Assembly: GCF_017751145.1 (NCBI RefSeq)
Contig: NZ_CP046640.1
Coordinates: 1,034,137 to 1,098,136, forward strand
Length of the DNA: 64,000 bases
Reading direction: 5' to 3'
Source of the DNA: Iocasia fonsfrigidae
Lineage (GTDB): Bacteria; Bacillota; Halanaerobiia; Halanaerobiales; DTU029
Shown: positions 1 through 64,000 of the stretch, one piece after another
Numbering within the stretch: position 1 is the first letter of the stretch
How the letters are laid out: each line of letters begins with the position of its first letter
Notes under the pieces: model-generated
The model's database searches: none
What the model saw: only the letters and a program-made list of their open reading frames with translations
What the model was told of the DNA's origin: nothing
Made by a program: the position numbers and the translations under genes

Positions 1-1
1 C

Positions 2-589
2 ACAGTGCGTCCTGGGGTTATGGTTAAGGAAGAACCAGATTACAAGCGCCAGGGGAATATAATAGAGGTTTCTGCTGATTTATCTAAAAAAGATATTATG
101 TCTGTTAATAAAAAAGAAGCCCAGATTATTAAGATGGATTCTCAGTTGTCTAGAGAAGATTTATTTACTAAAATTACTGATATTGTTAAGGCAGCCAGTA
201 AAGCAGTCAATCTAGAAGAGGCTGAGATAATTGTTGCTGGTGGACGAGGGGTTGGTTCTGCTGATGGGTTTGAGGTAATTAAAGAGTTGGCAACTACTTT
301 AGGTGGAGAGATTGGTGCATCCCGTGCTGTTGTTGATGAGGGTTGGATTGATAAAGAACATCAGGTAGGTCAGACTGGTAAGACTGTTCATCCCAAACTA
401 TATCTAGCCTGTGGAATATCTGGGGCTATCCAGCATCGGGCTGGTATGCAGGATTCTGATATTATTATTGCTATTAATACTGATTCAGCTGCCTCGATCT
501 TTGAAGTCTGTGATTATGGTATTGTTGGGGATTTACATGAGATAGTGCCTCTGTTAAATAAGGCGTTTCAAAAAGTTGAAGTTGCTTAA
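2..589 (+). CDS. etfA: Electron transfer flavoprotein alpha subunit, 3' part
   Basis: This is the C-terminal two thirds of EtfA; the reading frame is open to the left edge, so the true start lies outside the window. EtfA pairs with EtfB and carries FAD; in butyrate-forming anaerobes the pair passes electrons to or from butyryl-CoA dehydrogenase. The FAD-binding domain is clear: GGRGVGSADGF near residue 79, the SRAVVDEGW segment, GQTGKTVHPKLY, and CGISGAIQH followed by AINTD. It ends 38 bp before hbd and is probably in the same transcript. bcd and etfB would be expected just upstream, but that is inference. Confidence 0.95.
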   Translation, partial: TVRPGVMVKEEPDYKRQGNIIEVSADLSKKDIMSVNKKEAQIIKMDSQLSREDLFTKITDIVKAASKAVNLEEAEIIVAGGRGVGSADGFEVIKELATTLGGEIGASRAVVDEGWIDKEHQVGQTGKTVHPKLYLACGISGAIQHRAGMQDSDIIIAINTDSAASIFEVCDYGIVGDLHEIVPLLNKAFQKVEVA

Positions 590-627
590 ATAAATTTATT
601 AATTAATAAAATTAGGAAGGTGATATT

Positions 628-1473
628 ATGAAAAAGATCGGAATTGTAGGAGCAGGTACGATGGGTAGTGGTATTGCTCAGACAATAGCTCAAAGTGGTT
701 ATGAGGTTATTTTGAGAGATATTGAACAAGATTTTGTTGATCAGGGCTTAGCTAAGATAGAGAAAAACCTGGCTCGTAGTGTCCAGAAAGAAAGAATAAG
801 TGCTGCTGAAAAGGATGCTGTCTCGGGGAGAATTACTGGTACAACAGAATTGTCTAAATTAGCTGATGCTGACCTGATTATTGAGGCAATAACCGAGCAG
901 ATGGAGATTAAAAAAAGGGTTTTTCAGGAGTTAGATGAATTGTGTTCTCCAGAGACAATTCTGGCCAGTAATACCTCTGCCTTAAGTATTACAGAGATTG
1001 CCACTACTACTAAACGCCCTGATAAGGTTTTAGGAATCCATTTCTTTAATCCAGTACCAGTAATGAAACTAGTAGAATTAATCAAGAGTATAACTACTGC
1101 TGAGGAGACTTTTAATAAGGCTAAAGAATTTGTTGAAAAGATTGGTAAAACCCCAGTTGAGGTCAATGAAGCACCTGGTTTTGTAGTTAATCGTATTTTA
1201 ATACCGATGATTAATGAAGCTGCCTTTATTCTATATGAAGGAATAGCGAAAGTAGATGAGATTGATACAGCTATGAAGTTAGGGGCTAATCATCCCTTAG
1301 GACCACTGGCCCTGGGTGATCTGGTTGGTCTGGATGTCTGTCTGGCTATTATGGAAACACTTTATAATGAATTCGGTGACAGTAAATATCGCCCCTGTCC
1401 TTTATTGCGGAAAAAAGTCAGGGCAGGTCACTTAGGTAGGAAGACAGGTAGAGGTTTTTTTGAGTATAATTAA
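628..1473 (+). CDS. hbd: 3-hydroxybutyryl-CoA dehydrogenase
   Basis: NAD(P)-dependent oxidoreductase interconverting acetoacetyl-CoA and 3-hydroxybutyryl-CoA, the second step from acetyl-CoA to butyryl-CoA. The N-terminus has the Rossmann motif [11 protein letters not shown] (residues 8-18). The catalytic His lies in [13 protein letters not shown] (about residue 140), and the C-terminal helical domain carries [11 protein letters not shown] and GLDVCL. At 281 residues it is the normal single-domain length. AGGAAGGTGAT precedes the ATG by 5 nt. It is the first of four tightly spaced pathway genes after etfA. Confidence 0.96.
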
Positions 1474-1488
1474 TAGATATTTGGCGTA

Positions 1489-2289
1489 ATGGAGGTGTTG
1501 AAAATAGCTTATCAAAATTTGATTTTAGAAATAGAGGATAAATTAGCTGTACTTAAGATCAATCGTCCCCGGGCTTTAAATGCCCTAAATAGTGAATTAC
1601 TAGGGGAGATGGCCCAGGCAATAAGTGAATTAGAAAATAATTCTGATGTTAAGGCTATAATTATTACTGGTGAAGGTAATAAGGCTTTTGTGGCTGGAGC
1701 AGATATTGCTGAGATGAAGGAGATGAATGAAAGAGAGGCAGAGGATTTTGCCCGGAAGGGGCAGGGGGTATTTACTATGCTGGAGCAAAGTGCTAAACCA
1801 GTGATTGCAGCAGTAAATGGCTTTGCCCTGGGCGGGGGCAATGAACTGGCCTTAGCCTGTGATATTAGAATGGCCAGCAGTAAAGCGAAATTTGGTCAGC
1901 CAGAGGTAGGTTTGGGTATTATAGCAGGTTTTGGCGGTACTCAGCGTTTAACCAAGATTGTCGGTCCTGCCTCTGCTAAAGAAATATTATTTACTGGAGA
2001 GATGATAGATGCAGCTGAGGCCTTGCGTATTGGTTTAGTCAATCATGTAGTCCCTGTTGAAGATGATTTACTTGCTAAAGCCAGGGAACTGGCCGAAAAA
2101 GTAGTTAAAAATGCCCCTGTGGCCATTGAATTGACTAAAAAAGCAGTAAATTATGCTGTAACAGCTGATATTGATACTGGTCTGGAACATGAGTGTTCTT
2201 CTTTTGCCAAATGTTTTAAAACAGAAGATCAGAAGAATGGTATGGCTGCTTTTTTAAATAAAGAAAAGGTGGTTTTTAAAGGCAAATAA
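1489..2289 (+). CDS. crt: Enoyl-CoA hydratase (3-hydroxybutyryl-CoA dehydratase, crotonase)
   Basis: Crotonase-fold enzyme that dehydrates 3-hydroxybutyryl-CoA to crotonyl-CoA. Visible family motifs are NRPRALNAL near residue 24, the oxyanion-hole segment [11 protein letters not shown] (about 66-76), and [13 protein letters not shown] with the catalytic Glu, followed by FGQPEVGLG. Length (about 260) is standard. The start is uncertain: the only good ribosome site, GGAGGTG at 1491-1497, lies inside the first codons of the ATG at 1489, so a TTG at 1498 is an alternative despite tight spacing. Neither choice affects the fold. Confidence 0.94.
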
Positions 2290-2327
2290 TTATCTTCAAA
2301 TATTTTAATAAGGATGGTGAAGAAAGC

Positions 2328-3506
2328 ATGAAAGAAGTTGTAATAGCAAGTGCAGTTAGAACGGCAATAGGAACCTTTGGTGGAAGTCTTAAAGGAATTA
2401 AAACTGTTAATTTAGGGGCGGAAGTTATTAAAGAGGCACTAAAAAGAGCAAAAGTAAAATCATCTGAAGTTGATGAAGTAATTATGGGTAATGTTTTGCA
2501 AGCTGGTTTAGGGCAAAACTCAACTAGACAGTCTGCAATTTATGCTGGCTTGCCATATGAAGTACCATCAATGACCATTAATAAGGTTTGCGGCTCTGGC
2601 TTAAAAGCAGTCCATCTGGCTGCCCAGGCTATTTTGTTAGGAGATGCTGACATTATAGTTGCTGGTGGTATGGAAAATATGAGTCAAGCTGGTTATCTAT
2701 TAGAAAAGGCCCGTTGGGGTGAGCGAATGGGTGATGGCAAATTAGTTGATCTTATGATTAAGGATGGACTATGGGAAGCCTTTAATGACTATCATATGGG
2801 TATTACAGCTGAAAACATTGCCGAGCAATGGAGAATTACTAGAGAGGAACAAGATGAATTTGCAGCAAGCAGTCAGCAAAAGGCGGAGAAAGCAATAAGT
2901 ACAGGGAGATTTAAAGATGAAATTATACCCTTAGAAATCCCTCAGAGAAAGGGTGATCCAATAATTTTTTCTCAGGATGAACACCCCAGGACAGGTACTA
3001 CAGTAGAGAAACTTGCTAAATTAAGACCAGCATTTAAAAAAGATGGTACAGTTACTGCTGGTAATGCCTCTGGTATTAATGATGGAGCAGCCGCTTTAGT
3101 AGTAATGTCAGCTGAAAAAGCTAAAGAGCTCGGGATTACTCCATTAGCCACTATTAAAGCTTATGCCACAGCAGGTGTTGAACCAGAAATCATGGGAACT
3201 GGACCTATTCCAGCTACTCAAAAAGCCTTACAAAAGGCAAATTTGAAGGTCAGTGATCTTGATTTGGTAGAGGCTAATGAGGCTTTTGCTTCTCAGTCAC
3301 TGGCAGTTTTAAAGGAACTTTCCTTAGACTCTGAAAAGGTTAATGTTAATGGCGGTGCAATTGCCCTTGGCCATCCTATTGGTGCGAGTGGTGCCCGTAT
3401 TTTGGTTACACTTTTATATGAAATGGAAAAACGTGATAGCAAAAATGGTTTAGCTACTCTTTGTATTGGTGGTGGTCAGGGAGCAGCGATTATTGTTACA
3501 AGATAG
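2328..3506 (+). CDS. thl: Acetyl-CoA C-acetyltransferase (thiolase)
   Basis: Condenses two acetyl-CoA into acetoacetyl-CoA, the entry step of butyryl-CoA formation. The nucleophilic Cys is in [11 protein letters not shown] (about residue 88), the catalytic His in [10 protein letters not shown] (about 349), and the second Cys in CIGGGQGAA (about 379). At 392 residues it is a full-length biosynthetic-type thiolase. It lies 38 bp after crt behind AAGGATGGTGAAG. Gene order hbd-crt-thl next to etfA is one of the usual butyrate operon arrangements. Confidence 0.96.
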
Positions 3507-3530
3507 TCATATATATAATAAGGAATGGTT

Positions 3531-4820
3531 ATGATGGATTATCAAAATATATTAAACAGAAAGCTAGTTTCTGCTCAAGAAGCTGCTAAAATAATTAAAT
3601 CAGGTGATCGAGTTGTTGTTGGTTTAGGTTGTAGTGCTCCTTCAAAAATTCTTCAAGCTTTGGGAAAACGCCAAGAAGAATTAAAAGGGGTGATAGTTGA
3701 CCAAATGTTGCCTTGCAGTACTTATGGCCTCTATGAGCCAGGGGTTGAAAAGTTTATTAGACATAATTCCTGGTTTAGTAGTAAGGCTAGCCGGTCATTA
3801 GTTAATTCTGGTGCAGCTGATTTTACTCCTAATTATTTTTCCCAAATACCGGAACTGTATAAGAAATATGTTGAGGTTGATGTTTTACTAGCTACAGTGT
3901 CACCAATGGATAAACACGGTTATTTTAGCTTTGGGGTTTCAGTTGATTATACCAGTAAGGTAGCTGAACAGGCTACCCTGGTTATACTTGAAGTTAATGA
4001 AAATATGCCTAGGACCCTAGGGGATTCCTTTATTCATGTGAATGATATAGATTATTTAGTTAATAATAATCAACCTTTGCCAGAATTAACAATTAACCCA
4101 CCAACTGAAACAGAACAAAAGATTGGTAGTTATGTTGCCAAATTGATTGAAGATGGTTCTACTATTCAGTTAGGGATTGGTGGTATCCCTAATGCCATAG
4201 CTCAGGCTCTGGTAAATAAAAAGGATCTTGGAGTTCATAGTGAGATGCTTACTGATGGTATGGTTGATTTAGTGGAAAAAGGGGTAATTAATAACAAAAA
4301 GAAGACTTTACATTCTGGCAAAATAATTGGTGCTTTTGCCTCAGGAAAACGAAAACTGTATGATTTTTTAGATGATAATCCTATGGTAGAAATGCATCCG
4401 GTTTCTTATGTTAATGACCCAGTGGTTATTAGCCGTAATAATCAAATGATTTCTATTAATTCAGCAATAGAGATTGATTTATTAGGGCAGTGCTGTGCTG
4501 AAAGTGTAGGTGTAAAACAGATTAGTGCCTCTGGTGGTCAGGTTGATTTTATTCGAGGGGCTTTGAGATCCCCTGGTGGTAAAAGTATTATTGCTTTAAA
4601 ATCAACGGCAATGCAAGGAAAGAAGTCTACTATTGTGTCTATATTAGAAAAAGGAGCTGTAGTTACGACTAGTAAAAATGAAGTTAATTATGTAGTTACT
4701 GAATATGGCATAGCCCAACTTAGAGGTAAAACTGCCAGGGAGAGGGCTGCTGCCCTAATTGATGTTGCCCATCCTGCCTTTAGAGATGAATTAAAGGCTC
4801 AGGCACCATATCTTTATTAA
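3531..4820 (+). CDS. Acyl-CoA:acetate CoA-transferase (4-hydroxybutyrate/butyrate type)
   Basis: Member of the acetyl-CoA hydrolase/transferase family, most like 4-hydroxybutyrate CoA-transferase and butyryl-CoA:acetate CoA-transferase. Motifs are EVNENMPRTLGDSFIH near residue 160, GIGGIPNAIAQAL near 225, and SEMLTDGMVDL. Its Glu is residue 238 counted from the ATG at 3531 and fits the covalent glutamyl-CoA position of 4-hydroxybutyrate CoA-transferases. An ATG at 3525 touches the AGGA site, whereas 3531 has 6-nt spacing, so 3531 is preferred. In this operon the likely job is release of butyrate while making acetyl-CoA. The exact acyl substrate cannot be read from sequence. Confidence 0.87.
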   Translation: MMDYQNILNRKLVSAQEAAKIIKSGDRVVVGLGCSAPSKILQALGKRQEELKGVIVDQMLPCSTYGLYEPGVEKFIRHNSWFSSKASRSLVNSGAADFTPNYFSQIPELYKKYVEVDVLLATVSPMDKHGYFSFGVSVDYTSKVAEQATLVILEVNENMPRTLGDSFIHVNDIDYLVNNNQPLPELTINPPTETEQKIGSYVAKLIEDGSTIQLGIGGIPNAIAQALVNKKDLGVHSEMLTDGMVDLVEKGVINNKKKTLHSGKIIGAFASGKRKLYDFLDDNPMVEMHPVSYVNDPVVISRNNQMISINSAIEIDLLGQCCAESVGVKQISASGGQVDFIRGALRSPGGKSIIALKSTAMQGKKSTIVSILEKGAVVTTSKNEVNYVVTEYGIAQLRGKTARERAAALIDVAHPAFRDELKAQAPYLY

Positions 4821-5077
4821 CACAATTTATTAAAAAATAAAATATTAAAAAAAAACTTCTTATTTTTGGGAACTTTAAGCATATTATTTATAAACTTTTT
4901 AAGTCCTAATTATAAGGAGTTTTTCATAAAATTATTAGTTTTTTTGAGAAATGTTTAATCTGAAAATTTTATATTTTGTTTCTTTTAAATTTTCATTCCA
5001 AAATATATCTAAATATAGTATAATAATATATTAAGGTAGTAAAGAAATAACAGAAATAAAATTGAGAAAGGGGAATA

Positions 5078-6034
5078 GTGGATATGGAACTCTTTCATCT
5101 TGACACACTTTATGATGAAAACATAAATTATCAATCAAATTGTGATTTAAAATTCAATCAAAGTGGTAATTTAGAGACAGATCTTTCTTCTATTAGTAAA
5201 GGGGTAATAGGTATAATTTTAAATAAAGATAATATTGGTAATGAAGTTGATATTGACACTTTTTTCCCTTATTTTTCTTTATTGTTTAAAGGGAGGAAAG
5301 AAATCCACGCTTATAATACTAAGATTATGTTAAATGAAAATGTCTTTTTTTTAGTAAATCAAAATGTGCATTACAAATATCAAATAACTACCCCTTTTTC
5401 TGAATTAATGTTATTTTTTAGCGAAGATTTTATTAATAGTATACTGGAAAAAATAAAAGATACTAATCCATGTGAAATTTTTCCCAAAAAATATTTAAAT
5501 ATGAATAAAAAAGATTATTATTATGCACAACTAGATAGAGAGGTCAGGGAGACTGCTGTAGAGTTAATTGACCTTTACCAAGCTGAAGATAAAACAAATG
5601 ATTTCTTAATTAGAATTACCCAGGAGAAACTATTTTTTTATTTATATAAAAAAGGCATCCTAAATCAGGTCCTTGATCTAAGTGATTTCCTGGATAACGA
5701 TATCTTACAGCAGGGTATCAAATACCTTAATCAACATTTTCAGGAGGATATTAGTATTGAAAAAATGTGCTCTGAAATAGGTATTAGTTTTAATAAATTT
5801 AATGAGTTATTTAAGGAGAATATGAAGATAAAACCCGGACATTATTTGATTGAGTTACGAATGAATCAAGCTCGTAAATTATTGAGCAAGAGTGATATAT
5901 CAGTTAGTGAGGTAGCTTATCAGGTTGGTTATAACAGCCTTTCATCATTTATTAAACGTTTTAAGGCCTACTTTAAGATTACCCCCAAACAGTTCCAGTT
6001 AAAAAACAGAAAACAGCTTGAACAGTATTGTTAA
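5078..6034 (+). CDS. AraC family transcriptional regulator
   Basis: A 318-residue regulator. The C-terminal hundred residues hold two helix-turn-helix motifs of the AraC type, ending in the signature SEVAYQVGYNSLSSFIKRFK and the P-x-Q-F tail (TPKQFQL). The N-terminal 200 residues resemble a degenerate cupin-like sensor domain with no recognisable ligand motif. A GTG start (5078) 4-5 nt after GAAAGGGG is used; ATG at 5084 is also possible. It is separated from the CoA-transferase by 257 bp of AT-rich DNA with a TATAAT at 5019-5024, so it has its own promoter. Its target is unknown; the butyrate operon is the obvious neighbour. Confidence 0.88.
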   Translation: MDMELFHLDTLYDENINYQSNCDLKFNQSGNLETDLSSISKGVIGIILNKDNIGNEVDIDTFFPYFSLLFKGRKEIHAYNTKIMLNENVFFLVNQNVHYKYQITTPFSELMLFFSEDFINSILEKIKDTNPCEIFPKKYLNMNKKDYYYAQLDREVRETAVELIDLYQAEDKTNDFLIRITQEKLFFYLYKKGILNQVLDLSDFLDNDILQQGIKYLNQHFQEDISIEKMCSEIGISFNKFNELFKENMKIKPGHYLIELRMNQARKLLSKSDISVSEVAYQVGYNSLSSFIKRFKAYFKITPKQFQLKNRKQLEQYC

Positions 6035-6037
6035 ATA

Positions 6038-6062
6038 TGATAGAGGGACAGTCCTTCTGTCA
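6038..6062. repeat. REP-like 25-nt imperfect palindrome, copy 1
   Basis: Starts 4 nt after the AraC stop codon. It begins TGATA, has the core GGGACAGTCC and ends CTGTCA. It matches the layout of two copies near 18.1 and 18.8 kb (TGACA, then GGGACGGTTC, then CTGTCA) but is the most diverged. The outer arms extend as ATATGA/TCATAT, so it could also fold as a weak transcriptional hairpin. Confidence 0.6.
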
Positions 6063-6169
6063 TATTTTATTAAGTACAGTTTAGTAATTTTTTGAATATA
6101 TTTATTCCTTAAGAATTATACTAGATACTATAATAACTTAAAGTTTGCATTACTATAAGGGGTAGATAA

Positions 6170-7798
6170 ATGTTAAGAAAACTACTGCGCAAATTAAGGT
6201 TTATAGAATTATTAAGGAATGAAAATAATGAGGAAGGTGACCAAGAGGTAGTTGCTGATATTCAGGTAGCTAAGAAACTGCAGGAAAATCTTAGTTATAT
6301 TGAGAAGAGACTGGGCAAAAGTTCTGATTTTGTCTGTAGAAAAATTAGACTTGGCTCAAAAGATAAAATTGAGGCCGCCATTGTTTATATAGAGGGACTA
6401 GTTGATAAGACAAGTATTAGTGAGAATATTTTAAGACCACTGATGATTGATACCAGGTTAGTTGCTAATGAAGATACTGCAGTAAATATAGTTAAAGTAA
6501 TTGAAACTAATACCATTACCAGTGGGGATATAAGATATACAGCAGACCTGGATTGCCTGATTGATTCTCTTTTAACAGGTGAAACGGGGATATTGATCAA
6601 TAGTTCTAAAAAGGCTCTAATTATCGCTACAAGGGGCTGGGAGGCCAGAGGTATTCAACAGCCGGAAACGGAGGTTGTTGTCAGGGGACCACGGGAAGGA
6701 TTTACCGAGACACTGCGTACTAATACATCTCAGTTAAGACGGAAAATACATAACCCTAATCTGATTTTTGAGGCGATGAAACTGGGAAAACAGACAAAGA
6801 CGGAGATTTGTATAGCATATATTAAAGGTCTGGTCAATGATAAATTGATAGAAGAGATAAAAAGGAGGTTGGAGAGTATAGAAACAGATGCAATTCTAGA
6901 ATCGGGTTATATCGAGGAATTCATTGAAGATGCCCCCTTTTCACCCTTTCCTACCATAGCAAATACTGAAAGACCAGATGTTGCAGCTGCCAAGATGTTA
7001 GAGGGAAGGGCTGCTATTTTAGTTGATGGGACCCCTTTTGTCTTAACTGTACCAATGTTATTTGTAGAAAGCCTGCAGATTGCAGAGGATTATTACTCCA
7101 GGCCGTTTTATACGACAATAATTCGCTGGATAAGAATTATTTCTTTATTTATAAGCATCTTATTACCTGCTACTTATGTAGCCTTAGCTACCTTTCATCA
7201 GGAGATAATACCTACCCCCCTTTTAATTACCATGATTGCCGCCAGTGAAGGTACCCCTTTTCCAGTCTTAGTGGCAGCTATCTTTATGGGGATTGTTTTT
7301 GAGATTTTGCGGGAGGCCGGTGTACGTTTGCCTAGACCGGTCGGTCAGGCGGTAAGTATTGTCGGTGCTTTAGTAATAGGTGAGGCTGCCGTTTCAGCCG
7401 GTCTGATTAGTGCCCCACTGGTGATTATGGTGGCTTTAACAGCTATCTCCAGTTTTGTGGTTTCATCACAGGCTGATGCGGCAACTGTATTACGGTTTAT
7501 ACTGGTGATATTGGCCGGTTCTTTAGGGGCCTTTGGGATAATTATAGGTTTGTTAGGGCTCTTAATACATATGACTTCACTGCGTTCTTTTGGGACTCCT
7601 TATCTTTCCCCCTTAGCCCCTTTAAGTTTGAGGGATTTAAAAGATGTGCTGGTAAGGTCTCCCTTATGGGCTATGTTTACCCGGCCGAGGACTATTGCCT
7701 GGCAGGACCCACAAAGGCAGGACTTCAGGATGATGCCACATCCACCCCAGGACAGGGATAAATCTGAAGCTGAAGTAGATAGTAGTGATAATGAATGA
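6170..7798 (+). CDS. Spore germinant receptor A subunit (GerA family)
   Basis: Membrane subunit of a Ger-type nutrient receptor in the spore inner membrane. The first 290 residues form the soluble N-terminal domain (ETNTITSGDI, EVVVRGPREGFTE, NTSQLRRKI), followed by about five membrane helices from residue 305 (IISLFISILLPATYVAL, LVAAIFMGIVFEILREAG, IVGALVIGEAAVSAG). The tail carries RPRTIAWQDPQRQ, typical of the family. Length 542 is slightly above the usual 480-530. It is first in an A-C-B order operon; gaps are 19 and 13 bp. Ligand specificity cannot be inferred. Expression in the forespore is expected from the family, not seen here. Confidence 0.95.
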   Translation: MLRKLLRKLRFIELLRNENNEEGDQEVVADIQVAKKLQENLSYIEKRLGKSSDFVCRKIRLGSKDKIEAAIVYIEGLVDKTSISENILRPLMIDTRLVANEDTAVNIVKVIETNTITSGDIRYTADLDCLIDSLLTGETGILINSSKKALIIATRGWEARGIQQPETEVVVRGPREGFTETLRTNTSQLRRKIHNPNLIFEAMKLGKQTKTEICIAYIKGLVNDKLIEEIKRRLESIETDAILESGYIEEFIEDAPFSPFPTIANTERPDVAAAKMLEGRAAILVDGTPFVLTVPMLFVESLQIAEDYYSRPFYTTIIRWIRIISLFISILLPATYVALATFHQEIIPTPLLITMIAASEGTPFPVLVAAIFMGIVFEILREAGVRLPRPVGQAVSIVGALVIGEAAVSAGLISAPLVIMVALTAISSFVVSSQADAATVLRFILVILAGSLGAFGIIIGLLGLLIHMTSLRSFGTPYLSPLAPLSLRDLKDVLVRSPLWAMFTRPRTIAWQDPQRQDFRMMPHPPQDRDKSEAEVDSSDNE

Positions 7799-7817
7799 AA
7801 GTAAAAAGGTGAAATAG

Positions 7818-9008
7818 GTGAAAAAGAAATTACTTAAATATATAATTTTTACTATCTTATTGTTTTTACTATTATTATTAACGGCCTGCTGGGACCGTAA
7901 AGAACTGGATGATTTGGCAGTTGTTGCTGGAATAGCTATTGATTATGACCGGGAAACAGAAGGAATCAAACTAACTGCCCAGATAATCAAGGCAGGTGAA
8001 GTAGGACAGCCCCAGGGAGGTGGGAAAGGGGGGTCTTCGGCTAAAGAAGAAGGGGCAGAGACTGTTTGGATTGTTGAAAGTACAGGTGAGACGGTTTTTG
8101 ATGCTGTCCGGAATTTTACCTTCCAGTCTTCCAGGAAATTATATTTTCCTCATAATAATATAATAGTATTTAGTAAAGAGCTGGCTGAAAAAGGGATTAC
8201 CCCATACCTCAGTTTTTTTATTAGGGACCATGAAACAAGGAATATGGTCTGGGTTTTGATAGCTGAAGATCAGGCAGGAGATGTAATGAGGGTTAAGACA
8301 GACCTGGAAGAAATACCAGCTGTTGGGATTGCTAGAATGATTGAGGACAAGGTTGTAACTTCAGAGATAAGCGGGATTATGCTGCAGGAATTTTTAACTA
8401 TGTTAATGAGTAAAACCACAGGCCCTGTAGCTACACCTCTCCGGATTTTGGAAAAGGGTGGAGAAAAAAAGCCCCTGATTGAGGGAACAGCGGTTTTTAA
8501 AGGGGATAAATTGCTTACTCATCTAAATAAGAAAGAGACCCGCGGCCTTTTATGGGTAAAGGGTGAGGTGGAGAGTGGGATAATTATCATTAAAGACCCT
8601 CGGGGCAATAAAATAAGTATAGAAATTACTAAAGCCAGTAGTAAGGTGAAAGCGGAAATTACTAATGGGGAGTATAAGATTAAACTTAAGGTCTCTACAG
8701 AGGGAAATATTGGGGAGCAGATGGGTGATACCAATTTAGCTACAGGCAAAATGATTGCCTATCTGGAAAGACAGGACCAAGAGGCTGTAAAGAGGGAGAT
8801 TGAGGCTGCTCTTAAGAAGGCGAAAGAATACAAGACAGATATCTTTGCTTTTGGAGAAGCCTTTCACCGTAAATACCCAGATAACTGGCAGGAGATCCAA
8901 AGAAATTGGGATAATATCTTTCCTGAGGTAAAGGTAAGTATAGAGGTAGACTCCCAGCTGCATCATGCTGGTTTAAATGTTAAACCACCTATTCCGGTAA
9001 AACAATAG
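7818..9008 (+). CDS. Germination lipoprotein C subunit (Ger(x)C family)
   Basis: Lipoprotein subunit of the germinant receptor. A signal peptide with hydrophobic core at residues 8-20 ends in the lipobox LLTACW, with the lipidated Cys about residue 23. It is followed by the family hallmark WDRKELDDLAVVAGIAIDYD. The C-terminal domain ends in DIFAFGEAFHRKYP and NWDNIFPEVKVSIEVDSQLHHAGL, also typical. The start is GTG, preceded by AAAAGGTGAAATA. It matches the C-terminal piece found in the pseudogene at 10.9-11.4 kb. Confidence 0.95.
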   Translation: MKKKLLKYIIFTILLFLLLLLTACWDRKELDDLAVVAGIAIDYDRETEGIKLTAQIIKAGEVGQPQGGGKGGSSAKEEGAETVWIVESTGETVFDAVRNFTFQSSRKLYFPHNNIIVFSKELAEKGITPYLSFFIRDHETRNMVWVLIAEDQAGDVMRVKTDLEEIPAVGIARMIEDKVVTSEISGIMLQEFLTMLMSKTTGPVATPLRILEKGGEKKPLIEGTAVFKGDKLLTHLNKKETRGLLWVKGEVESGIIIIKDPRGNKISIEITKASSKVKAEITNGEYKIKLKVSTEGNIGEQMGDTNLATGKMIAYLERQDQEAVKREIEAALKKAKEYKTDIFAFGEAFHRKYPDNWQEIQRNWDNIFPEVKVSIEVDSQLHHAGLNVKPPIPVKQ

Positions 9009-9021
9009 AGAGAGGCTTAAA

Positions 9022-10101
9022 ATGGCATTAGAGAAGGGCAAGATTTCTAGTTCGCAACTTATTTTTTTGGTAATAGCAGAAATGTTAGGTGTTGGTTTTG
9101 TCATCCCCCCTGGGGCTACTGTTAATCAGGATGCCTGGATAGCTATTATCTTTGCTCTATTTGGAGGGCTTCTCCTGGTCCTGGTTCAGCTTAGTTTAGC
9201 TGCTAGATTTCCAGGGAAGACCCTGGTAAGAATAAGTGAACTTGTTTATGGGAATTTTCTTGGTAAATTAATTTCCCTGCTTTATATTTTGTTTTTTTTT
9301 CACATAGCATCTTTAATGGTAATCGATTTTTCTAATTTCTTCAATATTCTTTTTATGATCAGTACCCCATTTATTGTCTTTATGATTTTGATTACACTGG
9401 TGGCGGCATCTGCGGTCAGGAATGGGATTGAAGTAATTGCCCGCTGTGCTCAGTTTATTATACCGATAGTTTTTATTAGTACAATTATTACCGGTATTTT
9501 GTTAGCAAAGGACTTTAATCTGGAGAATTTCCAGCCTGTCTTGGAGGCATCAGCCCCGAAAATGGCCTGGATAGTTTACCGTACTGCCATTTTTTCTTTT
9601 TCCCCTCTTCATTTTCTGATGATCATCCCTTTTACTAATAAGCAGGGGGAAGTAAAGAAGTCAGTAATCAAGGCTACTTTTATATCGGCATCATTATTGA
9701 TTTTTGTAGCGGTCAGAAATATTGGGGTGCTGGGAATTACGGGAAGTATTTATACTTACCCCTCTTTCCAGGCAGTGCGTTTAATAAATTATGGAGAAAT
9801 ACTTACCCGGCTGGAGATATTAATAGCCCTAAATTTTATGGGGAGTGGGTTTTTACAGTATGCCCTTACCTTTTATATTACCACACTTGCTGGGGCACAA
9901 TTATTAAACCTACGAACCTATCTCCCTCTGGTCCTGCCGATCGGTGTACTGCTTACCTTTCAACTTCATTATTATAATATAGTAGAGACTATGGAATATC
10001 AGGATGTCTACCCCTTTATTGCTACGGTATTTCATGTAATCATACCGGTGATGACTTTAATTATTGCTAGCATCCGCAAATTACCTCGGGGGGAATCATA
10101 A
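9022..10101 (+). CDS. Spore germination permease B subunit (GerAB family)
   Basis: Ten-helix APC-superfamily permease subunit that in GerA-type receptors binds the nutrient. Helix 1 contains the family motif EMLGVGFVIPPGATVNQDAW (residues 17-36), followed by regular hydrophobic segments to residue 350. At 359 residues it has normal length. The ribosome site GAGAGAGGC precedes ATG. Its stop codon TAA abuts the next ATG directly. Confidence 0.93.
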   Translation: MALEKGKISSSQLIFLVIAEMLGVGFVIPPGATVNQDAWIAIIFALFGGLLLVLVQLSLAARFPGKTLVRISELVYGNFLGKLISLLYILFFFHIASLMVIDFSNFFNILFMISTPFIVFMILITLVAASAVRNGIEVIARCAQFIIPIVFISTIITGILLAKDFNLENFQPVLEASAPKMAWIVYRTAIFSFSPLHFLMIIPFTNKQGEVKKSVIKATFISASLLIFVAVRNIGVLGITGSIYTYPSFQAVRLINYGEILTRLEILIALNFMGSGFLQYALTFYITTLAGAQLLNLRTYLPLVLPIGVLLTFQLHYYNIVETMEYQDVYPFIATVFHVIIPVMTLIIASIRKLPRGES

Positions 10102-10320
10102 ATGTTAGGAATAATTGCTGTTTTTACCATGATAGCTTTTTTTGAACTACCTGGCCTAATACGCCGAAAATACTGGCGGGAGGTAATAGCCTTTTCTTTA
10201 CTGTTATTTTTGGGTTTTGTCTTATATACGCTGCGGCATTTTGGTGTAAAATTCCCTTCTATTACCAGGATTTTAATTGATCTAATACAGCCGAACTTAC
10301 CAGGCTGGATTTCCAAATAG
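10102..10320 (+). CDS. Small two-helix membrane protein, candidate germinant-receptor D subunit
   Basis: A 72-residue protein with two predicted membrane helices (about residues 3-19 and 27-45) and a basic loop RRKYWRE between them. Its ATG begins at the base after the B-subunit stop, behind GGGGGGA, so it is translationally linked to the ger operon. Small two-helix D subunits that modulate receptor function are known in Bacillus ger operons; position, size and topology fit that class. The assignment is inference, since no diagnostic motif is known to me. Confidence 0.7.
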   Translation: MLGIIAVFTMIAFFELPGLIRRKYWREVIAFSLLLFLGFVLYTLRHFGVKFPSITRILIDLIQPNLPGWISK

Positions 10321-10357
10321 AAGAAGCAATAATGATGTTTATTTTGGTCCAAAAATA

Positions 10358-10366
10358 TGGTATACT
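10358..10366 (+). promoter_or_regulatory. Extended -10 promoter for the SemiSWEET-like gene
   Basis: TGGTATACT, an extended -10 element (TGn plus TATACT), lies 55 bp upstream of the next start. No good -35 box is at the right distance. Its presence suggests the following gene is transcribed separately from the ger operon. Confidence 0.4.
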
Positions 10367-10421
10367 CTAGTAATGGTTAAAAATAAGAGAATAAATCTAT
10401 AAGAGAAGAGGTAATGTAGAA

Positions 10422-10682
10422 ATGAGTATTTTTGAAGCAATTATGTTGATCTGTTTTGGGGCTGCCTGGCCATTATCTATCTATAAATCATATACTTCTA
10501 GGGATAACTCCGGGAAAAGTATTTCTTTTTTGTATATAATTTTAATAGGGTATATTGCCGGGATAATTCATAAATTGTTTTATAATTATGATTTGGTAAT
10601 TTATCTTTACATTTTAAACTTTTTAATGGTAGTGACTGATATAATGCTATATTATAGGAATAAAGGTTTGTCCAGAATTTAA
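10422..10682 (+). CDS. Three-helix PQ-loop/SemiSWEET-like membrane protein
   Basis: An 86-residue protein with three membrane helices (about residues 2-18, 33-50, 57-77). After helix 1 it has AAWPLSIYKSY, then SGKSISF. This parallels the PQ-loop plus serine pattern at the end of helix 1 of bacterial SemiSWEET half-transporters, with WP in place of PQ. SemiSWEETs dimerise to move sugars. The ribosome site is AGAAGAGGTAA. Substrate and transport activity are unproven. A strong terminator follows. Confidence 0.65.
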   Translation: MSIFEAIMLICFGAAWPLSIYKSYTSRDNSGKSISFLYIILIGYIAGIIHKLFYNYDLVIYLYILNFLMVVTDIMLYYRNKGLSRI

Positions 10683-10717
10683 AATTTATTTAAGAAAGAG
10701 CTATGATAAGAAAAAAG

Positions 10718-10746
10718 ACTACTGGAAAATTTCCAGTAGTTTTTTC
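10718..10746 (+). terminator. Rho-independent terminator
   Basis: An 11-bp perfect inverted repeat (ACTACTGGAAA / TTTCCAGTAGT) separated by one base, so the real loop is about 4 nt, is followed by TTTTTTCT. It ends the SemiSWEET-like transcript. Confidence 0.85.
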
Positions 10747-10901
10747 TATATATAGTATTTATCTCGATTTGTGTCTGAAATTTATCAGTTTTGCCGTATT
10801 TTTTTTATTAAAAATACAAAGATATAATAAATAAGAACTATTAATATAATAATTACAGCCAGCCAACCTGATATAACCAGAAAGGAAGAAGTGAAATTAT
10901 A

Positions 10902-11438
10902 GTGTTTAATAGAATAATTAAATACCTTAAATTAATCAAAAAATTAATAGATAATTATCAGACCAAGGGATTGAATTGATTAATTGCCAAGATTGATTCC
11001 AGTATTTATAATGTCCCTTCACCTGGAAAGAGTGATGACTTGATAGTAATTGAAGTGTTTAATGCTAGGACAGCTATAATCCCTGAGCTTAAGAAAGATA
11101 ATATTAGGTTTAAGATAGAAATAAATTCTGAAGGTACCTTAGTAGAACAACAGGGAGATATCGATACCTCTAAACCAGCAGTGATAACAATAATTGAAAA
11201 GAATTTAGAAAAGATTATTAAAAAAGAAGTAGAAAATACGATAGATATAGTTCAAAAAAAATACCAATCAGATGTTTTTGGTTTTGGGAGTCTTTTTAAT
11301 CAAAAATACCCTCAAGACTGGCAAAAAATTAAGGAAGATTGGAATGAAATATTTCCCCAGGTAGAATGTTCAGTTAAAGTTAAAACAGAAATCAGGAGGA
11401 CTGGTTTATTATTAGAGGCTATGGATATTAGCAAATGA
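10902..11438 (+). pseudogene. Remnant of a second ger operon: A-subunit N-terminus fused to C-subunit C-terminus
   Basis: A single reading frame from GTG 10902 to 11438 is interrupted only by a TGA at 10977. The first 25 codons (MFNRIIKYLKLIKKLI...) resemble the basic N-terminus of the intact A subunit at 6.2 kb. After the stop, the frame encodes the C-terminal half of a Ger(x)C lipoprotein: PSPGKSDDLIVIEV, DVFGFGSLFNQKYP and WNEIFPQVECSVKVKTEIRR align with the intact copy at 7.8-9.0 kb. Signal peptide, lipobox and the first 200 residues are absent. The simplest reading is an internal deletion that joined two genes of a duplicated operon. The GerC part is clear; the GerA part is suggestive only. 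Confidence 0.75.
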
Positions 11439-11501
11439 AAAGACAGTGTTAAGGTTGATTATTCTATAAAAGAGGGGATATAATTTATAAAATAAATACT
11501 A

Positions 11502-12341
11502 TTACTTTGTTAAATAGTTGGCGTAGTGTTTTCTTAACTCATGTAAATTATTTAGTTTCTTTAGATATTTTTCTTCATTATTAATAGTAATTCCAACTAT
11601 TAGGGCCTCAATCAGAGCCATAGGTGTAACCATTGTATGGAACTCCCAGATCTCACCCCGTTCTACATATAAAATGATATCACTTGTTTTATTCATTTCA
11701 GAGACAATTAGATCGGTAATCATGATTGTTTTAAACCCTATTTTCTTTTTATAATCCAGAATGATCTTGATTTCAGGTGAAACATTAAAAAAACCAAAAA
11801 TGATTATCAGATCATCTTTGCTTAAGTTTATAAGATTTTCAAAGAGTTCTTTACCACTTTTGGCCATCTTATTTACATTAAGTCCAAATCTGTTGAGTCG
11901 AAAAAACAATAGATTAGCTACACTTTCACTTGGACCTGGACTAAAAATATAGATGTCTTCAGCAGTATTTATTGATTTAATTGCCCTATTAAAATTATCA
12001 TTGGAAAGATATTCTATAGTTTTTTTAAGGTAGTTGATTGTTTTGTTAATTATCTGGGCACCAATATCTTCATCCCTTATTTCATTTAGGATTGATTTCA
12101 TTTTATTGGCCGGACTTATTTCATAATTGTTTTTAATGTGGTTTTTAAAGTCTTTAAATCCTGAGAATCCAATAGAAACGCAGAACCTTGATATTGTTGC
12201 AATACTTACACCTATGGCCTTAGATAATTCCTGTAAGTTCAGATAAGGGACTTTACTCATATTTTTAGTGATGAAATTAGCAATTTTTTTTTCACTCTTG
12301 GATAGTTGATTAATATCGATATCTAAATTATAAATTTTCAT
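11502..12341 (-). CDS. MurR/RpiR family transcriptional regulator
   Basis: A 279-residue regulator with an N-terminal RpiR helix-turn-helix (residues 1-75; SKAIGVSIATISRF then GFSGFKDFK) and a C-terminal sugar-isomerase (SIS) domain from about 125. Family members usually respond to phosphosugars. A good AAGGAGATAATC ribosome site precedes its ATG. It is transcribed divergently from the ECF transporter genes across a 211-bp intergenic region that holds direct repeats, so control of that operon is likely. Confidence 0.92.
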   Translation of the reverse strand: MKIYNLDIDINQLSKSEKKIANFITKNMSKVPYLNLQELSKAIGVSIATISRFCVSIGFSGFKDFKNHIKNNYEISPANKMKSILNEIRDEDIGAQIINKTINYLKKTIEYLSNDNFNRAIKSINTAEDIYIFSPGPSESVANLLFFRLNRFGLNVNKMAKSGKELFENLINLSKDDLIIIFGFFNVSPEIKIILDYKKKIGFKTIMITDLIVSEMNKTSDIILYVERGEIWEFHTMVTPMALIEALIVGITINNEEKYLKKLNNLHELRKHYANYLTK

Positions 12342-12410
12342 GATTATCTCCTTATAAGTTAATTCAAATTACTTTTATTATAATACAAATTGTAAAAAAT
12401 GTAAAAGTGT

Positions 12411-12456
12411 ATGAAAAAATATTTACAATAATTTATTTATGAAAAAATATTTACAA
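12411..12456. promoter_or_regulatory. Pair of 18-bp direct repeats, candidate RpiR operator
   Basis: ATGAAAAAATATTTACAA occurs at 12411-12428 and again at 12439-12456, 28 bp apart start to start. A related sequence, AATTGTAAAAAATGTAAAAG, lies just before at about 12389. The repeats sit between the RpiR gene and a TATAAT at 12498-12503 in front of the ECF S component, so they are placed to act on either promoter. Confidence 0.5.
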
Positions 12457-12552
12457 AAACGTAACTTTTAGTTCATTTAATGTTAACAAATAAGAAGTAT
12501 AATAAACTTGTAAATGTTGTCAGATAGAGAATAAATATTTAGAGGGGATGAT

Positions 12553-13419
12553 TTGAGAATGAATAAAGGAAAGGATATTACCTTAACACAGTCTCAAAAG
12601 ACAATGGTTTTTATACTAGCAATGGCTTTGTTTGGTATGGCAGATTTAATTACAGAGATTGTACCAGAATTTGCAGTAGGTCCAATTGAATTTTCTGTCT
12701 CGTATTTTGCTTTTATACCACTGATTCTATGTATCTTATTTGACCCATTATATGCAGCTTTGGGTGCTTGTTTTGGTGAAATAATTTTTGCAGATTTACT
12801 AATGGGCGATTTTGGAGGATTAGGAGAATTAGAGGGGTTTATTCAACTGGTGATAGGTTTATATGTTGCTGGATTATTAGTAAAAGACCCCCAAAATAAA
12901 AAACAATTAGTAATCGCTTCATTTGTAGGTATTGGAATTGATCAGATGCTTAGTTCAATAGTGGATATTTCTAAAGTATGGATTGGAATTGAAAAATTAG
13001 AGGCAATTCCTGGGTTGCCCGAGAGTATCCTTGTCTTAGAAGGATTAAGTTTTATTAATGAAATGGTAATTACCGGGTTTTTATTTGGTGTTTTACCAAC
13101 AATGTATTTAGTACCACGTTTACATGGTAAGATAGAACCATTATTGGGTATCAAACCCCGTGAACAAATGAAATCGACCCCGATGACCAGTCTTATTACT
13201 TCAAGATTAATTATTAGTACAGTAGTATTTGCTTTTATTGCTACTATTGCAGAGTTTATCTCTGAAATGGATATTAATTTTGCTGTCTGGGAGCCTGATT
13301 TCTTAGATAAATATGGTACAGGCTTTATCTGGGTTGGAGTAATAATTGCTATAGTGCTTATTATTTCTATTATAACTTATGCTAGAAATAATAAAAAAAA
13401 TGATGATATTGCTATGTGA
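12553..13419 (+). CDS. ECF transporter substrate-binding (S) component, substrate unknown
   Basis: A 288-residue membrane protein with about eight hydrophobic segments. Acidic, gated loops near residues 60-95 (CFGEIIFADLLMGDFGG) resemble ECF S components. It is larger than the usual 170-220 residues, with an added C-terminal pair of helices. Context settles the role: a double ECF ATPase and an EcfT follow on the same strand. The start is TTG 12553 or ATG 12559; AGAGGGG suits either. Similar proteins have been loosely named after FtsQ, which the sequence does not support. The ligand is not identifiable. Confidence 0.75.
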   Translation: MRMNKGKDITLTQSQKTMVFILAMALFGMADLITEIVPEFAVGPIEFSVSYFAFIPLILCILFDPLYAALGACFGEIIFADLLMGDFGGLGELEGFIQLVIGLYVAGLLVKDPQNKKQLVIASFVGIGIDQMLSSIVDISKVWIGIEKLEAIPGLPESILVLEGLSFINEMVITGFLFGVLPTMYLVPRLHGKIEPLLGIKPREQMKSTPMTSLITSRLIISTVVFAFIATIAEFISEMDINFAVWEPDFLDKYGTGFIWVGVIIAIVLIISIITYARNNKKNDDIAM

Positions 13420-13484
13420 TTTCTTTAGAAGTAAGAAGTTCTTAAATGAAATTTTTTATAATTCGAAAAAGTTTTATAAGCAAT

Positions 13485-13528
13485 AAAAAGTTATTTCAGG
13501 GTATAAAAGTTCCTTAAATAACTTTTTT
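13485..13528 (+). terminator. Terminator-like hairpin after the S component
   Basis: A 12-bp perfect inverted repeat (AAAAAGTTATTT / AAATAACTTTTT) with a 19-nt loop, the 3' arm running into TTTTTT. It stands between the S component and the ATPase gene, so it may lower downstream expression relative to the S component. Confidence 0.55.
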
Positions 13529-13587
13529 GCTTAAAGTCAGAGCTAAAAATGAGATATTGTTAAAATAGAGGGGAAGGGGTTATTAAT

Positions 13588-15303
13588 ATGGAGGAAATTA
13601 TAAGTATAAAGGATTTATCTTTTAAGTATCCAGGTGCAAGTGATAAGGTTTTAAATAATATTAATCTCAGGATCTTTCAGGGGGATTTTATAGCTATTAT
13701 TGGTGGTAATGGTGGTGGAAAAACGACCCTCTGCAAAACTTTTAATGGTTTAATTCCTCATTATCATGTAGGGGATTTTGTAGGTGAGGTTATAGTTGCT
13801 GGTCATAATACACTGGGTACATCAGTGGCTTCTCTGGCACAAAAAGTTGCTTACATATATCAAGATTTTGAGAATCAACTAGTACGTTCGACTGTCTATG
13901 ATGAGGTTACCTTTGCCCCTTTGAACTTTGGTTTAAGGAATTATCAAGAAAGGGGTGAATATGCTCTGGAGATATTGGGTCTTAAATCAATTCAGAATGA
14001 ATTCATCTGGGAATTAAGTGGTGGACAGAAGCATATGGTAGCCCTGGCAGGGGTGTTGGCCTTGAATCCTGATATTATAATTATTGATGAACCGGTTGCT
14101 CAACTTGATCCCTTTAATGCTCAAATGATTTATGAAAACTTAGCAATGCTTAATCAGGAACATGGTAAAACTATTATTGTGATTGAACATCACACCGAGT
14201 TTATTGCAAGTTATTGTCAGAATGTAATAATGATGGATAGTGGAAGGGTCTTGTGGCAAAAATCTGTTAATAAGGCCTTATCTATGGTTGAAGAATTAAA
14301 AGAAAGCAATATTTATCCACCACAGGTGACACAGGCAGTTTGTTCTTTATTTAAAATAGAGGGTCAGTATCCTATCACTATTGAGGAGGCTTTACCATAT
14401 TTCTCTCAGGGTAATTGTTTAGAACTAAGCATAAAAACTGAAGATGATAATCAACTAAAAAATAAGCAGACTGATGAAAAACCCCTTATAAGTTTCAAAA
14501 ATCTTAGTCATAGTTATAAGACACTAAAGAAAAAATCAGCAAAGGCTCTTAGTAATATTAATTTGTCTTTTTATAAAGGTGACCGGGTAGCCTTAATCGG
14601 TAATAATGGTTCAGGGAAATCGACTCTGCTTAAATTAATAACAGGGATAATAAAACCCCAGGAGGGAGAAGTCATAGTTTGTGGAAAAAATACTAAAGAT
14701 ACATCTTCAGAACAATTAGCTGAAAGAGTAAGCTATATTTATCAAAACCCTGAGGAAATGTTTATAAATGATAATATTCGCCAGGATATTGAATATTATC
14801 TGCAGGCTAGAAAAATACCTGCTTATAATAAGTTTGTCAATCAAATTATTAAAACATTAGGACTGACTGATATTCAAAATCATGATGGAAGACTCTTAAG
14901 TGGGGGACAGCAACGGCGCGCCTCACTGGCAATTGGGACTGGTACAAAGCCCTCAGTTATATTATTAGATGAACCGACGGCTAGTCTTGATATGCTTAGT
15001 CGAAAAGAGATGTTTGCGATGATTAACAGATTGGAAGATTGGGTAAATACAGTTATTGTTGCTACCCATGATATGGAATTAGTAGGGGAATGGGCAGACA
15101 GGGTAATTGTTTTAAATGAGGGAAAAGTCTTTATCGATACCGATCAATATGGTGTTTTTGGAGATGAACAGGTATTAGAACAAACTAATTTGTGTCCTCC
15201 ACAGATTGTGAAATTAAGTAGAAGACTAGGCATGAAACCTGTTGCTTTGAGTGTGAAAGACTTTATATCCAGGTTAGGAGGAGATAAACTTGAAGCGATT
15301 TAG
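13588..15303 (+). CDS. ECF transporter ATPase, two ABC domains fused (EcfA-EcfA')
   Basis: A 571-residue energy-coupling ATPase with two nucleotide-binding domains in one chain. Domain 1 has Walker A GGNGGGKTTL (about residue 38), signature LSGGQKHMVAL and Walker B IIIIDEP. Domain 2 starts about 300, with Walker A GNNGSGKSTL, signature LLSGGQQRRASL, Walker B VILLDEPTASLD and switch His in ATHD. Domain 1 has the switch His in IEHH. Both sites look intact. The gene follows GGGGAAGGGG and overlaps the EcfT gene by 14 bp. Confidence 0.93.
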   Translation: MEEIISIKDLSFKYPGASDKVLNNINLRIFQGDFIAIIGGNGGGKTTLCKTFNGLIPHYHVGDFVGEVIVAGHNTLGTSVASLAQKVAYIYQDFENQLVRSTVYDEVTFAPLNFGLRNYQERGEYALEILGLKSIQNEFIWELSGGQKHMVALAGVLALNPDIIIIDEPVAQLDPFNAQMIYENLAMLNQEHGKTIIVIEHHTEFIASYCQNVIMMDSGRVLWQKSVNKALSMVEELKESNIYPPQVTQAVCSLFKIEGQYPITIEEALPYFSQGNCLELSIKTEDDNQLKNKQTDEKPLISFKNLSHSYKTLKKKSAKALSNINLSFYKGDRVALIGNNGSGKSTLLKLITGIIKPQEGEVIVCGKNTKDTSSEQLAERVSYIYQNPEEMFINDNIRQDIEYYLQARKIPAYNKFVNQIIKTLGLTDIQNHDGRLLSGGQQRRASLAIGTGTKPSVILLDEPTASLDMLSRKEMFAMINRLEDWVNTVIVATHDMELVGEWADRVIVLNEGKVFIDTDQYGVFGDEQVLEQTNLCPPQIVKLSRRLGMKPVALSVKDFISRLGGDKLEAI

Positions 15304-16117
15304 TGATAAAATAGCTGCAGTTTTATCTGTTGAAACCATTAAAATGGCCTTAATGAAGACTGCTTATGGGACCCAGGATACCTTTCTGGCTAAATTGGAT
15401 TCCAGGATACTTATAATTTGGTATATCTCTTTTGCGATTATTCCCTGGTTTTTTCATAATAGGACAATTCTATTGGGGCTGTTTATATTTATGCTAATTA
15501 TAACTTTTATCTCTCATGTTAGCAATTTAATAATTTTTTTACTTTCGATGAGTATAGTGACCGAATTAGGGTCAATGGTGGTGGTAGCCTATATTTTGGG
15601 GAGTGGAATAGAGGTTTTTTTACCATTATTAATTTTAACAATGAAGTTGACTACTATTGCTCTGGCTAGTATAGCAGTATTCACCAGTATGGATCCCGAG
15701 AAATTTAGTGATGCCCTGTTGAGTTTTGGTATTGCTGGTAGGTATAGTTTTGGGGTTTCGTATGCCTACAGGATCTTACCAGTCTTATTTGAAGAGTATA
15801 ATAATATATTTAATTCTTTTCGTTTAAGGGGAAAAACTCCGGATAATAAAGGGATTTTAGGGTATCGATATGTTTTTTACCTGATCAAAATAGCAATTCT
15901 GGCCTTTTATCCCATGATATTAAATACGGCCAAGCGAACCAGAACTACGGTAGAAGCCCTGGAATTAAAAGGATTTACATATGCCTTAGATAAGCCGAAA
16001 GTAAAGAAGTTGAAATTAGCATATATGAAGATAGGAAAAAGGGATATTCTCTTTTTAATAGTATCAATTCTTATAGTTGTGGTCATAATTTTAACTGGTA
16101 AAAATTATCCATTATAA
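15290..16117 (+). CDS. ECF transporter transmembrane component EcfT
   Basis: A 275-residue CbiQ/EcfT-type membrane protein. The N-terminus is followed by LAKLDSRILIIWYISFAI and several helices. The coupling-helix region includes YRILPVLFEEYNNIFNSFRLRG and, later, AKRTRTTVEALELKGF, the Ala-Arg-Gly-type motifs that contact the ATPase. The start is TTG, 6-7 nt after AGGAGGAG located inside the upstream gene, so translation is coupled. Confidence 0.9.
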   Translation: MKRFSDKIAAVLSVETIKMALMKTAYGTQDTFLAKLDSRILIIWYISFAIIPWFFHNRTILLGLFIFMLIITFISHVSNLIIFLLSMSIVTELGSMVVVAYILGSGIEVFLPLLILTMKLTTIALASIAVFTSMDPEKFSDALLSFGIAGRYSFGVSYAYRILPVLFEEYNNIFNSFRLRGKTPDNKGILGYRYVFYLIKIAILAFYPMILNTAKRTRTTVEALELKGFTYALDKPKVKKLKLAYMKIGKRDILFLIVSILIVVVIILTGKNYPL

Positions 16118-16128
16118 GGGGTGGGAAA

Positions 16129-16869
16129 ATGTATATTGATTTTCATTGTCATACAAAGTTATCCAAAAAGTTTGAGTTTGAATTAAATAGTTTTAATAAG
16201 GTAATAACAGTTGCCAGAAAAAAAGGTTTAGATGCAATAGTCCTAACTGAACATTTTCATACTATAAATTTTTTTAATATCTATAATACCTTGGATAAGG
16301 CTTATGAATATAAACATGATTACTATGATCTAGGTAGTTTTAAGGTTTTTTGCGGGATGGAAGTTGATATTAGAGAAAGTGGACATATATTAATTATCGG
16401 GAGGAAAGAAGATGTTCTGGATATAAGGGGTTTGTTTTCCAAAAACATTAGTGAAGCTGATTATCCTGCTTTAAAATATTTGTTAGATGAAGCTGACAAA
16501 CGTAAGATGATTAAAATTGGGGCACATCCAGCCAAAAAAAGTCATTATTTAATGGATATGGATACTGATTTATTAAAAAGATTAGATGGTCTAGGTCTTA
16601 ATGGAAAAGACCTGAAAAATAGAGATAAGGTAACAAGATTGTCTAATAAAATAGATATACCCTTGATAGCAGGGAGTGATACCCATCATATTTTACATAT
16701 GGGTACTGTAAAAAATCATTTTTACAGTGAGTATGAAAAGATAGCTGATCTAAAAATTGCTATTCAAAACAGGGAATTTGAAACTATTATTACTAAAGGG
16801 GCACGTTTAAAAGCCTGTATTGGTCAGCTTGTTAAAAAGATGGCTAAAACATTAAAAGAGGCCCAGTAA
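16129..16869 (+). CDS. PHP-domain metal-dependent phosphoesterase
   Basis: A 246-residue PHP-fold hydrolase. Metal-ligand motifs are all visible: DFHCHTKLS (residues 4-12), TEHFH (about 41), GMEVDIRESGHILII (about 80), GAHPAK (about 129) and GSDTHH (about 186). It begins 12 bp after EcfT behind AAGGGGTGGG and so belongs to the transporter operon. The family hydrolyses small phosphoesters such as histidinol phosphate or nucleotides. Given the RpiR regulator, a phosphorylated ligand is plausible, but the substrate is unknown. Confidence 0.82.
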   Translation: MYIDFHCHTKLSKKFEFELNSFNKVITVARKKGLDAIVLTEHFHTINFFNIYNTLDKAYEYKHDYYDLGSFKVFCGMEVDIRESGHILIIGRKEDVLDIRGLFSKNISEADYPALKYLLDEADKRKMIKIGAHPAKKSHYLMDMDTDLLKRLDGLGLNGKDLKNRDKVTRLSNKIDIPLIAGSDTHHILHMGTVKNHFYSEYEKIADLKIAIQNREFETIITKGARLKACIGQLVKKMAKTLKEAQ

Positions 16870-16893
16870 AAAGATAATTATATAAATACCCCC

Positions 16894-16955
16894 TTGATAT
16901 TATAGCTAAAATGAAGTAAACTATATTTAATAATAATTATTCTTATTAAATATAG
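16894..16955 (+). promoter_or_regulatory. Promoter and palindrome upstream of exonuclease III
   Basis: TTGATA (16894-16899) and TAAACT (16917-16922) are 17 bp apart. A perfect 13-bp inverted repeat, CTATATTTAATAA (16921-16933) and TTATTAAATATAG (16943-16955), begins within the -10 box and covers the expected transcription start. It could be an operator or a 5' hairpin of the mRNA. Confidence 0.5.
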
Positions 16956-16971
16956 TAGTGGAGGTAATAAG

Positions 16972-17739
16972 ATGAAGATTTATTCGTGGAATGTAAATGG
17001 AATCAGGGCTATTAAAAGGAAGGGCTTTCTGGATTGGATGGTAGAGGAACAGCCAGATATTATCGGGCTTCAGGAAACCAAAATTCAGGATGAACAGATA
17101 AGTGATGATTTAAGAGATATTGAGGGATATAAATCCTATTTTTCTTTTGCGGAAAGAAAGGGTTATAGTGGTGTGGCCCTTTATACAAAAAAAGAACCTA
17201 TCTCAGTCAGACATGGTCTTGGGATAGAACGTTTTGATAAGGAAGGCCGGGTTTTAATGGCAGAATACCCTGAATTTACACTTTTAAATGTCTATTTCCC
17301 GAATGGTAAAAGAAATAAGACAAGGCTAAAATATAAACTAGACTTTTATGATGATATCTTGGACTTTTGTGAAGGTCTGAGGAAAAAGGGTCAGGAGTTA
17401 ATTATCTTTGGTGATTATAATACTGCTCATCATGAGATAGATTTAAAGAACCCCAGAGCCAATGAAGATACCTCTGGGTTCTTACCCATTGAAAGGGAGT
17501 GGTTTGATAAACTTCTGAAATATGGTTATCTTGATACCTACCGTTATTTTTACCCTGATAAGGTAGAGTATTCCTGGTGGAGCTACCGGACCAGGGCCAG
17601 GGAGAGAAATGCTGGCTGGAGAATAGATTATCACTTTGTTTCAGAGGGACTGGCAGAAAAGATTAAAGATGCTGAAATAATGACTGATGTTATGGGTTCA
17701 GACCATTGTCCGGTTACACTGGAATTAGAACTAAGTTAA
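16972..17739 (+). CDS. xth: Exodeoxyribonuclease III / AP endonuclease
   Basis: Repairs abasic sites and degrades 3' ends in duplex DNA. The 255-residue chain has the expected motifs: WNVNGIRAIKRKGFLDW at the start, LQETKIQ with the metal-binding Glu (about residue 35), YSGVALYTK, FGDYNTAHHEIDLKNP with the catalytic Asp and Asn, WRIDYHFVS and GSDHCPV with the terminal His. GGAGGTAATAAG precedes the ATG. The next gene follows after 14 bp. Confidence 0.96.
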   Translation: MKIYSWNVNGIRAIKRKGFLDWMVEEQPDIIGLQETKIQDEQISDDLRDIEGYKSYFSFAERKGYSGVALYTKKEPISVRHGLGIERFDKEGRVLMAEYPEFTLLNVYFPNGKRNKTRLKYKLDFYDDILDFCEGLRKKGQELIIFGDYNTAHHEIDLKNPRANEDTSGFLPIEREWFDKLLKYGYLDTYRYFYPDKVEYSWWSYRTRARERNAGWRIDYHFVSEGLAEKIKDAEIMTDVMGSDHCPVTLELELS

Positions 17740-17753
17740 AGGAGGGGGTATAG

Positions 17754-18083
17754 ATGGCAGATTTTAAAGATTTTAATAAATTGGATATCAGGGTTGGAGA
17801 AATCATCAAGGCAGAGCCTTTTGTAAAAGCAAATAAACCTGCCTATAAACTATGGATTGATTTTGGTAAGCAAATTGGCATTAAAAAATCCAGTGCTCAG
17901 ATTACTGAGTGTTATCAGCTAGATGAGCTGATAGGAAGACAGGTTTTAGGAGTGGTAAATTTTCCTCCCAGACAGATTGCTGATTTTATGTCAGAGGTAC
18001 TGGTGTTAGGAGTTTATGCTGAACAAGGTGTAGTCCTAATTCAACCTGAACAGCCTGTAAAAAAGGGTGATAAATTAGGTTAA
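17754..18083 (+). CDS. csaA: CsaA-like tRNA-binding domain protein
   Basis: A 109-residue stand-alone OB-fold tRNA-binding domain. It reads LDIRVGEIIKAEPFVKANKP (about 10-29), then a Lys-Ser-Ser-Ala-Gln segment and VLGVVNFPPRQIADFMSEVLVLG in two parts, the standard CsaA pattern. CsaA has been described as a secretion-related chaperone; the fold also binds tRNA. It lies 14 bp after xth behind GGAGGGGG, so the two are co-transcribed. A REP-like palindrome starts at the base after its stop. Confidence 0.93.
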   Translation: MADFKDFNKLDIRVGEIIKAEPFVKANKPAYKLWIDFGKQIGIKKSSAQITECYQLDELIGRQVLGVVNFPPRQIADFMSEVLVLGVYAEQGVVLIQPEQPVKKGDKLG

Positions 18084-18108
18084 TGACAAGGGGACGGTTC
18101 GTCTGTCA
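18084..18108. repeat. REP-like 25-nt palindrome, copy 2
   Basis: TGACA, then AGGGGACGGTTC, then GTCTGTCA. It begins one base after the csaA stop and ends 4 bp before the stop of the converging sod gene. Together with copy 3 it brackets sod. Confidence 0.7.
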
Positions 18109-18112
18109 CATC

Positions 18113-18691
18113 TTACAAATTTATAGGGGATAAGCTGTAAAATCTTTTGTTGACAATTGACCAGTCAATGTTTTGTTTAAATACCCCCAGGTATCTCTCT
18201 TTATTAATTCCAAAATCGATCATATAGGCATGTTCATAGACATCTAGAACCAGTAATGGCCAGGCATGCCATACTACCCCCACATTATGGGCGTTCTGCA
18301 TTATATTATGAAGTGATTCATCTCGATAATCATAGGCGAGAACAGCCCAGCCTCTGGCTACTCTAGCAGTACGCATAAAGTCATTTAACCAGTTACGGTA
18401 GTTTCCAAAATCCCTGTTGATTAGCCAGATTAATTCTCTGGCCGGGTTAACATTTGTTTGACCGAGATTTGCAAAATATAATTCATGGAGGACAATTCCA
18501 TCAAGGGAATAAGTTTCTCCTTCTTTTAGACCTCTATATTCGTAATTGGTCTGCTCTTCAGTTGAAAGAGTAGTCATAATATTTTCCAGTGAATTAATAT
18601 ATCCCAGGTAAAGTTGATAGTGTTGGTTTAATTGGTTTTCCGAGATCCCCTTAACATCATCAAAATTGAAAATCTTCGGTTCGACAGCCAC
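18113..18691 (-). CDS. Fe/Mn superoxide dismutase family protein
   Basis: A 192-residue member of the Fe/Mn-SOD family. The four metal ligands can be placed: His in NQHYQLYLGYINSL (His26-like), His in VLHELYFANLG (His73-like), and Asp and His in LDVYEHAYMIDF. The active-site Tyr is kept in LGYINSL. The Gln of iron enzymes before the second His is Gly here, while QNAHN lies at the alternative position near the fourth helix. Metal choice (Fe, Mn or either) is therefore open. The start is GTG behind AAGGTGGTGA. In an anaerobe this would protect against oxygen exposure. Confidence 0.85.
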   Translation of the reverse strand: MAVEPKIFNFDDVKGISENQLNQHYQLYLGYINSLENIMTTLSTEEQTNYEYRGLKEGETYSLDGIVLHELYFANLGQTNVNPARELIWLINRDFGNYRNWLNDFMRTARVARGWAVLAYDYRDESLHNIMQNAHNVGVVWHAWPLLVLDVYEHAYMIDFGINKERYLGVFKQNIDWSIVNKRFYSLSPINL

Positions 18692-18766
18692 AGCATAATC
18701 ACCACCTTATAAATAAGATATTATTAGTATATGTAACAATTGCTAGGGCAGTGTTTGAAAAAATTG

Positions 18767-18791
18767 TGACACCGGGACGGTTCTCCTGTCA
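18767..18791. repeat. REP-like 25-nt palindrome, copy 3
   Basis: TGACA, then CCGGGACGGTTC, then TCCTGTCA. It lies in the intergenic region between the divergent sod and YukJ-like genes and differs from copy 2 only in the variable bases between conserved blocks. Confidence 0.7.
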
Positions 18792-18905
18792 TGTTAATAA
18801 ATTTCAGAGATAGAATACTTATTAAATTGGTAAAAGTTTTACCTGTATTTTGAGGCTTTTTTAGGAATAATAAAATAATGAATGATTAATATTGGGGGGT
18901 AAAGT

Positions 18906-19601
18906 ATGTCCAATTCTAAATATGGGGTTTTAATCGGAAGAGTAGAAGAAATAAAGGCAGACCCAGCCAGGGATAAAACACCACATTATAAGATAAACAT
19001 ATGGATCAGGGATGATGAAATATACAAGGTGCTTATAAACTGTCAGTCTATTAACGATAAAACACCACAGTTATTATATTATATGGGAGAGGTCTGCCAG
19101 GCAGAAATAACCGGTATTCTGCAGAATATGGAGTATGGATTTCATGAAATTGATTATGCTAATAATATAAATCCTAAAATTGCCGTTGATTATATACGTA
19201 GTGGTTTATTTGATCCACATAAGATGAAAGTAATACCCTATGATATATCAGGGAAATATGACCTAAGGGGACTAATTGAAAAAGACATGAAAAAAGCCTT
19301 AAATAACGATGGGATTAATATTTATGTTTTTGGGATTCATTATAATAATGATGATAAAGGAATTCATAATATTCATATGAACCAGGGGAATATTGAGTTT
19401 TATAGTGATGAAAACCGCATATATCATGATGGTTGTTTTTTTCTACATTTTACTGAAGAAGATAAATGGTTTGGATATTTCCTGGCTTTTCAAAATCAGT
19501 CCTGGTGCACAGATGACGGAGGTAATCCGCTGGAAGGTAGTTATAAAGAGGCCTATCCTACTGGAGAATGTTGTTATAATACAGTTAAGATAAAGGGATA
19601 A
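18906..19601 (+). CDS. YukJ-like protein (DUF2278 family)
   Basis: A 231-residue protein of unknown biochemical role. It has the family start YGVLIGRVEE (residues 6-15) and the highly conserved C-terminal half: VFGIHYNNDDKGIHNIHMNQ in two contiguous parts, IYHDGCFFLHF, AFQNQSWCTDDGG. Length fits the family. GGGGGGTAAAGT precedes the ATG. It appears to be transcribed alone or with the next gene, 35 bp away. Confidence 0.8.
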   Translation: MSNSKYGVLIGRVEEIKADPARDKTPHYKINIWIRDDEIYKVLINCQSINDKTPQLLYYMGEVCQAEITGILQNMEYGFHEIDYANNINPKIAVDYIRSGLFDPHKMKVIPYDISGKYDLRGLIEKDMKKALNNDGINIYVFGIHYNNDDKGIHNIHMNQGNIEFYSDENRIYHDGCFFLHFTEEDKWFGYFLAFQNQSWCTDDGGNPLEGSYKEAYPTGECCYNTVKIKG

Positions 19602-19636
19602 TTAATATTATAATAAATTATGAAATAGGAAATAAA

Positions 19637-20986
19637 ATGAATGGGGGAGATATTATTTATCACTTTATAATGGAGCATTTTATAAAACCATTTGTAGATC
19701 AGATAAGTGATGATTTAGGAGAAAAACTATTAAGGGATAATTATACAGAAAATCTCTGGGAGATGTATTCGACTACTAAAAAGGTAACACCACAGTTGGT
19801 GGTGGAAACGACTATGAGGGCTGAAAGGCGAACCCCAATTTCACGTCCTTTTGGCAGTCCATATAAGTTTTCTGACTGGGACAAATTATTGTTTAACCCT
19901 GTTCATTTAAAGAGGTTACCTACTCCAACGAATACGAAGATTATTACTAAAACGGTTATTGGGCCTGCTGTTGAAGATCCATTGGAGATTGAAATCCCGA
20001 TAATAATTGCTGGTATGTCATATGGTGGTGCATTAAGTAAAAAATGCAAGATTGCTTTAGCCAAGGCCTCTAAAATAGCTAAAACTGCCACTAATTCAGG
20101 TGAAGCACCCTTAATAATGGAAGAAAGGGAAGCAGCAGATAAGTTTATTCTTCAGTATAACCGGGGCGGCTGGGCAGAAGAGATTGATGATTTAAGTAAG
20201 GCTGACATGATAGAAATTCAACTGGGGCAGGGTGCTCAGGCAGGTGCACCGATGAGGACACCTGCCAGTCAGATTGATTCTGAGATGAGGACTATTTTCA
20301 AACTTGATAAAGGTGAAGATGCTGTTATTCATTCCCGTCTACCTAATGTTAATAGTAGTAATGATTTTATTAATTTAGTTAATGACCTGCATGCCAAATT
20401 AACTGTTCCCATAGGTCTGAAAATAGCAGCTACCCATTACCTGGAAGAAGAACTGGAGATAGCTGTTCAGGCTGGTATTGATTTTATTGCCATTGATGGT
20501 GTCACAGCAGGTACCCATGGGGGGCCGACTATCTTACAGGATGATATGGGTTTGCCAACTTTACCTGCCCTAGTAAGAACTGTTGAGTTTCTGGAGGAGA
20601 AAGGAGTTAAAGATAAGGTTAGTATTATAGCCGGGGGTGGGTTAATAACACCAGGTCATTTTTTGAAGGCCCTGGCCCTGGGTGCTGACGCAGTTTATAC
20701 AGGTACTGCAGCACTACTGGCCTTAGCACATACTGAGGGATTAAAGGCAACCCCCTGGGAACCACCTACCAGTCTATTATTACATAGTGGTAGATTAAAA
20801 GATGAACTGGATGTAGATAAAGCAAGCAATTACCTGGTTAATTTCCTCAAGTCATCTATTGCAGAAATGAAACTGGCTGTCAAGGCCATGGGGAAAGAGG
20901 ATTTTAAGGAATTAAATAGGGATGACCTTTGTTCTATTGATAAAGAACTGGCAGAACGTATAGGGATTGACTGGGTTTATAATTGA
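19637..20986 (+). CDS. FMN-binding glutamate-synthase-like protein
   Basis: A 449-residue protein that matches the central FMN domain of glutamate synthase large subunits. It reads IIIAGMSYGGALSKKCKIAL (about 116), ATNSGEAPL, IEIQLGQGAQAGAPM, then the phosphate-binding IAGGGLITPGHFLKALALGADAVYTGTAALLAL in parts. It lacks the N-terminal glutaminase and C-terminal beta-helix domains of full glutamate synthase. Stand-alone versions occur widely in anaerobes; their true reaction is often untested. The weak site ATAGGAAATAA precedes the first ATG; an internal ATG at 19670 is possible. Confidence 0.85.
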   Translation: MNGGDIIYHFIMEHFIKPFVDQISDDLGEKLLRDNYTENLWEMYSTTKKVTPQLVVETTMRAERRTPISRPFGSPYKFSDWDKLLFNPVHLKRLPTPTNTKIITKTVIGPAVEDPLEIEIPIIIAGMSYGGALSKKCKIALAKASKIAKTATNSGEAPLIMEEREAADKFILQYNRGGWAEEIDDLSKADMIEIQLGQGAQAGAPMRTPASQIDSEMRTIFKLDKGEDAVIHSRLPNVNSSNDFINLVNDLHAKLTVPIGLKIAATHYLEEELEIAVQAGIDFIAIDGVTAGTHGGPTILQDDMGLPTLPALVRTVEFLEEKGVKDKVSIIAGGGLITPGHFLKALALGADAVYTGTAALLALAHTEGLKATPWEPPTSLLLHSGRLKDELDVDKASNYLVNFLKSSIAEMKLAVKAMGKEDFKELNRDDLCSIDKELAERIGIDWVYN

Positions 20987-20999
20987 AACTTGAAGAAAA

Positions 21000-21974
21000 T
21001 TATTCTTCTTTATACATAGGAACAATATGTGACCAGGTCTTCATCTTACCGTATTTAACAAAATTATTATAAATATCTAATTCTTCTTCCAGGAATTTTA
21101 AAAATACTTTACGTAAATCATCATTTCTAGTTGAGTCAATAATAGACCTGACATGTAGATCTGTAGCGCTTTGAATACGGCTTAATAGATTTCGATAGGT
21201 AAACTCATCTCTAATTAGCTCTGGATCTATTGGGGTTTCTTGAATCAAGGGTGGTTTTTTGGGTAGTGGTACTTCAAATTTCAAACCCAATTCTTCCAGT
21301 TTGCTTATTTGCTGACTGAGTACTTTTTTGCCTATTTGCAAGACTCCTCTAAAATCAGGGTCATGGGTAAATTCCAGGTGTAAGTTTGTAAGACATAATT
21401 GATCATAGCGGAGGATAAGATGGTCCCAGATATGTGTTGCTTCTGCTACAGAGAGGGATTCGTTTTTAGCTGGTTTAGTCTTGTATGATGGTGGTATTTC
21501 AACCCATCCCTTTAACTTGCCATATTTATACATTGTTTGATATCTATTCAAATTATTTTTAACAAAATCTATCAGGGATTTTCTAAGGTCGTCGGTAGTT
21601 GTGGAACTTTTGATTGCGGCCACTAACTCGTGGGTAAAATAGACAATATTTTTAAGCATATTTTTAAAAATCACTTCATCAGTTATTACATCAATATTAG
21701 TTGTGAACTGAATGTCTTCTTGAGGCATTGAGGGTAATGATATTTTATATTTTATGGCAAAGTTTTTTAGGGTTTTATTTATTTTTTTGTATTCTTCTAT
21801 TGTATTATTTTCTAGAACCAGGAACTCAGGGTCGTGGATGAAATTCTTAAAAATATTACCTGTGTTGATATTTAGGTTATTTAAGTTAATTAGGTTCCAG
21901 ATATTATGGGCTTCAGCAGTAGAAATCTGCTTATTTTTAATTCTTTTTTTGTTAAAGATAGAAATGCTATTCAT
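21000..21974 (-). CDS. Tandem four-helix-bundle protein (DUF3231-like)
   Basis: A 324-residue soluble protein made of two copies of one domain, roughly residues 13-165 and 175-322. Each copy has AEAxxIWxxL, a HDPxF segment, DE(V/F)xxxNLL-like, a T(T/R)xDDLRKxxxxF segment, and ends YGK(L/M)KxWxxIPPxYK or similar. This agrees with the DUF3231 ferritin-like, CotF-related family often linked to spores. No metal-binding Glu/His cluster is obvious. It converges on the upstream glutamate-synthase-like gene with a 13-bp gap. Confidence 0.7.
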   Translation of the reverse strand: MNSISIFNKKRIKNKQISTAEAHNIWNLINLNNLNINTGNIFKNFIHDPEFLVLENNTIEEYKKINKTLKNFAIKYKISLPSMPQEDIQFTTNIDVITDEVIFKNMLKNIVYFTHELVAAIKSSTTTDDLRKSLIDFVKNNLNRYQTMYKYGKLKGWVEIPPSYKTKPAKNESLSVAEATHIWDHLILRYDQLCLTNLHLEFTHDPDFRGVLQIGKKVLSQQISKLEELGLKFEVPLPKKPPLIQETPIDPELIRDEFTYRNLLSRIQSATDLHVRSIIDSTRNDDLRKVFLKFLEEELDIYNNFVKYGKMKTWSHIVPMYKEE

Positions 21975-22078
21975 CTTTATTCCCCTTTACTTTGATATGT
22001 TATTTATTATTAACAGTTAAACTAAGATTATTCTGCAAATCATATTTTAGTAAAGAGGATTATGTTCTAAGAAGTTAT

Positions 22079-23983
22079 TTATATGGGAATGATTTTTATC
22101 TTATTTTTCCCATTATTTTTAGCTAAATACATGGCTTTATCAGCTGCCATTATTAAATCTTCAGGAAGCAGCTTCTTAGTTGGAATGACACTGGTAATGC
22201 CCAGGCTTATGGTAATAATCTCTCTATTTGTCGAATTAATATTTGGAATATTTAGGGATTCAATTTTGGCCTGGATTATTTCAGCTTTTTTGCGGGCTTT
22301 ATCAATGTCTGTATTAGCCAGTAAAACAACAAACTCTTCTCCACCATAACGAGCTACTAATTCATCAGGGGGGGTTAGGGAATGTTTTATTTGTCTAGTA
22401 ACCTGTTTTATACATTCATCTCCAGCAGTATGACCATAATAATCATTATATGCTTTAAAGTCATCTATATCTATAAAAAAGATTGATACAGGTAGCTGTT
22501 CATTTAAGGCCTGTTTCCATTTATTTAGTAGTACTTTGTCAAAGTGTCTCCGGTTCCATATATTAGTAAGGGGATCAATTTTAGATATTTTTTGTAAAGC
22601 AAGATTGGCTTTTTCTAGTTCACTTTTTTGTTCTCTTATTTTATCATTGGAAATCTGAATTTCCCTTGTTCGTTCTTTAATGATTGATTCCAGGTTTTCA
22701 TTGAGTTCCTGTAATTCAATTGACATTTTTTCATTTTCGTTAAAGGCATTGGCAAAACTAACAGCTAAAGCTAGAGAGTTTGTTAAGGCAAAAATTAATA
22801 AGCCAAGTGAGGATAGGTTCCCAATTATAATAAAAGATTTAAGAAAGTGGTGGTCATACCTGAGAATACTAAAAAACAGGATATCATTAAGTACAGTAAT
22901 TAATAAAATCACTGCCCCACTAACAATGTATAGTGAACAAATGTTTTTCATTTTTATTATTTCATCAAGGACAACCCGGTATAATACAGGTATTATGTAT
23001 ATAATTATTATGATTGTAAACAATTGATATCCAGGATTAATATAGGTATAGACCCGGGCAGGGCTTAGGAGTACAAGTAAGATAAACACTGCTACAGTAA
23101 TTACAGAAATTTTCACTATAGTTTTTTTCATGTATTTTGAAAAAACTGCTTTAAAAAAAATAATTAAAATATAAACACTTAAATAGTAACTTAAGGTGTG
23201 TAGTTTATTGAATAATTCCCAATTAAAATCAGGAAATAAGTAGATGAAGAAATATTCCCCCAGTAAAACAGTTCTAATGCTTAGCAATATACAGAATAGG
23301 CTGAAGTAAAAAACTGATAATGACTTTTTACGGTACAAATATATTATCAGATGGTAGATTCCCATAATAAATAAAGCACCAAAGAGAAAGAGATTATAGC
23401 CCAGTCTTTTGTTATTTTCTGCAAGGATATTTTTTTCTTCTCCCAGCATAATACTCTGTAGGATACCACCACTTCGATGATAGAAGTTAGCTACCTGTAT
23501 AATTATTTCATTTTCTTCTTCAGGTTTAAAAAAGGCCAGTTGTGGCAGGTATTGTGGGTCTGTTTCAACTCTGCTGGTACCAACTTTACCGGCAGAGGCT
23601 ATTAGTTTACTATTTATCCATAATTTATATGATGTTAAGATGGGTGGTATTCTTAGACCAATTAAGTCAGTGTTATTTTTTATATGAATTCGCAGACGAT
23701 ATGTAGCATATCCCATGCCTGGTAATTTTTTATCTTGAAGTTGATAACCGTTCCAGGCAGTAGGAACCTCAACAATACTGCTGGGTTCCAGGTTTTTTTC
23801 TTGGAAATCGGTCGGTTCTAGTAGCTGCTTCCAGTAAAATTCCCATTTGCCATTTAAATTAATATTCTTTTCTGTCAGGTCATAGTTACTTAAATCTATT
23901 ATTTCTGCTTTGGTAATAGAGGTGAAATTAAGCAGAAAAGTGCATAATAATATAATAATAAAAATTAGTTTTCTTTTAGACAT
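22079..23983 (-). CDS. Membrane diguanylate cyclase with extracellular jelly-roll and 7TM region
   Basis: A 634-residue signalling protein. A signal peptide (residues 8-26) is followed by an extracellular sugar-binding-like domain of the 7TMR-DISM type (LNGKWEFYWKQLLEP near 44). Seven hydrophobic helices follow (about 195-410), then a coiled coil (425-470) and a GGDEF domain. The active site reads ARYGGEEFVVLLA, and DPLTNIWNRRHFD starts the domain. It should make cyclic di-GMP in response to an external ligand. It is transcribed alone on the minus strand behind GAGAGGTAAC. Confidence 0.92.
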   Translation of the reverse strand: MSKRKLIFIIILLCTFLLNFTSITKAEIIDLSNYDLTEKNINLNGKWEFYWKQLLEPTDFQEKNLEPSSIVEVPTAWNGYQLQDKKLPGMGYATYRLRIHIKNNTDLIGLRIPPILTSYKLWINSKLIASAGKVGTSRVETDPQYLPQLAFFKPEEENEIIIQVANFYHRSGGILQSIMLGEEKNILAENNKRLGYNLFLFGALFIMGIYHLIIYLYRKKSLSVFYFSLFCILLSIRTVLLGEYFFIYLFPDFNWELFNKLHTLSYYLSVYILIIFFKAVFSKYMKKTIVKISVITVAVFILLVLLSPARVYTYINPGYQLFTIIIIIYIIPVLYRVVLDEIIKMKNICSLYIVSGAVILLITVLNDILFFSILRYDHHFLKSFIIIGNLSSLGLLIFALTNSLALAVSFANAFNENEKMSIELQELNENLESIIKERTREIQISNDKIREQKSELEKANLALQKISKIDPLTNIWNRRHFDKVLLNKWKQALNEQLPVSIFFIDIDDFKAYNDYYGHTAGDECIKQVTRQIKHSLTPPDELVARYGGEEFVVLLANTDIDKARKKAEIIQAKIESLNIPNINSTNREIITISLGITSVIPTKKLLPEDLIMAADKAMYLAKNNGKNKIKIIPI

Positions 23984-24222
23984 ATACAGTTACCTCTCAT
24001 TTTAAAATTGATTTGCTATATCTTTTTTATAGAAATATAAATGTAAAAATTTTAGGTAAATTGTCATATTATATACTTCAAGACAGAGAAAGCAATTCCT
24101 TTTTTAAAGATAATACTTCAAGTTATAGTAAATGGGTAAAAAAAGCAATATATAAATGGTAGCTTTATAAAATTATATAAAAAGGATATAGTTACATTAT
24201 TTCTGAACAAAATAATAAATTC

Positions 24223-24251
24223 TTTACAACAAAGCATACATCTAGTAATAT
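24223..24251 (+). promoter_or_regulatory. Promoter in the 460-bp gap before the SLC13 transporter
   Basis: TTTACA (24223-24228) and TAATAT (24246-24251) are separated by 17 bp. About 195 bp of leader follow before the GTG start. The leader contains only a five-codon ORF (ATG 24287, MLKKR) behind AGGCGGTGA. No riboswitch fold was recognised, and the rest of the 23984-24446 gap holds no gene I can support. Confidence 0.5.
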
Positions 24252-24446
24252 ATAAGTTAAATCAGATTAAGAGGCGGTGAAAAATTATGCTAAAAAAGAG
24301 ATGAGTCAGAAGTTAATAAAGAATATTTATTAAATTACTAATGTGTATTTAGTGTACCTCTTAAAATAAAAATGAAATAGTTGTTGTAAATAAGTATATC
24401 AGGTCCAGTGTCTAGAAGAAAAAATAATTTTCAAGGAGGTATTGCT

Positions 24447-25823
24447 GTGGATTATAAAAGACAAATAGGATTAGTAATTGGTGTGTTAACAGCAGTAATT
24501 ATTTGGAATCTAAAAATGACAGGTCTTTCAACAGAAGGCCAAAGATGTTTAGCTCTTAGTTTGATGACCGTCATTTTCTGGGCAACTAAGGTAGCCCATC
24601 CAGGTTATGTATCTGGACTTTATTTGGTAAGTTTGGTTTTATTTAATATAGCACCTGAGGAAAATGTTTTTATTATCTGGACAACCCCCATAATTTATCT
24701 GGTAATAGGAGCTTATTTAATAGCTGGAGCAGTGGAATCATCAGGGCTGGGTGAGAGGATTGCTTATAATTTTATTATTAAGTTTGTTGATTCATATAAA
24801 AGTGTGATAGTTTCAATATTTGTACTTACTTTTATTTTAAGCTTATTAATTCCCCATCCCTGGCCACGGGCATTTTTAATTATGTCGGTTATGGCAGTTG
24901 TCATAAAAAATGCTAATTTATCAAAAGAGGATGCTGCCAAAATTGGTTTAACAGTATTTGCTTCTTCAGTACCTATTTCCATGATTTTTCTTACAGGAGA
25001 TAGTACTATTAACATTATAGCTGTTGAGTTTTCTGGGGTAGACTTAAGTTGGTTGGGTTGGTTTTTACAGATAGGAATACCAGCTATTTTAGCCAGTATA
25101 TTCACACTTATTCTTATCTTACTACTATTTAAACCTAGTTCAGAATTTAATATTAATAAAAATCAAATAAGAAAAAAACTGACTGACTTAGGGCCTCTAA
25201 GCAAAAAGGAAAAAAGAACAATCTTCTGGCTTAGTTTTGTTCTAATTTTATGGATGACTGATTCTATTCATGGTATATCATTAGGTTGGATTACACTACT
25301 GGTTGCTATGTTGATGAGCATGCCAGTAATAGGAGATGTGTTAACTGCTAAAGACTGGAATCATGTACCAGTTCATGTACTTATTTTTTTAACGGCAGCT
25401 GTATCAATCGGAAAGATTGGGGAATTAACAGGTATGAATTCCTGGATTGCTTCAGTAGTTTTACCATCTAATATTCCTACAAATTATTTTATGCTTGCGC
25501 TGCTAATTGGTGTTATTTCAATTTTTTTACATATGATTCTGGGAAGCGTTATTGCAGTAATGGGGATTGCAATTCCAGCTTTTTTATCTTTTATAGATAG
25601 TTCTTTAATGAGCCCTTTAGTTCCAACTTTATTAGTTTATTCAGCAATTGCCTTACATTACATTTTTCCTTTTCATCATTTAAATATGTTAGTAGGATTA
25701 GGGAAAGAAAATGGCATGTATTCTGATAGAGATGTAATTAGATTAGGATTTCCACTAACTATAATAGTTCTGATAATATTACTTTTTGAAGTAGTATGGT
25801 GGAGATTTACAGGATTATTATAA
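24447..25823 (+). CDS. SLC13/DASS-type anion transporter
   Basis: A 458-residue permease with about twelve membrane helices. Features of the divalent anion/sodium symporter and CitT-like family are seen: LALSLMTVIFWATKVAHP near the start, and two S-rich re-entrant regions around SSVPISMIFLTGDSTINI and ALHYIFPFHHLNML. The GTG start at 24447 follows AAGGAGGT by 6 nt and is preferred over an upstream GTG (24408) lacking a ribosome site. The likely substrates are di- or tricarboxylates, but specificity is not readable. Confidence 0.82.
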   Translation: MDYKRQIGLVIGVLTAVIIWNLKMTGLSTEGQRCLALSLMTVIFWATKVAHPGYVSGLYLVSLVLFNIAPEENVFIIWTTPIIYLVIGAYLIAGAVESSGLGERIAYNFIIKFVDSYKSVIVSIFVLTFILSLLIPHPWPRAFLIMSVMAVVIKNANLSKEDAAKIGLTVFASSVPISMIFLTGDSTINIIAVEFSGVDLSWLGWFLQIGIPAILASIFTLILILLLFKPSSEFNINKNQIRKKLTDLGPLSKKEKRTIFWLSFVLILWMTDSIHGISLGWITLLVAMLMSMPVIGDVLTAKDWNHVPVHVLIFLTAAVSIGKIGELTGMNSWIASVVLPSNIPTNYFMLALLIGVISIFLHMILGSVIAVMGIAIPAFLSFIDSSLMSPLVPTLLVYSAIALHYIFPFHHLNMLVGLGKENGMYSDRDVIRLGFPLTIIVLIILLFEVVWWRFTGLL

Positions 25824-25847
25824 TTTTTTTAAGTTAAATATATTATT

Positions 25848-25891
25848 AAACCACATTTAGGTTATTAGATTATGCTGGGTGTGGTTTTTAT
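25848..25891 (+). terminator. Terminator-like hairpin
   Basis: AAACCACA (25848-25855) pairs with TGTGGTTT (25880-25887), running into a short T-rich stretch. The loop is long (24 nt), so strength is uncertain. Confidence 0.5.
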
Positions 25892-25913
25892 ATTTTCTAA
25901 CAAAATATACCTC

Positions 25914-25942
25914 TTGGAAGACGAACAAATGTGTGATAATAT
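25914..25942 (+). promoter_or_regulatory. SOS promoter with LexA box before the Y-family polymerase
   Basis: TTGGAA (25914-25919) and TAATAT (25937-25942) are exactly 17 bp apart. In the spacer, 25922-25935 reads CGAACAAATGTGTG. The Firmicute LexA site is CGAAC-N4-GTTYG, so there is one mismatch. Position between the promoter boxes suits repression by LexA and induction by DNA damage. Confidence 0.65.
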
Positions 25943-25988
25943 TTAAATTAAAGGCATACATATATTCGTATAGGAGGATAATTCAAAA

Positions 25989-27251
25989 ATGAATAATGAT
26001 ATTAATTATGAGCGGCTGCCGAAAAACAAAATACTCTGTGTTGATATCAAATCTTTCTTTGCCAGTGTTGAGGCAGTTGACCGAAATTGGGATCCCTTAA
26101 AGGTGTGTCTGGCGGTAGTAGGAGACCAGAGTAGAGCAGGGGCAGTTGTCCTGGCAGCATCTTCTGCGCTAAAAGAGAAATATAATATTAAAACTGGTAA
26201 TAGGTTATATGATATACCCCGTGTGCCTGAAATAAAAATAGTAGATGCCCGCATGGGGCTTTATTTAAACCGTTCACTTGAAATCACCCTTTTATTTAGA
26301 GAGTTTGTTCCCCTGAGTGCTATTCATATTTATTCAATTGATGAATCATGGTTAAAATTAAATGGTACAGAAAGATTGTGGGGTAATAGTCGGCAGGCTG
26401 CTATGTTGATAAAGGAAAAATTAGCAGAAAAATTTACCCTGCCTTCCAGTATGGGTATAGGTCCTAATATGTTTTTAGCTAAAGTAGCTATGGATATTGA
26501 GGGTAAAAAGAAAGGCCTTGCGGAATGGAGCTATGAAGATGTTCCGGAGAAACTGTGGCCGGTAAGATTAAAAGACTGTTGGGGGATCGGTAGCAGGCTG
26601 GCATACCGTTTTAAAAAAATCGGTATACAGACTGTTGGTGAGCTGGCCCATTTGCCCCTGGAGTATCTTGAGAAAAAGTTTGGTATTATGGGTAACCAGC
26701 TCTATTATCATGCCTGGGGAATAGATTTGTCCAGGCTTGAAGGTCATTATGATGATAAACGTAAAGCCCTGGGTAGGGGTATTACTCTATTTAAAGATTA
26801 TACAGACCCTGAACAAATAAAGACAGTTATTTTTGAGCTGTGTGATGAAACCGCCCGCCGCCTTCGTGAGAATAATTTGATCGGTAAAACAGTTAATCTG
26901 GGAATAGGCTATAGTCATAATGAAACAAGTAGTGGTTTTCACGTTCAGCGAACTATGAAGAATTATAGTAACTCCTCTTTTGAGTTGTACTTGACTGCAC
27001 TGGGGCTTTTTGACAATAATTATAAAGGTCAAGGGGTTAGAAGGCTTAATCTATCAGTTAGCAATCTGACTCCTGATATTAATTTGCAGTTTAGTTTGTT
27101 TGATGATTCTTTGCAAAGGCTTAAAATCGATAAAACTAAAGATCTTTTACAGGATAGATATGGTTATCAAGCTCTTTTTTACGGCAGGAGCCTAAAGGAA
27201 GGTAGTATTTTAGAAAGAATGAGAACTACTATTGGTGGTCATAAGTCCTAG
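25989..27251 (+). CDS. Y-family DNA polymerase (UvrX/UmuC type)
   Basis: A 420-residue translesion polymerase. Metal-binding acidic residues are in CVDIKSFFASVEA (about 16-28) and IYSIDESWLKL (about 114). The helix-hairpin-helix region follows near 200 (DCWGIGSRLAYRFKKIGI), and the little-finger domain extends to the C-terminus. The sequence is closer to the UmuC/UvrX branch than to DinB. It is followed 17 bp later by a YolD-like gene, the usual partner, and is preceded by a LexA-type box, so an SOS role is likely. Confidence 0.92.
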   Translation: MNNDINYERLPKNKILCVDIKSFFASVEAVDRNWDPLKVCLAVVGDQSRAGAVVLAASSALKEKYNIKTGNRLYDIPRVPEIKIVDARMGLYLNRSLEITLLFREFVPLSAIHIYSIDESWLKLNGTERLWGNSRQAAMLIKEKLAEKFTLPSSMGIGPNMFLAKVAMDIEGKKKGLAEWSYEDVPEKLWPVRLKDCWGIGSRLAYRFKKIGIQTVGELAHLPLEYLEKKFGIMGNQLYYHAWGIDLSRLEGHYDDKRKALGRGITLFKDYTDPEQIKTVIFELCDETARRLRENNLIGKTVNLGIGYSHNETSSGFHVQRTMKNYSNSSFELYLTALGLFDNNYKGQGVRRLNLSVSNLTPDINLQFSLFDDSLQRLKIDKTKDLLQDRYGYQALFYGRSLKEGSILERMRTTIGGHKS

Positions 27252-27268
27252 GGGAGGAGAGATTATTA

Positions 27269-27574
27269 ATGCTAAAGGACCGTGGTAACAAGAAATGGAC
27301 TGGATTGATGCTCACTGAACACAGGAAGGCTTTAAGAAAAATCTGGGAACATAGAAATGATATTGACAAACCGGTACTGGATGAGCAGCAGTTGGAACGG
27401 CTGGATATATTAATCAAAGAGGCCATAAGGGATCAGTTTAAGGTCAAGATGGTATATTATGATCAGCGGAGGCTGTATGAATTGGAGGGTAAAGTATCTA
27501 TCAAGGGTAGTTCACTATACTTAGATAATAAAAGCTTAGATAAGGATAATATTATTGATCTTGTATTAATTTAG
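27269..27574 (+). CDS. YolD-like protein
   Basis: A 101-residue YolD family protein, recognised by DRGNKKWTGLMLTEHRKAL (residues 4-22, the DRGxxKWxxxMLxEH hallmark) and the C-terminal half with FKVKMVYYDQRRLYELEGKV and a final DIIDLVLI-like end. YolD genes lie next to umuC-type polymerases in Firmicutes; the molecular role is still unclear. GGGGAGGAGAG precedes the ATG. The pair forms one SOS operon. Confidence 0.88.
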   Translation: MLKDRGNKKWTGLMLTEHRKALRKIWEHRNDIDKPVLDEQQLERLDILIKEAIRDQFKVKMVYYDQRRLYELEGKVSIKGSSLYLDNKSLDKDNIIDLVLI

Positions 27575-27622
27575 ATGGTTAGAGAAGTTTCATATATTTT
27601 GAACATATTTTAGTAATTTATA

Positions 27623-27651
27623 TTGACAAGTGCCTATGAGAGTGGTAAAAT
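27623..27651 (+). promoter_or_regulatory. Promoter of the T-box/cstA transcript
   Basis: TTGACA (27623-27628) and TAAAAT (27646-27651) with 17-bp spacing, a near-consensus vegetative promoter. Transcription would start near 27658, at the beginning of the T-box leader. Confidence 0.8.
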
Positions 27652-27657
27652 TGTCGG

Positions 27658-27957
27658 TAACAGAAGATAAGAAAAAATGCTGGGAACAGGAAATGTAGTT
27701 CTGGCAGATCCATTACAGAGAGTCATCGCTGCTGGAAGATGATATGGATTCCAGGGTTTACCTCACCTGTGAGCAGTCGGCTGAAAGGCAGCTGCCGATT
27801 AAGTGTGACCGGGTTTCTACCGTTAAAAAGAAGTGTATTTAACAGACTTTGTTAAGTTTGTTTGATATATTAAAGGGGTTGCCTGGCAGCAACAAGAGTG
27901 GTAACGCGGAATATAAACTTCGTCTCTTATTTAAAATAAGGGGCGGAGTTTTTTTAA
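27658..27957 (+). promoter_or_regulatory. T-box leader, leucine (CUC) specifier, controlling cstA
   Basis: About 300 nt of structured leader. Stem I runs from about 27678 to 27777 and carries CAGAGAG and GCTGGAAG in its distal half. Pairing CAGG/CCTG below and GTAGTTCTGG/CCAGGGTTTAC above leaves an internal loop with AAAT on one side and CTCA on the other. The specifier is thus CTC (27762-27764) followed by the usual purine, giving leucine. The T-box sequence at 27891-27909 reads AACAAGAGTGGTAACGCGG; its UGGU (27899-27902) pairs with a tRNA ending ACCA. A terminator (27915-27957) with a G-C/G-U stem and seven Ts follows. Uncharged tRNA-Leu should prevent termination and switch on cstA. Confidence 0.88.
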
Positions 27958-28085
27958 TGGATAACAAAATAAGCAGGATTAGTGAAATTTTAATTTTATA
28001 GTACTATAAATCACAGATTAATTTTCTTGACTTCTGTTAAAATATAGTTGTTTTATTATTATAATAATTTTAGGAGGTATTGGGA

Positions 28086-29780
28086 ATGAACGGATTAGTA
28101 ATGATAGTTCTGGCAGTTATTGTGTTAGGAGGGGCTTATCTATTTTACGGTAGATGGCTGGCTAAAACCTGGGGTATTGATCCTAAAGCAAAAACCCCTG
28201 CCTATGAGATGGAGGATGGTGTGGACTATGTGCCGGCCAAGACCAATGTAGTCTTTGGTCATCAGTTTGCATCAATTGCTGGTGCCGGCCCGATTAATGG
28301 GCCGATAATAGCAGCGATGTTTGGCTGGGTTCCTGTCCTTTTATGGGTTTTAATTGGTGGTGTTTTCTTTGGTGCGGTTCAGGATTTTGCTGCGATGTAT
28401 GCTTCAGTTAAAAATAAGGGTCGCAGTGTAGGTTATATTATTGAACTGTATATCGGTAAGACTGGCAAGAGGCTTTTTCTTCTTTTTGTATGGCTGTTTT
28501 CGATCCTGGTAATAGCAGCCTTTGCAGATATTGTTGCCAGTACTTTTAATGGTTTTGCAGCAGATGGAAGTTTGAATCCAGCAAATGCTTCTACTGCAAC
28601 AACATCTATTTTATTTATTGTCTTAGCAGTAGCCCTGGGTATGTTTATTCGTTATAAAAATCCATCTGCTGCAGTTACTAATATTGTTGGTATTATAGTT
28701 TTGATTGTAGCAATTGTTTTAGGACTGGTTTTTCCTATGTATGTTTCCCAGACATCCTGGCTTTATTTTGTTTTTGCGTATATATTTGTAGCCTCTGTTA
28801 CACCGGTATGGGCCTTACTTCAACCAAGGGATTATTTGAATTCTTTTTTGTTAGTGGCGATGATGATCTGTGCTTTTATAGGGGTAATTGCTGCCAGACC
28901 AGCAATGAATCTCCCGGCATTTTCAGGTTTTACTGTCAAGGGGCAAATGATGTTTCCAATGTTGTTTGTCACGATTGCCTGTGGGGCAGTTTCCGGTTTT
29001 CACTCCCTGGTTTCATCAGGCACAAGCTCCAAGCAGATTCAAAATGAAAAGAATATGCTGCCGGTTTCTTTTGGAGCTATGCTCTTAGAGTCCCTGCTTG
29101 CTGTGATTGCTTTAATTACTGTAGGGGCTCTGGCAGTAAATGGACAGCTGCCTAATGCTGCTCCACCTGTTATTTTTGCAGAAGCCATTGCTGGATTTCT
29201 AGGTGTATTAGGTTTTTCTAGAATTACTATCTTTACAATTATTACACTGGCCATCTCTGCTTTTGCCTTAACATCATTGGATTCTGTAGCCAGGGTCGGT
29301 CGTCTTTCTCTACAGGAATTATTTACTGATGACGGGATAGATCCAGAAAACACTTCTACTCTGCAAAAGATATTGACAAATAAGTTTTTTACAACAGCTC
29401 TTACTTTATTTTTCTCCTATTTATTGGCTATAGTAGGTTATAAAAACATCTGGCCTTTGTTTGGTTCAGCAAATCAGCTTCTTTCTGCCCTTGGTTTAAT
29501 TGCTGCAGCAGTATTTTTGAAAAAGACCAAAAGGAAAGGATTTATGCTGTGGGCCCCAATGACTATCATGCTTGCGGTTACTTTTACGGCCCTAGGTCAA
29601 ACCATCTTTAAGATTTTAAATAAATTATTTTTCACTAATAATTTTGTAATTGTTAGTGATGGTTTACAGCTGGTATTTGCAATATTACTTGTCGGTCTTG
29701 GTTTTCTGGTTGCTGTTTCTGGCTTTAAAAAGATTTTTAAGGAAGAAAGTCTAACTGAGGCTGTTTCAGCAGCAGAATAA
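28086..29780 (+). CDS. cstA: CstA family peptide/amino-acid transporter
   Basis: A 564-residue carbon-starvation protein A family transporter with about sixteen membrane helices. The conserved N-terminal block is present: FGHQFASIAGAGPINGPI then FGWVPVLLWVLIGGVFFGAVQDF, and later SGFHSLVSSGTSSKQI. Characterised relatives import peptides or pyruvate. The ATG at 28086, 7 nt after AGGAGGT, is preferred over a TTG at 28080. It is preceded by a leucine-type T-box leader, so expression should rise when charged tRNA-Leu is scarce. That points to uptake of leucine, branched-chain amino acids or peptides (inference). Confidence 0.92.
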   Translation: MNGLVMIVLAVIVLGGAYLFYGRWLAKTWGIDPKAKTPAYEMEDGVDYVPAKTNVVFGHQFASIAGAGPINGPIIAAMFGWVPVLLWVLIGGVFFGAVQDFAAMYASVKNKGRSVGYIIELYIGKTGKRLFLLFVWLFSILVIAAFADIVASTFNGFAADGSLNPANASTATTSILFIVLAVALGMFIRYKNPSAAVTNIVGIIVLIVAIVLGLVFPMYVSQTSWLYFVFAYIFVASVTPVWALLQPRDYLNSFLLVAMMICAFIGVIAARPAMNLPAFSGFTVKGQMMFPMLFVTIACGAVSGFHSLVSSGTSSKQIQNEKNMLPVSFGAMLLESLLAVIALITVGALAVNGQLPNAAPPVIFAEAIAGFLGVLGFSRITIFTIITLAISAFALTSLDSVARVGRLSLQELFTDDGIDPENTSTLQKILTNKFFTTALTLFFSYLLAIVGYKNIWPLFGSANQLLSALGLIAAAVFLKKTKRKGFMLWAPMTIMLAVTFTALGQTIFKILNKLFFTNNFVIVSDGLQLVFAILLVGLGFLVAVSGFKKIFKEESLTEAVSAAE

Positions 29781-29810
29781 TTTGTTTTGATTATAAGATG
29801 AACTTTTAAA

Positions 29811-29844
29811 CAAGAATGCATACCGGTATGCATTCTTGTTTTTT
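29811..29844 (+). terminator. Rho-independent terminator after cstA
   Basis: A perfect 28-bp palindrome (arm CAAGAATGCATACC and its complement) directly followed by TTTTTT. It is among the strongest hairpins in the window. Confidence 0.9.
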
Positions 29845-30036
29845 GCAGAAGATATATTTAAGTATGGATTTGAACAGATAACTGAGAAAGAGTTAGAGGA
29901 AGTACAGCTTTACTCTAATTATCGAAAATATGGATGAAGATTTATAATATGGCTTTTTTTACCGTAAAAAGTTATTTGCTACCGAAGTGAAAAAAGTTGC
30001 TAAATAAAAATTCTTATCATGAGTTGTCGAAGAAAC
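29845..30036 (+). other. Gap with a short orphan reading frame
   Basis: After the cstA terminator, one frame encodes about 30 residues without a start (EDIFKYGFEQITEKELEEV, then YSNYRKYG) and ends in TGA near 29936. It looks like the C-terminal end of a deleted gene, but I do not recognise the family. The rest is AT-rich with no visible function. Confidence 0.3.
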
Positions 30037-30072
30037 TTGACAATTCATATTTTTTAGTATAAGATGTATACA
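30037..30072 (+). promoter_or_regulatory. Promoter with adjoining palindrome, GntR regulator gene
   Basis: TTGACA (30037-30042) and TAAGAT (30060-30065) are 17 bp apart. The palindrome TGTATACA starts at 30065 and overlaps the transcription start. GntR/FCD proteins often bind short GT-N-AC palindromes, so autoregulation is plausible. Confidence 0.5.
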
Positions 30073-30124
30073 AGATATATATTACATATATATTGCATAT
30101 ATAATTAAGGGAAGGAGGCAAATT

Positions 30125-30787
30125 ATGAGTTTTATGTATGAAGAAACACCATCTTATAATAATTTGAAAGAGAAGGCTTACTATATTATAAAAGATAAAA
30201 TAATAAATTGTGAGATACCACCAGGGGCTTTTCTGGAAGAGGAGAAACTAAAGGAAGAAATCGGTGCAAGCCGGACTCCAATAAGAGAAGCATTAAATAA
30301 ATTAGAGCAGGAAGACTTAATTAACATATTACCTAAACGAGGTATTTTTGTTACAGATATTAACATGAAGGATATTGAAAATATTTTTCAGATAAGATTA
30401 CTTATGGAACCCTATATTATGAAAATTTCATATAAAAATTTAATTGAGGATGAGCTATTAAAATATAAAGAACTATTTAAAGAATATTTTACCGATCCTA
30501 AGGATGATTTATATTATACGGAGCTAGATGCCAGGTTCCATTATTTTCTTGTTAAAGCATCTGATAATAAGTATTTAATTAATATGATGCAGCAGATATT
30601 TATCCAGAATCACAGGATTAGAGTAATTTCTGCTAAAAAGCCAGATAGAATAGAAAATAGTATAAATGAGCACCTGCGCATAATTGATTTTTTATTAGAA
30701 GGGGAAATAGATGAAGCTGTTTCCGAAATGGAAGAACATATAAGACAATCTAGAGAAGTTGCCTTAAGACTGGGAATTAATATTTAG
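30125..30787 (+). CDS. GntR family regulator, FCD subfamily
   Basis: A 220-residue regulator. The winged helix-turn-helix lies at residues 12-78 (IPPGAFLEEEKLKEEIGASR, then TPIREALNKLEQEDLI and PKRGIFVTDI). The C-terminal all-helical FCD domain has LDARFHYFLVKASDN and NEHLRIIDFLLEGEIDEA, with the Asp and His residues that bind a metal in this family. It precedes a dehydrogenase and TRAP transporter cluster on the same strand and probably senses its substrate. Upstream is a palindrome next to its own promoter. Confidence 0.9.
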   Translation: MSFMYEETPSYNNLKEKAYYIIKDKIINCEIPPGAFLEEEKLKEEIGASRTPIREALNKLEQEDLINILPKRGIFVTDINMKDIENIFQIRLLMEPYIMKISYKNLIEDELLKYKELFKEYFTDPKDDLYYTELDARFHYFLVKASDNKYLINMMQQIFIQNHRIRVISAKKPDRIENSINEHLRIIDFLLEGEIDEAVSEMEEHIRQSREVALRLGINI

Positions 30788-30819
30788 TTTTAAAAGTTTA
30801 GAATAAAGAGGTGGGAAGA

Positions 30820-31830
30820 TTGAAAGTAGTGTCAATTGGAAAACCAGAAAAGATAGAATTAATAGATAAAAAAAAGCCTGAACTTAAATCCGGGGAAGCG
30901 CTTTTAAAAATTAAATATTGTGGTATTTGTGGTTCAGATATTTCTACTTATACAGGTAACCAGCCTTTTGCCAGTTATCCAAGAATTCCAGGCCATGAAT
31001 TTTCTGCAGAGATAGTTGGGATAGAAGAAAATGATCTTGGATTAAAAGAGGGAATGATCGTAACAGCCAATCCATATTTTAACTGTGGAGGATGTTATCC
31101 CTGTGGTAAGGGTAAAGTGAATTGCTGTGAACATAATGAAACAATGGGTGTTCAAAGAGATGGCTCTTTTCAGGAATATATAACTATGCCAATTGAAAGA
31201 ATTGTAGCGGGAAAAGGCCTTTCTGCAAAAACACTGGCACTTATTGAACCCTTTTCAATCGGATATCATGCTATAAAGCGTGGAAAGGTAAAAGAAAATG
31301 ATAAGGTTTTAGTAATTGGCTCAGGTCCAATTGGAATTTTTGCTATGTTATCAGCAAAACTGGTGGGGGCTGAGGTAACTATTGCTGACAAATTAGAAAA
31401 CAGACTAGAATTGGCTCAAGAAATGGGAGTAGATAATATTATTAATGTTGATAAAGTAGATTTATCAGTAGAAGTAAATAGATTAACAAATGAACATGGA
31501 ATGGATGTTTGTGTTGAAGCAGTTGGTCTGGCAAGTACTTTTTTACAGTGTATTGAAAATAGCTGTTTTGGTGGAAAAATAATTCTGGTAGGTAATGGGA
31601 AAACAGAAGTAACATTTAATCATTCAATCCTATTAAAAAAAGAACTGGATGTTTATGGGTCACGTAACAGTCTGCATGATTTTAAGCCATTAATTGATAC
31701 TGTGCTTAAAAATAACTTGGATATTGATAAAATTATTACTCATGTTTTTGATAAAGAAAATGTATTACAGGCATTTAAAGAATTACGTAATAATAATGGA
31801 AATATGGCCAAAGTACAGGTTAAGTTTTAG
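30820..31830 (+). CDS. Zinc-dependent alcohol/polyol dehydrogenase (MDR family), first copy
   Basis: A 336-residue medium-chain dehydrogenase of the sorbitol/threonine dehydrogenase branch. The catalytic zinc site is CGICGSD (about residue 35) with GHEF. The structural zinc site is CGGCYPCGKGKVNCC. The NAD-binding motif is VIGSGPIGIFA (about 165). TTG 30820, 5-6 nt after AAAGAGGTGG, is the better start; an in-frame GTG at 30811 sits inside that ribosome site. It lies 32 bp after the GntR gene. It likely oxidises a polyol or sugar acid brought in by the TRAP system. Confidence 0.88.
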   Translation: MKVVSIGKPEKIELIDKKKPELKSGEALLKIKYCGICGSDISTYTGNQPFASYPRIPGHEFSAEIVGIEENDLGLKEGMIVTANPYFNCGGCYPCGKGKVNCCEHNETMGVQRDGSFQEYITMPIERIVAGKGLSAKTLALIEPFSIGYHAIKRGKVKENDKVLVIGSGPIGIFAMLSAKLVGAEVTIADKLENRLELAQEMGVDNIINVDKVDLSVEVNRLTNEHGMDVCVEAVGLASTFLQCIENSCFGGKIILVGNGKTEVTFNHSILLKKELDVYGSRNSLHDFKPLIDTVLKNNLDIDKIITHVFDKENVLQAFKELRNNNGNMAKVQVKF

Positions 31831-31966
31831 CGTAACATTATAGTTATTAATAGCTATGCTAATTCTATGTATAGTTATTAGAAGATAAATTTTTTTTAAA
31901 AAGGGAGGGATCAAAATATAAGCTAAAAGTACTTTAAAGCCAAAAATTAAAGGGAGTGAATAATTA

Positions 31967-32950
31967 ATGAAAAGGAAATCTTTAATCTTAACAGTAAGTT
32001 TATTTTTGTTATTAACATTTTCATTTGCTATCAATGCAGCTGCACAGAAGGTTAATTTTAAGTTTGGGCATATATATGCACCAGACCATCCTTATTCAAT
32101 TGGTGCTAGAGAATTAGCAAAAAGAGTTAGTGAAAAAACAGATGGTCAATTTATAATTAATGTATTCCCTGCTGGTCAGTTGGGAAGTGAAAAAGATCTG
32201 CTTGATTCTGTTTATTCAGGTGCAATTGATATGGCTTATGTAGGACCAGGTGAATTAGGAAAAAGATATTCTCCGGTGTCAGTTTTTGATGCACCCTTTA
32301 TTTTTGAAGGTTATGAACACGGTCAAAAGGTAGTAAATGGAGAATTAGGAAAAGAAATTCTAGCAGATATGCAGGAAGAAACAGGTATCAAGGCTTTAGT
32401 TAGTGTATATTATGGAGCAAGGAAATTAACAATGAATTCTCCAGTCGAAACACCTGCAGATTTAAACGGAAAGAAAGTACGGGCTCCTGATATGCCTTTG
32501 CCACTAGCTACAGTAAGAGGTATGGGAGCTAAGCCTACTCCAATGGCTTTTTCAGAAGTATATTTAGCTTTACAGCAAGGTGTAGTAGATGGTCAGGAAA
32601 ATCCTATTCCTACTATCTATAGTCAAAAATTTTATGAAGTTCAGGATTATATTATTATGACTAATCATACTGTTTGCTTTACACCAATGATTATTGCTGA
32701 ATCAACCTTTAATGATTTGCCAGCTGAATATCAAAGGATTTTACAGGAAACTGCTGAAGAGGTAATGAATATAGTAAATGAAACTACTTTAAAATATGAA
32801 GAAGAAAAACTTACAGAAATGAAAGAGGCAGGAATTAAGGTTATTGAACCAGATCTAGAAGCATTTAAAGAATCTTCTAAAGAAATAGTAAAAGAGTTTG
32901 AAGAGCAATGGGGTCAAGGGATTTACGAAAAACTACAGAATGCAAAATAA
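31967..32950 (+). CDS. TRAP transporter substrate-binding protein (DctP family)
   Basis: A 327-residue periplasmic-type binding protein with a signal peptide (residues 1-26, ending SFAINAAAQ). It has the DctP pattern: FKFGHIYAPDHPYSIGA, FPAGQLGSEKDLLDSV and the ligand-binding region RAPDMPLPLA, then QQGVVDGQENPIPTI with the Arg/Asn residues that hold a carboxylate. It captures an organic or sugar acid outside the cell. Its permeases lie downstream, after a second dehydrogenase. AAAGGGAGTGAATAAT precedes the ATG. Confidence 0.92.
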   Translation: MKRKSLILTVSLFLLLTFSFAINAAAQKVNFKFGHIYAPDHPYSIGARELAKRVSEKTDGQFIINVFPAGQLGSEKDLLDSVYSGAIDMAYVGPGELGKRYSPVSVFDAPFIFEGYEHGQKVVNGELGKEILADMQEETGIKALVSVYYGARKLTMNSPVETPADLNGKKVRAPDMPLPLATVRGMGAKPTPMAFSEVYLALQQGVVDGQENPIPTIYSQKFYEVQDYIIMTNHTVCFTPMIIAESTFNDLPAEYQRILQETAEEVMNIVNETTLKYEEEKLTEMKEAGIKVIEPDLEAFKESSKEIVKEFEEQWGQGIYEKLQNAK

Positions 32951-32979
32951 ATTTGTATATTGATTAAGCTAGAATAAGT

Positions 32980-33013
32980 AAAATGAAGGGGGGGAATTCC
33001 CCCTTTCATTTTC
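32980..33013 (+). terminator. Hairpin after dctP, probable attenuator
   Basis: AAATGAA plus a G-run pairs with a C-run plus TTTCATTT, with AATT in the loop, then TTCTTAAAT. The U-tract is weak. A hairpin directly after the binding-protein gene fits the usual higher level of binding protein than permease. Confidence 0.6.
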
Positions 33014-33070
33014 TTAAATAATTTACTAAATATAAAATAGTTTGAAATATTAAATTGAGAAAGGACAAAT

Positions 33071-33178
33071 ATGAAGAACAGTAAAATATCAAAGATGAAT
33101 TTTTATCGAGCTTTGTCTAAAATAAGTAAACCGCTAGCTGGGGTTTTGAATTTAAGAAAGAATTTCTGCAGGAGGTAA
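33071..33178 (+). CDS. Small 35-residue ORF before the second dehydrogenase
   Basis: ATG at 33071 follows GAGAAAGGACAAAT, and the frame runs for 35 codons (basic, no membrane helix; begins MKNSKISKMNFYRALSK). Its last codons and stop, AGG AGG TAA, form the ribosome-binding site of the next gene, whose ATG is 5 nt further on. This suits translational coupling. It may instead be a remnant; I recognise no family. Confidence 0.35.
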   Translation: MKNSKISKMNFYRALSKISKPLAGVLNLRKNFCRR

Positions 33179-33182
33179 AGTA

Positions 33183-34223
33183 ATGACTAATAGTTTAATG
33201 AAAGCTTTGTTCCTAAAAAAACCCTATAAATTAGAACTAAAAAATACTAACATTCCTGTCTTATCACAGGGGGAAGTCTTAATAAAAGTTAATGCTGTTG
33301 CTTTATGTGGTACTGATATCCATGCTTATCATGGGAAACAAGGTTTATTTGAATATCCTCGTATTATAGGACATGAAATTTCCGGGGAAATTGTTGAAAT
33401 GAATGCTAAACAAAAAAAATTAAGGATTGGTGACAGGGTAGCAATTATACCCTACATAAATTGTGGACACTGTATTTCCTGTAATAAAGAAATTTATGGA
33501 GCATGTGAAAACCTTAAGGTAGTTGGAGTCCATCAAGCGGGTGGATTAGCAGAATTTATTAAAATCCCGGTAGATAACTTAGTAAAATTGCCACAAAATA
33601 TTGATAATTTAAACGGAGCGTTAGTTGAACCACTTGCTATTAGTACTCATGCGGTTCGCAAAGCAAATCCAAAATCAGATGAAAATATTTTGATTGTTGG
33701 GATGGGACCAATAGGTTTAGGCGCAGCTGAAATTGCAAAAACATTTGGGGCCAATGTTATTCTAGCTGATCTTAGTGAAGAAAGAAGAGATTTCGTTAGT
33801 AAGAGATTTGATTATAAAAATATATTAAACCCCTTAGCTGTAGATTATAGAAAACAGCTTGCTGAACTTACTGACGGTAATATGCCTGATACGATTATAG
33901 ATACTACCGGAAGTAACAAGTCAATGGAATCATGTTTTAAATATTTAAGTTATGGTGGAAAAGTAGTTTATGTTGGTATCTATAATGGTGATTTAGTTAT
34001 TGATGATATTGAATTTCATAAAAGGCAGACTCGACTTTTTGGCAGTAGAGCAGCCCAAAAAACTGACTTTGAATATGTAATTGGATGTATTGGTAAAGGA
34101 TTAGTTAAACCAGAAAAATTTATAACTGATAAATTGGAATTTGATCAAAATATTGTAAAAAATATTAATTTAGTCATGGATAAAGGGCTAAGTGCTTTTA
34201 AAACATTAATAATTTTCAAATAG
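33183..34223 (+). CDS. Zinc-dependent alcohol/polyol dehydrogenase (MDR family), second copy
   Basis: A 346-residue paralogue of the dehydrogenase at 30.8 kb. It has the catalytic zinc motif LCGTDIHAYHGK (about residue 40), GHEISGEI, the structural zinc site CGHCISCNKEIYGAC and the dinucleotide-binding VGMGPIGLGAAEIAK. It lies between the binding-protein and permease genes, which ties it to the same substrate. Two dehydrogenases suggest two oxidation steps or two related substrates. AGGAGGT precedes the ATG. Confidence 0.88.
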   Translation: MTNSLMKALFLKKPYKLELKNTNIPVLSQGEVLIKVNAVALCGTDIHAYHGKQGLFEYPRIIGHEISGEIVEMNAKQKKLRIGDRVAIIPYINCGHCISCNKEIYGACENLKVVGVHQAGGLAEFIKIPVDNLVKLPQNIDNLNGALVEPLAISTHAVRKANPKSDENILIVGMGPIGLGAAEIAKTFGANVILADLSEERRDFVSKRFDYKNILNPLAVDYRKQLAELTDGNMPDTIIDTTGSNKSMESCFKYLSYGGKVVYVGIYNGDLVIDDIEFHKRQTRLFGSRAAQKTDFEYVIGCIGKGLVKPEKFITDKLEFDQNIVKNINLVMDKGLSAFKTLIIFK

Positions 34224-34242
34224 AATTATGAGGTGAGATATT

Positions 34243-34701
34243 ATGAAATTACTGGAGAAATTCGAGAACTTTATAGTTTTAGTGTTTTTAGGAATGATGT
34301 TTGTAATTTTACTTTTTCAAATTATATTAAGATATTTTTTTAATCATCCACTTATTTGGAGTGAGGAATTAGCCAGATATTTATTTGTTTGGGTAGCTTT
34401 TATTGGTGCCAGTTTTGGTGTTAGAGATTCTTCACACATTAAATTAACAGTTATTTTCAATTTTTTCTCCAAGAAATTAAGAACAGTAATAAGTGCTAGT
34501 ACAAATATAGTTTGTATTTTATTTTTTCTATACTTAATCCCTGACAGTATAAGACTGGCTGCTGACCAGTTTTCTGTTGCTTCATCTGCTATTGGCTTAC
34601 CAATGGGATTGGTTTTTTTAGCAGTTCCAGTTGGATTTGTTCTAATGACAATCCGATTGTTAATTGATACCATTGGATTATTTCGTAAAACAACTCAGTA
34701 A
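34243..34701 (+). CDS. TRAP transporter small permease (DctQ family)
   Basis: A 152-residue membrane protein with four helices. The DctQ signature is present: ILRYFFNHPLIWSEELARYL in one stretch (about residues 27-46), then FVWVAFIGASFGVRDSSHI. It bridges the binding protein and the large permease. It begins 19 bp after the dehydrogenase behind GAGGTGAGAT. Confidence 0.92.
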   Translation: MKLLEKFENFIVLVFLGMMFVILLFQIILRYFFNHPLIWSEELARYLFVWVAFIGASFGVRDSSHIKLTVIFNFFSKKLRTVISASTNIVCILFFLYLIPDSIRLAADQFSVASSAIGLPMGLVFLAVPVGFVLMTIRLLIDTIGLFRKTTQ

Positions 34702-34728
34702 TTTCTATTATTTAGGAGGTAATAAATA

Positions 34729-36000
34729 ATGACTTTGTTATTAATAATCTTAGTTTCATTATTAATGTTAGGAGTTCCTGTATCATTTGCACTTATAATT
34801 AGCTCAGTTGCTTATTTGATACAGCATGATATCTCATTATTTATAGCAATTCAAAGAATGACAATGAGTATTGGTGATTCTTTTACTTTAATTTCTGTAC
34901 CATTTTTTATTTTAGCTGGAGTAATAATGAATACGGGTGGTATAACTGAAAAGATTTTCAATTTTGCTGATAAATTAGTTGGTCATATTACTGGTGGACT
35001 TGGTCATGCAAATATTTTGGCCAGTATTATATTTTCCGGTATGTCTGGTACTGCAATAGCAGATGCAGGAGGTTTGGGAGCTATTGAATTAAAGGCTATG
35101 AAAGACGCAGGTTATGATGAAGATTTTAGTTTAGCCATTACAGGTGCTTCTTCTATAATTGGTCCGATTATTCCTCCAAGTGTACCCGCAGTTTTATATG
35201 CAGTTCTAGCAGGGGCTTCTGTCGGCAAATTATTTATTGCTGGTATAGTACCCGGGATTATCATGGGTTTAATTATGGCAGTGTTTGTTTATTTTAAAAG
35301 TAAGAATGAAGATTATCCTATTCACAACCGGGCTCCATTAAAAGAAATGTTTGCCTCATTCAAAGAATCATTTTGGGCATTATTAACACCAGTTATTATA
35401 ATTGGTGGTCTATTAGGAGGTATCTTTACTCCTACAGAAGCGGCTATTATTGCTGTGGCATATTCATTAGTACTTGGTTTTTGTTATAACAATGTTACCA
35501 TAGAAAGAATCCCTGAACTGTTAAAAGAAACAGCCAGCCATACTGTTAGTGTAATGTTAATTGTGGCAGGTGCTTCTATTTTTGGCTGGATTTTGACAAT
35601 TGAACAGGTTCCACAGTTGATTACAAACTTTTTTCTAACAAATATATCAAGTCAAATTGCAGCTATATTATTAATTAATTTATTATTATTAATTGTAGGG
35701 ACATTTATGGAAACAATTGCTGCAATTACAATTTTGACACCAATACTTGTACCACTGGCAACAACTTTTGGATTTGATTTAACCCATTTTGGAATAATAA
35801 TGATCTTAAATCTGATGATTGGCTTATTAACTCCTCCTTTAGGAATGGTTTTATATGTACTTTCATCGGTTTCTAAAGTTCCATTCGAGAAAATTGTTAA
35901 AGCCTCTGCACCTTATGTTATAGTATTAGGACTTACTTTATTGTTATTTACCTTTGTTCCTCAAATAGTATTATTTTTACCTAATTTATTATCAATGTAA
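34729..36000 (+). CDS. TRAP transporter large permease (DctM family)
   Basis: A 423-residue sodium-coupled channel subunit with about twelve helices. Motifs include GVPVSFALIISS near the start, SVPFFILAGVIMNTGG, FSGMSGTAIADAGGLGAIE, SSIIGPIIPPSVPAVLYAV in the transport core, and GLLTPPLGMVLYVLSSV near the end. AGGAGGTAATAA precedes the ATG. It is the last gene of the cluster, with a strong hairpin after it. Confidence 0.94.
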   Translation: MTLLLIILVSLLMLGVPVSFALIISSVAYLIQHDISLFIAIQRMTMSIGDSFTLISVPFFILAGVIMNTGGITEKIFNFADKLVGHITGGLGHANILASIIFSGMSGTAIADAGGLGAIELKAMKDAGYDEDFSLAITGASSIIGPIIPPSVPAVLYAVLAGASVGKLFIAGIVPGIIMGLIMAVFVYFKSKNEDYPIHNRAPLKEMFASFKESFWALLTPVIIIGGLLGGIFTPTEAAIIAVAYSLVLGFCYNNVTIERIPELLKETASHTVSVMLIVAGASIFGWILTIEQVPQLITNFFLTNISSQIAAILLINLLLLIVGTFMETIAAITILTPILVPLATTFGFDLTHFGIIMILNLMIGLLTPPLGMVLYVLSSVSKVPFEKIVKASAPYVIVLGLTLLLFTFVPQIVLFLPNLLSM

Positions 36001-36018
36001 TGCTTAGTTTTTTCTAAC

Positions 36019-36060
36019 CAACCCCCTTATTTATGGTATTAATTTTAAATAAGGGGGTTG
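36019..36060 (+). terminator. Hairpin ending the TRAP cluster
   Basis: A perfect 15-bp inverted repeat (CAACCCCCTTATTTA / TAAATAAGGGGGTTG) with a 12-nt loop. The downstream side is not T-rich, but the A-rich 5' flank makes it possible on either strand. It is the only end signal after dctM. Confidence 0.65.
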
Positions 36061-36179
36061 ATTATCCCCCTTAGTGAACAAGTATACTTAACAAAAGACC
36101 GTACTGTATCCAGATATGGTATATTTAGAGCTTTATGCTGTATGAAACTTGAATGATAATTCTTAAGTAAAAATATTCC

Positions 36180-36208
36180 TTGACAACTATATTCCAATAT
36201 AGTAATAT
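36180..36208 (+). promoter_or_regulatory. Promoter and operator of the ArsR cassette
   Basis: TTGACA (36180-36185) and TAATAT (36203-36208) are 17 bp apart. Between them, 36187-36202 is the perfect palindrome CTATATTCCAATATAG. A second, imperfect palindrome (GGGATATATATTCCCC) follows near 36218. ArsR-type repressors bind such AT-rich palindromes, so autorepression is likely. Confidence 0.65.
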
Positions 36209-36257
36209 AATAATAAAGGGATATATATTCCCCTTATAAAATATCCTTAAGAAAGAG

Positions 36258-36593
36258 GTGATGACAATCAAAAAGAAATTATATGAAGCAAGAACCAAAG
36301 TTGCTAAAGCCCTTGCCCATGAAACCAGGCTTGAGATAGTTGATATCTTGAAGGAAAAAGAAGCACAGTGTGTCTGTGAACTTACTGAAATTCTGGGAGT
36401 TAGTCAGTCATCTGTTTCGAAACATCTAGGTATTTTAAAAAATGCAGGAATTGTGGATTTCCGGAAAGAGGGCTTAAATGTCTGCTATTATCTACGGACA
36501 CCCTGTGTTGCTAATTTTTTCACCTGTCTGGATCGGATTATTGAAGAAGATTTTAAAAAAATGAAAGAACAACTTGATTTCATAGAAGGGTAA
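36258..36593 (+). CDS. ArsR family metal(loid)-responsive repressor
   Basis: A 111-residue winged-helix repressor. Helix 3 carries QCVCELTEIL, the Cys-x-Cys pair used to bind arsenite or similar metalloids in ArsR, followed by the recognition helix SQSSVSKHLGIL. Further Cys occur in TPCVANFFTCLD near the C-terminus. The GTG at 36258 or the ATG at 36261 may start it. It begins a cassette with an ArsP-type permease and a small thioredoxin. Confidence 0.9.
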   Translation: MMTIKKKLYEARTKVAKALAHETRLEIVDILKEKEAQCVCELTEILGVSQSSVSKHLGILKNAGIVDFRKEGLNVCYYLRTPCVANFFTCLDRIIEEDFKKMKEQLDFIEG

Positions 36594-36683
36594 ATTAATA
36601 GAGAGCTTAATATTTCTGGATTTTTAACTGATTTAATTTATAGTGCATAAGTTTAAATAATTACTAAATTGGGGGTTAGTTTT

Positions 36684-37856
36684 ATGTCTAAAAGCAAAAA
36701 GTTTCTTTTATATCTGGCTGCTTTCTTGGGAGCATTTTATATTCCATTTTCTAATCCAACAATTAAAAATGCAATACTAGAATCTTTTCTCATGCTGCAG
36801 GAATATGCCCGAGAACATGTTATTTTATGCCTGGTACCGGCTTTTTTTATTGCTGGAGCTATCGCTAATTTTATCTCACAACAATCAGTAATTAAATATT
36901 TTGGTGGTCAGGCTAAAAAATGGATTTCCTATTCTGTTGCATCTGTTTCTGGTACCATACTGGCAGTCTGTTCCTGTACAGTATTACCTCTTTTTGCAGG
37001 TATTTATAAGAGGGGGGCAGGGATAGGTCCGGCAATTGCTTTTCTATATTCTGGTCCTGCTATCAATGTCCTGGCTATTATTCTCACAGCTCGTATTCTG
37101 GGTTGGCAGCTAGGTCTGGCCCGAGCTGTGGGGGCTGTTATCTTTGCTCTGATAATTGGCTTGCTGATGGCAGTAATCTTTAGAAAAGATGATCAGGAAC
37201 GTCTGGCTGGTACAATGATGAATAACTCAGTTGATGAAGAAGAAAATAGAAGTGGATTACAGAATATTTTTTACTTCCTATCAATGGTCTTAATACTGGT
37301 TTTTGCTAACTGGGCCAGACCAGCAGATATGACCGGTATCTGGGCTGCAATCTATAAGCTTAAGTGGCCTGTAACAATTATTTTGTTAGTTTTCTTAGTC
37401 CTAATGCTGATTAAGTGGTTTAAAAAAGAGGAATTAAGTGAATGGCTTGAATCAACCTGGGGCTTTGCTGAACAGATATTACCACTTTTGTTTGCTGGTG
37501 TCTTAGTAGCGGGCTTCCTAATGGGTAGACCTGATACTAATGCTGGAATTATCCCTGCAGAATGGGTATCAAGATTTGTTGGCGGTAATTCTCTACTGGC
37601 CAATTTTACAGCATCTATATTGGGGGCTTTTATGTATTTTGCAACATTGACAGAGGTTCCTATTTTACAGGGATTAATAGGTCTGGGAATGGGTAAAGGA
37701 CCAGCACTGGCTTTATTACTGGCTGGCCCGGCTTTGAGTTTGCCCAATATGCTGGTTATACGTAGTGTAATAGGTACAAAAAAGACGGTGGTTTTTGTCT
37801 CACTGGTAGTAGCCATGGCTACTATAACAGGGTTAATCTATGGAGTTATTGCTTAA
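36684..37856 (+). CDS. ArsP/SO_0444-type permease (DUF318 family)
   Basis: A 390-residue permease with about ten helices in two similar halves. The first half contains VCSCTVLPLFAGIYKRGAG and GPAIAFLYSGPAINVLAI; the second contains FATLTEVPILQGLIGLGMG and GPALALLLAGPALSLPNML. Family members export organoarsenicals or other metal(loid)s. The ATG at 36684, 7 nt after GGGGG, is preferred over an upstream TTG at 36669. The adjoining ArsR and thioredoxin make a resistance or metal-handling cassette; the exact ion is unknown. Confidence 0.87.
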   Translation: MSKSKKFLLYLAAFLGAFYIPFSNPTIKNAILESFLMLQEYAREHVILCLVPAFFIAGAIANFISQQSVIKYFGGQAKKWISYSVASVSGTILAVCSCTVLPLFAGIYKRGAGIGPAIAFLYSGPAINVLAIILTARILGWQLGLARAVGAVIFALIIGLLMAVIFRKDDQERLAGTMMNNSVDEEENRSGLQNIFYFLSMVLILVFANWARPADMTGIWAAIYKLKWPVTIILLVFLVLMLIKWFKKEELSEWLESTWGFAEQILPLLFAGVLVAGFLMGRPDTNAGIIPAEWVSRFVGGNSLLANFTASILGAFMYFATLTEVPILQGLIGLGMGKGPALALLLAGPALSLPNMLVIRSVIGTKKTVVFVSLVVAMATITGLIYGVIA

Positions 37857-37958
37857 TACCTTAATAGATTTAATTGCTATAGGTAACTTTGATTTATGCT
37901 TAAAAAATAAGAAAAGAATGTACAGGAATCTAATAATAAAAAAGGAGAGTGTTTTGTA

Positions 37959-38192
37959 ATGAAAAAAATCGAGATACTGGGAACTGGTTGTCCAAAGTGT
38001 CAGAAGACAACCGAAATCATTGAAAAGGAAATTAAAGAAGCCGATGTTGAAGCTGAAGTGGTAAAAGTGCAGGAGTTAGATGAAATTGTTAATCGTGGTG
38101 TGATGATGACACCAGCTGTAATGGTTGATGGAGAATTAAAATGTGAAGGGAAGATACCTGGTTCTAAAGAGATTAAATCCTGGTTTGAATAA
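37959..38192 (+). CDS. Small thioredoxin-like redox protein (TM0996/MTH895 type)
   Basis: A 77-residue thioredoxin-fold protein with the active site GTGCPKCQKT (Cys about residues 10 and 13) and the cis-Pro segment MMTPAVMVDGE. Such small proteins commonly accompany ArsP-type permeases and ArsR regulators and may reduce or deliver the metalloid. AAAAAGGAGAG precedes the ATG. A third Cys lies in LKCEGKIPG. Confidence 0.9.
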   Translation: MKKIEILGTGCPKCQKTTEIIEKEIKEADVEAEVVKVQELDEIVNRGVMMTPAVMVDGELKCEGKIPGSKEIKSWFE

Positions 38193-38221
38193 TATTTAAA
38201 TGGCAATATTCGTTTTTGTAT

Positions 38222-38249
38222 AAATGCCCCTTAACAGGGGTGTTTTTTG
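38222..38249 (+). terminator. Rho-independent terminator
   Basis: AAATGCCCC pairs with GGGGTGTTT around TTAACA, and TTTTTTG follows. It ends the ArsR cassette. Confidence 0.8.
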
Positions 38250-38415
38250 TTATAAAGAATAAAAAACGCTTCCCTAAATGGAAAACGTTAATCAAATCTT
38301 GACCCCGAAATTCTTAAAATTGGATGATATTCTATAATATTGTGTGATGTATACTGTGCAAAAATTACTGTTATATCAGTACTTAATGGGGTTTTTTAAC
38401 ACCCTTAAAAAACAG

Positions 38416-38503
38416 TGGTGCCGAGGGCGGGATTTGAACCCGCACGGTCTATTAGACCACTAGCCCCTCAAGCTAGCGCGTCTGCCAGTTCCGCCACCTC
38501 GGC
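38416..38503 (-). tRNA. tRNA-Leu (anticodon GAG)
   Basis: An 88-nt class II tRNA with encoded CCA. The acceptor GCCGAGG pairs with CCTCGGC, the discriminator base is A, and there is a long variable arm. The anticodon stem CTAGC/GCTAG encloses TTGAGGG, giving anticodon GAG for codon CUC. This is the same codon read in the T-box specifier ahead of cstA, and the ACCA end suits that T-box's UGGU. Confidence 0.95.
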
Positions 38504-38620
38504 TCAATTAAGATATGACGATATATATTATAACATATATATTTTATCTGTCAACTAAAAATAGAAACTTTTTTATTGATTTATAGGCAGAATTGCTTTA
38601 TATAAATTATATGTCTCTAT

Positions 38621-40033
38621 TCAGTCTAGTATCTCTATCACCATTTTTTCATTATTTTGCACTACCTTTAAATCCTTCCATTTACCAGATAGAAAACGCC
38701 AAACGATTAATCCAGCCCTGACAATTACATCTACCCCCATAGCCAGCCAGAAACCATTTAAACCTAGTTTAAAATAAAAGGCAAAGATAAGGCTGAATAT
38801 TAATCTGACCCCCCAGTTCCCGATAATGGTAAAGTACATAACCCATTTAGTATCTCCAGCACCTCTCAAGGCCCCTGCCAGGACCATAAAAAGGCCGAAA
38901 AGAGGCTGAAAAAACAGGAATATCCTCAGGGCTGATGTAGCCATCTTAATAACACCAGGTTCATCTGTATATAAGTGGATAATAGGTTGAATCCAGATAA
39001 ACATGGCTATTGAAGCCAGAGCCATTAATATTACAGTTAGATAGGCAGATTGTTTACCATATTTCTCAGCTAAGTCCTTTTTTTCAGCTCCCAGGCTCTG
39101 TCCGATTAAGGTAGTTGCTGCCATTCCAAATCCAAAGCCAGGCATAAAAGAAAGGGTAGTGACATTCATTGCTACTGCATTAGCAGCAATAGTCATAGTA
39201 CCTAAACCAGCTACCAGTGCTGTGTAAATAATTTGGCTGCTCTGTCTGGCAAATTGTTCAATAGCGGCCGGGATACCGATTTTTAAGATGTTTTTGATTG
39301 TCTCCCAATCAAATTTCCAGCTCAGTTGTTTCCAATCTAATCTGATATCTATATCACCTCTGATGAGAACTATTAGCCCTATAATGAAACCAACTAGTCT
39401 ACCTATTCCTGTTCCCAGAGCAGCCCCTGTTACACCCAAGGCAGGGAAGAAGCCGATACCAAAGATTAGCAGGTAGTTAAGCAGGACATTGATAATATTG
39501 GTAATAAACATAATAAAGAGGGGTGTTTTCATATCACCTATTCCCTGAAGTATTGCGTTAATTACCATCATTGGCAGGCCGAAAATCATAGATGCTAGAA
39601 CAATCTTTAAATAAACACTTCCTTCATTAATAATAAATTGATCTGCTTCCTCCATTAAGACCATCATTAGTTTTAATATTTCTTCTGAAAAAAGAGAACC
39701 TAGAAAAGCCAATATTAAGGCTGCCAGAAAACCACTCATTAAAGACTGCCACATAATGTGATTTGCTTCTTCTTTATTACCAGCCCCAACATAATGGGCA
39801 ACCATAGCGGTGGCCCCTATAGTAAGTGACATTAAAGAACCGATGAGAACAAAAACAATTCTATTACCAATGTCTACAGAGGCAATAGCAGCTGCACCTA
39901 ACTGTCCGATCATAATAACATCTACTACCCCGACAATACTCTGCAGAAATAACCTTAAGATTGCAGGCCAAGCCAGACCTAATATATTTCTGCGCATTTG
40001 TTTAGGACTTGTATCAATAGTTAGTTCTGACAT
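38621..40033 (-). CDS. MATE family multidrug efflux protein
   Basis: A 470-residue transporter of the MATE (NorM-like) family with twelve helices in two halves. Motifs: NILGLAWPAILRLFLQSIVG at the start, DVIMIGQLGAAAIASVDIGN, MVAHYVGAGNKEEA, and in the second half GMAATTLIGQSLGAEKKD. It exports cationic drugs using sodium or proton gradients. The ATG at 40033 follows GAGGAGAG; an in-frame TTG at 40048 overlaps that site and is unlikely. It is co-transcribed with the MarR gene 28 bp upstream. Confidence 0.92.
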   Translation of the reverse strand: MSELTIDTSPKQMRRNILGLAWPAILRLFLQSIVGVVDVIMIGQLGAAAIASVDIGNRIVFVLIGSLMSLTIGATAMVAHYVGAGNKEEANHIMWQSLMSGFLAALILAFLGSLFSEEILKLMMVLMEEADQFIINEGSVYLKIVLASMIFGLPMMVINAILQGIGDMKTPLFIMFITNIINVLLNYLLIFGIGFFPALGVTGAALGTGIGRLVGFIIGLIVLIRGDIDIRLDWKQLSWKFDWETIKNILKIGIPAAIEQFARQSSQIIYTALVAGLGTMTIAANAVAMNVTTLSFMPGFGFGMAATTLIGQSLGAEKKDLAEKYGKQSAYLTVILMALASIAMFIWIQPIIHLYTDEPGVIKMATSALRIFLFFQPLFGLFMVLAGALRGAGDTKWVMYFTIIGNWGVRLIFSLIFAFYFKLGLNGFWLAMGVDVIVRAGLIVWRFLSGKWKDLKVVQNNEKMVIEILD

Positions 40034-40061
40034 TTTATCTCTCCTCAAAAAATAATGTGTA

Positions 40062-40496
40062 CTATAAATTTATTAGGTTATTTAAAAGATTTTCTAATAA
40101 ACAAATTGCCTGTTTCTGCTCATCTATATCTATTTCGTTTAGTGCTTTTTGAAAAAATAACTGTCTTTCATTAAGCAGTTTTTGCAGCTGCATTTTGCCC
40201 TGCTGGGTGGTTTTTAATAGGACTATCCGTCTATCTTTTTTATCCCTGCATCTATCAACAAAGCCTTCTTCTACTAAATGATCAACAGTGACTGTGAGGG
40301 TACTATTAGCTGCCATTAATTTTTTATTTAATTGGCTCATATTTACTGGTTCTAATTTAGAAATAACCCATAGTGTATGAAACCGGGGGAAGGTTAAACT
40401 GTATTTACTTAATTTTGTTTTAGTATATTTATTAAGATGTATATTAATCCTCCTTAACAGGTTATCTAGCTTTACTGTCTCTTCCTTTAATTCCAT
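40062..40496 (-). CDS. MarR family regulator of the MATE pump
   Basis: A 144-residue MarR protein. The winged helix carries MSQLNKKLMAANSTLTVTVD (recognition region) and FVDRCRDKKDRRIVLLKTT (wing with the DxRxxxLxLT-like pattern). The ATG at 40496 follows GAGAGGAG; an ATG seven codons upstream has no ribosome site. The gene directly precedes the MATE gene, and a 16-bp inverted repeat covers the promoter region, so local repression is expected. Confidence 0.88.
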   Translation of the reverse strand: MELKEETVKLDNLLRRINIHLNKYTKTKLSKYSLTFPRFHTLWVISKLEPVNMSQLNKKLMAANSTLTVTVDHLVEEGFVDRCRDKKDRRIVLLKTTQQGKMQLQKLLNERQLFFQKALNEIDIDEQKQAICLLENLLNNLINL

Positions 40497-40518
40497 ATTT
40501 AGTTCACTCCTCTCCATA

Positions 40519-40561
40519 ATAATATTTTTATTATTTATTATTTCGATAATAAAAATATTAT
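40519..40561. promoter_or_regulatory. Perfect 16-bp inverted repeat, candidate MarR operator
   Basis: ATAATATTTTTATTAT (40519-40534) and its exact complement (40546-40561), 11 nt apart, lie immediately upstream of the marR gene. MarR dimers bind AT-rich palindromes of this size. The sequence is very AT-rich, so chance pairing is less unlikely than usual. Confidence 0.55.
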
Positions 40562-40738
40562 ATAATAAAAATAGATTTCTGACAAGATTTTTATGATGAA
40601 AATAATAACAGTAACCAGGTAGAAAGGATTATATTTGCAGAATTAATTTTTATAAAAGCAGGAATTTTTATTATTTTATAGAATAATAAAGTTAGGATAT
40701 CAGAATTAGTGGGATTATTTTTAAGGAGGATGATTTAT

Positions 40739-41536
40739 ATGGCAGAAGGGAATCAAAATCAGAATAGTTCCCGAAGAAATAACTTTAAGATATATATTGC
40801 AGTGTTTATTGCTTTAATTTTACTTGCTGTAGGGTTTTATCTGTATTATTTTTATCCACAGTTAATTCCAGGTATGGCCAGTACTAATTTGCAGGATAAT
40901 GTGAATGTATTAATAATGGGTTTTGATGATGCTGCTAATAGTAGTGAATCTGATGGGGAAATAAACGTTGATACTATGGTTTTAGTAAAACTAGATACAT
41001 TAGAAAACAATTTAAATGTAGTTAATATTATTTCAGAGGATAAGTCAGTTAGTGAAGATATAAAAGAAGAGGAATTAAGTAATATAATGGCTGAGGCAGG
41101 TGCTTTGACCGGTACGAATATAGATTATTATTTTACAGTAAGTTATAATGGTTTCAAAAATCTAGTTGATAATCTTGAGGGGATAACTATAGAGCTGGAT
41201 GAAGATTTAAAGATACCTGGCCTGGCTCTTAACTTGCATGAGGGTAATAATAATCTTTCTGGAAAAGAAACACTTAATTATGTCCGCTGGTATGACTATA
41301 GAACAGAAGAAACTACCCGTGTTAAACGGCAGCAGAAGGTAATTAATGCCATAATAGATAAGGCTTTTCAGGAAAAGGGACTGGTTGATATACCAGAGCT
41401 TTTTAATACTACTGTAGATACTTTTAAAACAGTAAATACGAATATTGAATATACACTGATAACAGAGCTTGTTCAGTATTTAATGAAGAATAAAGATGAA
41501 TTGACAATAGATTATACTGTAGAACCTGCTGAATAG
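40739..41536 (+). CDS. Divergent LytR-CpsA-Psr (LCP) domain protein
   Basis: A 265-residue protein with one membrane anchor (about residues 17-37) and an extracellular LCP-like domain. Family landmarks: NVLIMGFDDA, VDTMVLVKLD, then YYFTVSYNGFKNLVDNLEGI, and TRVKRQQKVINAI, where the Arg-x-x-Arg-Gln-Gln motif is kept. The usual PRD block after the second strand reads ISEDKSV instead, so a conserved Arg-Asp that contacts the polyprenyl pyrophosphate is missing. It may be inactive or altered as a cell-wall polymer ligase. ATG 40739 is 9 nt after AAGGAGG. Confidence 0.78.
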   Translation: MAEGNQNQNSSRRNNFKIYIAVFIALILLAVGFYLYYFYPQLIPGMASTNLQDNVNVLIMGFDDAANSSESDGEINVDTMVLVKLDTLENNLNVVNIISEDKSVSEDIKEEELSNIMAEAGALTGTNIDYYFTVSYNGFKNLVDNLEGITIELDEDLKIPGLALNLHEGNNNLSGKETLNYVRWYDYRTEETTRVKRQQKVINAIIDKAFQEKGLVDIPELFNTTVDTFKTVNTNIEYTLITELVQYLMKNKDELTIDYTVEPAE

Positions 41537-41635
41537 ATTGGATTATTAGAGGAGTTCTTTCCTAGAAACAGCAAGTATTAGAGAGATAAATAGGTATAAA
41601 TAAAAATAAAGGATTATTATTAGTTATAATGGTCT

Positions 41636-41664
41636 TTGACTTAAGAAGTCTTATTGTGTATACT
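41636..41664 (+). promoter_or_regulatory. Promoter of the tRNA operon
   Basis: TTGACT (41636-41641) and TATACT (41659-41664) with 17-bp spacing, about 32 bp before the first tRNA. Confidence 0.75.
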
Positions 41665-41695
41665 TATTAATGCTGACAGCATAACATGTTGTCAC

Positions 41696-41771
41696 GGGCG
41701 AATAGCTCAGTTGGGAGAGCACCTGCCTTACAAGCAGGGGGTCACAGGTTCGAGCCCTGTTTCGCCCACCA
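41696..41771 (+). tRNA. tRNA-Val (anticodon TAC)
   Basis: 76 nt including encoded CCA. The anticodon stem CCTGC/GCAGG encloses CTTACAA. The acceptor GGGCGAA pairs with TTCGCCC. First of five tRNAs in one transcript. Confidence 0.96.
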
Positions 41772-41830
41772 TTTTATTTATGATGTAAGAGATGAGAGGT
41801 AAATAAGAGGTTTTATCTAACTTCCAAAAT

Positions 41831-41907
41831 GGAGGCGTAGCGTAGTGGTTTATCGCGCCGGCCTGTCACGCCGGAGATCGTGGGTTCAAATCCCATCGCC
41901 TTCGCCA
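41831..41907 (+). tRNA. tRNA-Asp (anticodon GTC)
   Basis: 77 nt with encoded CCA. The acceptor GGAGGCG pairs with CGCCTTC (one G-U) and the anticodon loop is CTGTCAC. It is separated from tRNA-Val by 59 bp, the widest gap in the cluster. Confidence 0.95.
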
Positions 41908-41912
41908 TTTTT

Positions 41913-41988
41913 GGTGAGATAGCTCAGTCGGTAGAGCAGTGGACTGAAAATCCACGTGTCGACAGTTCGATTCTGTCTCTCACCACCA
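41913..41988 (+). tRNA. tRNA-Phe (anticodon GAA)
   Basis: 76 nt with encoded CCA. The acceptor GGTGAGA pairs with TCTCACC; anticodon loop CTGAAAA. Five bases separate it from tRNA-Asp. Confidence 0.96.
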
Positions 41989-41996
41989 TTTTTTTT

Positions 41997-42072
41997 GCGG
42001 GAATAGCTCAGCTGGTAGAGCATCTCGTTGCCAACGAGAAGGTCGCGGGTTCGAGTCCCGTTTCCCGCTCCA
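41997..42072 (+). tRNA. tRNA-Gly (anticodon GCC)
   Basis: 76 nt with encoded CCA. The acceptor GCGGGAA pairs with TTCCCGC; anticodon loop TTGCCAA. Eight bases separate it from tRNA-Phe. Confidence 0.96.
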
Positions 42073-42093
42073 TTTGCATATAATAAAATATGG

Positions 42094-42168
42094 GGCGGCA
42101 TAGCCAAGTGGTAAGGCAGAGGACTGCAAATCCTTTATTCTCCAGTTCAAATCTGGATGCCGCCTCCA
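42094..42168 (+). tRNA. tRNA-Cys (anticodon GCA)
   Basis: 75 nt with encoded CCA. The acceptor GGCGGCA pairs with TGCCGCC; anticodon loop CTGCAAA. Last tRNA of the operon. Confidence 0.95.
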
Positions 42169-42186
42169 ACTATAATGATTGATATG

Positions 42187-42208
42187 ACAGCCGTTAGGGC
42201 TGTTTTTT
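42187..42208 (+). terminator. Terminator of the tRNA operon
   Basis: ACAGCC pairs with GGCTGT around GTTAG, followed by TTTTTT, 19 bp after tRNA-Cys. Confidence 0.85.
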
Positions 42209-42285
42209 ATTTTAATAAAAAGGTTAAAGATATTTCCAATAATGCCCAGAATGGCTGTTTGTCTGGCAGGTTAATTAATATTATT

Positions 42286-42498
42286 TTACTTTTCTTCATC
42301 AACTAACTCTAATATTTGATTAAAATCTGTAATATTGAGGGCTTTCATAACTTCCTCTAGTGTATGAAATTGAATACCTTCAGTTTGTTGATTAACCATT
42401 CTATATAAGGTAGGGTAGGTTAAATTAGTATTACTAGAAAGCCAGTAAATTGACCTGTTTTTTTGTGATAATATATCCTTAACTTTTACTTTTATCAT
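42286..42498 (-). CDS. Small Xre-type helix-turn-helix protein
   Basis: A 70-residue protein consisting of one helix-turn-helix of the Cro/C1 type. It reads KVKDILSQKNRSIYWLSSNT then LTYPTLYRMVNQQ, and FHTLEEVMKALN near the end. The ATG at 42498 is 8 nt after AAGGAGTG; the longer frame to 42573 lacks a ribosome site. Such small regulators occur as antitoxins or phage-like repressors, but no partner gene is adjacent on its strand. Confidence 0.8.
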   Translation of the reverse strand: MIKVKVKDILSQKNRSIYWLSSNTNLTYPTLYRMVNQQTEGIQFHTLEEVMKALNITDFNQILELVDEEK

Positions 42499-42709
42499 GG
42501 GAAACACTCCTTCATTTATATAAGTTGATTTTATATAATTATACTTTATATAAATTTTAAAATAAATATACACACAATATATTATACTATATTTTACTTA
42601 ATTCCATTGACCATATTAAAGATGCATAGGACCTGCAGTTTGGTCGCCTCAATTCAGTGAAATCCAGTATCTTTTAATAATATACCTTATGAGAAAAGGA
42701 GTTTTCTTT

Positions 42710-43837
42710 ATGCTAATACAATGTACAAAAAAATTACTGAATCAACTAAAGGTAAAACCTGAGCCGGGGATAGAGGAAGAAGCACTGTTTTCCTGGCATA
42801 CTAATATAATAACAGTTAATCGCAGAAAGACAGTGGTGCTGGTCAACGATAAAAATCGCTATTCAATTGTTTTATATGGCTTGAAAGCTAAAGATTTAAA
42901 AGAATTTGATCAGCATATTAGGGAAGTTGTAAGAAGGACACTAGAGGAAGAATATATTAAGGATGATCTTGTAGAAAAATTTATAAATAACAGTGGGGAT
43001 ATAGTCTATGCAAAGACCAGAAATCGCTCTCTGGTCTCCAGGATGAATGAATCATGTAGATTAGTAGAGTTTTACTCTGAATTACTGGACGAAAGTTCAA
43101 TATATCAACCAGCTCTCAGTAAAAGTATTAGTCAAATGATGGTAGGAGATGGGGAAGGTGGCTATATCGACCCCAATGAAGAATTTTATCAGGATCTGGA
43201 GGCTCTTTCGGGTGAGAATATTTTCAGCTGTCAGGCTGCGGTAATCATGATAAGCCTGGCTCTGGAGAAAGAAAAGGTCTGGCGGAGACTGGTAGTGCCG
43301 GTAAATATATCTTTTGCGAAATTACATCAGGTAATTCAGGCTGCTTTTGGTTGGAAGGATTATCACCTGCATGAGTTTTATATTTATGGTGAAGAAAAAA
43401 CAGATATTTCTAATATAAATCATTCTGGATATCATAAAGATGGCTTGAGACCTATTATCTGTCTGATTGGTTCAGAAGAGGATCTGGAATATCAGGATGA
43501 TTATGTGAAGATGAAACTGGAAAAAGGAATCAGACTTTCTAAATATCTTCCTGCCAGAATTAAATATAATTATGACTTTGGAGATAACTGGCAGCATTAT
43601 CTTGAAGTTGAGGAAATTATCGATGATTATAGTTATAACTATCCGCAATGTCTAACTGGTGAGGGAAATACACCTCCGGAAGATGTGGGTGGAAAATATG
43701 GATATCAGAAATTTTTAGAGATAATAGCTGATCCTGATCATCCTGACTATGATTCTATGATGGACTGGGGACAATCTCAGGGATATAAAGAATTCGATTT
43801 GGAGGAAGTAAATAAAGCTATCAAGCGCAGATATTAG
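42710..43837 (+). CDS. pRiA4b ORF-3-like protein with N-terminal DUF6933-type domain
   Basis: A 375-residue two-domain protein. The N-terminal 150 residues (CTKKLLNQL, then LFSWHTNIITVNRRKTVVLV) match a small domain found alone in other bacteria. The C-terminal half is the pRiA4b ORF-3 domain: RRLVVPVNISFAKLHQVIQ, AFGWKDYHLHEF, YNYDFGDNWQHYLEVE and YPQCLTGEGNTPPEDVGG. The latter domain is common on mobile elements, though its function is unknown. ATG 42710 follows AAAAGGAG by 8 nt, better than ATG 42689. Confidence 0.8.
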   Translation: MLIQCTKKLLNQLKVKPEPGIEEEALFSWHTNIITVNRRKTVVLVNDKNRYSIVLYGLKAKDLKEFDQHIREVVRRTLEEEYIKDDLVEKFINNSGDIVYAKTRNRSLVSRMNESCRLVEFYSELLDESSIYQPALSKSISQMMVGDGEGGYIDPNEEFYQDLEALSGENIFSCQAAVIMISLALEKEKVWRRLVVPVNISFAKLHQVIQAAFGWKDYHLHEFYIYGEEKTDISNINHSGYHKDGLRPIICLIGSEEDLEYQDDYVKMKLEKGIRLSKYLPARIKYNYDFGDNWQHYLEVEEIIDDYSYNYPQCLTGEGNTPPEDVGGKYGYQKFLEIIADPDHPDYDSMMDWGQSQGYKEFDLEEVNKAIKRRY

Positions 43838-43871
43838 AGATATATGCAGTATTATAAGGAAGGAATGAAAA

Positions 43872-44030
43872 ATGCTAGGACTGGAAAATAATGCGGTCAG
43901 TTTAATAGATTATTATTCTGCCTGGCAGGATTTATTTGCCAGGGAGGAAAAGCAGCTGCTAAATAAGCTGGGGATGATTGTAGAAGAGATTGAGCATATT
44001 GGCAGTACTTCAATAATCTACGAGATATAA
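43872..44030 (+). pseudogene. Truncated GrpB-like (UPF0157) gene, 5' remnant
   Basis: A 52-codon frame beginning MLGLENNAVSLIDYYSAWQD and continuing to IEHIGSTSI. IEHIGSTS is the hallmark of GrpB family nucleotidyltransferase-like proteins, normally about 170 residues. After GSTS the frame shifts to unrelated codons and stops at 44028. The rest of the gene is missing, so a deletion has removed it. AAGGAAGGAATGAAAA precedes the ATG, so the fragment may still be translated. Confidence 0.7.
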
Positions 44031-44218
44031 GGCCATTTATTGACAATGGAGAGATAAATAATATTGTTACTTTAGATATTCTATATGAATACTACATAAG
44101 TGAAAATAAACCTATTGCTGATATAGAAAAAATAATTACTGATATGCGTTATAGGAAGAGGAGATTGCCTGGTATTAGTTTTGAGGATTATGTAATGAAT
44201 CGAAGAGGATCCGAGTAA
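44018..44218 (+). pseudogene. 3' remnant of an unrelated gene joined to the GrpB fragment
   Basis: A 66-residue frame without its own start, in a different register: LRDIRPFIDNGEINNIVTLD, then YYISENKPIADIEKI, DMRYRKRRLPGISFEDYVM and a stop at 44216. It looks like the C-terminal end of a real protein, since it is compositionally normal and ends cleanly, but I do not recognise the family. The overlap with the GrpB fragment marks the deletion junction at about 44015. Confidence 0.5.
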
Positions 44219-44317
44219 ACATATTATTCAATAATTTGGACTCTGGAAAAGAGGTTAACCCTATAAATTACTGGATATTATGAGATGGAAATGTTAAAAT
44301 CAAAATGGTGATTGTAA

Positions 44318-45196
44318 ATGAAAGCATTTAAACAAAAAGAAATTCTGGAGCCCGGCTTCCCTTTTAAACTGTTTCTGAATGAAGCGGCTTTTAGTTTTCC
44401 ACCACACTGGCATGAGGAGATAGAGATAATTTATGTAGAGTCAGGTAATTGTAAAGTGGGCTTGAGTAATATTCAATATGATTTAAAAACAGGTGACATT
44501 TTATTAATTGGAAGTGGGGATGTTCATTATTTTTTGCCGCGTTTAGGTGATAGTAAAAAAGTTTTTATACAATTTGGTTTATCAATCTTTAATGATTTAT
44601 CAACGGCAAAGAATGAGGGGAGATTTATTACACCACTGCTTAGTAAAACTCATCAGTTAAGTAAAAAGGAACAGCCTGTATCTAATGAAAATGAATTAAT
44701 ACATCAAAAATTAGAGAAGCAAATTCTAAAAATAATTGAAGAATTTAATAAAAAACAGGATGGATATCATCTTGTTTTAAAAGCACGTTTATACGATATT
44801 GTAGCCATTTTATTAAGGAATATCCCACAAAAGGAATATACCCTAAATGATAAGAATAAGCAAAATGAGCAATTAGAAAGGTTGAAAAATGTTTTTGAAT
44901 ATGTTGAAAAATATTATACTGATGATATTACTTTAGACAAGGTCGCAGGTGTTGCAAACTATAGTGTTTATTATTTTGCTAGATTTTTTAAGGAAGCTGT
45001 AGGAATGACATTTGGTCAGTATCTTGAACACTATAGAATAGGAAAAGCAGAGTGGCTTCTTATAAATGAAAGGGATAAATCAATTACTGATATTTCTTTT
45101 GATACTGGTTTTAATAGTATAAAGACATTTTACAGGGTATTTAAAAAGATAAAAGGGTGTTCACCTAAAGAGTTTCAGAAATCAGCATTTAAATAA
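44318..45196 (+). CDS. AraC family regulator with cupin sensor domain
   Basis: A 292-residue regulator. The N-terminal cupin domain shows FPPHWHEEIEIIYVESGN and GDILLIGSGDVHYFLP; the C-terminal domain has two helix-turn-helices (ITLDKVAGVANYSVYYFARF and ITDISFDTGFNSIKTFYRVF) and ends SPKEFQ. It precedes the ThuA, dehydrogenase and MFS genes and probably activates them in response to a sugar derivative. No clear AGGAGG site; AAAATGGTGATTGTAA precedes the ATG. Confidence 0.9.
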   Translation: MKAFKQKEILEPGFPFKLFLNEAAFSFPPHWHEEIEIIYVESGNCKVGLSNIQYDLKTGDILLIGSGDVHYFLPRLGDSKKVFIQFGLSIFNDLSTAKNEGRFITPLLSKTHQLSKKEQPVSNENELIHQKLEKQILKIIEEFNKKQDGYHLVLKARLYDIVAILLRNIPQKEYTLNDKNKQNEQLERLKNVFEYVEKYYTDDITLDKVAGVANYSVYYFARFFKEAVGMTFGQYLEHYRIGKAEWLLINERDKSITDISFDTGFNSIKTFYRVFKKIKGCSPKEFQKSAFK

Positions 45197-45230
45197 AAAT
45201 AATTTAATTTAGCAATATTTAAGAATAGTA

Positions 45231-45264
45231 GGGCAAGATATGACATGAATCTTGCCTTTTTTTT
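45231..45264 (+). terminator. Rho-independent terminator after the AraC gene
   Basis: GGGCAAGAT pairs with ATCTTGCCT around ATGACATGA, followed by TTTTTTTT. It separates the regulator from the metabolic genes. Confidence 0.85.
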
Positions 45265-45338
45265 ATATAAAATTTAATTGGAGAGTTATACTAATGGACA
45301 AATTTTAGTATTATACAGAAAGATAGGGAGGAATTAGC

Positions 45339-46058
45339 GTGAAAAAGGCTTTGATTGTGCAGGGGGGCTGGGATGGTCATCAACCAGTTCAGGTTGCGGA
45401 AAGATTTGAAAAGATTTTAAAGGAATCCAATTTTCAGGTAGAGATACATGATACCCTTGATGTTTTTCTTGATAGGGAGAAGATTAAATTTTTAGATTTA
45501 ATTGTTCCTATTTGGACAATGGGGAAAATTACAGAAGAACAGTTGGAGTCTGTCATGGAAGCTGTAGGTAGTGGGGTTGGATTGGCCGGATGTCATGGTG
45601 GGTTATGTGATGCTTTTCGGGAAAGTGTTGCCTGGCAGTTTATGACAGGTGGAAACTGGGTAGCACATCCCGGTGGAGATGGTGTTAAATATACAGTTAA
45701 TGTCAGGAATAGTTCCAGTACTATAACTACTGGTATATCGGATTTTGAAGTGGAGAGTGAACATTATTATTTACATGTTGATCCTGCTGTAGAAGTTTTG
45801 GCTACAACTCGTTTCCCTGCTGTAAACTGGTATCATGCATCAAATGGGGAGGTTGATATACCTGTTGCCTGGACTAAACGCTGGGGATACGGGAGGGTCT
45901 TTTATAATTCTCTGGGGCACCATAATGATATTTTTGATATACCAGAAGCATTTGAATTAATGAAAAGGGGTCTTCTATGGGCTGCTGAAGGTAAGAAATT
46001 GGCAGTGGAAGAGGGAGCAGATATTAATAAGTTCAAAAGTGATAAGAAAATGTTTTAA
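45339..46058 (+). CDS. ThuA-like domain protein
   Basis: A 239-residue class I glutamine-amidotransferase-like fold protein of the ThuA family. Motifs: VQGGWDGHQP at the start, LIVPIWTMGKITEEQ, GVGLAGCHGGLCDAFRES, and late WTKRWGYGRVFYNSLGHHND. ThuA proteins act on disaccharides or keto-sugar derivatives together with Gfo/Idh/MocA dehydrogenases, as here. GGGAGGAATTAGC precedes the GTG start. Confidence 0.88.
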   Translation: MKKALIVQGGWDGHQPVQVAERFEKILKESNFQVEIHDTLDVFLDREKIKFLDLIVPIWTMGKITEEQLESVMEAVGSGVGLAGCHGGLCDAFRESVAWQFMTGGNWVAHPGGDGVKYTVNVRNSSSTITTGISDFEVESEHYYLHVDPAVEVLATTRFPAVNWYHASNGEVDIPVAWTKRWGYGRVFYNSLGHHNDIFDIPEAFELMKRGLLWAAEGKKLAVEEGADINKFKSDKKMF

Positions 46059-46174
46059 TTTATTTTGCTATGGGTGAAAGATAATTTTTTAGGATATAGC
46101 TTTAATATATATAACTATAATTTTTGAAAAGTATATATAGAGAGATTGATATAATAACAAGGGGGGATTCTGAT

Positions 46175-47254
46175 ATGGAAGAAAAGCTTAATGTTGGTAT
46201 TATAGGTTGTGGAAATATTAGTGATATATATTTAGAAAATTGTACTCATGTTTTCGATAATTTAAATGTAAAGGCAGTTTCTGATTTGATAGTTGAGCGG
46301 GCTGAGGAGAAAAAAGAAAAATATGAAATACCTGAGGTCTGTACAAGTGAAGAGCTATTAGGTGATCCGGATATTGATATAGTATTAAATCTCACCACAC
46401 CGGATGTACATGCTGAAATTGCCCTGGCAGCTTTGGAATCTGGTAAACATGTTTATGGCGAGAAACCTTTTACTATTAGTATAGATGATGGGAAAAAGAT
46501 ATTAAGTCTTGCGGAAAAAAAAGGTTTAAAGGTCGGCTGTGCACCAGATACTTTTCTTGGTGGAGGGTTACAGACTTGTCGTAAATTAATTGATGATGGA
46601 TGGATTGGTGAGCCAGTGGCAGCAGAAGCTTTTATGGTCTGTCACGGGCATGAAAGCTGGCATCCTGACCCTGGATTTTATTATAAAGTCGGTGGGGGAC
46701 CAATGTTCGATATGGGGCCTTATTATTTAACAGCTCTGGTTTCCTTGATGGGACCTATGTCCCGTGTTACAGGTTCAGCCAGAATAACTTATCCTGAAAG
46801 GACTATAACAAGTGAAGCTAAATATGGTCAAAAAATAGAAGTAGATATACCCACACATGTTGCCGGGGTTATGGATTTTGAAAACGGAGCAGTTGCAACT
46901 ATTATTACCAGTTTTGATATCTGGGATTCTAAATTACCAAGAATAGAGGTACATGGGAGCCTTGGTTCTTTAATTGTTCCTGATCCGAATACTTTCGGCG
47001 GGCCTATTTATCTAAAAAGATATGATTATGATAAATGGAAAGAAATACCATTAAGTCATGGATATGCTGTAAACAGTAGGGGAATGGGTTTGTCAGATAT
47101 GGCTCGTGCGGTTTTTGATGATGATAAGCACCGCGCTAGTGGAGAATTAGCTTTTCATGTACTTGAAGCTATGCATGGATTTCATATTGCTTCAAATAGT
47201 GGAAAACATTATGATATGAAGTTTAAATGTGAGCAGCCATCTGCTCTAGTTTAA
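46175..47254 (+). CDS. Gfo/Idh/MocA family oxidoreductase
   Basis: A 359-residue NAD(P)-dependent sugar dehydrogenase. The Rossmann motif is VGIIGCGNISDIYLEN (about residue 6). GEKPFTISIDDGKK carries the conserved Lys-Pro, and the substrate side has GGPMFDMGPYYLTALVSLMG with the Asp. ATG 46175 is behind AAGGGGGGA; an upstream in-frame ATG at 46124 has none. With ThuA beside it, oxidation of a sugar or sugar derivative at C3 or C1 is plausible. Confidence 0.92.
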   Translation: MEEKLNVGIIGCGNISDIYLENCTHVFDNLNVKAVSDLIVERAEEKKEKYEIPEVCTSEELLGDPDIDIVLNLTTPDVHAEIALAALESGKHVYGEKPFTISIDDGKKILSLAEKKGLKVGCAPDTFLGGGLQTCRKLIDDGWIGEPVAAEAFMVCHGHESWHPDPGFYYKVGGGPMFDMGPYYLTALVSLMGPMSRVTGSARITYPERTITSEAKYGQKIEVDIPTHVAGVMDFENGAVATIITSFDIWDSKLPRIEVHGSLGSLIVPDPNTFGGPIYLKRYDYDKWKEIPLSHGYAVNSRGMGLSDMARAVFDDDKHRASGELAFHVLEAMHGFHIASNSGKHYDMKFKCEQPSALV

Positions 47255-47429
47255 AAGTTGAATTTCATTAATCATCTGGAACAAATAAAAAGGAAATTGA
47301 AGCAAGACATTCTATAGAAAAATTGAAGCCAACGACTACTGGATGCTCGATAGGTTATATAAGTCCTTATTTGGAGAATTAGAAAAATATAATAGGGAAA
47401 TTCAATTCATCACACTAGGAGGAATGCAA

Positions 47430-48620
47430 TTGTTTATTTTACTTATAATTATTTATATTTCTTTTATTAGTCTTGGATTACCTGATTCGCTGCTAGGTTC
47501 TGCCTGGCCGGTAATGTATAAAGATTTATCTGTAGTTGTTTCATATGCAGGAATAATAGCAATGATAATTGCAGCAGGTACAGTCATATCTAGCTTTTTA
47601 AGTACAAGGTTTATAAAAAGATATGGAACCGGTATGGTAACAATAATTAGTGTAGCAATGACGGCTCTTGCCTTGATAGGATTTGGGTTATCACATTCTT
47701 TTATCTTTTTACTGCTGTTTGCAATTCCCCTTGGGTTAGGTGCTGGATCAGTTGATGCTGCTCTGAATAATTTTGTTGCTTTGCATTATGAGGCTAAACA
47801 TATGAACTGGTTACATTGTTTCTGGGGAGTAGGAGCAACAGTAGGGCCGGTAATTATGTCATATTGGCTGGTTCAGAATAATAACTGGAATATGGGTTAT
47901 ATAACAATTGGTATTATACAGAGTATTCTGGTTATTGCCCTTCTAACATCACTTCCAATATGGAAGAAAGCGGTAACAGATAAAAATAAGAAACAAGAAA
48001 ATGATAGTAATAGTAATGAGACTAATGATATACAAACCCTTTCACTGCATGAAATTCTTAAAATTCCCAAATCAAAGACAGTTTTACTGGCTTTCTTTTC
48101 TTACTGTGCGTTAGAATTAACTACAGGACTCTGGGCTAGTAGCTATGCTGTGAATAATTATGGGGTATTATCAGAAGTTGCAGCAGTCTGGACTTCAGTA
48201 TATTACCTGGGTATAACACTTGGGCGTTTTGTGTCCGGGTTTGTATCTATTAAGTTTTCAAATAAACAACTAATCCGAATTGGACTGAGTAGTATTTTTC
48301 TTGGAATATTGCTCTTTATACTTCCGTTACCTTTATGGAAAATTCCCTCTGGTTTAACTCTGATAGGTGTCGGATGTGCACCTATTTACCCTAGTATGCT
48401 TCATCAGACCCCAAAGGTATTTGGTAATGAACTTTCACAGGCAATGATGGGAGTTCAGATGGCTTTTGCTTATATTGGTTCTACCTTCATGCCGCCTTTC
48501 TTCGGTTTAATTGCTGGATATATTGGAATTTCATTATTTCCTTTCTTTATATTGATATTGGCTTTTATCATGTTAGTTTCTATAGAGATAGTAAATAGCA
48601 AAATTGCCGCTAATCAATAA
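47430..48620 (+). CDS. Major facilitator superfamily transporter
   Basis: A 396-residue permease with twelve helices. It begins with the sugar-MFS motif ISFISLGLPDSLLGSAWP, and helix 4-5 carries GLGAGSVDAALNNFVALHY followed by WLHCFWGVGATVGP. The second half has YLGITLGRFVSGF. The TTG at 47430, 7 nt after AGGAGG, is preferred; ATG 47424 is too close to the ribosome site and ATG 47343 has none. As the last gene of the ThuA cluster it likely imports the sugar. Confidence 0.85.
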   Translation: MFILLIIIYISFISLGLPDSLLGSAWPVMYKDLSVVVSYAGIIAMIIAAGTVISSFLSTRFIKRYGTGMVTIISVAMTALALIGFGLSHSFIFLLLFAIPLGLGAGSVDAALNNFVALHYEAKHMNWLHCFWGVGATVGPVIMSYWLVQNNNWNMGYITIGIIQSILVIALLTSLPIWKKAVTDKNKKQENDSNSNETNDIQTLSLHEILKIPKSKTVLLAFFSYCALELTTGLWASSYAVNNYGVLSEVAAVWTSVYYLGITLGRFVSGFVSIKFSNKQLIRIGLSSIFLGILLFILPLPLWKIPSGLTLIGVGCAPIYPSMLHQTPKVFGNELSQAMMGVQMAFAYIGSTFMPPFFGLIAGYIGISLFPFFILILAFIMLVSIEIVNSKIAANQ

Positions 48621-49035
48621 AAAAATTATCCATATATTTGAAATCATAAGTATTCACTTAATCTAATAAAGGGAGGAGAATTCTTTATTGAAATTTATAG
48701 AAATAATTTTCTTCTTTTGAATATCGGACAGGAAAATTGAAAAAAACACAAATCACTAATAGTTCTGCCCAAGCATTTTAAAAAAATACTTCTACTAACC
48801 CCTTTCCCTTCTTCAGCCCGTTCTATGACTCTAAACAATCCTTCTGTAATCTAAATAATTGATTAGAGTATAATATTTTTCTTTTTCTATGTCAATGTAT
48901 ACTACATATGAGCTTTGTGTTAGGTTTAAGAGGTATTAATCAGTTGTGTCAAATACTATCCTGGTATTTTATGATTAGGAACAGGATACTATTGTTGAAT
49001 TTTGGCTTTAAAATTTGCCAAATTTAAAAAAGTGA
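48621..49035. other. Intergenic region without a supported gene
   Basis: About 415 bp. A GGGAGGAG site near 48672 leads only into a ten-codon ORF. Minus-strand frames between 48780 and 48870 encode short broken stretches that could be a decayed gene, but no family was recognisable. It marks the boundary between the ThuA cluster and the more accessory right-hand part. Confidence 0.4.
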
Positions 49036-49064
49036 TTGACTAATGACTAAAAAGTAATTATAAT
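49036..49064 (+). promoter_or_regulatory. Promoter of the MarR/ABC exporter operon
   Basis: TTGACT (49036-49041) and TATAAT (49059-49064), 17-bp spacing, close to consensus. About 20 bp downstream TTGATATCCAA is a partial palindrome that could serve as a MarR site. Confidence 0.75.
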
Positions 49065-49116
49065 ATTTATTGTTATATAGTTTGATATCCAACATTATTT
49101 TCTGGGGGAATATGAG

Positions 49117-49551
49117 ATGAATGATCAAGAAGTTGGTATGGTGGTTCATTCACTGACAAAGCTCATCAGGCGCCATCTTGAAAATTCAATCAACTTTCAA
49201 TATGCAAAGAGCATTACAGGTACCAATGGCTGGATTATTGCTTATCTTGCTGAAAACCGTGATAAAGATATTTTTCAAAAAGACCTGGAAGAGAAATTTT
49301 CTGTTACCAGATCAACCATATCAAAGGTAGTTAAGTTGATGGAACAGAAGGGATTAATTGCACGCTGTAGTGTCCCAGATGATGCCCGACTGAAAAAACT
49401 TATGCTTACATCCCAGGCGTTAACCCTGCATAATGCTATCAAGGATGACATCAAAAATCTGGAAGCTACTCTGACCCGTGGATTTACACAGGAGGAAATT
49501 GATAATTTTTTTTCATATATAGAGAGAATGAAGTCTAATTTGGCTGAGTAA
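49117..49551 (+). CDS. MarR family regulator of the ABC exporter
   Basis: A 144-residue MarR protein with the recognition region FSVTRSTISKVVKLMEQKGL (about 75-94) and the wing RCSVPDDARLKKLMLTSQA. It is followed after 29 bp by two ABC exporter genes, the usual arrangement for local repression relieved by the exported compound. CTGGGGGAATATG precedes the start. Confidence 0.9.
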   Translation: MNDQEVGMVVHSLTKLIRRHLENSINFQYAKSITGTNGWIIAYLAENRDKDIFQKDLEEKFSVTRSTISKVVKLMEQKGLIARCSVPDDARLKKLMLTSQALTLHNAIKDDIKNLEATLTRGFTQEEIDNFFSYIERMKSNLAE

Positions 49552-49580
49552 TAATTATAATTTGGAGGGAATTTAGACCT

Positions 49581-51332
49581 ATGATAAGACGTTTAGCAGC
49601 TTGTATAAGACAGTACAAGAAGGAATCCATTCTAACTCCAATTTATGTAATAATGGAAGTTATTATGGAAGTTATAATCCCAATTTTAATGGCTAATATG
49701 ATTGATTATGGAATTGATGCTGCTAAGATGACAGTTATCTTGAAAATGGGTGCTGCCCTGCTGATATCTGCTTTTATTTCCCTGATTTTTGGTACTCTGG
49801 CAGGTCGTAGTGCAGCCGTAGCATCAGCAGGATTTGCTAGGAATCTTCGGCATGATATGTTCTATAATGTGCAAAATTTTTCTTTTTCTAATATTGATAA
49901 GTTCTCTACAGCTAGTATTGTAACCAGATTGACAACTGATGTTACTAATTTGCAGAATGCTTTTCAAATGATTATTCGGATGGCTATCCGCAGTCCTATT
50001 ATGTTAATTTTCTCTTTGGCAGCTTCTTTTAGTATCAATGTAGAACTATCATTAATTTTCCTTGCCTGTATACCTATTCTTGGAAGTGGTTTATTTTTGA
50101 TCATGAAAAAAGCACACCCGATTTTTGTACGTGTTTTTAAAAAATATGATAAATTAAATAATGTTGTCCAGGAAAACCTCCGGGCTATTCGAGTTGTAAA
50201 ATCATTTATTCGTGAGGATTACGAAAATAAGAAGTTTACAGATATCTCGCAGAAGATTTATCAGGATTTTTCCACTGCAGAAAAGACACTTGCTTTTAAT
50301 ATGCCGTTAATGCAATTTTGTATGTATGGATCATTATTATTGGTATCATGGTTTGGTGCGAGAATTATTGTGGCTGCTGGTGGTAACCCTGGATCTGGGC
50401 TAAGTACTGGACAGTTAGTCAGTCTTATAACTTATGCTATGCAGATTCTAGGTAGTCTGATGATGCTCTCTATGGTCTTTGTAATGATTACCATATCCAG
50501 GGCATCAGCAGAAAGAACTGTCGAGTTGATGGATGAAGAAAGTGATCTAAAGAATTGCGATAATCCTATATATGAAGTCCTGGATGGGGAAATTTGTTTT
50601 GAAGATGTAAATTTTAGTTATGGGAAAAATACAGGAAAACTGGTTCTTGAGGATATTAATTTAAAAATAAAATCAGGTGAAACAGTAGGTATTATTGGGG
50701 GTACAGGTTCATCTAAAAGCAGTCTGGTCCAGCTTATTCTCCGCCTCTATGATGTTGACTTCGGTCGGGTAACTGTTGGAGGTATAGATGTCCGTGATTA
50801 TGATCTTAAAACCCTCCGCAATCAGGTGGCAATGGTCTTACAAAAGAATGTTCTTTTTTCTGGAACTATTAAGGAAAATCTCCGCTGGGGTAATGAAAAT
50901 GCTTCAGATCAGGAGCTGGTTTGGGTCTGTAAATTAGCTCAAGCTGATCCTTTCATCCAGAACTTTCCGAAGAAGTATGATACCTATCTTGAACAGGGTG
51001 GTTCCAATGTTTCCGGTGGTCAAAAACAGCGCTTATGTATTGCAAGGGCTTTACTTAAAAAGCCGAAAATACTAATCCTGGATGACTCTACCAGTGCAGT
51101 TGATACTAAAACAGATGCCTTGATTCGTAGTGCATTTCGAGGTGAAATTCCTAATACTACCATGATAATAATCTCTCAGAGGGTTTCTTCTGTACAGGAT
51201 GCAGATAAAATTATTATTATGGATGATGGGAAAATTGCAGCAGTTGGTACACACGAAGAATTACTGGAAAGTAGTCCAATATATAAGGAAGTATATGAAT
51301 CACAGGTCAAGGGAGGTAAGGGAAATGAGTAA
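49581..51332 (+). CDS. ABC exporter half-transporter with degenerate ATP site
   Basis: A 583-residue protein with six membrane helices (to about residue 310) and a nucleotide-binding domain. Walker A is GGTGSSKSSL (about residue 375), the signature is VSGGQKQRLCIARAL, and Walker B is ILILDDSTSAVD, with Asp where the catalytic Glu normally stands. The switch position reads IISQRVSS, Gln instead of His. This is the non-catalytic partner of a heterodimer. It overlaps the next gene by 8 bp. Confidence 0.93.
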   Translation: MIRRLAACIRQYKKESILTPIYVIMEVIMEVIIPILMANMIDYGIDAAKMTVILKMGAALLISAFISLIFGTLAGRSAAVASAGFARNLRHDMFYNVQNFSFSNIDKFSTASIVTRLTTDVTNLQNAFQMIIRMAIRSPIMLIFSLAASFSINVELSLIFLACIPILGSGLFLIMKKAHPIFVRVFKKYDKLNNVVQENLRAIRVVKSFIREDYENKKFTDISQKIYQDFSTAEKTLAFNMPLMQFCMYGSLLLVSWFGARIIVAAGGNPGSGLSTGQLVSLITYAMQILGSLMMLSMVFVMITISRASAERTVELMDEESDLKNCDNPIYEVLDGEICFEDVNFSYGKNTGKLVLEDINLKIKSGETVGIIGGTGSSKSSLVQLILRLYDVDFGRVTVGGIDVRDYDLKTLRNQVAMVLQKNVLFSGTIKENLRWGNENASDQELVWVCKLAQADPFIQNFPKKYDTYLEQGGSNVSGGQKQRLCIARALLKKPKILILDDSTSAVDTKTDALIRSAFRGEIPNTTMIIISQRVSSVQDADKIIIMDDGKIAAVGTHEELLESSPIYKEVYESQVKGGKGNE

Positions 51333-53253
51333 AGCTACGAGCCCAGGTTCCGGAATACAGGATATTCCAACAAAAGCCAAAATGGAATCAGATACTATCA
51401 AAAGGTTGTTTTCATATATCAAGCAGTATAAAGTTCAATTTATTGCTGTTATTATTTGTATAATAATCAGTGCAGTGACAGCTGCAGTTTCCTCTCTGTT
51501 TTTGCAAAAATTAATTGATAATTATATTACACCACTTTTACTGGAAGCAGTACCTGATTTTTCGGGATTGTTTAGAGTGATTATTTTGATGGGTGGTATT
51601 TATCTGATAGGTGTTCTTGCTACTTTATTTTATAATAGATTGATGGTGGTAATAGCTCAGGGAGTACTCAAAAAGATTCGTGATGATCTGTTTTCACATA
51701 TGCAGTCTCTGTCGATTAAATATTTTGACACCCATACCCACGGTGATATCATGAGTCATTATACAAATGATACGGATACACTCCGCCAGATGATTGCTCA
51801 GAGCTTACCACAGGTTTTTTCTTCTATTATTACTGTTGCGGCTGTATTTATTGCTATGTTATACCTTAGTCTCTGGTTAACTATTTTTGTTTTTATTTTT
51901 GTTTTTCTTATCTTGAAGCTAACCCGTATTATTGCAGGTAGGAGTGCTAGTTTCTTTGTGAAGCAGCAGCAGTCACTTGGTGATGTTAACGGCTATATTG
52001 AAGAGATGATTCACGGTCAGAGGGTTATCAAAGTATTTTGTCATGAAAGAAAGGCGGAGGAAATATTTGACTTTAAAAATGATCAACTATGTAGTCATGC
52101 CACAGCTGCCAATAAATATGCCAATATTTTGATGCCTGTGATGAACAATCTGGGTTATTTATTATATGTACTGCTGGCAGTTGTTGGCGGTATAATGGGA
52201 ATTATGGGAGTTAGCAATGTCAGCCTACTTGGTATAAATGTACTTACCCTTGGTATGATTGCTGCATTTTTACAGTTATCCAGGAACTTTATAATGCCTA
52301 TTGCCCGGGTATCTCAGCAGGTAAATGCTGTCGTTATGGCTCTGGCCGGTGCCGAGCGTATTTTTAAACTGATGGATGAAGAAAAAGAAAAAGATGATGG
52401 CTATGTTACTCTTGTTAATGCCAGAAAAGAAAAGGGCAGGATTGTTGAAACTGAAGAGCGGACAGAGTTATGGGCCTGGAAACACCCTCATGCTAATGGT
52501 ACAGTTAGCTATACTGAACTGAAAGGAGAAGTACGTTTCTATGATGTAGATTTTGCCTATGAAGAGGATGAGATGGTCTTACACAATATTACTTTATATG
52601 CTGAACCTGGCCAGAAGGTAGCCCTTGTAGGTGCAACAGGGGCAGGAAAGACTACCATTACTAACTTAATTAATCGATTTTACGATATTGCTGATGGTAA
52701 AATTCGTTATGATGGGATAAATATTAATAAAATTAAAAAGAGTGATTTACGTCGTTCCCTGGGCATTGTACTACAGGATGTTAATCTATTTACTGGTACG
52801 GTAATGGAAAATATTCGCTACGGCAGGTTAGATGCCAGTGATGAGGAATGTATTGCAGCAGCAAAACTGGCCAATGCAGATAGTTTTATTAGAATGCTGC
52901 CTCAGGGTTATGAAACTGTTCTTTCTGGTACTGAAAGCGGATTATCTCAGGGTCAAAGACAATTAATTTCCATTGCCCGAGCTGCTGTTGCTGACCCTCC
53001 TGTTATGATTCTGGATGAAGCAACATCATCTATAGATACCCGTACTGAAGCTATTGTACAACAGGGTATGGATTCATTAATGAAGGGTAGAACTGTGTTT
53101 GTTATTGCCCACCGCTTATCTACTGTCAAAAATTCAGATGTTATTATGGTACTTGAAGATGGCCGGATCATAGAAAGAGGCAGCCATGAAGAATTAATTT
53201 CTGAAAGGGGTAAGTACTATCAGCTTTATACAGGTGTTTTTGAACTGCAATAA
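51325..53253 (+). CDS. ABC exporter half-transporter with canonical ATP site
   Basis: A 642-residue partner of the preceding protein. Walker A is GATGAGKTTI (about residue 447), the signature LSQGQRQLISIARAA, Walker B VMILDEATSSID with the catalytic Glu, and the switch His is in VIAHRLS. An acidic insert between membrane and ATPase domains (ERTELWAWKHPHANG) is typical of this subfamily. The ATG at 51325 overlaps the upstream stop and follows GGGAGGTAAGGG. The pair resembles TM287/288- and LmrCD-type heterodimers that export drugs or lipids. Confidence 0.93.
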   Translation: MSKATSPGSGIQDIPTKAKMESDTIKRLFSYIKQYKVQFIAVIICIIISAVTAAVSSLFLQKLIDNYITPLLLEAVPDFSGLFRVIILMGGIYLIGVLATLFYNRLMVVIAQGVLKKIRDDLFSHMQSLSIKYFDTHTHGDIMSHYTNDTDTLRQMIAQSLPQVFSSIITVAAVFIAMLYLSLWLTIFVFIFVFLILKLTRIIAGRSASFFVKQQQSLGDVNGYIEEMIHGQRVIKVFCHERKAEEIFDFKNDQLCSHATAANKYANILMPVMNNLGYLLYVLLAVVGGIMGIMGVSNVSLLGINVLTLGMIAAFLQLSRNFIMPIARVSQQVNAVVMALAGAERIFKLMDEEKEKDDGYVTLVNARKEKGRIVETEERTELWAWKHPHANGTVSYTELKGEVRFYDVDFAYEEDEMVLHNITLYAEPGQKVALVGATGAGKTTITNLINRFYDIADGKIRYDGININKIKKSDLRRSLGIVLQDVNLFTGTVMENIRYGRLDASDEECIAAAKLANADSFIRMLPQGYETVLSGTESGLSQGQRQLISIARAAVADPPVMILDEATSSIDTRTEAIVQQGMDSLMKGRTVFVIAHRLSTVKNSDVIMVLEDGRIIERGSHEELISERGKYYQLYTGVFELQ

Positions 53254-53360
53254 ATTAATTAAAAGAAATGGAGCGTCAATTGAATTAATTATTGCATTTT
53301 TCAAAAACTAGGGATATTATGAAGTGATGAGAATAAAGTCAATTAAAGGAGGTAATTAGC

Positions 53361-54116
53361 ATGGACAACCTAAATAAGGTTAGAAAGAATTTTGGGCAAA
53401 GGGCTTCGGAATACAGAAAGAGTTCTACACATGGTAATCCAGTTGTTCTGGAAAGAATGATTGAGCTTATAAAGCCTTCTTCAGAAGCCTCTGCTTTAGA
53501 TGTTGCAACAGGAGGCGGGCATACGGCAATTGCTTTAGCCACATCGGTGCAACAGGTGGTTGCAATTGATATTACTCCAGAAATGTTGACAGAGGCTAAA
53601 ATAGCTTCAAGACAAGAGGGTATAAGTAATATTACGTTTAGAGTTGAAGATGTACATAACTTAAATATTCCAGACTGTCAATTTGACATTGTTGCATCAA
53701 GATTTGCAGTTCATCATTTTTCAGATGTAAATAAAGCACTTCGGGAAATGTGTAGGGTATTAAAGCCTGGAGGTAAATTTTACATTTTAGATTGTTCAGT
53801 TATTGATGGGGAGGAATTTGAAAAAGAAATTAACCACATTGAGTTATTAAGAGATAGTTCACATCAGTTTTCTTATTCACCACGGTTATGGAATCAGTTA
53901 TTAAAAGAATTACCTTTAACTATAGAGCATACTTCTTTATTAAAAGAACAGTATGAATTACCACTATGGTTCGACAGAATGGAAACTGCTCGAGATAGTA
54001 GAGATAAAATTTTTCAGATACTCAAAAACCTGTCTGCAGAGGGCAAAACTCACTATCCTTTCGGCGAGAATTATATTACTACTTATCGTTTTGAAATTTT
54101 AGCAACTAAGAATTGA
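53361..54116 (+). CDS. Class I SAM-dependent methyltransferase
   Basis: A 251-residue Methyltransf_11-type enzyme resembling YcgJ/UbiE proteins. Motif I is ALDVATGGGHTAIALA (about 40-55), then VAIDITPEML, FRVEDVHNLNIP, FDIVASRFAVHHF and MCRVLKPGGKFYILD. AAAGGAGGT precedes the ATG. Substrate unknown. It starts 107 bp after the ABC exporter and could be read through from it. Confidence 0.9.
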   Translation: MDNLNKVRKNFGQRASEYRKSSTHGNPVVLERMIELIKPSSEASALDVATGGGHTAIALATSVQQVVAIDITPEMLTEAKIASRQEGISNITFRVEDVHNLNIPDCQFDIVASRFAVHHFSDVNKALREMCRVLKPGGKFYILDCSVIDGEEFEKEINHIELLRDSSHQFSYSPRLWNQLLKELPLTIEHTSLLKEQYELPLWFDRMETARDSRDKIFQILKNLSAEGKTHYPFGENYITTYRFEILATKN

Positions 54117-54246
54117 GGTGTAGGCGAAACTTAGTTCAATATAATATTTACTTGCAAGGAATTATACAGAGGAGTTTAATGTACCAACTAGTAAAGTGAA
54201 GTTTGATATATTTAAATTTGATAAGAAAATAAATAACCTTCCAGTA

Positions 54247-54299
54247 ATACACCACTAATACATTTTAGATTAAAATGTATTTAAAGCGGTGTATTTTTT
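54247..54299 (+). repeat. Hairpin repeat, copy 1 (terminator-like)
   Basis: ATACACCACTAATACATTTT pairs with AAAATGTATTTAAAGCGGTG plus TAT, followed by TTTTTTA. The element, including the preceding CTTCCAGTA, is clearly related to a second hairpin at 56498 (CCTCCAGTTTTACACCACTA there). It can terminate the methyltransferase transcript. Confidence 0.75.
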
Positions 54300-54350
54300 A
54301 TGGTCAGTAGCCAATTTGTTCTTTAAGAATTAAAAAAGGGGGTATTTTAG

Positions 54351-55541
54351 ATGAGTGAAAACATTATTAATGAAGTAAAAAGGGTATTAAAGAAAATATG
54401 TGGAGAATATGGAGAAAGATTGACAGGTTCTATTAAGAATAGACAACTAGAAGAATATACTAAAACATATTTTGAAAAAAATGGGTACAACGTTGAATTA
54501 CAGGGATTCTCCTGTATAGATTGGAAAGAACAGGGTGTAGAACTTTTCTGTCATGGAGAAAGCTTTGCTGCTAAGCCATCATATTATACGAAAGCTTGTC
54601 AGGTTGAAGCAGAATATGTTTTACTGAAATCAATCGAAAAATTGAAGAAAAGTAGAATAAAAGATAAAGTTGCAGTATTATATGGAGATCTTACTGCAGA
54701 ACAATTAATGCCCAAAAGCTTTTCATTTTATAATCCTGAGCACCACCAGGAGATAATTCGTTTACTGGAAGAGAAAAAACCATCAGCAATTGTGACAATT
54801 GTTGATAATGATACTTCTATTTTTGAAGATGGTGATTTCGATATACCCAGTGTTTATGTTACAAAAGAAGTAGGTAAGAAAATACTAAATAGTACTGGTA
54901 CAATAAATCTATCAATAAAGGCAGAGAGGATAAACTCAATAGGGGCAAATGTGATTGCCAGAATAAATGAAGATAAAGAAAAGAAAGTTGTAATTACAGC
55001 ACATCTGGACACAAAATATGGTACCATTGGTGCACTTGATAATGGGACTGGTATAGCTATTTTGTTATTACTAAGTAGACTTATAAAAGTTGAGATGATA
55101 AATTACTGTTTTGAGTTAGTTCTACTTAATGGAGAGGATTATTATTCGACACCTGGTCAAGTGGAATACATGAATGAATACCTTGGTGAGGATAGCGATA
55201 TTGTTTTGGCAATTAACTGTGATGGCATTGGATTAAAAAATAGTAAGACTGCCATTGCCATGATGGAATTAGGCGAAAAAGAATTGTTGTTAAGAGAAAT
55301 GATAGTAGGGAAAGAAAATTTTGAGTTTATTGAACCTTGGGTTGAAGGAGATCACATGTTATTTTTAATGAATCATATACCTGCAATTGTATTAACATCT
55401 AAAAATATTTTTAGGATGATTGATAGCGTAATACATACTGAGAGAGATACTTTAGAATTAGTAGATTATAATAGAGTTGCAGAAGTAGTATCTTTTTTGG
55501 AAGACTTTATTAAAAATACATATAGAAGTATTACAGAGTAG
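54351..55541 (+). CDS. M28-type metallopeptidase
   Basis: A 396-residue zinc-peptidase-like protein. Zinc-ligand motifs can be placed: ITAHLDTKYGTIGALDNGTG (His, then Asp), LLNGEDYYSTPG (Gly-Glu-Asp where GEE is common), AINCDGIG with the third Asp, and VIHTERDT with the last His. No signal peptide, so it should act in the cytoplasm on peptides or amide substrates. AAAAGGGGG precedes the ATG. The Glu-Asp in place of Glu-Glu is a conservative change. Confidence 0.8.
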   Translation: MSENIINEVKRVLKKICGEYGERLTGSIKNRQLEEYTKTYFEKNGYNVELQGFSCIDWKEQGVELFCHGESFAAKPSYYTKACQVEAEYVLLKSIEKLKKSRIKDKVAVLYGDLTAEQLMPKSFSFYNPEHHQEIIRLLEEKKPSAIVTIVDNDTSIFEDGDFDIPSVYVTKEVGKKILNSTGTINLSIKAERINSIGANVIARINEDKEKKVVITAHLDTKYGTIGALDNGTGIAILLLLSRLIKVEMINYCFELVLLNGEDYYSTPGQVEYMNEYLGEDSDIVLAINCDGIGLKNSKTAIAMMELGEKELLLREMIVGKENFEFIEPWVEGDHMLFLMNHIPAIVLTSKNIFRMIDSVIHTERDTLELVDYNRVAEVVSFLEDFIKNTYRSITE

Positions 55542-55609
55542 TAAATGATCATGAAAATATTTTATTATACTTTTATTGGAAATAGCCTACAAGTTGTTAT
55601 CTTTTATAA

Positions 55610-55744
55610 ATGAAGATATTGGAACAGAAGAAAAGGATTTTAACGAACATAATATACGACCTTGATATTGTTAATAGAATAGTTATAATTAAAGAAGGGA
55701 AAGCAATCGAAGAGGCGTTTTCTCTGCTTTATGTTAACAATTAA
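55610..55744 (+). CDS. Doubtful 44-residue ORF, possible ATPase fragment
   Basis: A frame of 44 codons ending just before the MerR-type gene. The segment YDLDIVNRIVIIKEGKAIEE resembles the part of ABC ATPases after the switch His. No ribosome-binding site precedes its ATG. It could be a decayed gene end; the resemblance is short and may be chance. Confidence 0.2.
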   Translation: MKILEQKKRILTNIIYDLDIVNRIVIIKEGKAIEEAFSLLYVNN

Positions 55745-55774
55745 TCCTGAACTAAAGGAGGGGTTAAAATATAT

Positions 55775-56485
55775 TTGACTAAAGAAATTGCTGATTTAAC
55801 TGGTGTACATCCTAATACAGTGAGACTTTATGAAGAGTGGGGCTATATTTCAGAAGTGAAAAGGGCCGGGAATAATTATAGACAATTTACTGAAAGGCAT
55901 CTTGACGAAATGAAATTAGCCAGGATAGCTCTGCCAGGCCCCTATCCTATAGATGGATATATTGTTAATGAATTGGTTAGAAAGTATGCTTCCAGTGATT
56001 TTAAGGTTGCTTTAAGATTAGCTAGTGAGTATTTACATAAAGTTGAAATTGAAATAGAGGAAGCACTTGAGGCAATAGGGGTTTTAGATAGATGGTTTGA
56101 AAATAGTTTAGGTAGTAAGGATAAGATTTTATATAAAACCAGAAAGGCTACCGCCAATAAACTAAAGATAACTATTGATATGCTGCGAACCTGGGAAAGA
56201 AATGGATTGTTTACAGTCAGAAGAAGTGAAAGTGGAAGACTAATATTTAGTGAATGGGATATAGAAAAGATAAAAGTTATCAGGTTGTTAAGGAATTGTG
56301 GATACAGTATTGCTTCATTATTAAATGTGTTTCAGAATCAAAAAGACGATATAAAGCCGTCAGAACTTTTAAATTTACCAGTAGATAATAATGATTTTTA
56401 TTATGTGACAGATAGATATATGCATTTCTTGAATGAGCACAAAGAAAGGGCCGAAAGACTGATCTCATTAATTAAAAACAAGTAA
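55775..56485 (+). CDS. MerR-like regulator with two DNA-binding domains
   Basis: A 236-residue protein carrying two MerR-type winged-helix domains. The first is at residues 1-60 (EIADLTGVHPNTVRLYEEWG, then NNYRQFTERHLDEM) and the second at 120-185 (ANKLKITIDMLRTWERNGLF, then SGRLIFSEWDIEKIKVIRLL). Usual MerR proteins have one such domain plus a coiled coil and effector domain. Here a helical linker joins two. The start is TTG, 11 nt after AAGGAGGGG. A hairpin repeat follows the stop by 13 bp. Confidence 0.8.
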   Translation: MTKEIADLTGVHPNTVRLYEEWGYISEVKRAGNNYRQFTERHLDEMKLARIALPGPYPIDGYIVNELVRKYASSDFKVALRLASEYLHKVEIEIEEALEAIGVLDRWFENSLGSKDKILYKTRKATANKLKITIDMLRTWERNGLFTVRRSESGRLIFSEWDIEKIKVIRLLRNCGYSIASLLNVFQNQKDDIKPSELLNLPVDNNDFYYVTDRYMHFLNEHKERAERLISLIKNK

Positions 56486-56497
56486 CCCTCCAGTTTT

Positions 56498-56543
56498 ACA
56501 CCACTAGTACATTTTCAATTACAATGTACTTAAGTGGTGTTTT
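56498..56543 (+). repeat. Hairpin repeat, copy 2 (terminator-like)
   Basis: ACACCACTAGTACATT pairs with AATGTACTTAAGTGGTGT, with one unpaired base per arm region, then TTT. It shares its 5' flank and stem sequence with the hairpin at 54247. Confidence 0.7.
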
Positions 56544-56572
56544 GAAATTTATAGAAAAGGAGTGAATTATAA

Positions 56573-57250
56573 ATGAAAATTAGTTTTCAAAATATTGATG
56601 GTCAGGTTATTTACCGTATTTTCGATTTTGATCCTAAGTATGAGAAAGTACTGCAGATGTGTTTTTATCAGAAAGATGGGAATGGATATATAAAGAAGTA
56701 TCCCAATGATGCTAAATATATAGAAAAGATGAGAGAAAGATATTCTAAATACGCACAAGAAATGTTTAATCAATTAGGGTATTTTACTAATGTTCCCTGG
56801 GAATCAGGCTTAAAGAAATTTTGTTCCATGGCTAAAGACAGCAATATTAATTGGTGGCTGACAGGAAGTTGCGCTAGCTGTATTCGTGGTGTTGAATTGA
56901 ATCCTCATGATATAGACATTATGATTGACTCAGATTATGTAGAAGATATTACAGAATTGTTTCAAGACTATTTAATCGAGCCGATTATTGATACTAATGG
57001 ATGGCTGACAAAGGAATTTGGTGTCATATTTATGGATGTAAGAATCGATATTGCTTCTGATCCAGCAGCTGTTCTTGATGACCCAGAACCTGTTGATTGT
57101 GGACCTTATGCTTTAAATCATCTGGAAACAGTAGAATGGGAAGGTTTTCAAATAAAGGTACCACCTCTTGAATTACAGTTAGCTGTTAATATTAAAAGAG
57201 GTAGAATGGATAGAGCAAGAAAGATTGAAGAGTTCTTGTATAGCAGTTAA
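56573..57250 (+). CDS. Nucleotidyltransferase-fold protein
   Basis: A 225-residue protein with the minimal nucleotidyltransferase signature: WWLTGSCASCIRGVELNPHD then IDIMIDSD (Gly-Ser, then Asp-x-Asp), and a third Asp in MDVRIDIASD. The C-terminal PPLELQLAVNIKRGRMDRA resembles kanamycin-type or AbiEii-related nucleotidyltransferases. Its target (small molecule, tRNA or protein) is unknown. AAAAGGAGTG precedes the ATG. Confidence 0.7.
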   Translation: MKISFQNIDGQVIYRIFDFDPKYEKVLQMCFYQKDGNGYIKKYPNDAKYIEKMRERYSKYAQEMFNQLGYFTNVPWESGLKKFCSMAKDSNINWWLTGSCASCIRGVELNPHDIDIMIDSDYVEDITELFQDYLIEPIIDTNGWLTKEFGVIFMDVRIDIASDPAAVLDDPEPVDCGPYALNHLETVEWEGFQIKVPPLELQLAVNIKRGRMDRARKIEEFLYSS

Positions 57251-57279
57251 AAAATATTCTAATAGTCATTACTGACTGA

Positions 57280-57308
57280 CCTTGCATTATCAGGCAGAAA
57301 ATGCAAGG
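57280..57308 (+). repeat. Nine-bp inverted repeat after the nucleotidyltransferase gene
   Basis: CCTTGCATT (57280-57288) and AATGCAAGG (57300-57308) with an 11-nt loop. No T-run follows on either strand, so a terminator role is weak. Confidence 0.4.
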
Positions 57309-57355
57309 AAAATAAGATAAAGATAAGTTATTCTTTAATTGAAGGAGGGATATAT

Positions 57356-58033
57356 ATGGGATGGCTTGAGCGAATGAATAGTGCAATAAATTATATTGAA
57401 GAAAATCTAACAGAGGAAATTGATAATACTAAAGTGGCTGAAATAGCATGTTGCTCAGTTTATAATTTCCAACGTATATTTTCTTTTATGACTGATATAC
57501 CTTTATCAGAATATATAAGACGACGTAGATTTACACTTGCTGCACTTGAATTGCAAGATAGCCCTATAAAGATAATTGATCTTGCTTTAAAATATGGTTA
57601 TCAGTCGCCAGAAGCTTTTTCACGTGCATTTCAAAATATGCATGGTGTTACACCCACAACTGCGCGCAATCAGGGTGTTTATTTAAAAGCCTATCCGCGT
57701 ATTTCCTTTCAAATTTCAATTAGAGGTGATGTTGAGATGAATTACAGAATTGAGAAAAAAGGTACATTGTCAGTTTTTGGTGTAGAGGAGGTATTTACAA
57801 ACTTTGAAAATGATGAAAATCTAAAGGCAATACCTGAGTTTTGGCAGAATGAAATAAAAAAAGGGACATTAGATCGTATCACAAAAGCATCAGGAATAAA
57901 GTGGAATAGTTCTTGTAAGGGTATAGGACCTGTAAATGCAGTTATGTGCTATCATTATACCGGAGGAAATACTTTTCCTTATATGATTTGTGCATTTACA
58001 CCTGAAAGTGGTGTGCCTAAAGGTTTTACTTAA
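57356..58033 (+). pseudogene. AraC/GyrI-like regulator, C-terminally truncated
   Basis: A 225-residue regulator whose first 115 residues are an AraC DNA-binding domain (ACCSVYNFQRIFSFMTDIPL, then IIDLALKYGYQSPEAFSRAF). The remainder is the start of a GyrI-like effector domain. Its paralogue at 60.0-60.8 kb has 286 residues; this one stops after VPKGFT, where the paralogue continues VPENLLEYEIPAATW. About 60 residues, including the end of the ligand-binding domain, are lost. It may still bind DNA. AAGGAGGGA precedes the ATG. Confidence 0.75.
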
Positions 58034-58148
58034 GCATAACAGGTATGTACAATATGCCGTGGTAGCAGCAAATCTGGCAATAGAGGATTCCCGATTAAAT
58101 CTTGATAAAGAAAATAAAGAGCATAGCCATTTAGTTATTGAATTTTAA
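58032..58148 (+). pseudogene. Orphan 3' gene end joined to the truncated regulator
   Basis: A 38-residue frame without a start (KHNRYVQYAVVAANLAIEDS, then KENKEHSHLVIEF) ends at 58146. It overlaps the stop of the truncated AraC/GyrI gene and appears to be the last part of an unrelated gene brought in by a deletion. Family not recognised. Confidence 0.4.
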
Positions 58149-58239
58149 ACAATTTGATATCAAAATTGTTACGATAATGTTATTATTAATTAAGAGATTT
58201 AACATTCATTAAAACTAATTTTAAGAAAGGTGTGAAAGT

Positions 58240-59430
58240 ATGAAGTATAATTTTGATAAAGTTATTGACAGAAAAGGGACAAATTCCTCAAAATGGGAAC
58301 CAGCAATTTTAAAGCAGATGTTCAATGGAGAAGATGTTTTGCCATTTTGGGTAGCTGATATGGACTTTAAAGTGGCACCGCCAATTATTGATGCCCTTAA
58401 GAAAAGAGTAGAACATGGAATATATGGATATTCTACACGACCGGACTCTTATTATGAAGCAATTATTAATTGGACTAAAAGACGTTTTGGATGGGAGATA
58501 AAAAAAGATTGGATTTTATATGCACCAGGGATTGTACCGGCAATAAATTATCTGATTCAAACTTTCTGTGTTCCTGGAGAAAAAGTGCTTATACAACAAC
58601 CTGTTTATTATCCTTTTGCAAATGCTATAGAAAACAATGGATGTCATGTGGCTAATAACCCATTAGTTTTTAATGGAGAAGATTATGAAATAGATTTTGA
58701 AGACTTTGAGGAAAAGGTAAAGGCTCCTAAAGTAACTGCTTTTATCCTTTGTAGTCCACATAATCCTGTATCAAGAGTCTGGACAAAAGAAGAATTAGAA
58801 AAAATCGGAGAAATATGCCTGGAAAATGATGTTTTAGTTATTGCTGATGAGATCCATAATGATCTTGTATACTCAGGATTTACTCATACTATGTTTGCTT
58901 CTATGAATGAAGAGTTTGCACAGAATTCAATCACTTGTACTGCTCCTAGCAAGACTTTCAATCTAGCTGGTTTACAAACGTCAAATATCATTATTCCAAA
59001 TAGGAAATTGAGATTGAAGTTTGAAAGCAATCTAGAAAGAAATAGTATTGGTCTACAAAATCCTTTGAGTATAGTTGCAATTGAAGCAGCTTATAATGAG
59101 GGAGAAGAGTGGTTAGAGCAGTTATTGGTATATTTAGCAGCAAACGTGAAATTTATAGATAACTATTTACAGGAAAATCTACCTCATGCTAGATTAATAA
59201 AACCTCAAGGAACATATTTAGGTTGGTTAGATTTGAGAAAATATGAAACAAATGCAGACATATTGGAAGGAACTGTAGCAAAAGAAGGAAAGGTGGGCTT
59301 GGATGGTGGCTCATGGTTTGGTCCTGGTGGAGCTGGATTTATGAGATTAAACTATGCATGTCCAAGAAAGTTATTAGAAGAAGGTTTAGTTAGACTGTGT
59401 AAGGCAGTAAGAGGTATTAAGCAAATTTGA
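58240..59430 (+). CDS. MalY/PatB-type aminotransferase (cystathionine beta-lyase family)
   Basis: A 396-residue PLP enzyme. It starts with the MalY/PatB pattern DRKGTNSSKW, then LPFWVADMDF, GIYGYS and the PLP-contacting FILCSPHNPVSRVWTKEEL and ADEIHNDLV. The PLP lysine lies in TAPSKTFNLAGLQTSNIIIP. The enzyme cleaves cystathionine or cysteine to pyruvate, ammonia and a thiol. AAGAAAGGTGTG precedes the ATG. It lies between two AraC/GyrI regulators. Confidence 0.93.
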   Translation: MKYNFDKVIDRKGTNSSKWEPAILKQMFNGEDVLPFWVADMDFKVAPPIIDALKKRVEHGIYGYSTRPDSYYEAIINWTKRRFGWEIKKDWILYAPGIVPAINYLIQTFCVPGEKVLIQQPVYYPFANAIENNGCHVANNPLVFNGEDYEIDFEDFEEKVKAPKVTAFILCSPHNPVSRVWTKEELEKIGEICLENDVLVIADEIHNDLVYSGFTHTMFASMNEEFAQNSITCTAPSKTFNLAGLQTSNIIIPNRKLRLKFESNLERNSIGLQNPLSIVAIEAAYNEGEEWLEQLLVYLAANVKFIDNYLQENLPHARLIKPQGTYLGWLDLRKYETNADILEGTVAKEGKVGLDGGSWFGPGGAGFMRLNYACPRKLLEEGLVRLCKAVRGIKQI

Positions 59431-59474
59431 TTAAAATCCCCACTGATGGTTCACTGTCTTATATTTGCCTGATA

Positions 59475-59525
59475 GCTTAATGACTCTATAATTCCCACAG
59501 ATCAGGGAATTAAGAGTCATTAAGC
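59475..59525. repeat. Long hairpin with one bulge after the aminotransferase
   Basis: GCTTAATGACTCTATAATTC plus CC pairs with GGGAATTAAGAGTCATTAAG plus C; only one base bulges out. The loop is ACAGATCA. No T-run follows, so it may be a transcript 3'-end stabiliser or a mobile-element remnant rather than a simple terminator. Confidence 0.6.
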
Positions 59526-59740
59526 CTCAACTAACCTTTGAAAACCATTATTTGAAGCTATATCAAGTCTGATGATTTCACTTTGTGATAACACTACTAC
59601 TAACCATTTGATAGATTATATTGGGAAAGAAAAAATAGAAGAATATGTATCGAAATTTAACATTCGATGGTACATATTCACTACTTGCACAAACGATTCG
59701 CACAAAAATATTTGAAAAATTCTGATAAACACCTACAATG

Positions 59741-59776
59741 AAAATATAACAGCGTTATATAACGCTGTTATATTTT
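59741..59776. terminator. Perfect 36-bp palindrome, probable bidirectional terminator
   Basis: Arm AAAATATAACAGCGTTAT (59741-59758) followed immediately by its exact complement, then CTTTTT. A-rich on the left and T-rich on the right, it could terminate transcripts in both directions. Confidence 0.65.
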
Positions 59777-59972
59777 CTTTTTGGGAGTGTGGAGGGTCAG
59801 GGGTGAATTGGCTGGAATAGAAAAGTGCAATATTTAAGTGTTATTTATATAGTAATAAGTGTTATTTATATAGTAAAGTGAAACTCAAATAAATAAGTTT
59901 ACGAAATTGGACATTAAAAGAGAAGATATAAAATTTATATTATGCTAAACTTTAACATAGGGAGGTGATGAT

Positions 59973-60833
59973 ATGGAGTGGTTGAAGCAATTAAGCCGGG
60001 CAATAGATTATATAGAAGACAATTTGGCAGGTGATATTTCTTACGACAAAGCAGCAAAAATAGCCTGTTGTTCCACTTATAATTTTCAAAGAATGTTTTC
60101 CTATATAACTGGTATTCCACTATCTGAATATATACGCCGTAGGAGAATGACAAAAGCTGCCTTTGAATTGCAGTTGAGCGAAAATAAAATAACAGATATT
60201 GGTGCAAAGTATGGTTATGATATACCGACATCATTTAACCGTGCCTTTCAAAATGTTCATGGTGTTTCTCCGACTTTTGCTCGTAAGGATGGAACTATAT
60301 TAGATTCTTATCCGCCCATTAGATTTTCTATTAACGTCACTGGAGGTGAAAGCATGAGATATCGTGTAGAAACAAAAGAACCTATTAGAATTGTTGGGAT
60401 TAGAGTCCCCTTACAAGAGGATCAGGAACATAATTTCAAAATTGTTCCAAGATTTTGGAACAAAACATTAAAAAGCAATTTAGTTTCAAAAATTAGCAAA
60501 TTAACAAATCAAAAGCCGCATGGTATTTTAGGTGTTACTGCATATCAAAATCCAGAGAAAATCTATTATTACATTGCAACTGCTACCGATTTAGCTGTTC
60601 CAGAGAATTTGCTTGAATATGAAATTCCGGCAGCTACATGGGTTATCTTTAAATGTGATGGACCTTTTCAAGATTCCATTCAAACAATCTTTAAACGATT
60701 TGCCAGAGAATGGCTTCCGTTTTCTGGGTATAAATATGCTCAATTGCCAGATGTAGAAGTTTATCCCATCAACGAGAATAAGTTAAAAAGTGGATATTCT
60801 GAAGTCTGGATTGCAGTTAAGAAAGAAAAATAA
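59973..60833 (+). CDS. AraC family regulator with GyrI-like effector domain
   Basis: A 286-residue Rob/SoxS-like regulator. The AraC domain occupies residues 1-110 (ACCSTYNFQRMFSYITGIPL, then ITDIGAKYGYDIPTSFNRAF). A GyrI-like small-molecule-binding domain follows from about 125 (YRVETKEPIRIVGIRVPLQ) to the end. It is the intact paralogue of the truncated gene at 57.4 kb. An ABC exporter starts 22 bp downstream, so it likely controls drug efflux in response to the bound ligand. AGGGAGGTGATGAT precedes the ATG. Confidence 0.9.
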   Translation: MEWLKQLSRAIDYIEDNLAGDISYDKAAKIACCSTYNFQRMFSYITGIPLSEYIRRRRMTKAAFELQLSENKITDIGAKYGYDIPTSFNRAFQNVHGVSPTFARKDGTILDSYPPIRFSINVTGGESMRYRVETKEPIRIVGIRVPLQEDQEHNFKIVPRFWNKTLKSNLVSKISKLTNQKPHGILGVTAYQNPEKIYYYIATATDLAVPENLLEYEIPAATWVIFKCDGPFQDSIQTIFKRFAREWLPFSGYKYAQLPDVEVYPINENKLKSGYSEVWIAVKKEK

Positions 60834-60855
60834 TTAAAAATAGAGGTGGAATAAA

Positions 60856-61818
60856 ATGTCCGTAATTGAAATTGATAAATTGGTAAAGGAGTATAAGAAT
60901 GGCGTTAGAGCACTGGATGGCTTAAGTCTTAAAGTGAACAGTGGGGAAATCTTCTCACTGCTGGGTCCCAATGGAGCTGGGAAAACTTCTTTGATTAATA
61001 TTCTGACAACCTATTATAAACCCACATCTGGGAAAGTAAGCATCTTGGGGAAAGACTTATGTAGGGAGCCGGACCGGGTTCGTAGACAGATTGCCTGTGT
61101 TGCCCAGCGTATTTCCATTGATGAGCACCTGTCACTAATGGAAAATATGCTATTTCAAAGCAGGTTATACAAAGTAGATGCACAGCTGGCAGAAGAAAGA
61201 ATAAATACTTTGATTGACAGTTTTGATCTTTCCGGATATTTGAAATACCCTACGGCATCCTACTCTGGTGGGGTGAAGCGTAGGTTGGATATTGCTATGA
61301 ATATGGTTTCTTCACCTGTAATTCTATTTTTAGATGAGCCCACAGTAGGTATGGATGTAGAGTCCCGGAAGGCCATGTGGAAAATGATGTTGAAAATCCG
61401 TGATGAATATAATACAAGTATATTTCTTACAACTCATTATCTTGAGGAAGCTGACCAGTTAAGTGATACCATTTGTATCATGAAAAATGGAAAAGAATTA
61501 GTCCAGGGATCACCAGGTAGTTTGCGCAGTTATACCAGGCAGGATATGCTCCGTATTACATTTTCCAATGCTGAGCGAGGAAAAAAATATAAAGATGTCT
61601 TTGATGACACCGGGTTTATTAAGTTCAGCAGTGTGCGGGATAATTCTGTTTTACTAGGTGTGGATGACAGCAGAACTGCTTTTACAGCTGTGAATAAGTG
61701 GCTTTTGGATCATGATGTAGAGTTTCGTGGTATCGAGATTGTAGAACCTGGTCTGGAGGATGTTTTTCTGGCATTAACTGGTTCAGGGGAAGATAGAGGG
61801 GAGGAATGGGTGTGCTGA
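60856..61818 (+). CDS. ABC exporter ATP-binding protein (DrrA/NatA type)
   Basis: A 320-residue ATPase. Walker A is GPNGAGKTSL (about residue 38), the Q-loop is in CVAQRISIDEHLS, the signature YSGGVKRRLDIAM, Walker B VILFLDEPTVGMD and switch His TTHYLEEAD. The C-terminal 90 residues match DrrA-like accessory domains. It overlaps the permease gene by 7-13 bp. With the AraC/GyrI gene in front, export of a drug-like compound is likely. Confidence 0.93.
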   Translation: MSVIEIDKLVKEYKNGVRALDGLSLKVNSGEIFSLLGPNGAGKTSLINILTTYYKPTSGKVSILGKDLCREPDRVRRQIACVAQRISIDEHLSLMENMLFQSRLYKVDAQLAEERINTLIDSFDLSGYLKYPTASYSGGVKRRLDIAMNMVSSPVILFLDEPTVGMDVESRKAMWKMMLKIRDEYNTSIFLTTHYLEEADQLSDTICIMKNGKELVQGSPGSLRSYTRQDMLRITFSNAERGKKYKDVFDDTGFIKFSSVRDNSVLLGVDDSRTAFTAVNKWLLDHDVEFRGIEIVEPGLEDVFLALTGSGEDRGEEWVC

Positions 61819-62561
61819 ATATTTTGTGGCGAAATATAAGGTGGCGTTTTCAAAACCCTATTTCCATTGTAATTACTATCTTGCAACCGCTTATCTGGCT
61901 TATTTTGTACAGCTCTGTCGCAGGCCAGGCAGTGCAAAATATGGGAATCGATAATTACACTGCTTTCATTCTACCCGGCATTATAGTGCTCGTTACCCTG
62001 GCTGCCTGCAGTAGTGGTGGTATTATCAATTATATCATGAAATCCAACGGCAGTTTTTACAGAATCCTGATCGCACCTGTGAGTAGAAACTCTATTGTGC
62101 TGGGGCAAATGCTGGAGGCAGTACTGGTTTCCTTCCTGGAAGTAGTAATTTTATGTGTTGTAGGCTTTTTTTTCTCAGTAAAGGTGGCATCGGGTATCGC
62201 TGGAATTTTACTCATGATATTACTGGTTTTTATGACAGCGTTTTTCATGTCAGGTCTTACCTATTCTATTAGTCTCTTTCTGCCAAATGAAGTAATCTAT
62301 GAGACGATAATGAATGCGATTGTGCTGCCTATCTTTTTTTTGAGCCCAGCCCTTTTTCCTACTGAAAATTTATCAGGTGGATTGGCTGTAGCTGTAACAC
62401 TAAATCCATTTACACATATTATTAACGCTCTGCGTAGTCTGATACTTGGCGAGACAATTTTATTAGGGGAAATTCTCCCTGTTATTGTACTATTTATAGT
62501 GATGTGCTGCTGCAGTTTTGGACTGGCAAAGTGGAGATTAAAAAAAGAGATGGCCCATTAA
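61806..62561 (+). CDS. ABC-2 type permease (DrrB-like)
   Basis: A 251-residue membrane protein with six helices. ABC-2 features: NPISIVITILQPLIWLILYS near the start, FILPGIIVLVTLAACSSGG, and NPFTHIINALRSLILGE near residue 200. The ATG at 61806 is very close to GGGGAGG; a GTG at 61812 with 7-nt spacing may be the real start. Its last 81 bp (62457-62537) are repeated almost exactly 1.2 kb downstream, beyond the toxin-antitoxin genes. Confidence 0.9.
   Translation: MGVLNILWRNIRWRFQNPISIVITILQPLIWLILYSSVAGQAVQNMGIDNYTAFILPGIIVLVTLAACSSGGIINYIMKSNGSFYRILIAPVSRNSIVLGQMLEAVLVSFLEVVILCVVGFFFSVKVASGIAGILLMILLVFMTAFFMSGLTYSISLFLPNEVIYETIMNAIVLPIFFLSPALFPTENLSGGLAVAVTLNPFTHIINALRSLILGETILLGEILPVIVLFIVMCCCSFGLAKWRLKKEMAH
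62457..62537 (+). repeat. 81-bp direct repeat, copy A (inside the permease 3' end)
   Basis: This segment of the ABC-2 permease gene recurs at 63675-63755 with 77 of 81 identities (C/T, G/T, G/A and A/G differences). It encodes the last helix, ending GLAKWR. Confidence 0.9.
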
Positions 62562-62802
62562 TTTGGATTTAAGTTAAGAGGCGGGTTTGAAATATTATAA
62601 ATCTAAGAATGAATAAAAATAATCTAAGAGAATAATAAACAAAGAAATAGCTTCAAATAAAATATTAAGTTGCTAAAATTAGGAGAGTCAGTTATAATAA
62701 AAGAAAAGAAATTATTGGTGATAAGCACTGCTAATTATGATTAATAATAGGTAGACTAAGTAATATTTTAATTGACAAACGAAAAAACAAGGGGAAAATA
62801 TT

Positions 62803-63186
62803 ATGATTTCTAAAGCGGAAAAAATTATTATAATAGATTTTTTAGAACAAAAACTGTCTCCTGAATTAATTTATGTATTTGGTTCTTATTCTAAAAATAA
62901 TGAGAGAAAAGATAGTGATATTGATATAGCTTTTTTATCTGAAAATGAAGTTGATGAATATCAAATATTCTTATTTGCTCAAAAGTTAGCTGATAAATTT
63001 AAAAAAGAAGTAGATTTAATTGATATTAAACAAGCATCTACTGTTTTTAAAATCCAAATTATACAGGGTAAGTTAATATATAATGCTAATAATTATAAAA
63101 AGATGGAATTTGAATTAAAAACTTTAAGAGAGTATGCTAATCTCAATGAAAAAAGAAAAGAAGTGCTGGAAGGTGTATGGGGGTGA
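62803..63186 (+). CDS. mntA: MntA-type nucleotidyltransferase antitoxin
   Basis: A 127-residue MNT-domain protein. The active-site signature is VFGSYSKNNERKDSDIDIAF (about 25-44: Gly-Ser-Tyr, then Asp-x-Asp), with a third Asp in EVDLIDIKQ. MntA antitoxins of the HEPN/MNT class add AMP to a tyrosine of the partner HepT toxin. The partner follows 6 bp downstream. AAGGGGAAAATATT precedes the ATG. The flanking direct repeats suggest recent arrival. Confidence 0.9.
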   Translation: MISKAEKIIIIDFLEQKLSPELIYVFGSYSKNNERKDSDIDIAFLSENEVDEYQIFLFAQKLADKFKKEVDLIDIKQASTVFKIQIIQGKLIYNANNYKKMEFELKTLREYANLNEKRKEVLEGVWG

Positions 63187-63192
63187 CTTCTA

Positions 63193-63642
63193 TTGGTTGA
63201 TGATGTATTAATTAATAAAAAACAAACGATAAATCGTTGTATCAAAAGAATTAATGAAGTTTATGATAATAATTTTGATAATTTAAAGGATTATACAAAA
63301 CAGGATTCAATTATATTAAATATTCAGCGCTTATGTGAAGTTGCTATTGATATTGCAATGCATGTAATTGCGGAATTTAAATTAGGAGTACCACAAAGTA
63401 GTCGGGAAGCTTTTACAATATTAAATAAGGAAGGAATTATTGATAAAGATTTATCAAATAAACTTAAAGCTATGGTTGGTTTCCGAAATCTAGCAGTTCA
63501 TGATTATCAGAAATTGAATTTAAAAATAGTAAAATCAATAATAGAAAAACACTTAGAAGATATAAAAAAATTTGCAGAAATTATAAAAATTGAGGTAAAA
63601 AATAGAAAAGAAATAACTAAAGAGGAAGATGAGGACAAATAA
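63193..63642 (+). CDS. hepT: HepT-type HEPN ribonuclease toxin
   Basis: A 149-residue HEPN toxin. The catalytic RX4-6H motif is present as RNLAVHDYQKL (Arg, four residues, His, with the modified Tyr two residues on, about 100-107). IQRLCEVAIDIAMHVIAEF is the typical helix of the dimer interface. The start is TTG, about 7 nt after GGGGGTGA, which overlaps the mntA stop. The highly charged tail (EVKNRKEITKEEDEDK) is unusual in length. Such toxins cleave RNA when not silenced by MntA. Confidence 0.9.
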   Translation: MVDDVLINKKQTINRCIKRINEVYDNNFDNLKDYTKQDSIILNIQRLCEVAIDIAMHVIAEFKLGVPQSSREAFTILNKEGIIDKDLSNKLKAMVGFRNLAVHDYQKLNLKIVKSIIEKHLEDIKKFAEIIKIEVKNRKEITKEEDEDK

Positions 63643-63674
63643 TTATATTAAATCAAGACTTTAAATATACTCTG

Positions 63675-63755
63675 ATTTTATTAGGGGAAATTCTCTCTGT
63701 TATTGTACTATTTATATTGATGTGCTACTGCAGTTTTGGACTGGCAAGGTGGAGA
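63675..63755 (+). repeat. 81-bp direct repeat, copy B (permease 3' fragment)
   Basis: A detached copy of the ABC-2 permease end, 95 percent identical to copy A, with no start and not connected to a longer ORF. Its frame runs into a stop just before the terminator. Together with copy A it brackets mntA and hepT. Confidence 0.9.
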
Positions 63756-63769
63756 AATGTTTTTCTATC

Positions 63770-63798
63770 AATCCTTACTCAATGAGTAAGGATTTTTT
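63770..63798 (+). terminator. Rho-independent terminator
   Basis: AATCCTTACTCA and its exact complement TGAGTAAGGATT, one base apart, then TTTTTT. It follows repeat copy B and probably was the original terminator of the ABC permease operon. Confidence 0.88.
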
Positions 63799-63871
63799 AA
63801 AAGAAGTCTGAAAAAAATCCGGTGTTTTTGCTGACCGCTATTAATATATTTGATGAATAATATAAAAATAC

Positions 63872-63928
63872 TTGACTAAATTAGTAATAAATGATATCTT
63901 ATAATTCACAAAATACCATGTACGGGTA
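63872..63928 (+). promoter_or_regulatory. Promoter and short palindrome before the right-edge gene
   Basis: TTGACT (63872-63877) and TATCTT (63895-63900) are 17 bp apart. Just downstream, TACCATGTACGGGTA (63914-63928) has TACC/GGTA arms. It resembles metal-sensor operators of the CsoR kind, but the match is loose. Confidence 0.4.
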
Positions 63929-63978
63929 CCCTGTAGAAACAGATAGTAGATGGAAAATCTTGATAGGGGGTGATAGAT

Positions 63979-64000
63979 ATGCAGAAAACCATCAAAATTG
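63979..64000 (+). CDS. Start of a gene cut by the window edge
   Basis: ATG behind GATAGGGGGTGATAG opens a frame reading MQKTIKI. The first residues would suit a heavy-metal-binding chaperone of the CopZ type, and the upstream palindrome would fit copper control. Seven residues are too few for a real assignment. Confidence 0.45.

Follow-up and report, generated by a model that had tools for sequence, protein, structure and literature searches.

A leucine-type T-box ahead of a CstA-family gene in Iocasia fonsfrigidae suggests a transporter for branched-chain amino acids

Annotations of CstA proteins commonly name carbon starvation, peptide transport or pyruvate transport, and T-boxes sense uncharged tRNA. 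A T-box placed ahead of a cstA gene in Iocasia fonsfrigidae raises the question of which amino acid controls this transporter and what the transporter carries. The locus lies in a stretch of 64,000 nucleotides of contig NZ_CP046640.1, referred to here as the window, and all positions below are numbered from its first letter. The reading that we favour, and hold to be reasonably probable, is that a tRNA-Leu T-box controls cstA and that CstA imports branched-chain amino acids.

Architecture of the T-box leader

An earlier note on this DNA described a complete leader with promoter, Stem I, T-box sequence and terminator ahead of cstA, and the covariance-model search against Rfam bore this out. Positions 27673-27930 matched the T-box family RF00230 with 106 bits (E 2.1e-22, gathering cut-off 93) over positions 1-219 of the 219 in the model. 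The features of the locus are as follows.

27623-27651, forward strand: promoter-like TTGACA-N17-TAAAAT with a TG extension ahead of the second hexamer (extended -10), 11 of 12 consensus bases
27673-27930, forward strand: T-box leader (Stem I, Stem II/III region, antiterminator), end-to-end match to RF00230
27762-27764, forward strand: leucine specifier CUC, with A as the next base; placed by the Rfam alignment, the same column in an alignment of 41 cstA leaders, and a genome-calibrated register
27895-27927, forward strand: antiterminator with the T-box sequence UGGU at 27899-27902; placed by the Rfam alignment and pairing conservation in 28 leaders
27915-27955, forward strand: intrinsic terminator, a 17-pair stem (27915-27951) and a T run; -18.9 kcal/mol, z -7.0 against shuffles
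28086-29780, forward strand: cstA, CstA-family (PF02554) secondary transporter of 564 amino acids; 499 bits against a gathering score of 27
38416-38503, reverse strand: tRNA-Leu(GAG), discriminator A, the predicted effector; reads CUC, 3' end ...GGCACCA

The position of the promoter upstream of the T-box is common to the window and two related loci, L020 and L145. The terminator stem overlaps the 3' arm of the antiterminator (27919-27927), and the two folds are thus mutually exclusive, as is characteristic of a T-box. Across the 28 leaders, 93% of cells preserved the antiterminator pairs, a share that fell to 38-55% once the partner was slid along; the pairs that vary were too few for covariation to exceed that of shuffles, though the pairing itself was kept. 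Judged from its sequence, the window leader is a complete, real and ordinary class I transcription-terminating T-box. Its extent had been given as 27623-28085; the leader within these limits stood, but the boundary did not, as the leader proper occupies 27673-27957 and the next ∼130 bases (27958-28085) form an untranslated spacer before cstA. This spacer carries ∼50 more A+T-rich bases than those of L020 and L145.

Leucine as the predicted signal

The Rfam alignment gives UUUAC-CUC-A-CC for the 3' strand of the specifier loop, which places in the specifier column the same CTC followed by A that had been read from the Stem I loop by the earlier note. The whole-model match returned a leucine codon at this position and no non-leucine codon. 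The register was calibrated on the T-boxes of the same genome (n = 15), with the specifiers of the lower-scoring ones assigned by visual inspection. Read in the same register, leuS and leuA carry CUC, ileS AUC, valS GUC, metG AUG, thrS ACC, serS UCC, proB CCC, and pheS, pheA and aroG UUC. The T-box sequence varies along with the tRNA in this genome, with UGGA at thrS (discriminator U), UGGC at serS (discriminator G) and UGGU at cstA. The latter is complementary to the ACCA end of tRNA-Leu(GAG) and calls for discriminator A, in agreement with the earlier proposal. The leucine register is secure because the other T-boxes of the genome read the expected residues and the discriminator agrees.

Control of cstA by leucine shortage is well supported by these features, and induction by uncharged tRNA-Leu, as had been predicted, would be expected from the Rfam alignment, the register calibration, the discriminator match and the clade-wide Ile/Leu/Val codons presented below. 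When leucine is short, uncharged tRNA-Leu(GAG) would contact the leader twice, its anticodon pairing with CUC in Stem I and its ACCA end pairing with the antiterminator UGGU. This would keep the terminator at 27915-27951 from forming, and cstA would be made as a single-gene transcript. When leucine is plentiful, transcription would end before cstA. The CstA protein would import branched-chain amino acids by an ion-coupled mechanism of the APC fold. Substrate and leucine response are what we infer here from the leader, specifier, terminator and gene seen in the sequence and from the branched-chain specificity seen across the clade.

Among the T-boxes detected in the genome, cstA is the sole transporter target, and leuA and ilvB are also T-box-controlled. 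A weak T-box match (61.7 bits) with a short Stem I was observed elsewhere in the genome (L015, 1501-1675, minus strand), ahead of an aminotransferase-like gene.

Specifiers in the leaders of related cstA genes

A survey of T-boxes upstream of cstA in relatives, a check that the earlier note had put forward, covered the 80 closest CstA homologues in a set of genomes with one per species; most of these homologues belong to Clostridia, some to Spirochaetota and one to Elusimicrobiota. T-boxes were found at about half of the homologues, and all readable specifiers were branched-chain. The core GTGGTANCRCG was located 90-300 bases upstream of cstA in 40 of the 80, L076 adding one more with a variant core, and for five of the 80 the upstream sequence was too short to judge. 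A cmscan of most of the remaining homologues at the gathering score, a threshold that misses weak cases such as L076, gave no T-box at cstA. The carriers are many, from the gut as well as from the environment.

The specifier column in the alignment of 41 leaders held ATC in 32 (L095 among them), CTC in seven (the window included) and GTC in one, with L024 lacking Stem I; L145, L147 and L076 added three more ATC. All 43 readable specifiers were therefore branched-chain (35 AUC for Ile, seven CUC for Leu and one GUC for Val), and every leader with the standard motif keeps UGGU. On the protein tree, at least six specifier changes were counted, always within Ile/Leu/Val. As a rough estimate, such a restriction would be unlikely without selection, because, of the seven single-base changes of AUC that are non-synonymous, just two yield a codon for Leu or Val. 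In L024, the antiterminator and terminator are present about 120-420 bases before cstA and the specifier part of Stem I is missing, either by deletion or by assembly error.

Among the CstA homologues at or below about 50% identity to that of the window, the T-box motif was absent upstream, except at L147. The latter is a distant CstA (∼50% identity) preceded by an AUC T-box, which may have been gained separately or may go back to an old association. In L053, whose protein adjoins that of the T-box-bearing L049 on the tree, the whole leader is missing between promoter and gene, while L029, L061 and L094 retain the terminator and have lost the T-box leader. These loci indicate repeated recent loss of the switch among close relatives. 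The link between T-box and cstA is not obligatory, because the leader was lost or cut down in L053, L029, L094 and L061.

The CstA protein and its likely substrate

PF02554 was the only Pfam match of the window CstA, and the BrnQ/LIVCS family PF05525 was not matched. Against NF011590, the equivalog model of the E. coli-type pyruvate/proton symporter CstA, the protein scored 259 bits, far below the cut-off of 1188, and it is 31-32% identical to E. coli CstA and BtsT. Its clade has GAGP..GP, PVW.L..PRDY and ACGAVSGFH, the core motifs, in common with both E. coli proteins and differs from both at 89 clade-conserved positions. One of these is N71, a valine in both E. coli proteins, at the predicted break of helix 1.

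A sequence search of solved structures with the window CstA gave no relative. The predicted model (pLDDT 85) showed an APC/LeuT fold; its matches to solved transporters had Z of 23-26 and spanned about 380-400 residues. Fold matches were NKCC1, BasC, KimA, ApcT and AdiC, and also Nramp; the amino-acid transporters among the best matches were BasC, SLC7A10, ApcT, AdiC and LAT1 (Z 23-25.5). The fold also serves substrates other than amino acids, namely chloride, potassium and metals, and it does not alone name the substrate, because NKCC1, KimA and Nramp match alongside the amino-acid transporters.

Branched-chain amino acid import by the window CstA is likely, and it is the most likely function because, in many Clostridia, the leaders of the clade carry specifiers for Ile, Leu or Val. 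The conserved sensor of these tRNAs ahead of one CstA clade provides a concrete substrate hypothesis, which extends to gut bacteria such as Blautia.

In Firmicutes, the branched-chain carrier under T-box control is usually BrnQ. A search for PF05525 found no match anywhere in the genome of I. fonsfrigidae, and BrnQ was also absent from 39 of the 43 genomes with a T-box cstA. It was present in four of these 43 as compared to seven of 27 genomes without the T-box, a difference that is not counted as significant, ancestry being uncontrolled. The absence of BrnQ leaves room for a branched-chain role of CstA and is suggestive only, since it is confounded by ancestry and incomplete genomes.

Alternative explanations

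The main rival to branched-chain amino acid import, and a live one, is that the T-box works as described and CstA takes up pyruvate or branched-chain 2-oxo acids as precursors for Leu, Ile and Val. The characterised members of the family, E. coli CstA and BtsT, are narrow, pyruvate-specific importers (PMC7730263; see also PMC5847655). The motifs of the substrate region are conserved between the E. coli proteins and the clade, and the T-box-controlled leuA and ilvB of the genome would fit a supply of precursors. It is nevertheless hard to see why an importer of pyruvate should in most cases be tied to isoleucine alone, when pyruvate serves many other purposes and alanine would make a closer signal, and the 89 clade-conserved differences, including N71, separate the clade from both pyruvate importers. 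We regard this explanation as unlikely, but as one to be taken seriously.

Import of peptides, with the T-box reporting a general amino acid shortage by way of leucine, is improbable. Peptide-related phenotypes of cstA mutants have been described in E. coli, Campylobacter and Salmonella (reviewed in PMC7730263), but the transport assays on E. coli CstA favour pyruvate (PMC7730263), and none of the 43 readable specifiers names an amino acid other than Ile, Leu or Val. The earlier note had considered an importer of leucine, branched-chain amino acids or peptides. The leucine or branched-chain part of that claim is the best reading of the 43 specifiers, whereas the peptide part is disfavoured, since control by Ile, Leu and Val alone is not what one would expect of a peptide importer.

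A further explanation, which we consider more doubtful still, is that the T-box is a leftover, with transcription of cstA starting at a second promoter 3' of the terminator. Between terminator and start, the window has the extra A+T-rich bases noted above relative to L020 and L145, and a promoter-like TTAAAA-17-TATAAT is found at 28037-28065; a T-box ahead of cstA1 in Bacillus methanolicus was also held to be a leftover by its authors (PMC4342826). Transcription from the site at 28037-28065 would, however, start at the ribosome-binding site, ∼15 bases before the ATG, and promoter-like matches are frequent in this A+T-rich DNA (8 found, 2.2 expected). The leader is moreover complete, the association of T-box and cstA is conserved across many genera, and a transcript break after the leader is the product of T-box termination.

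A specifier in another register is highly improbable. In the +1 register every leader shows a serine codon (UCA in the window), but UGGU calls for discriminator A, whereas the discriminator of serine tRNA is G and serS in this genome carries UGGC. In the -1 register, which would give proline (CCU) in the window, the leaders name seven different residues. Both readings were rejected, the other T-boxes of the genome fixing the CUC reading in either case.

Comparison with known systems

The window leader resembles the Leu-type class I T-boxes of RF00230, such as the ilv-leu and leuS leaders, in its full Rfam architecture, CUC, UGGU and antiterminator/terminator pair, but it controls a CstA-family transporter instead of a synthetase or a biosynthetic operon. 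T-boxes ahead of branched-chain amino acid transporters of the LIVCS (BrnQ), APC (YbvW) and NSS families are known (Wels et al., 2008; PMC2494555). These share with the window a branched-chain T-box before a secondary transporter; however, they belong to other protein families, and BrnQ is absent from this genome. CstA is unmentioned in the main text of that study and of a 2013 regulon survey. The E. coli symporters CstA and BtsT share the PF02554 family and core motifs with the window protein, but at 31-32% identity, and are under carbon/CRP/CsrA or BtsSR control without a T-box.

The closest precedent is the T-box of cstA1 in B. methanolicus MGA3, which was listed without an amino acid and judged a leftover, with transcription breaking between start site and gene (PMC4342826). 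It likewise lies ahead of a cstA gene, but no amino acid was assigned and its regulation was doubted, whereas the window leader yields a codon and its association with cstA is conserved within a clade. It is possible that the break reported there reflects T-box termination in unstarved cells. If branched-chain control of the CstA clade is true, the B. methanolicus T-box would be recast as probably functional. Among the papers searched, none beyond this one linked a T-box to CstA, and mention in other T-box surveys or a listing in TBDB or RegPrecise is possible. The RNA itself is an ordinary T-box, and the clade-wide branched-chain regulon assignment for cstA appears to be new.

Origin of the cassette and genomic context

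Within the order of I. fonsfrigidae (38 genomes), no other CstA exceeded about 47% identity to that of the window, one short fragment apart. The sister group consists of Anaerosolibacter (L020, 80% identity) and a second genome of that class (L145, 76%), with 99% tree support; their leaders are 65-70% identical to the window leader, share its layout and carry AUC. The T-box-cstA cassette was probably acquired together from a clostridial donor, because the other genomes of the order lack the gene and the sister group lies outside it. The window specifier probably switched from Ile to Leu, a direction suggested because the leaders of the nearest relatives carry Ile specifiers, and it appears to have been retuned around the time of gene transfer. 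The GC content is 39.6% in cstA as compared to 34.3% in the window. In a broader reading, for which we see an even balance, a clade of the CstA family would be an unrecognised transporter of branched-chain amino acids (or branched-chain 2-oxo acids), moved between bacterial classes as a T-box-cstA cassette with the single specifier codon retuned among Ile, Leu and Val.

In most loci cstA stands alone, and its neighbours are not conserved among relatives; operon context was rejected as a clue to the substrate for this reason. Next to cstA in the window (30125-36000) are a GntR regulator, two zinc alcohol-dehydrogenase-like genes and a TRAP transporter, which look like an operon of the sugar-acid type, separate from cstA.
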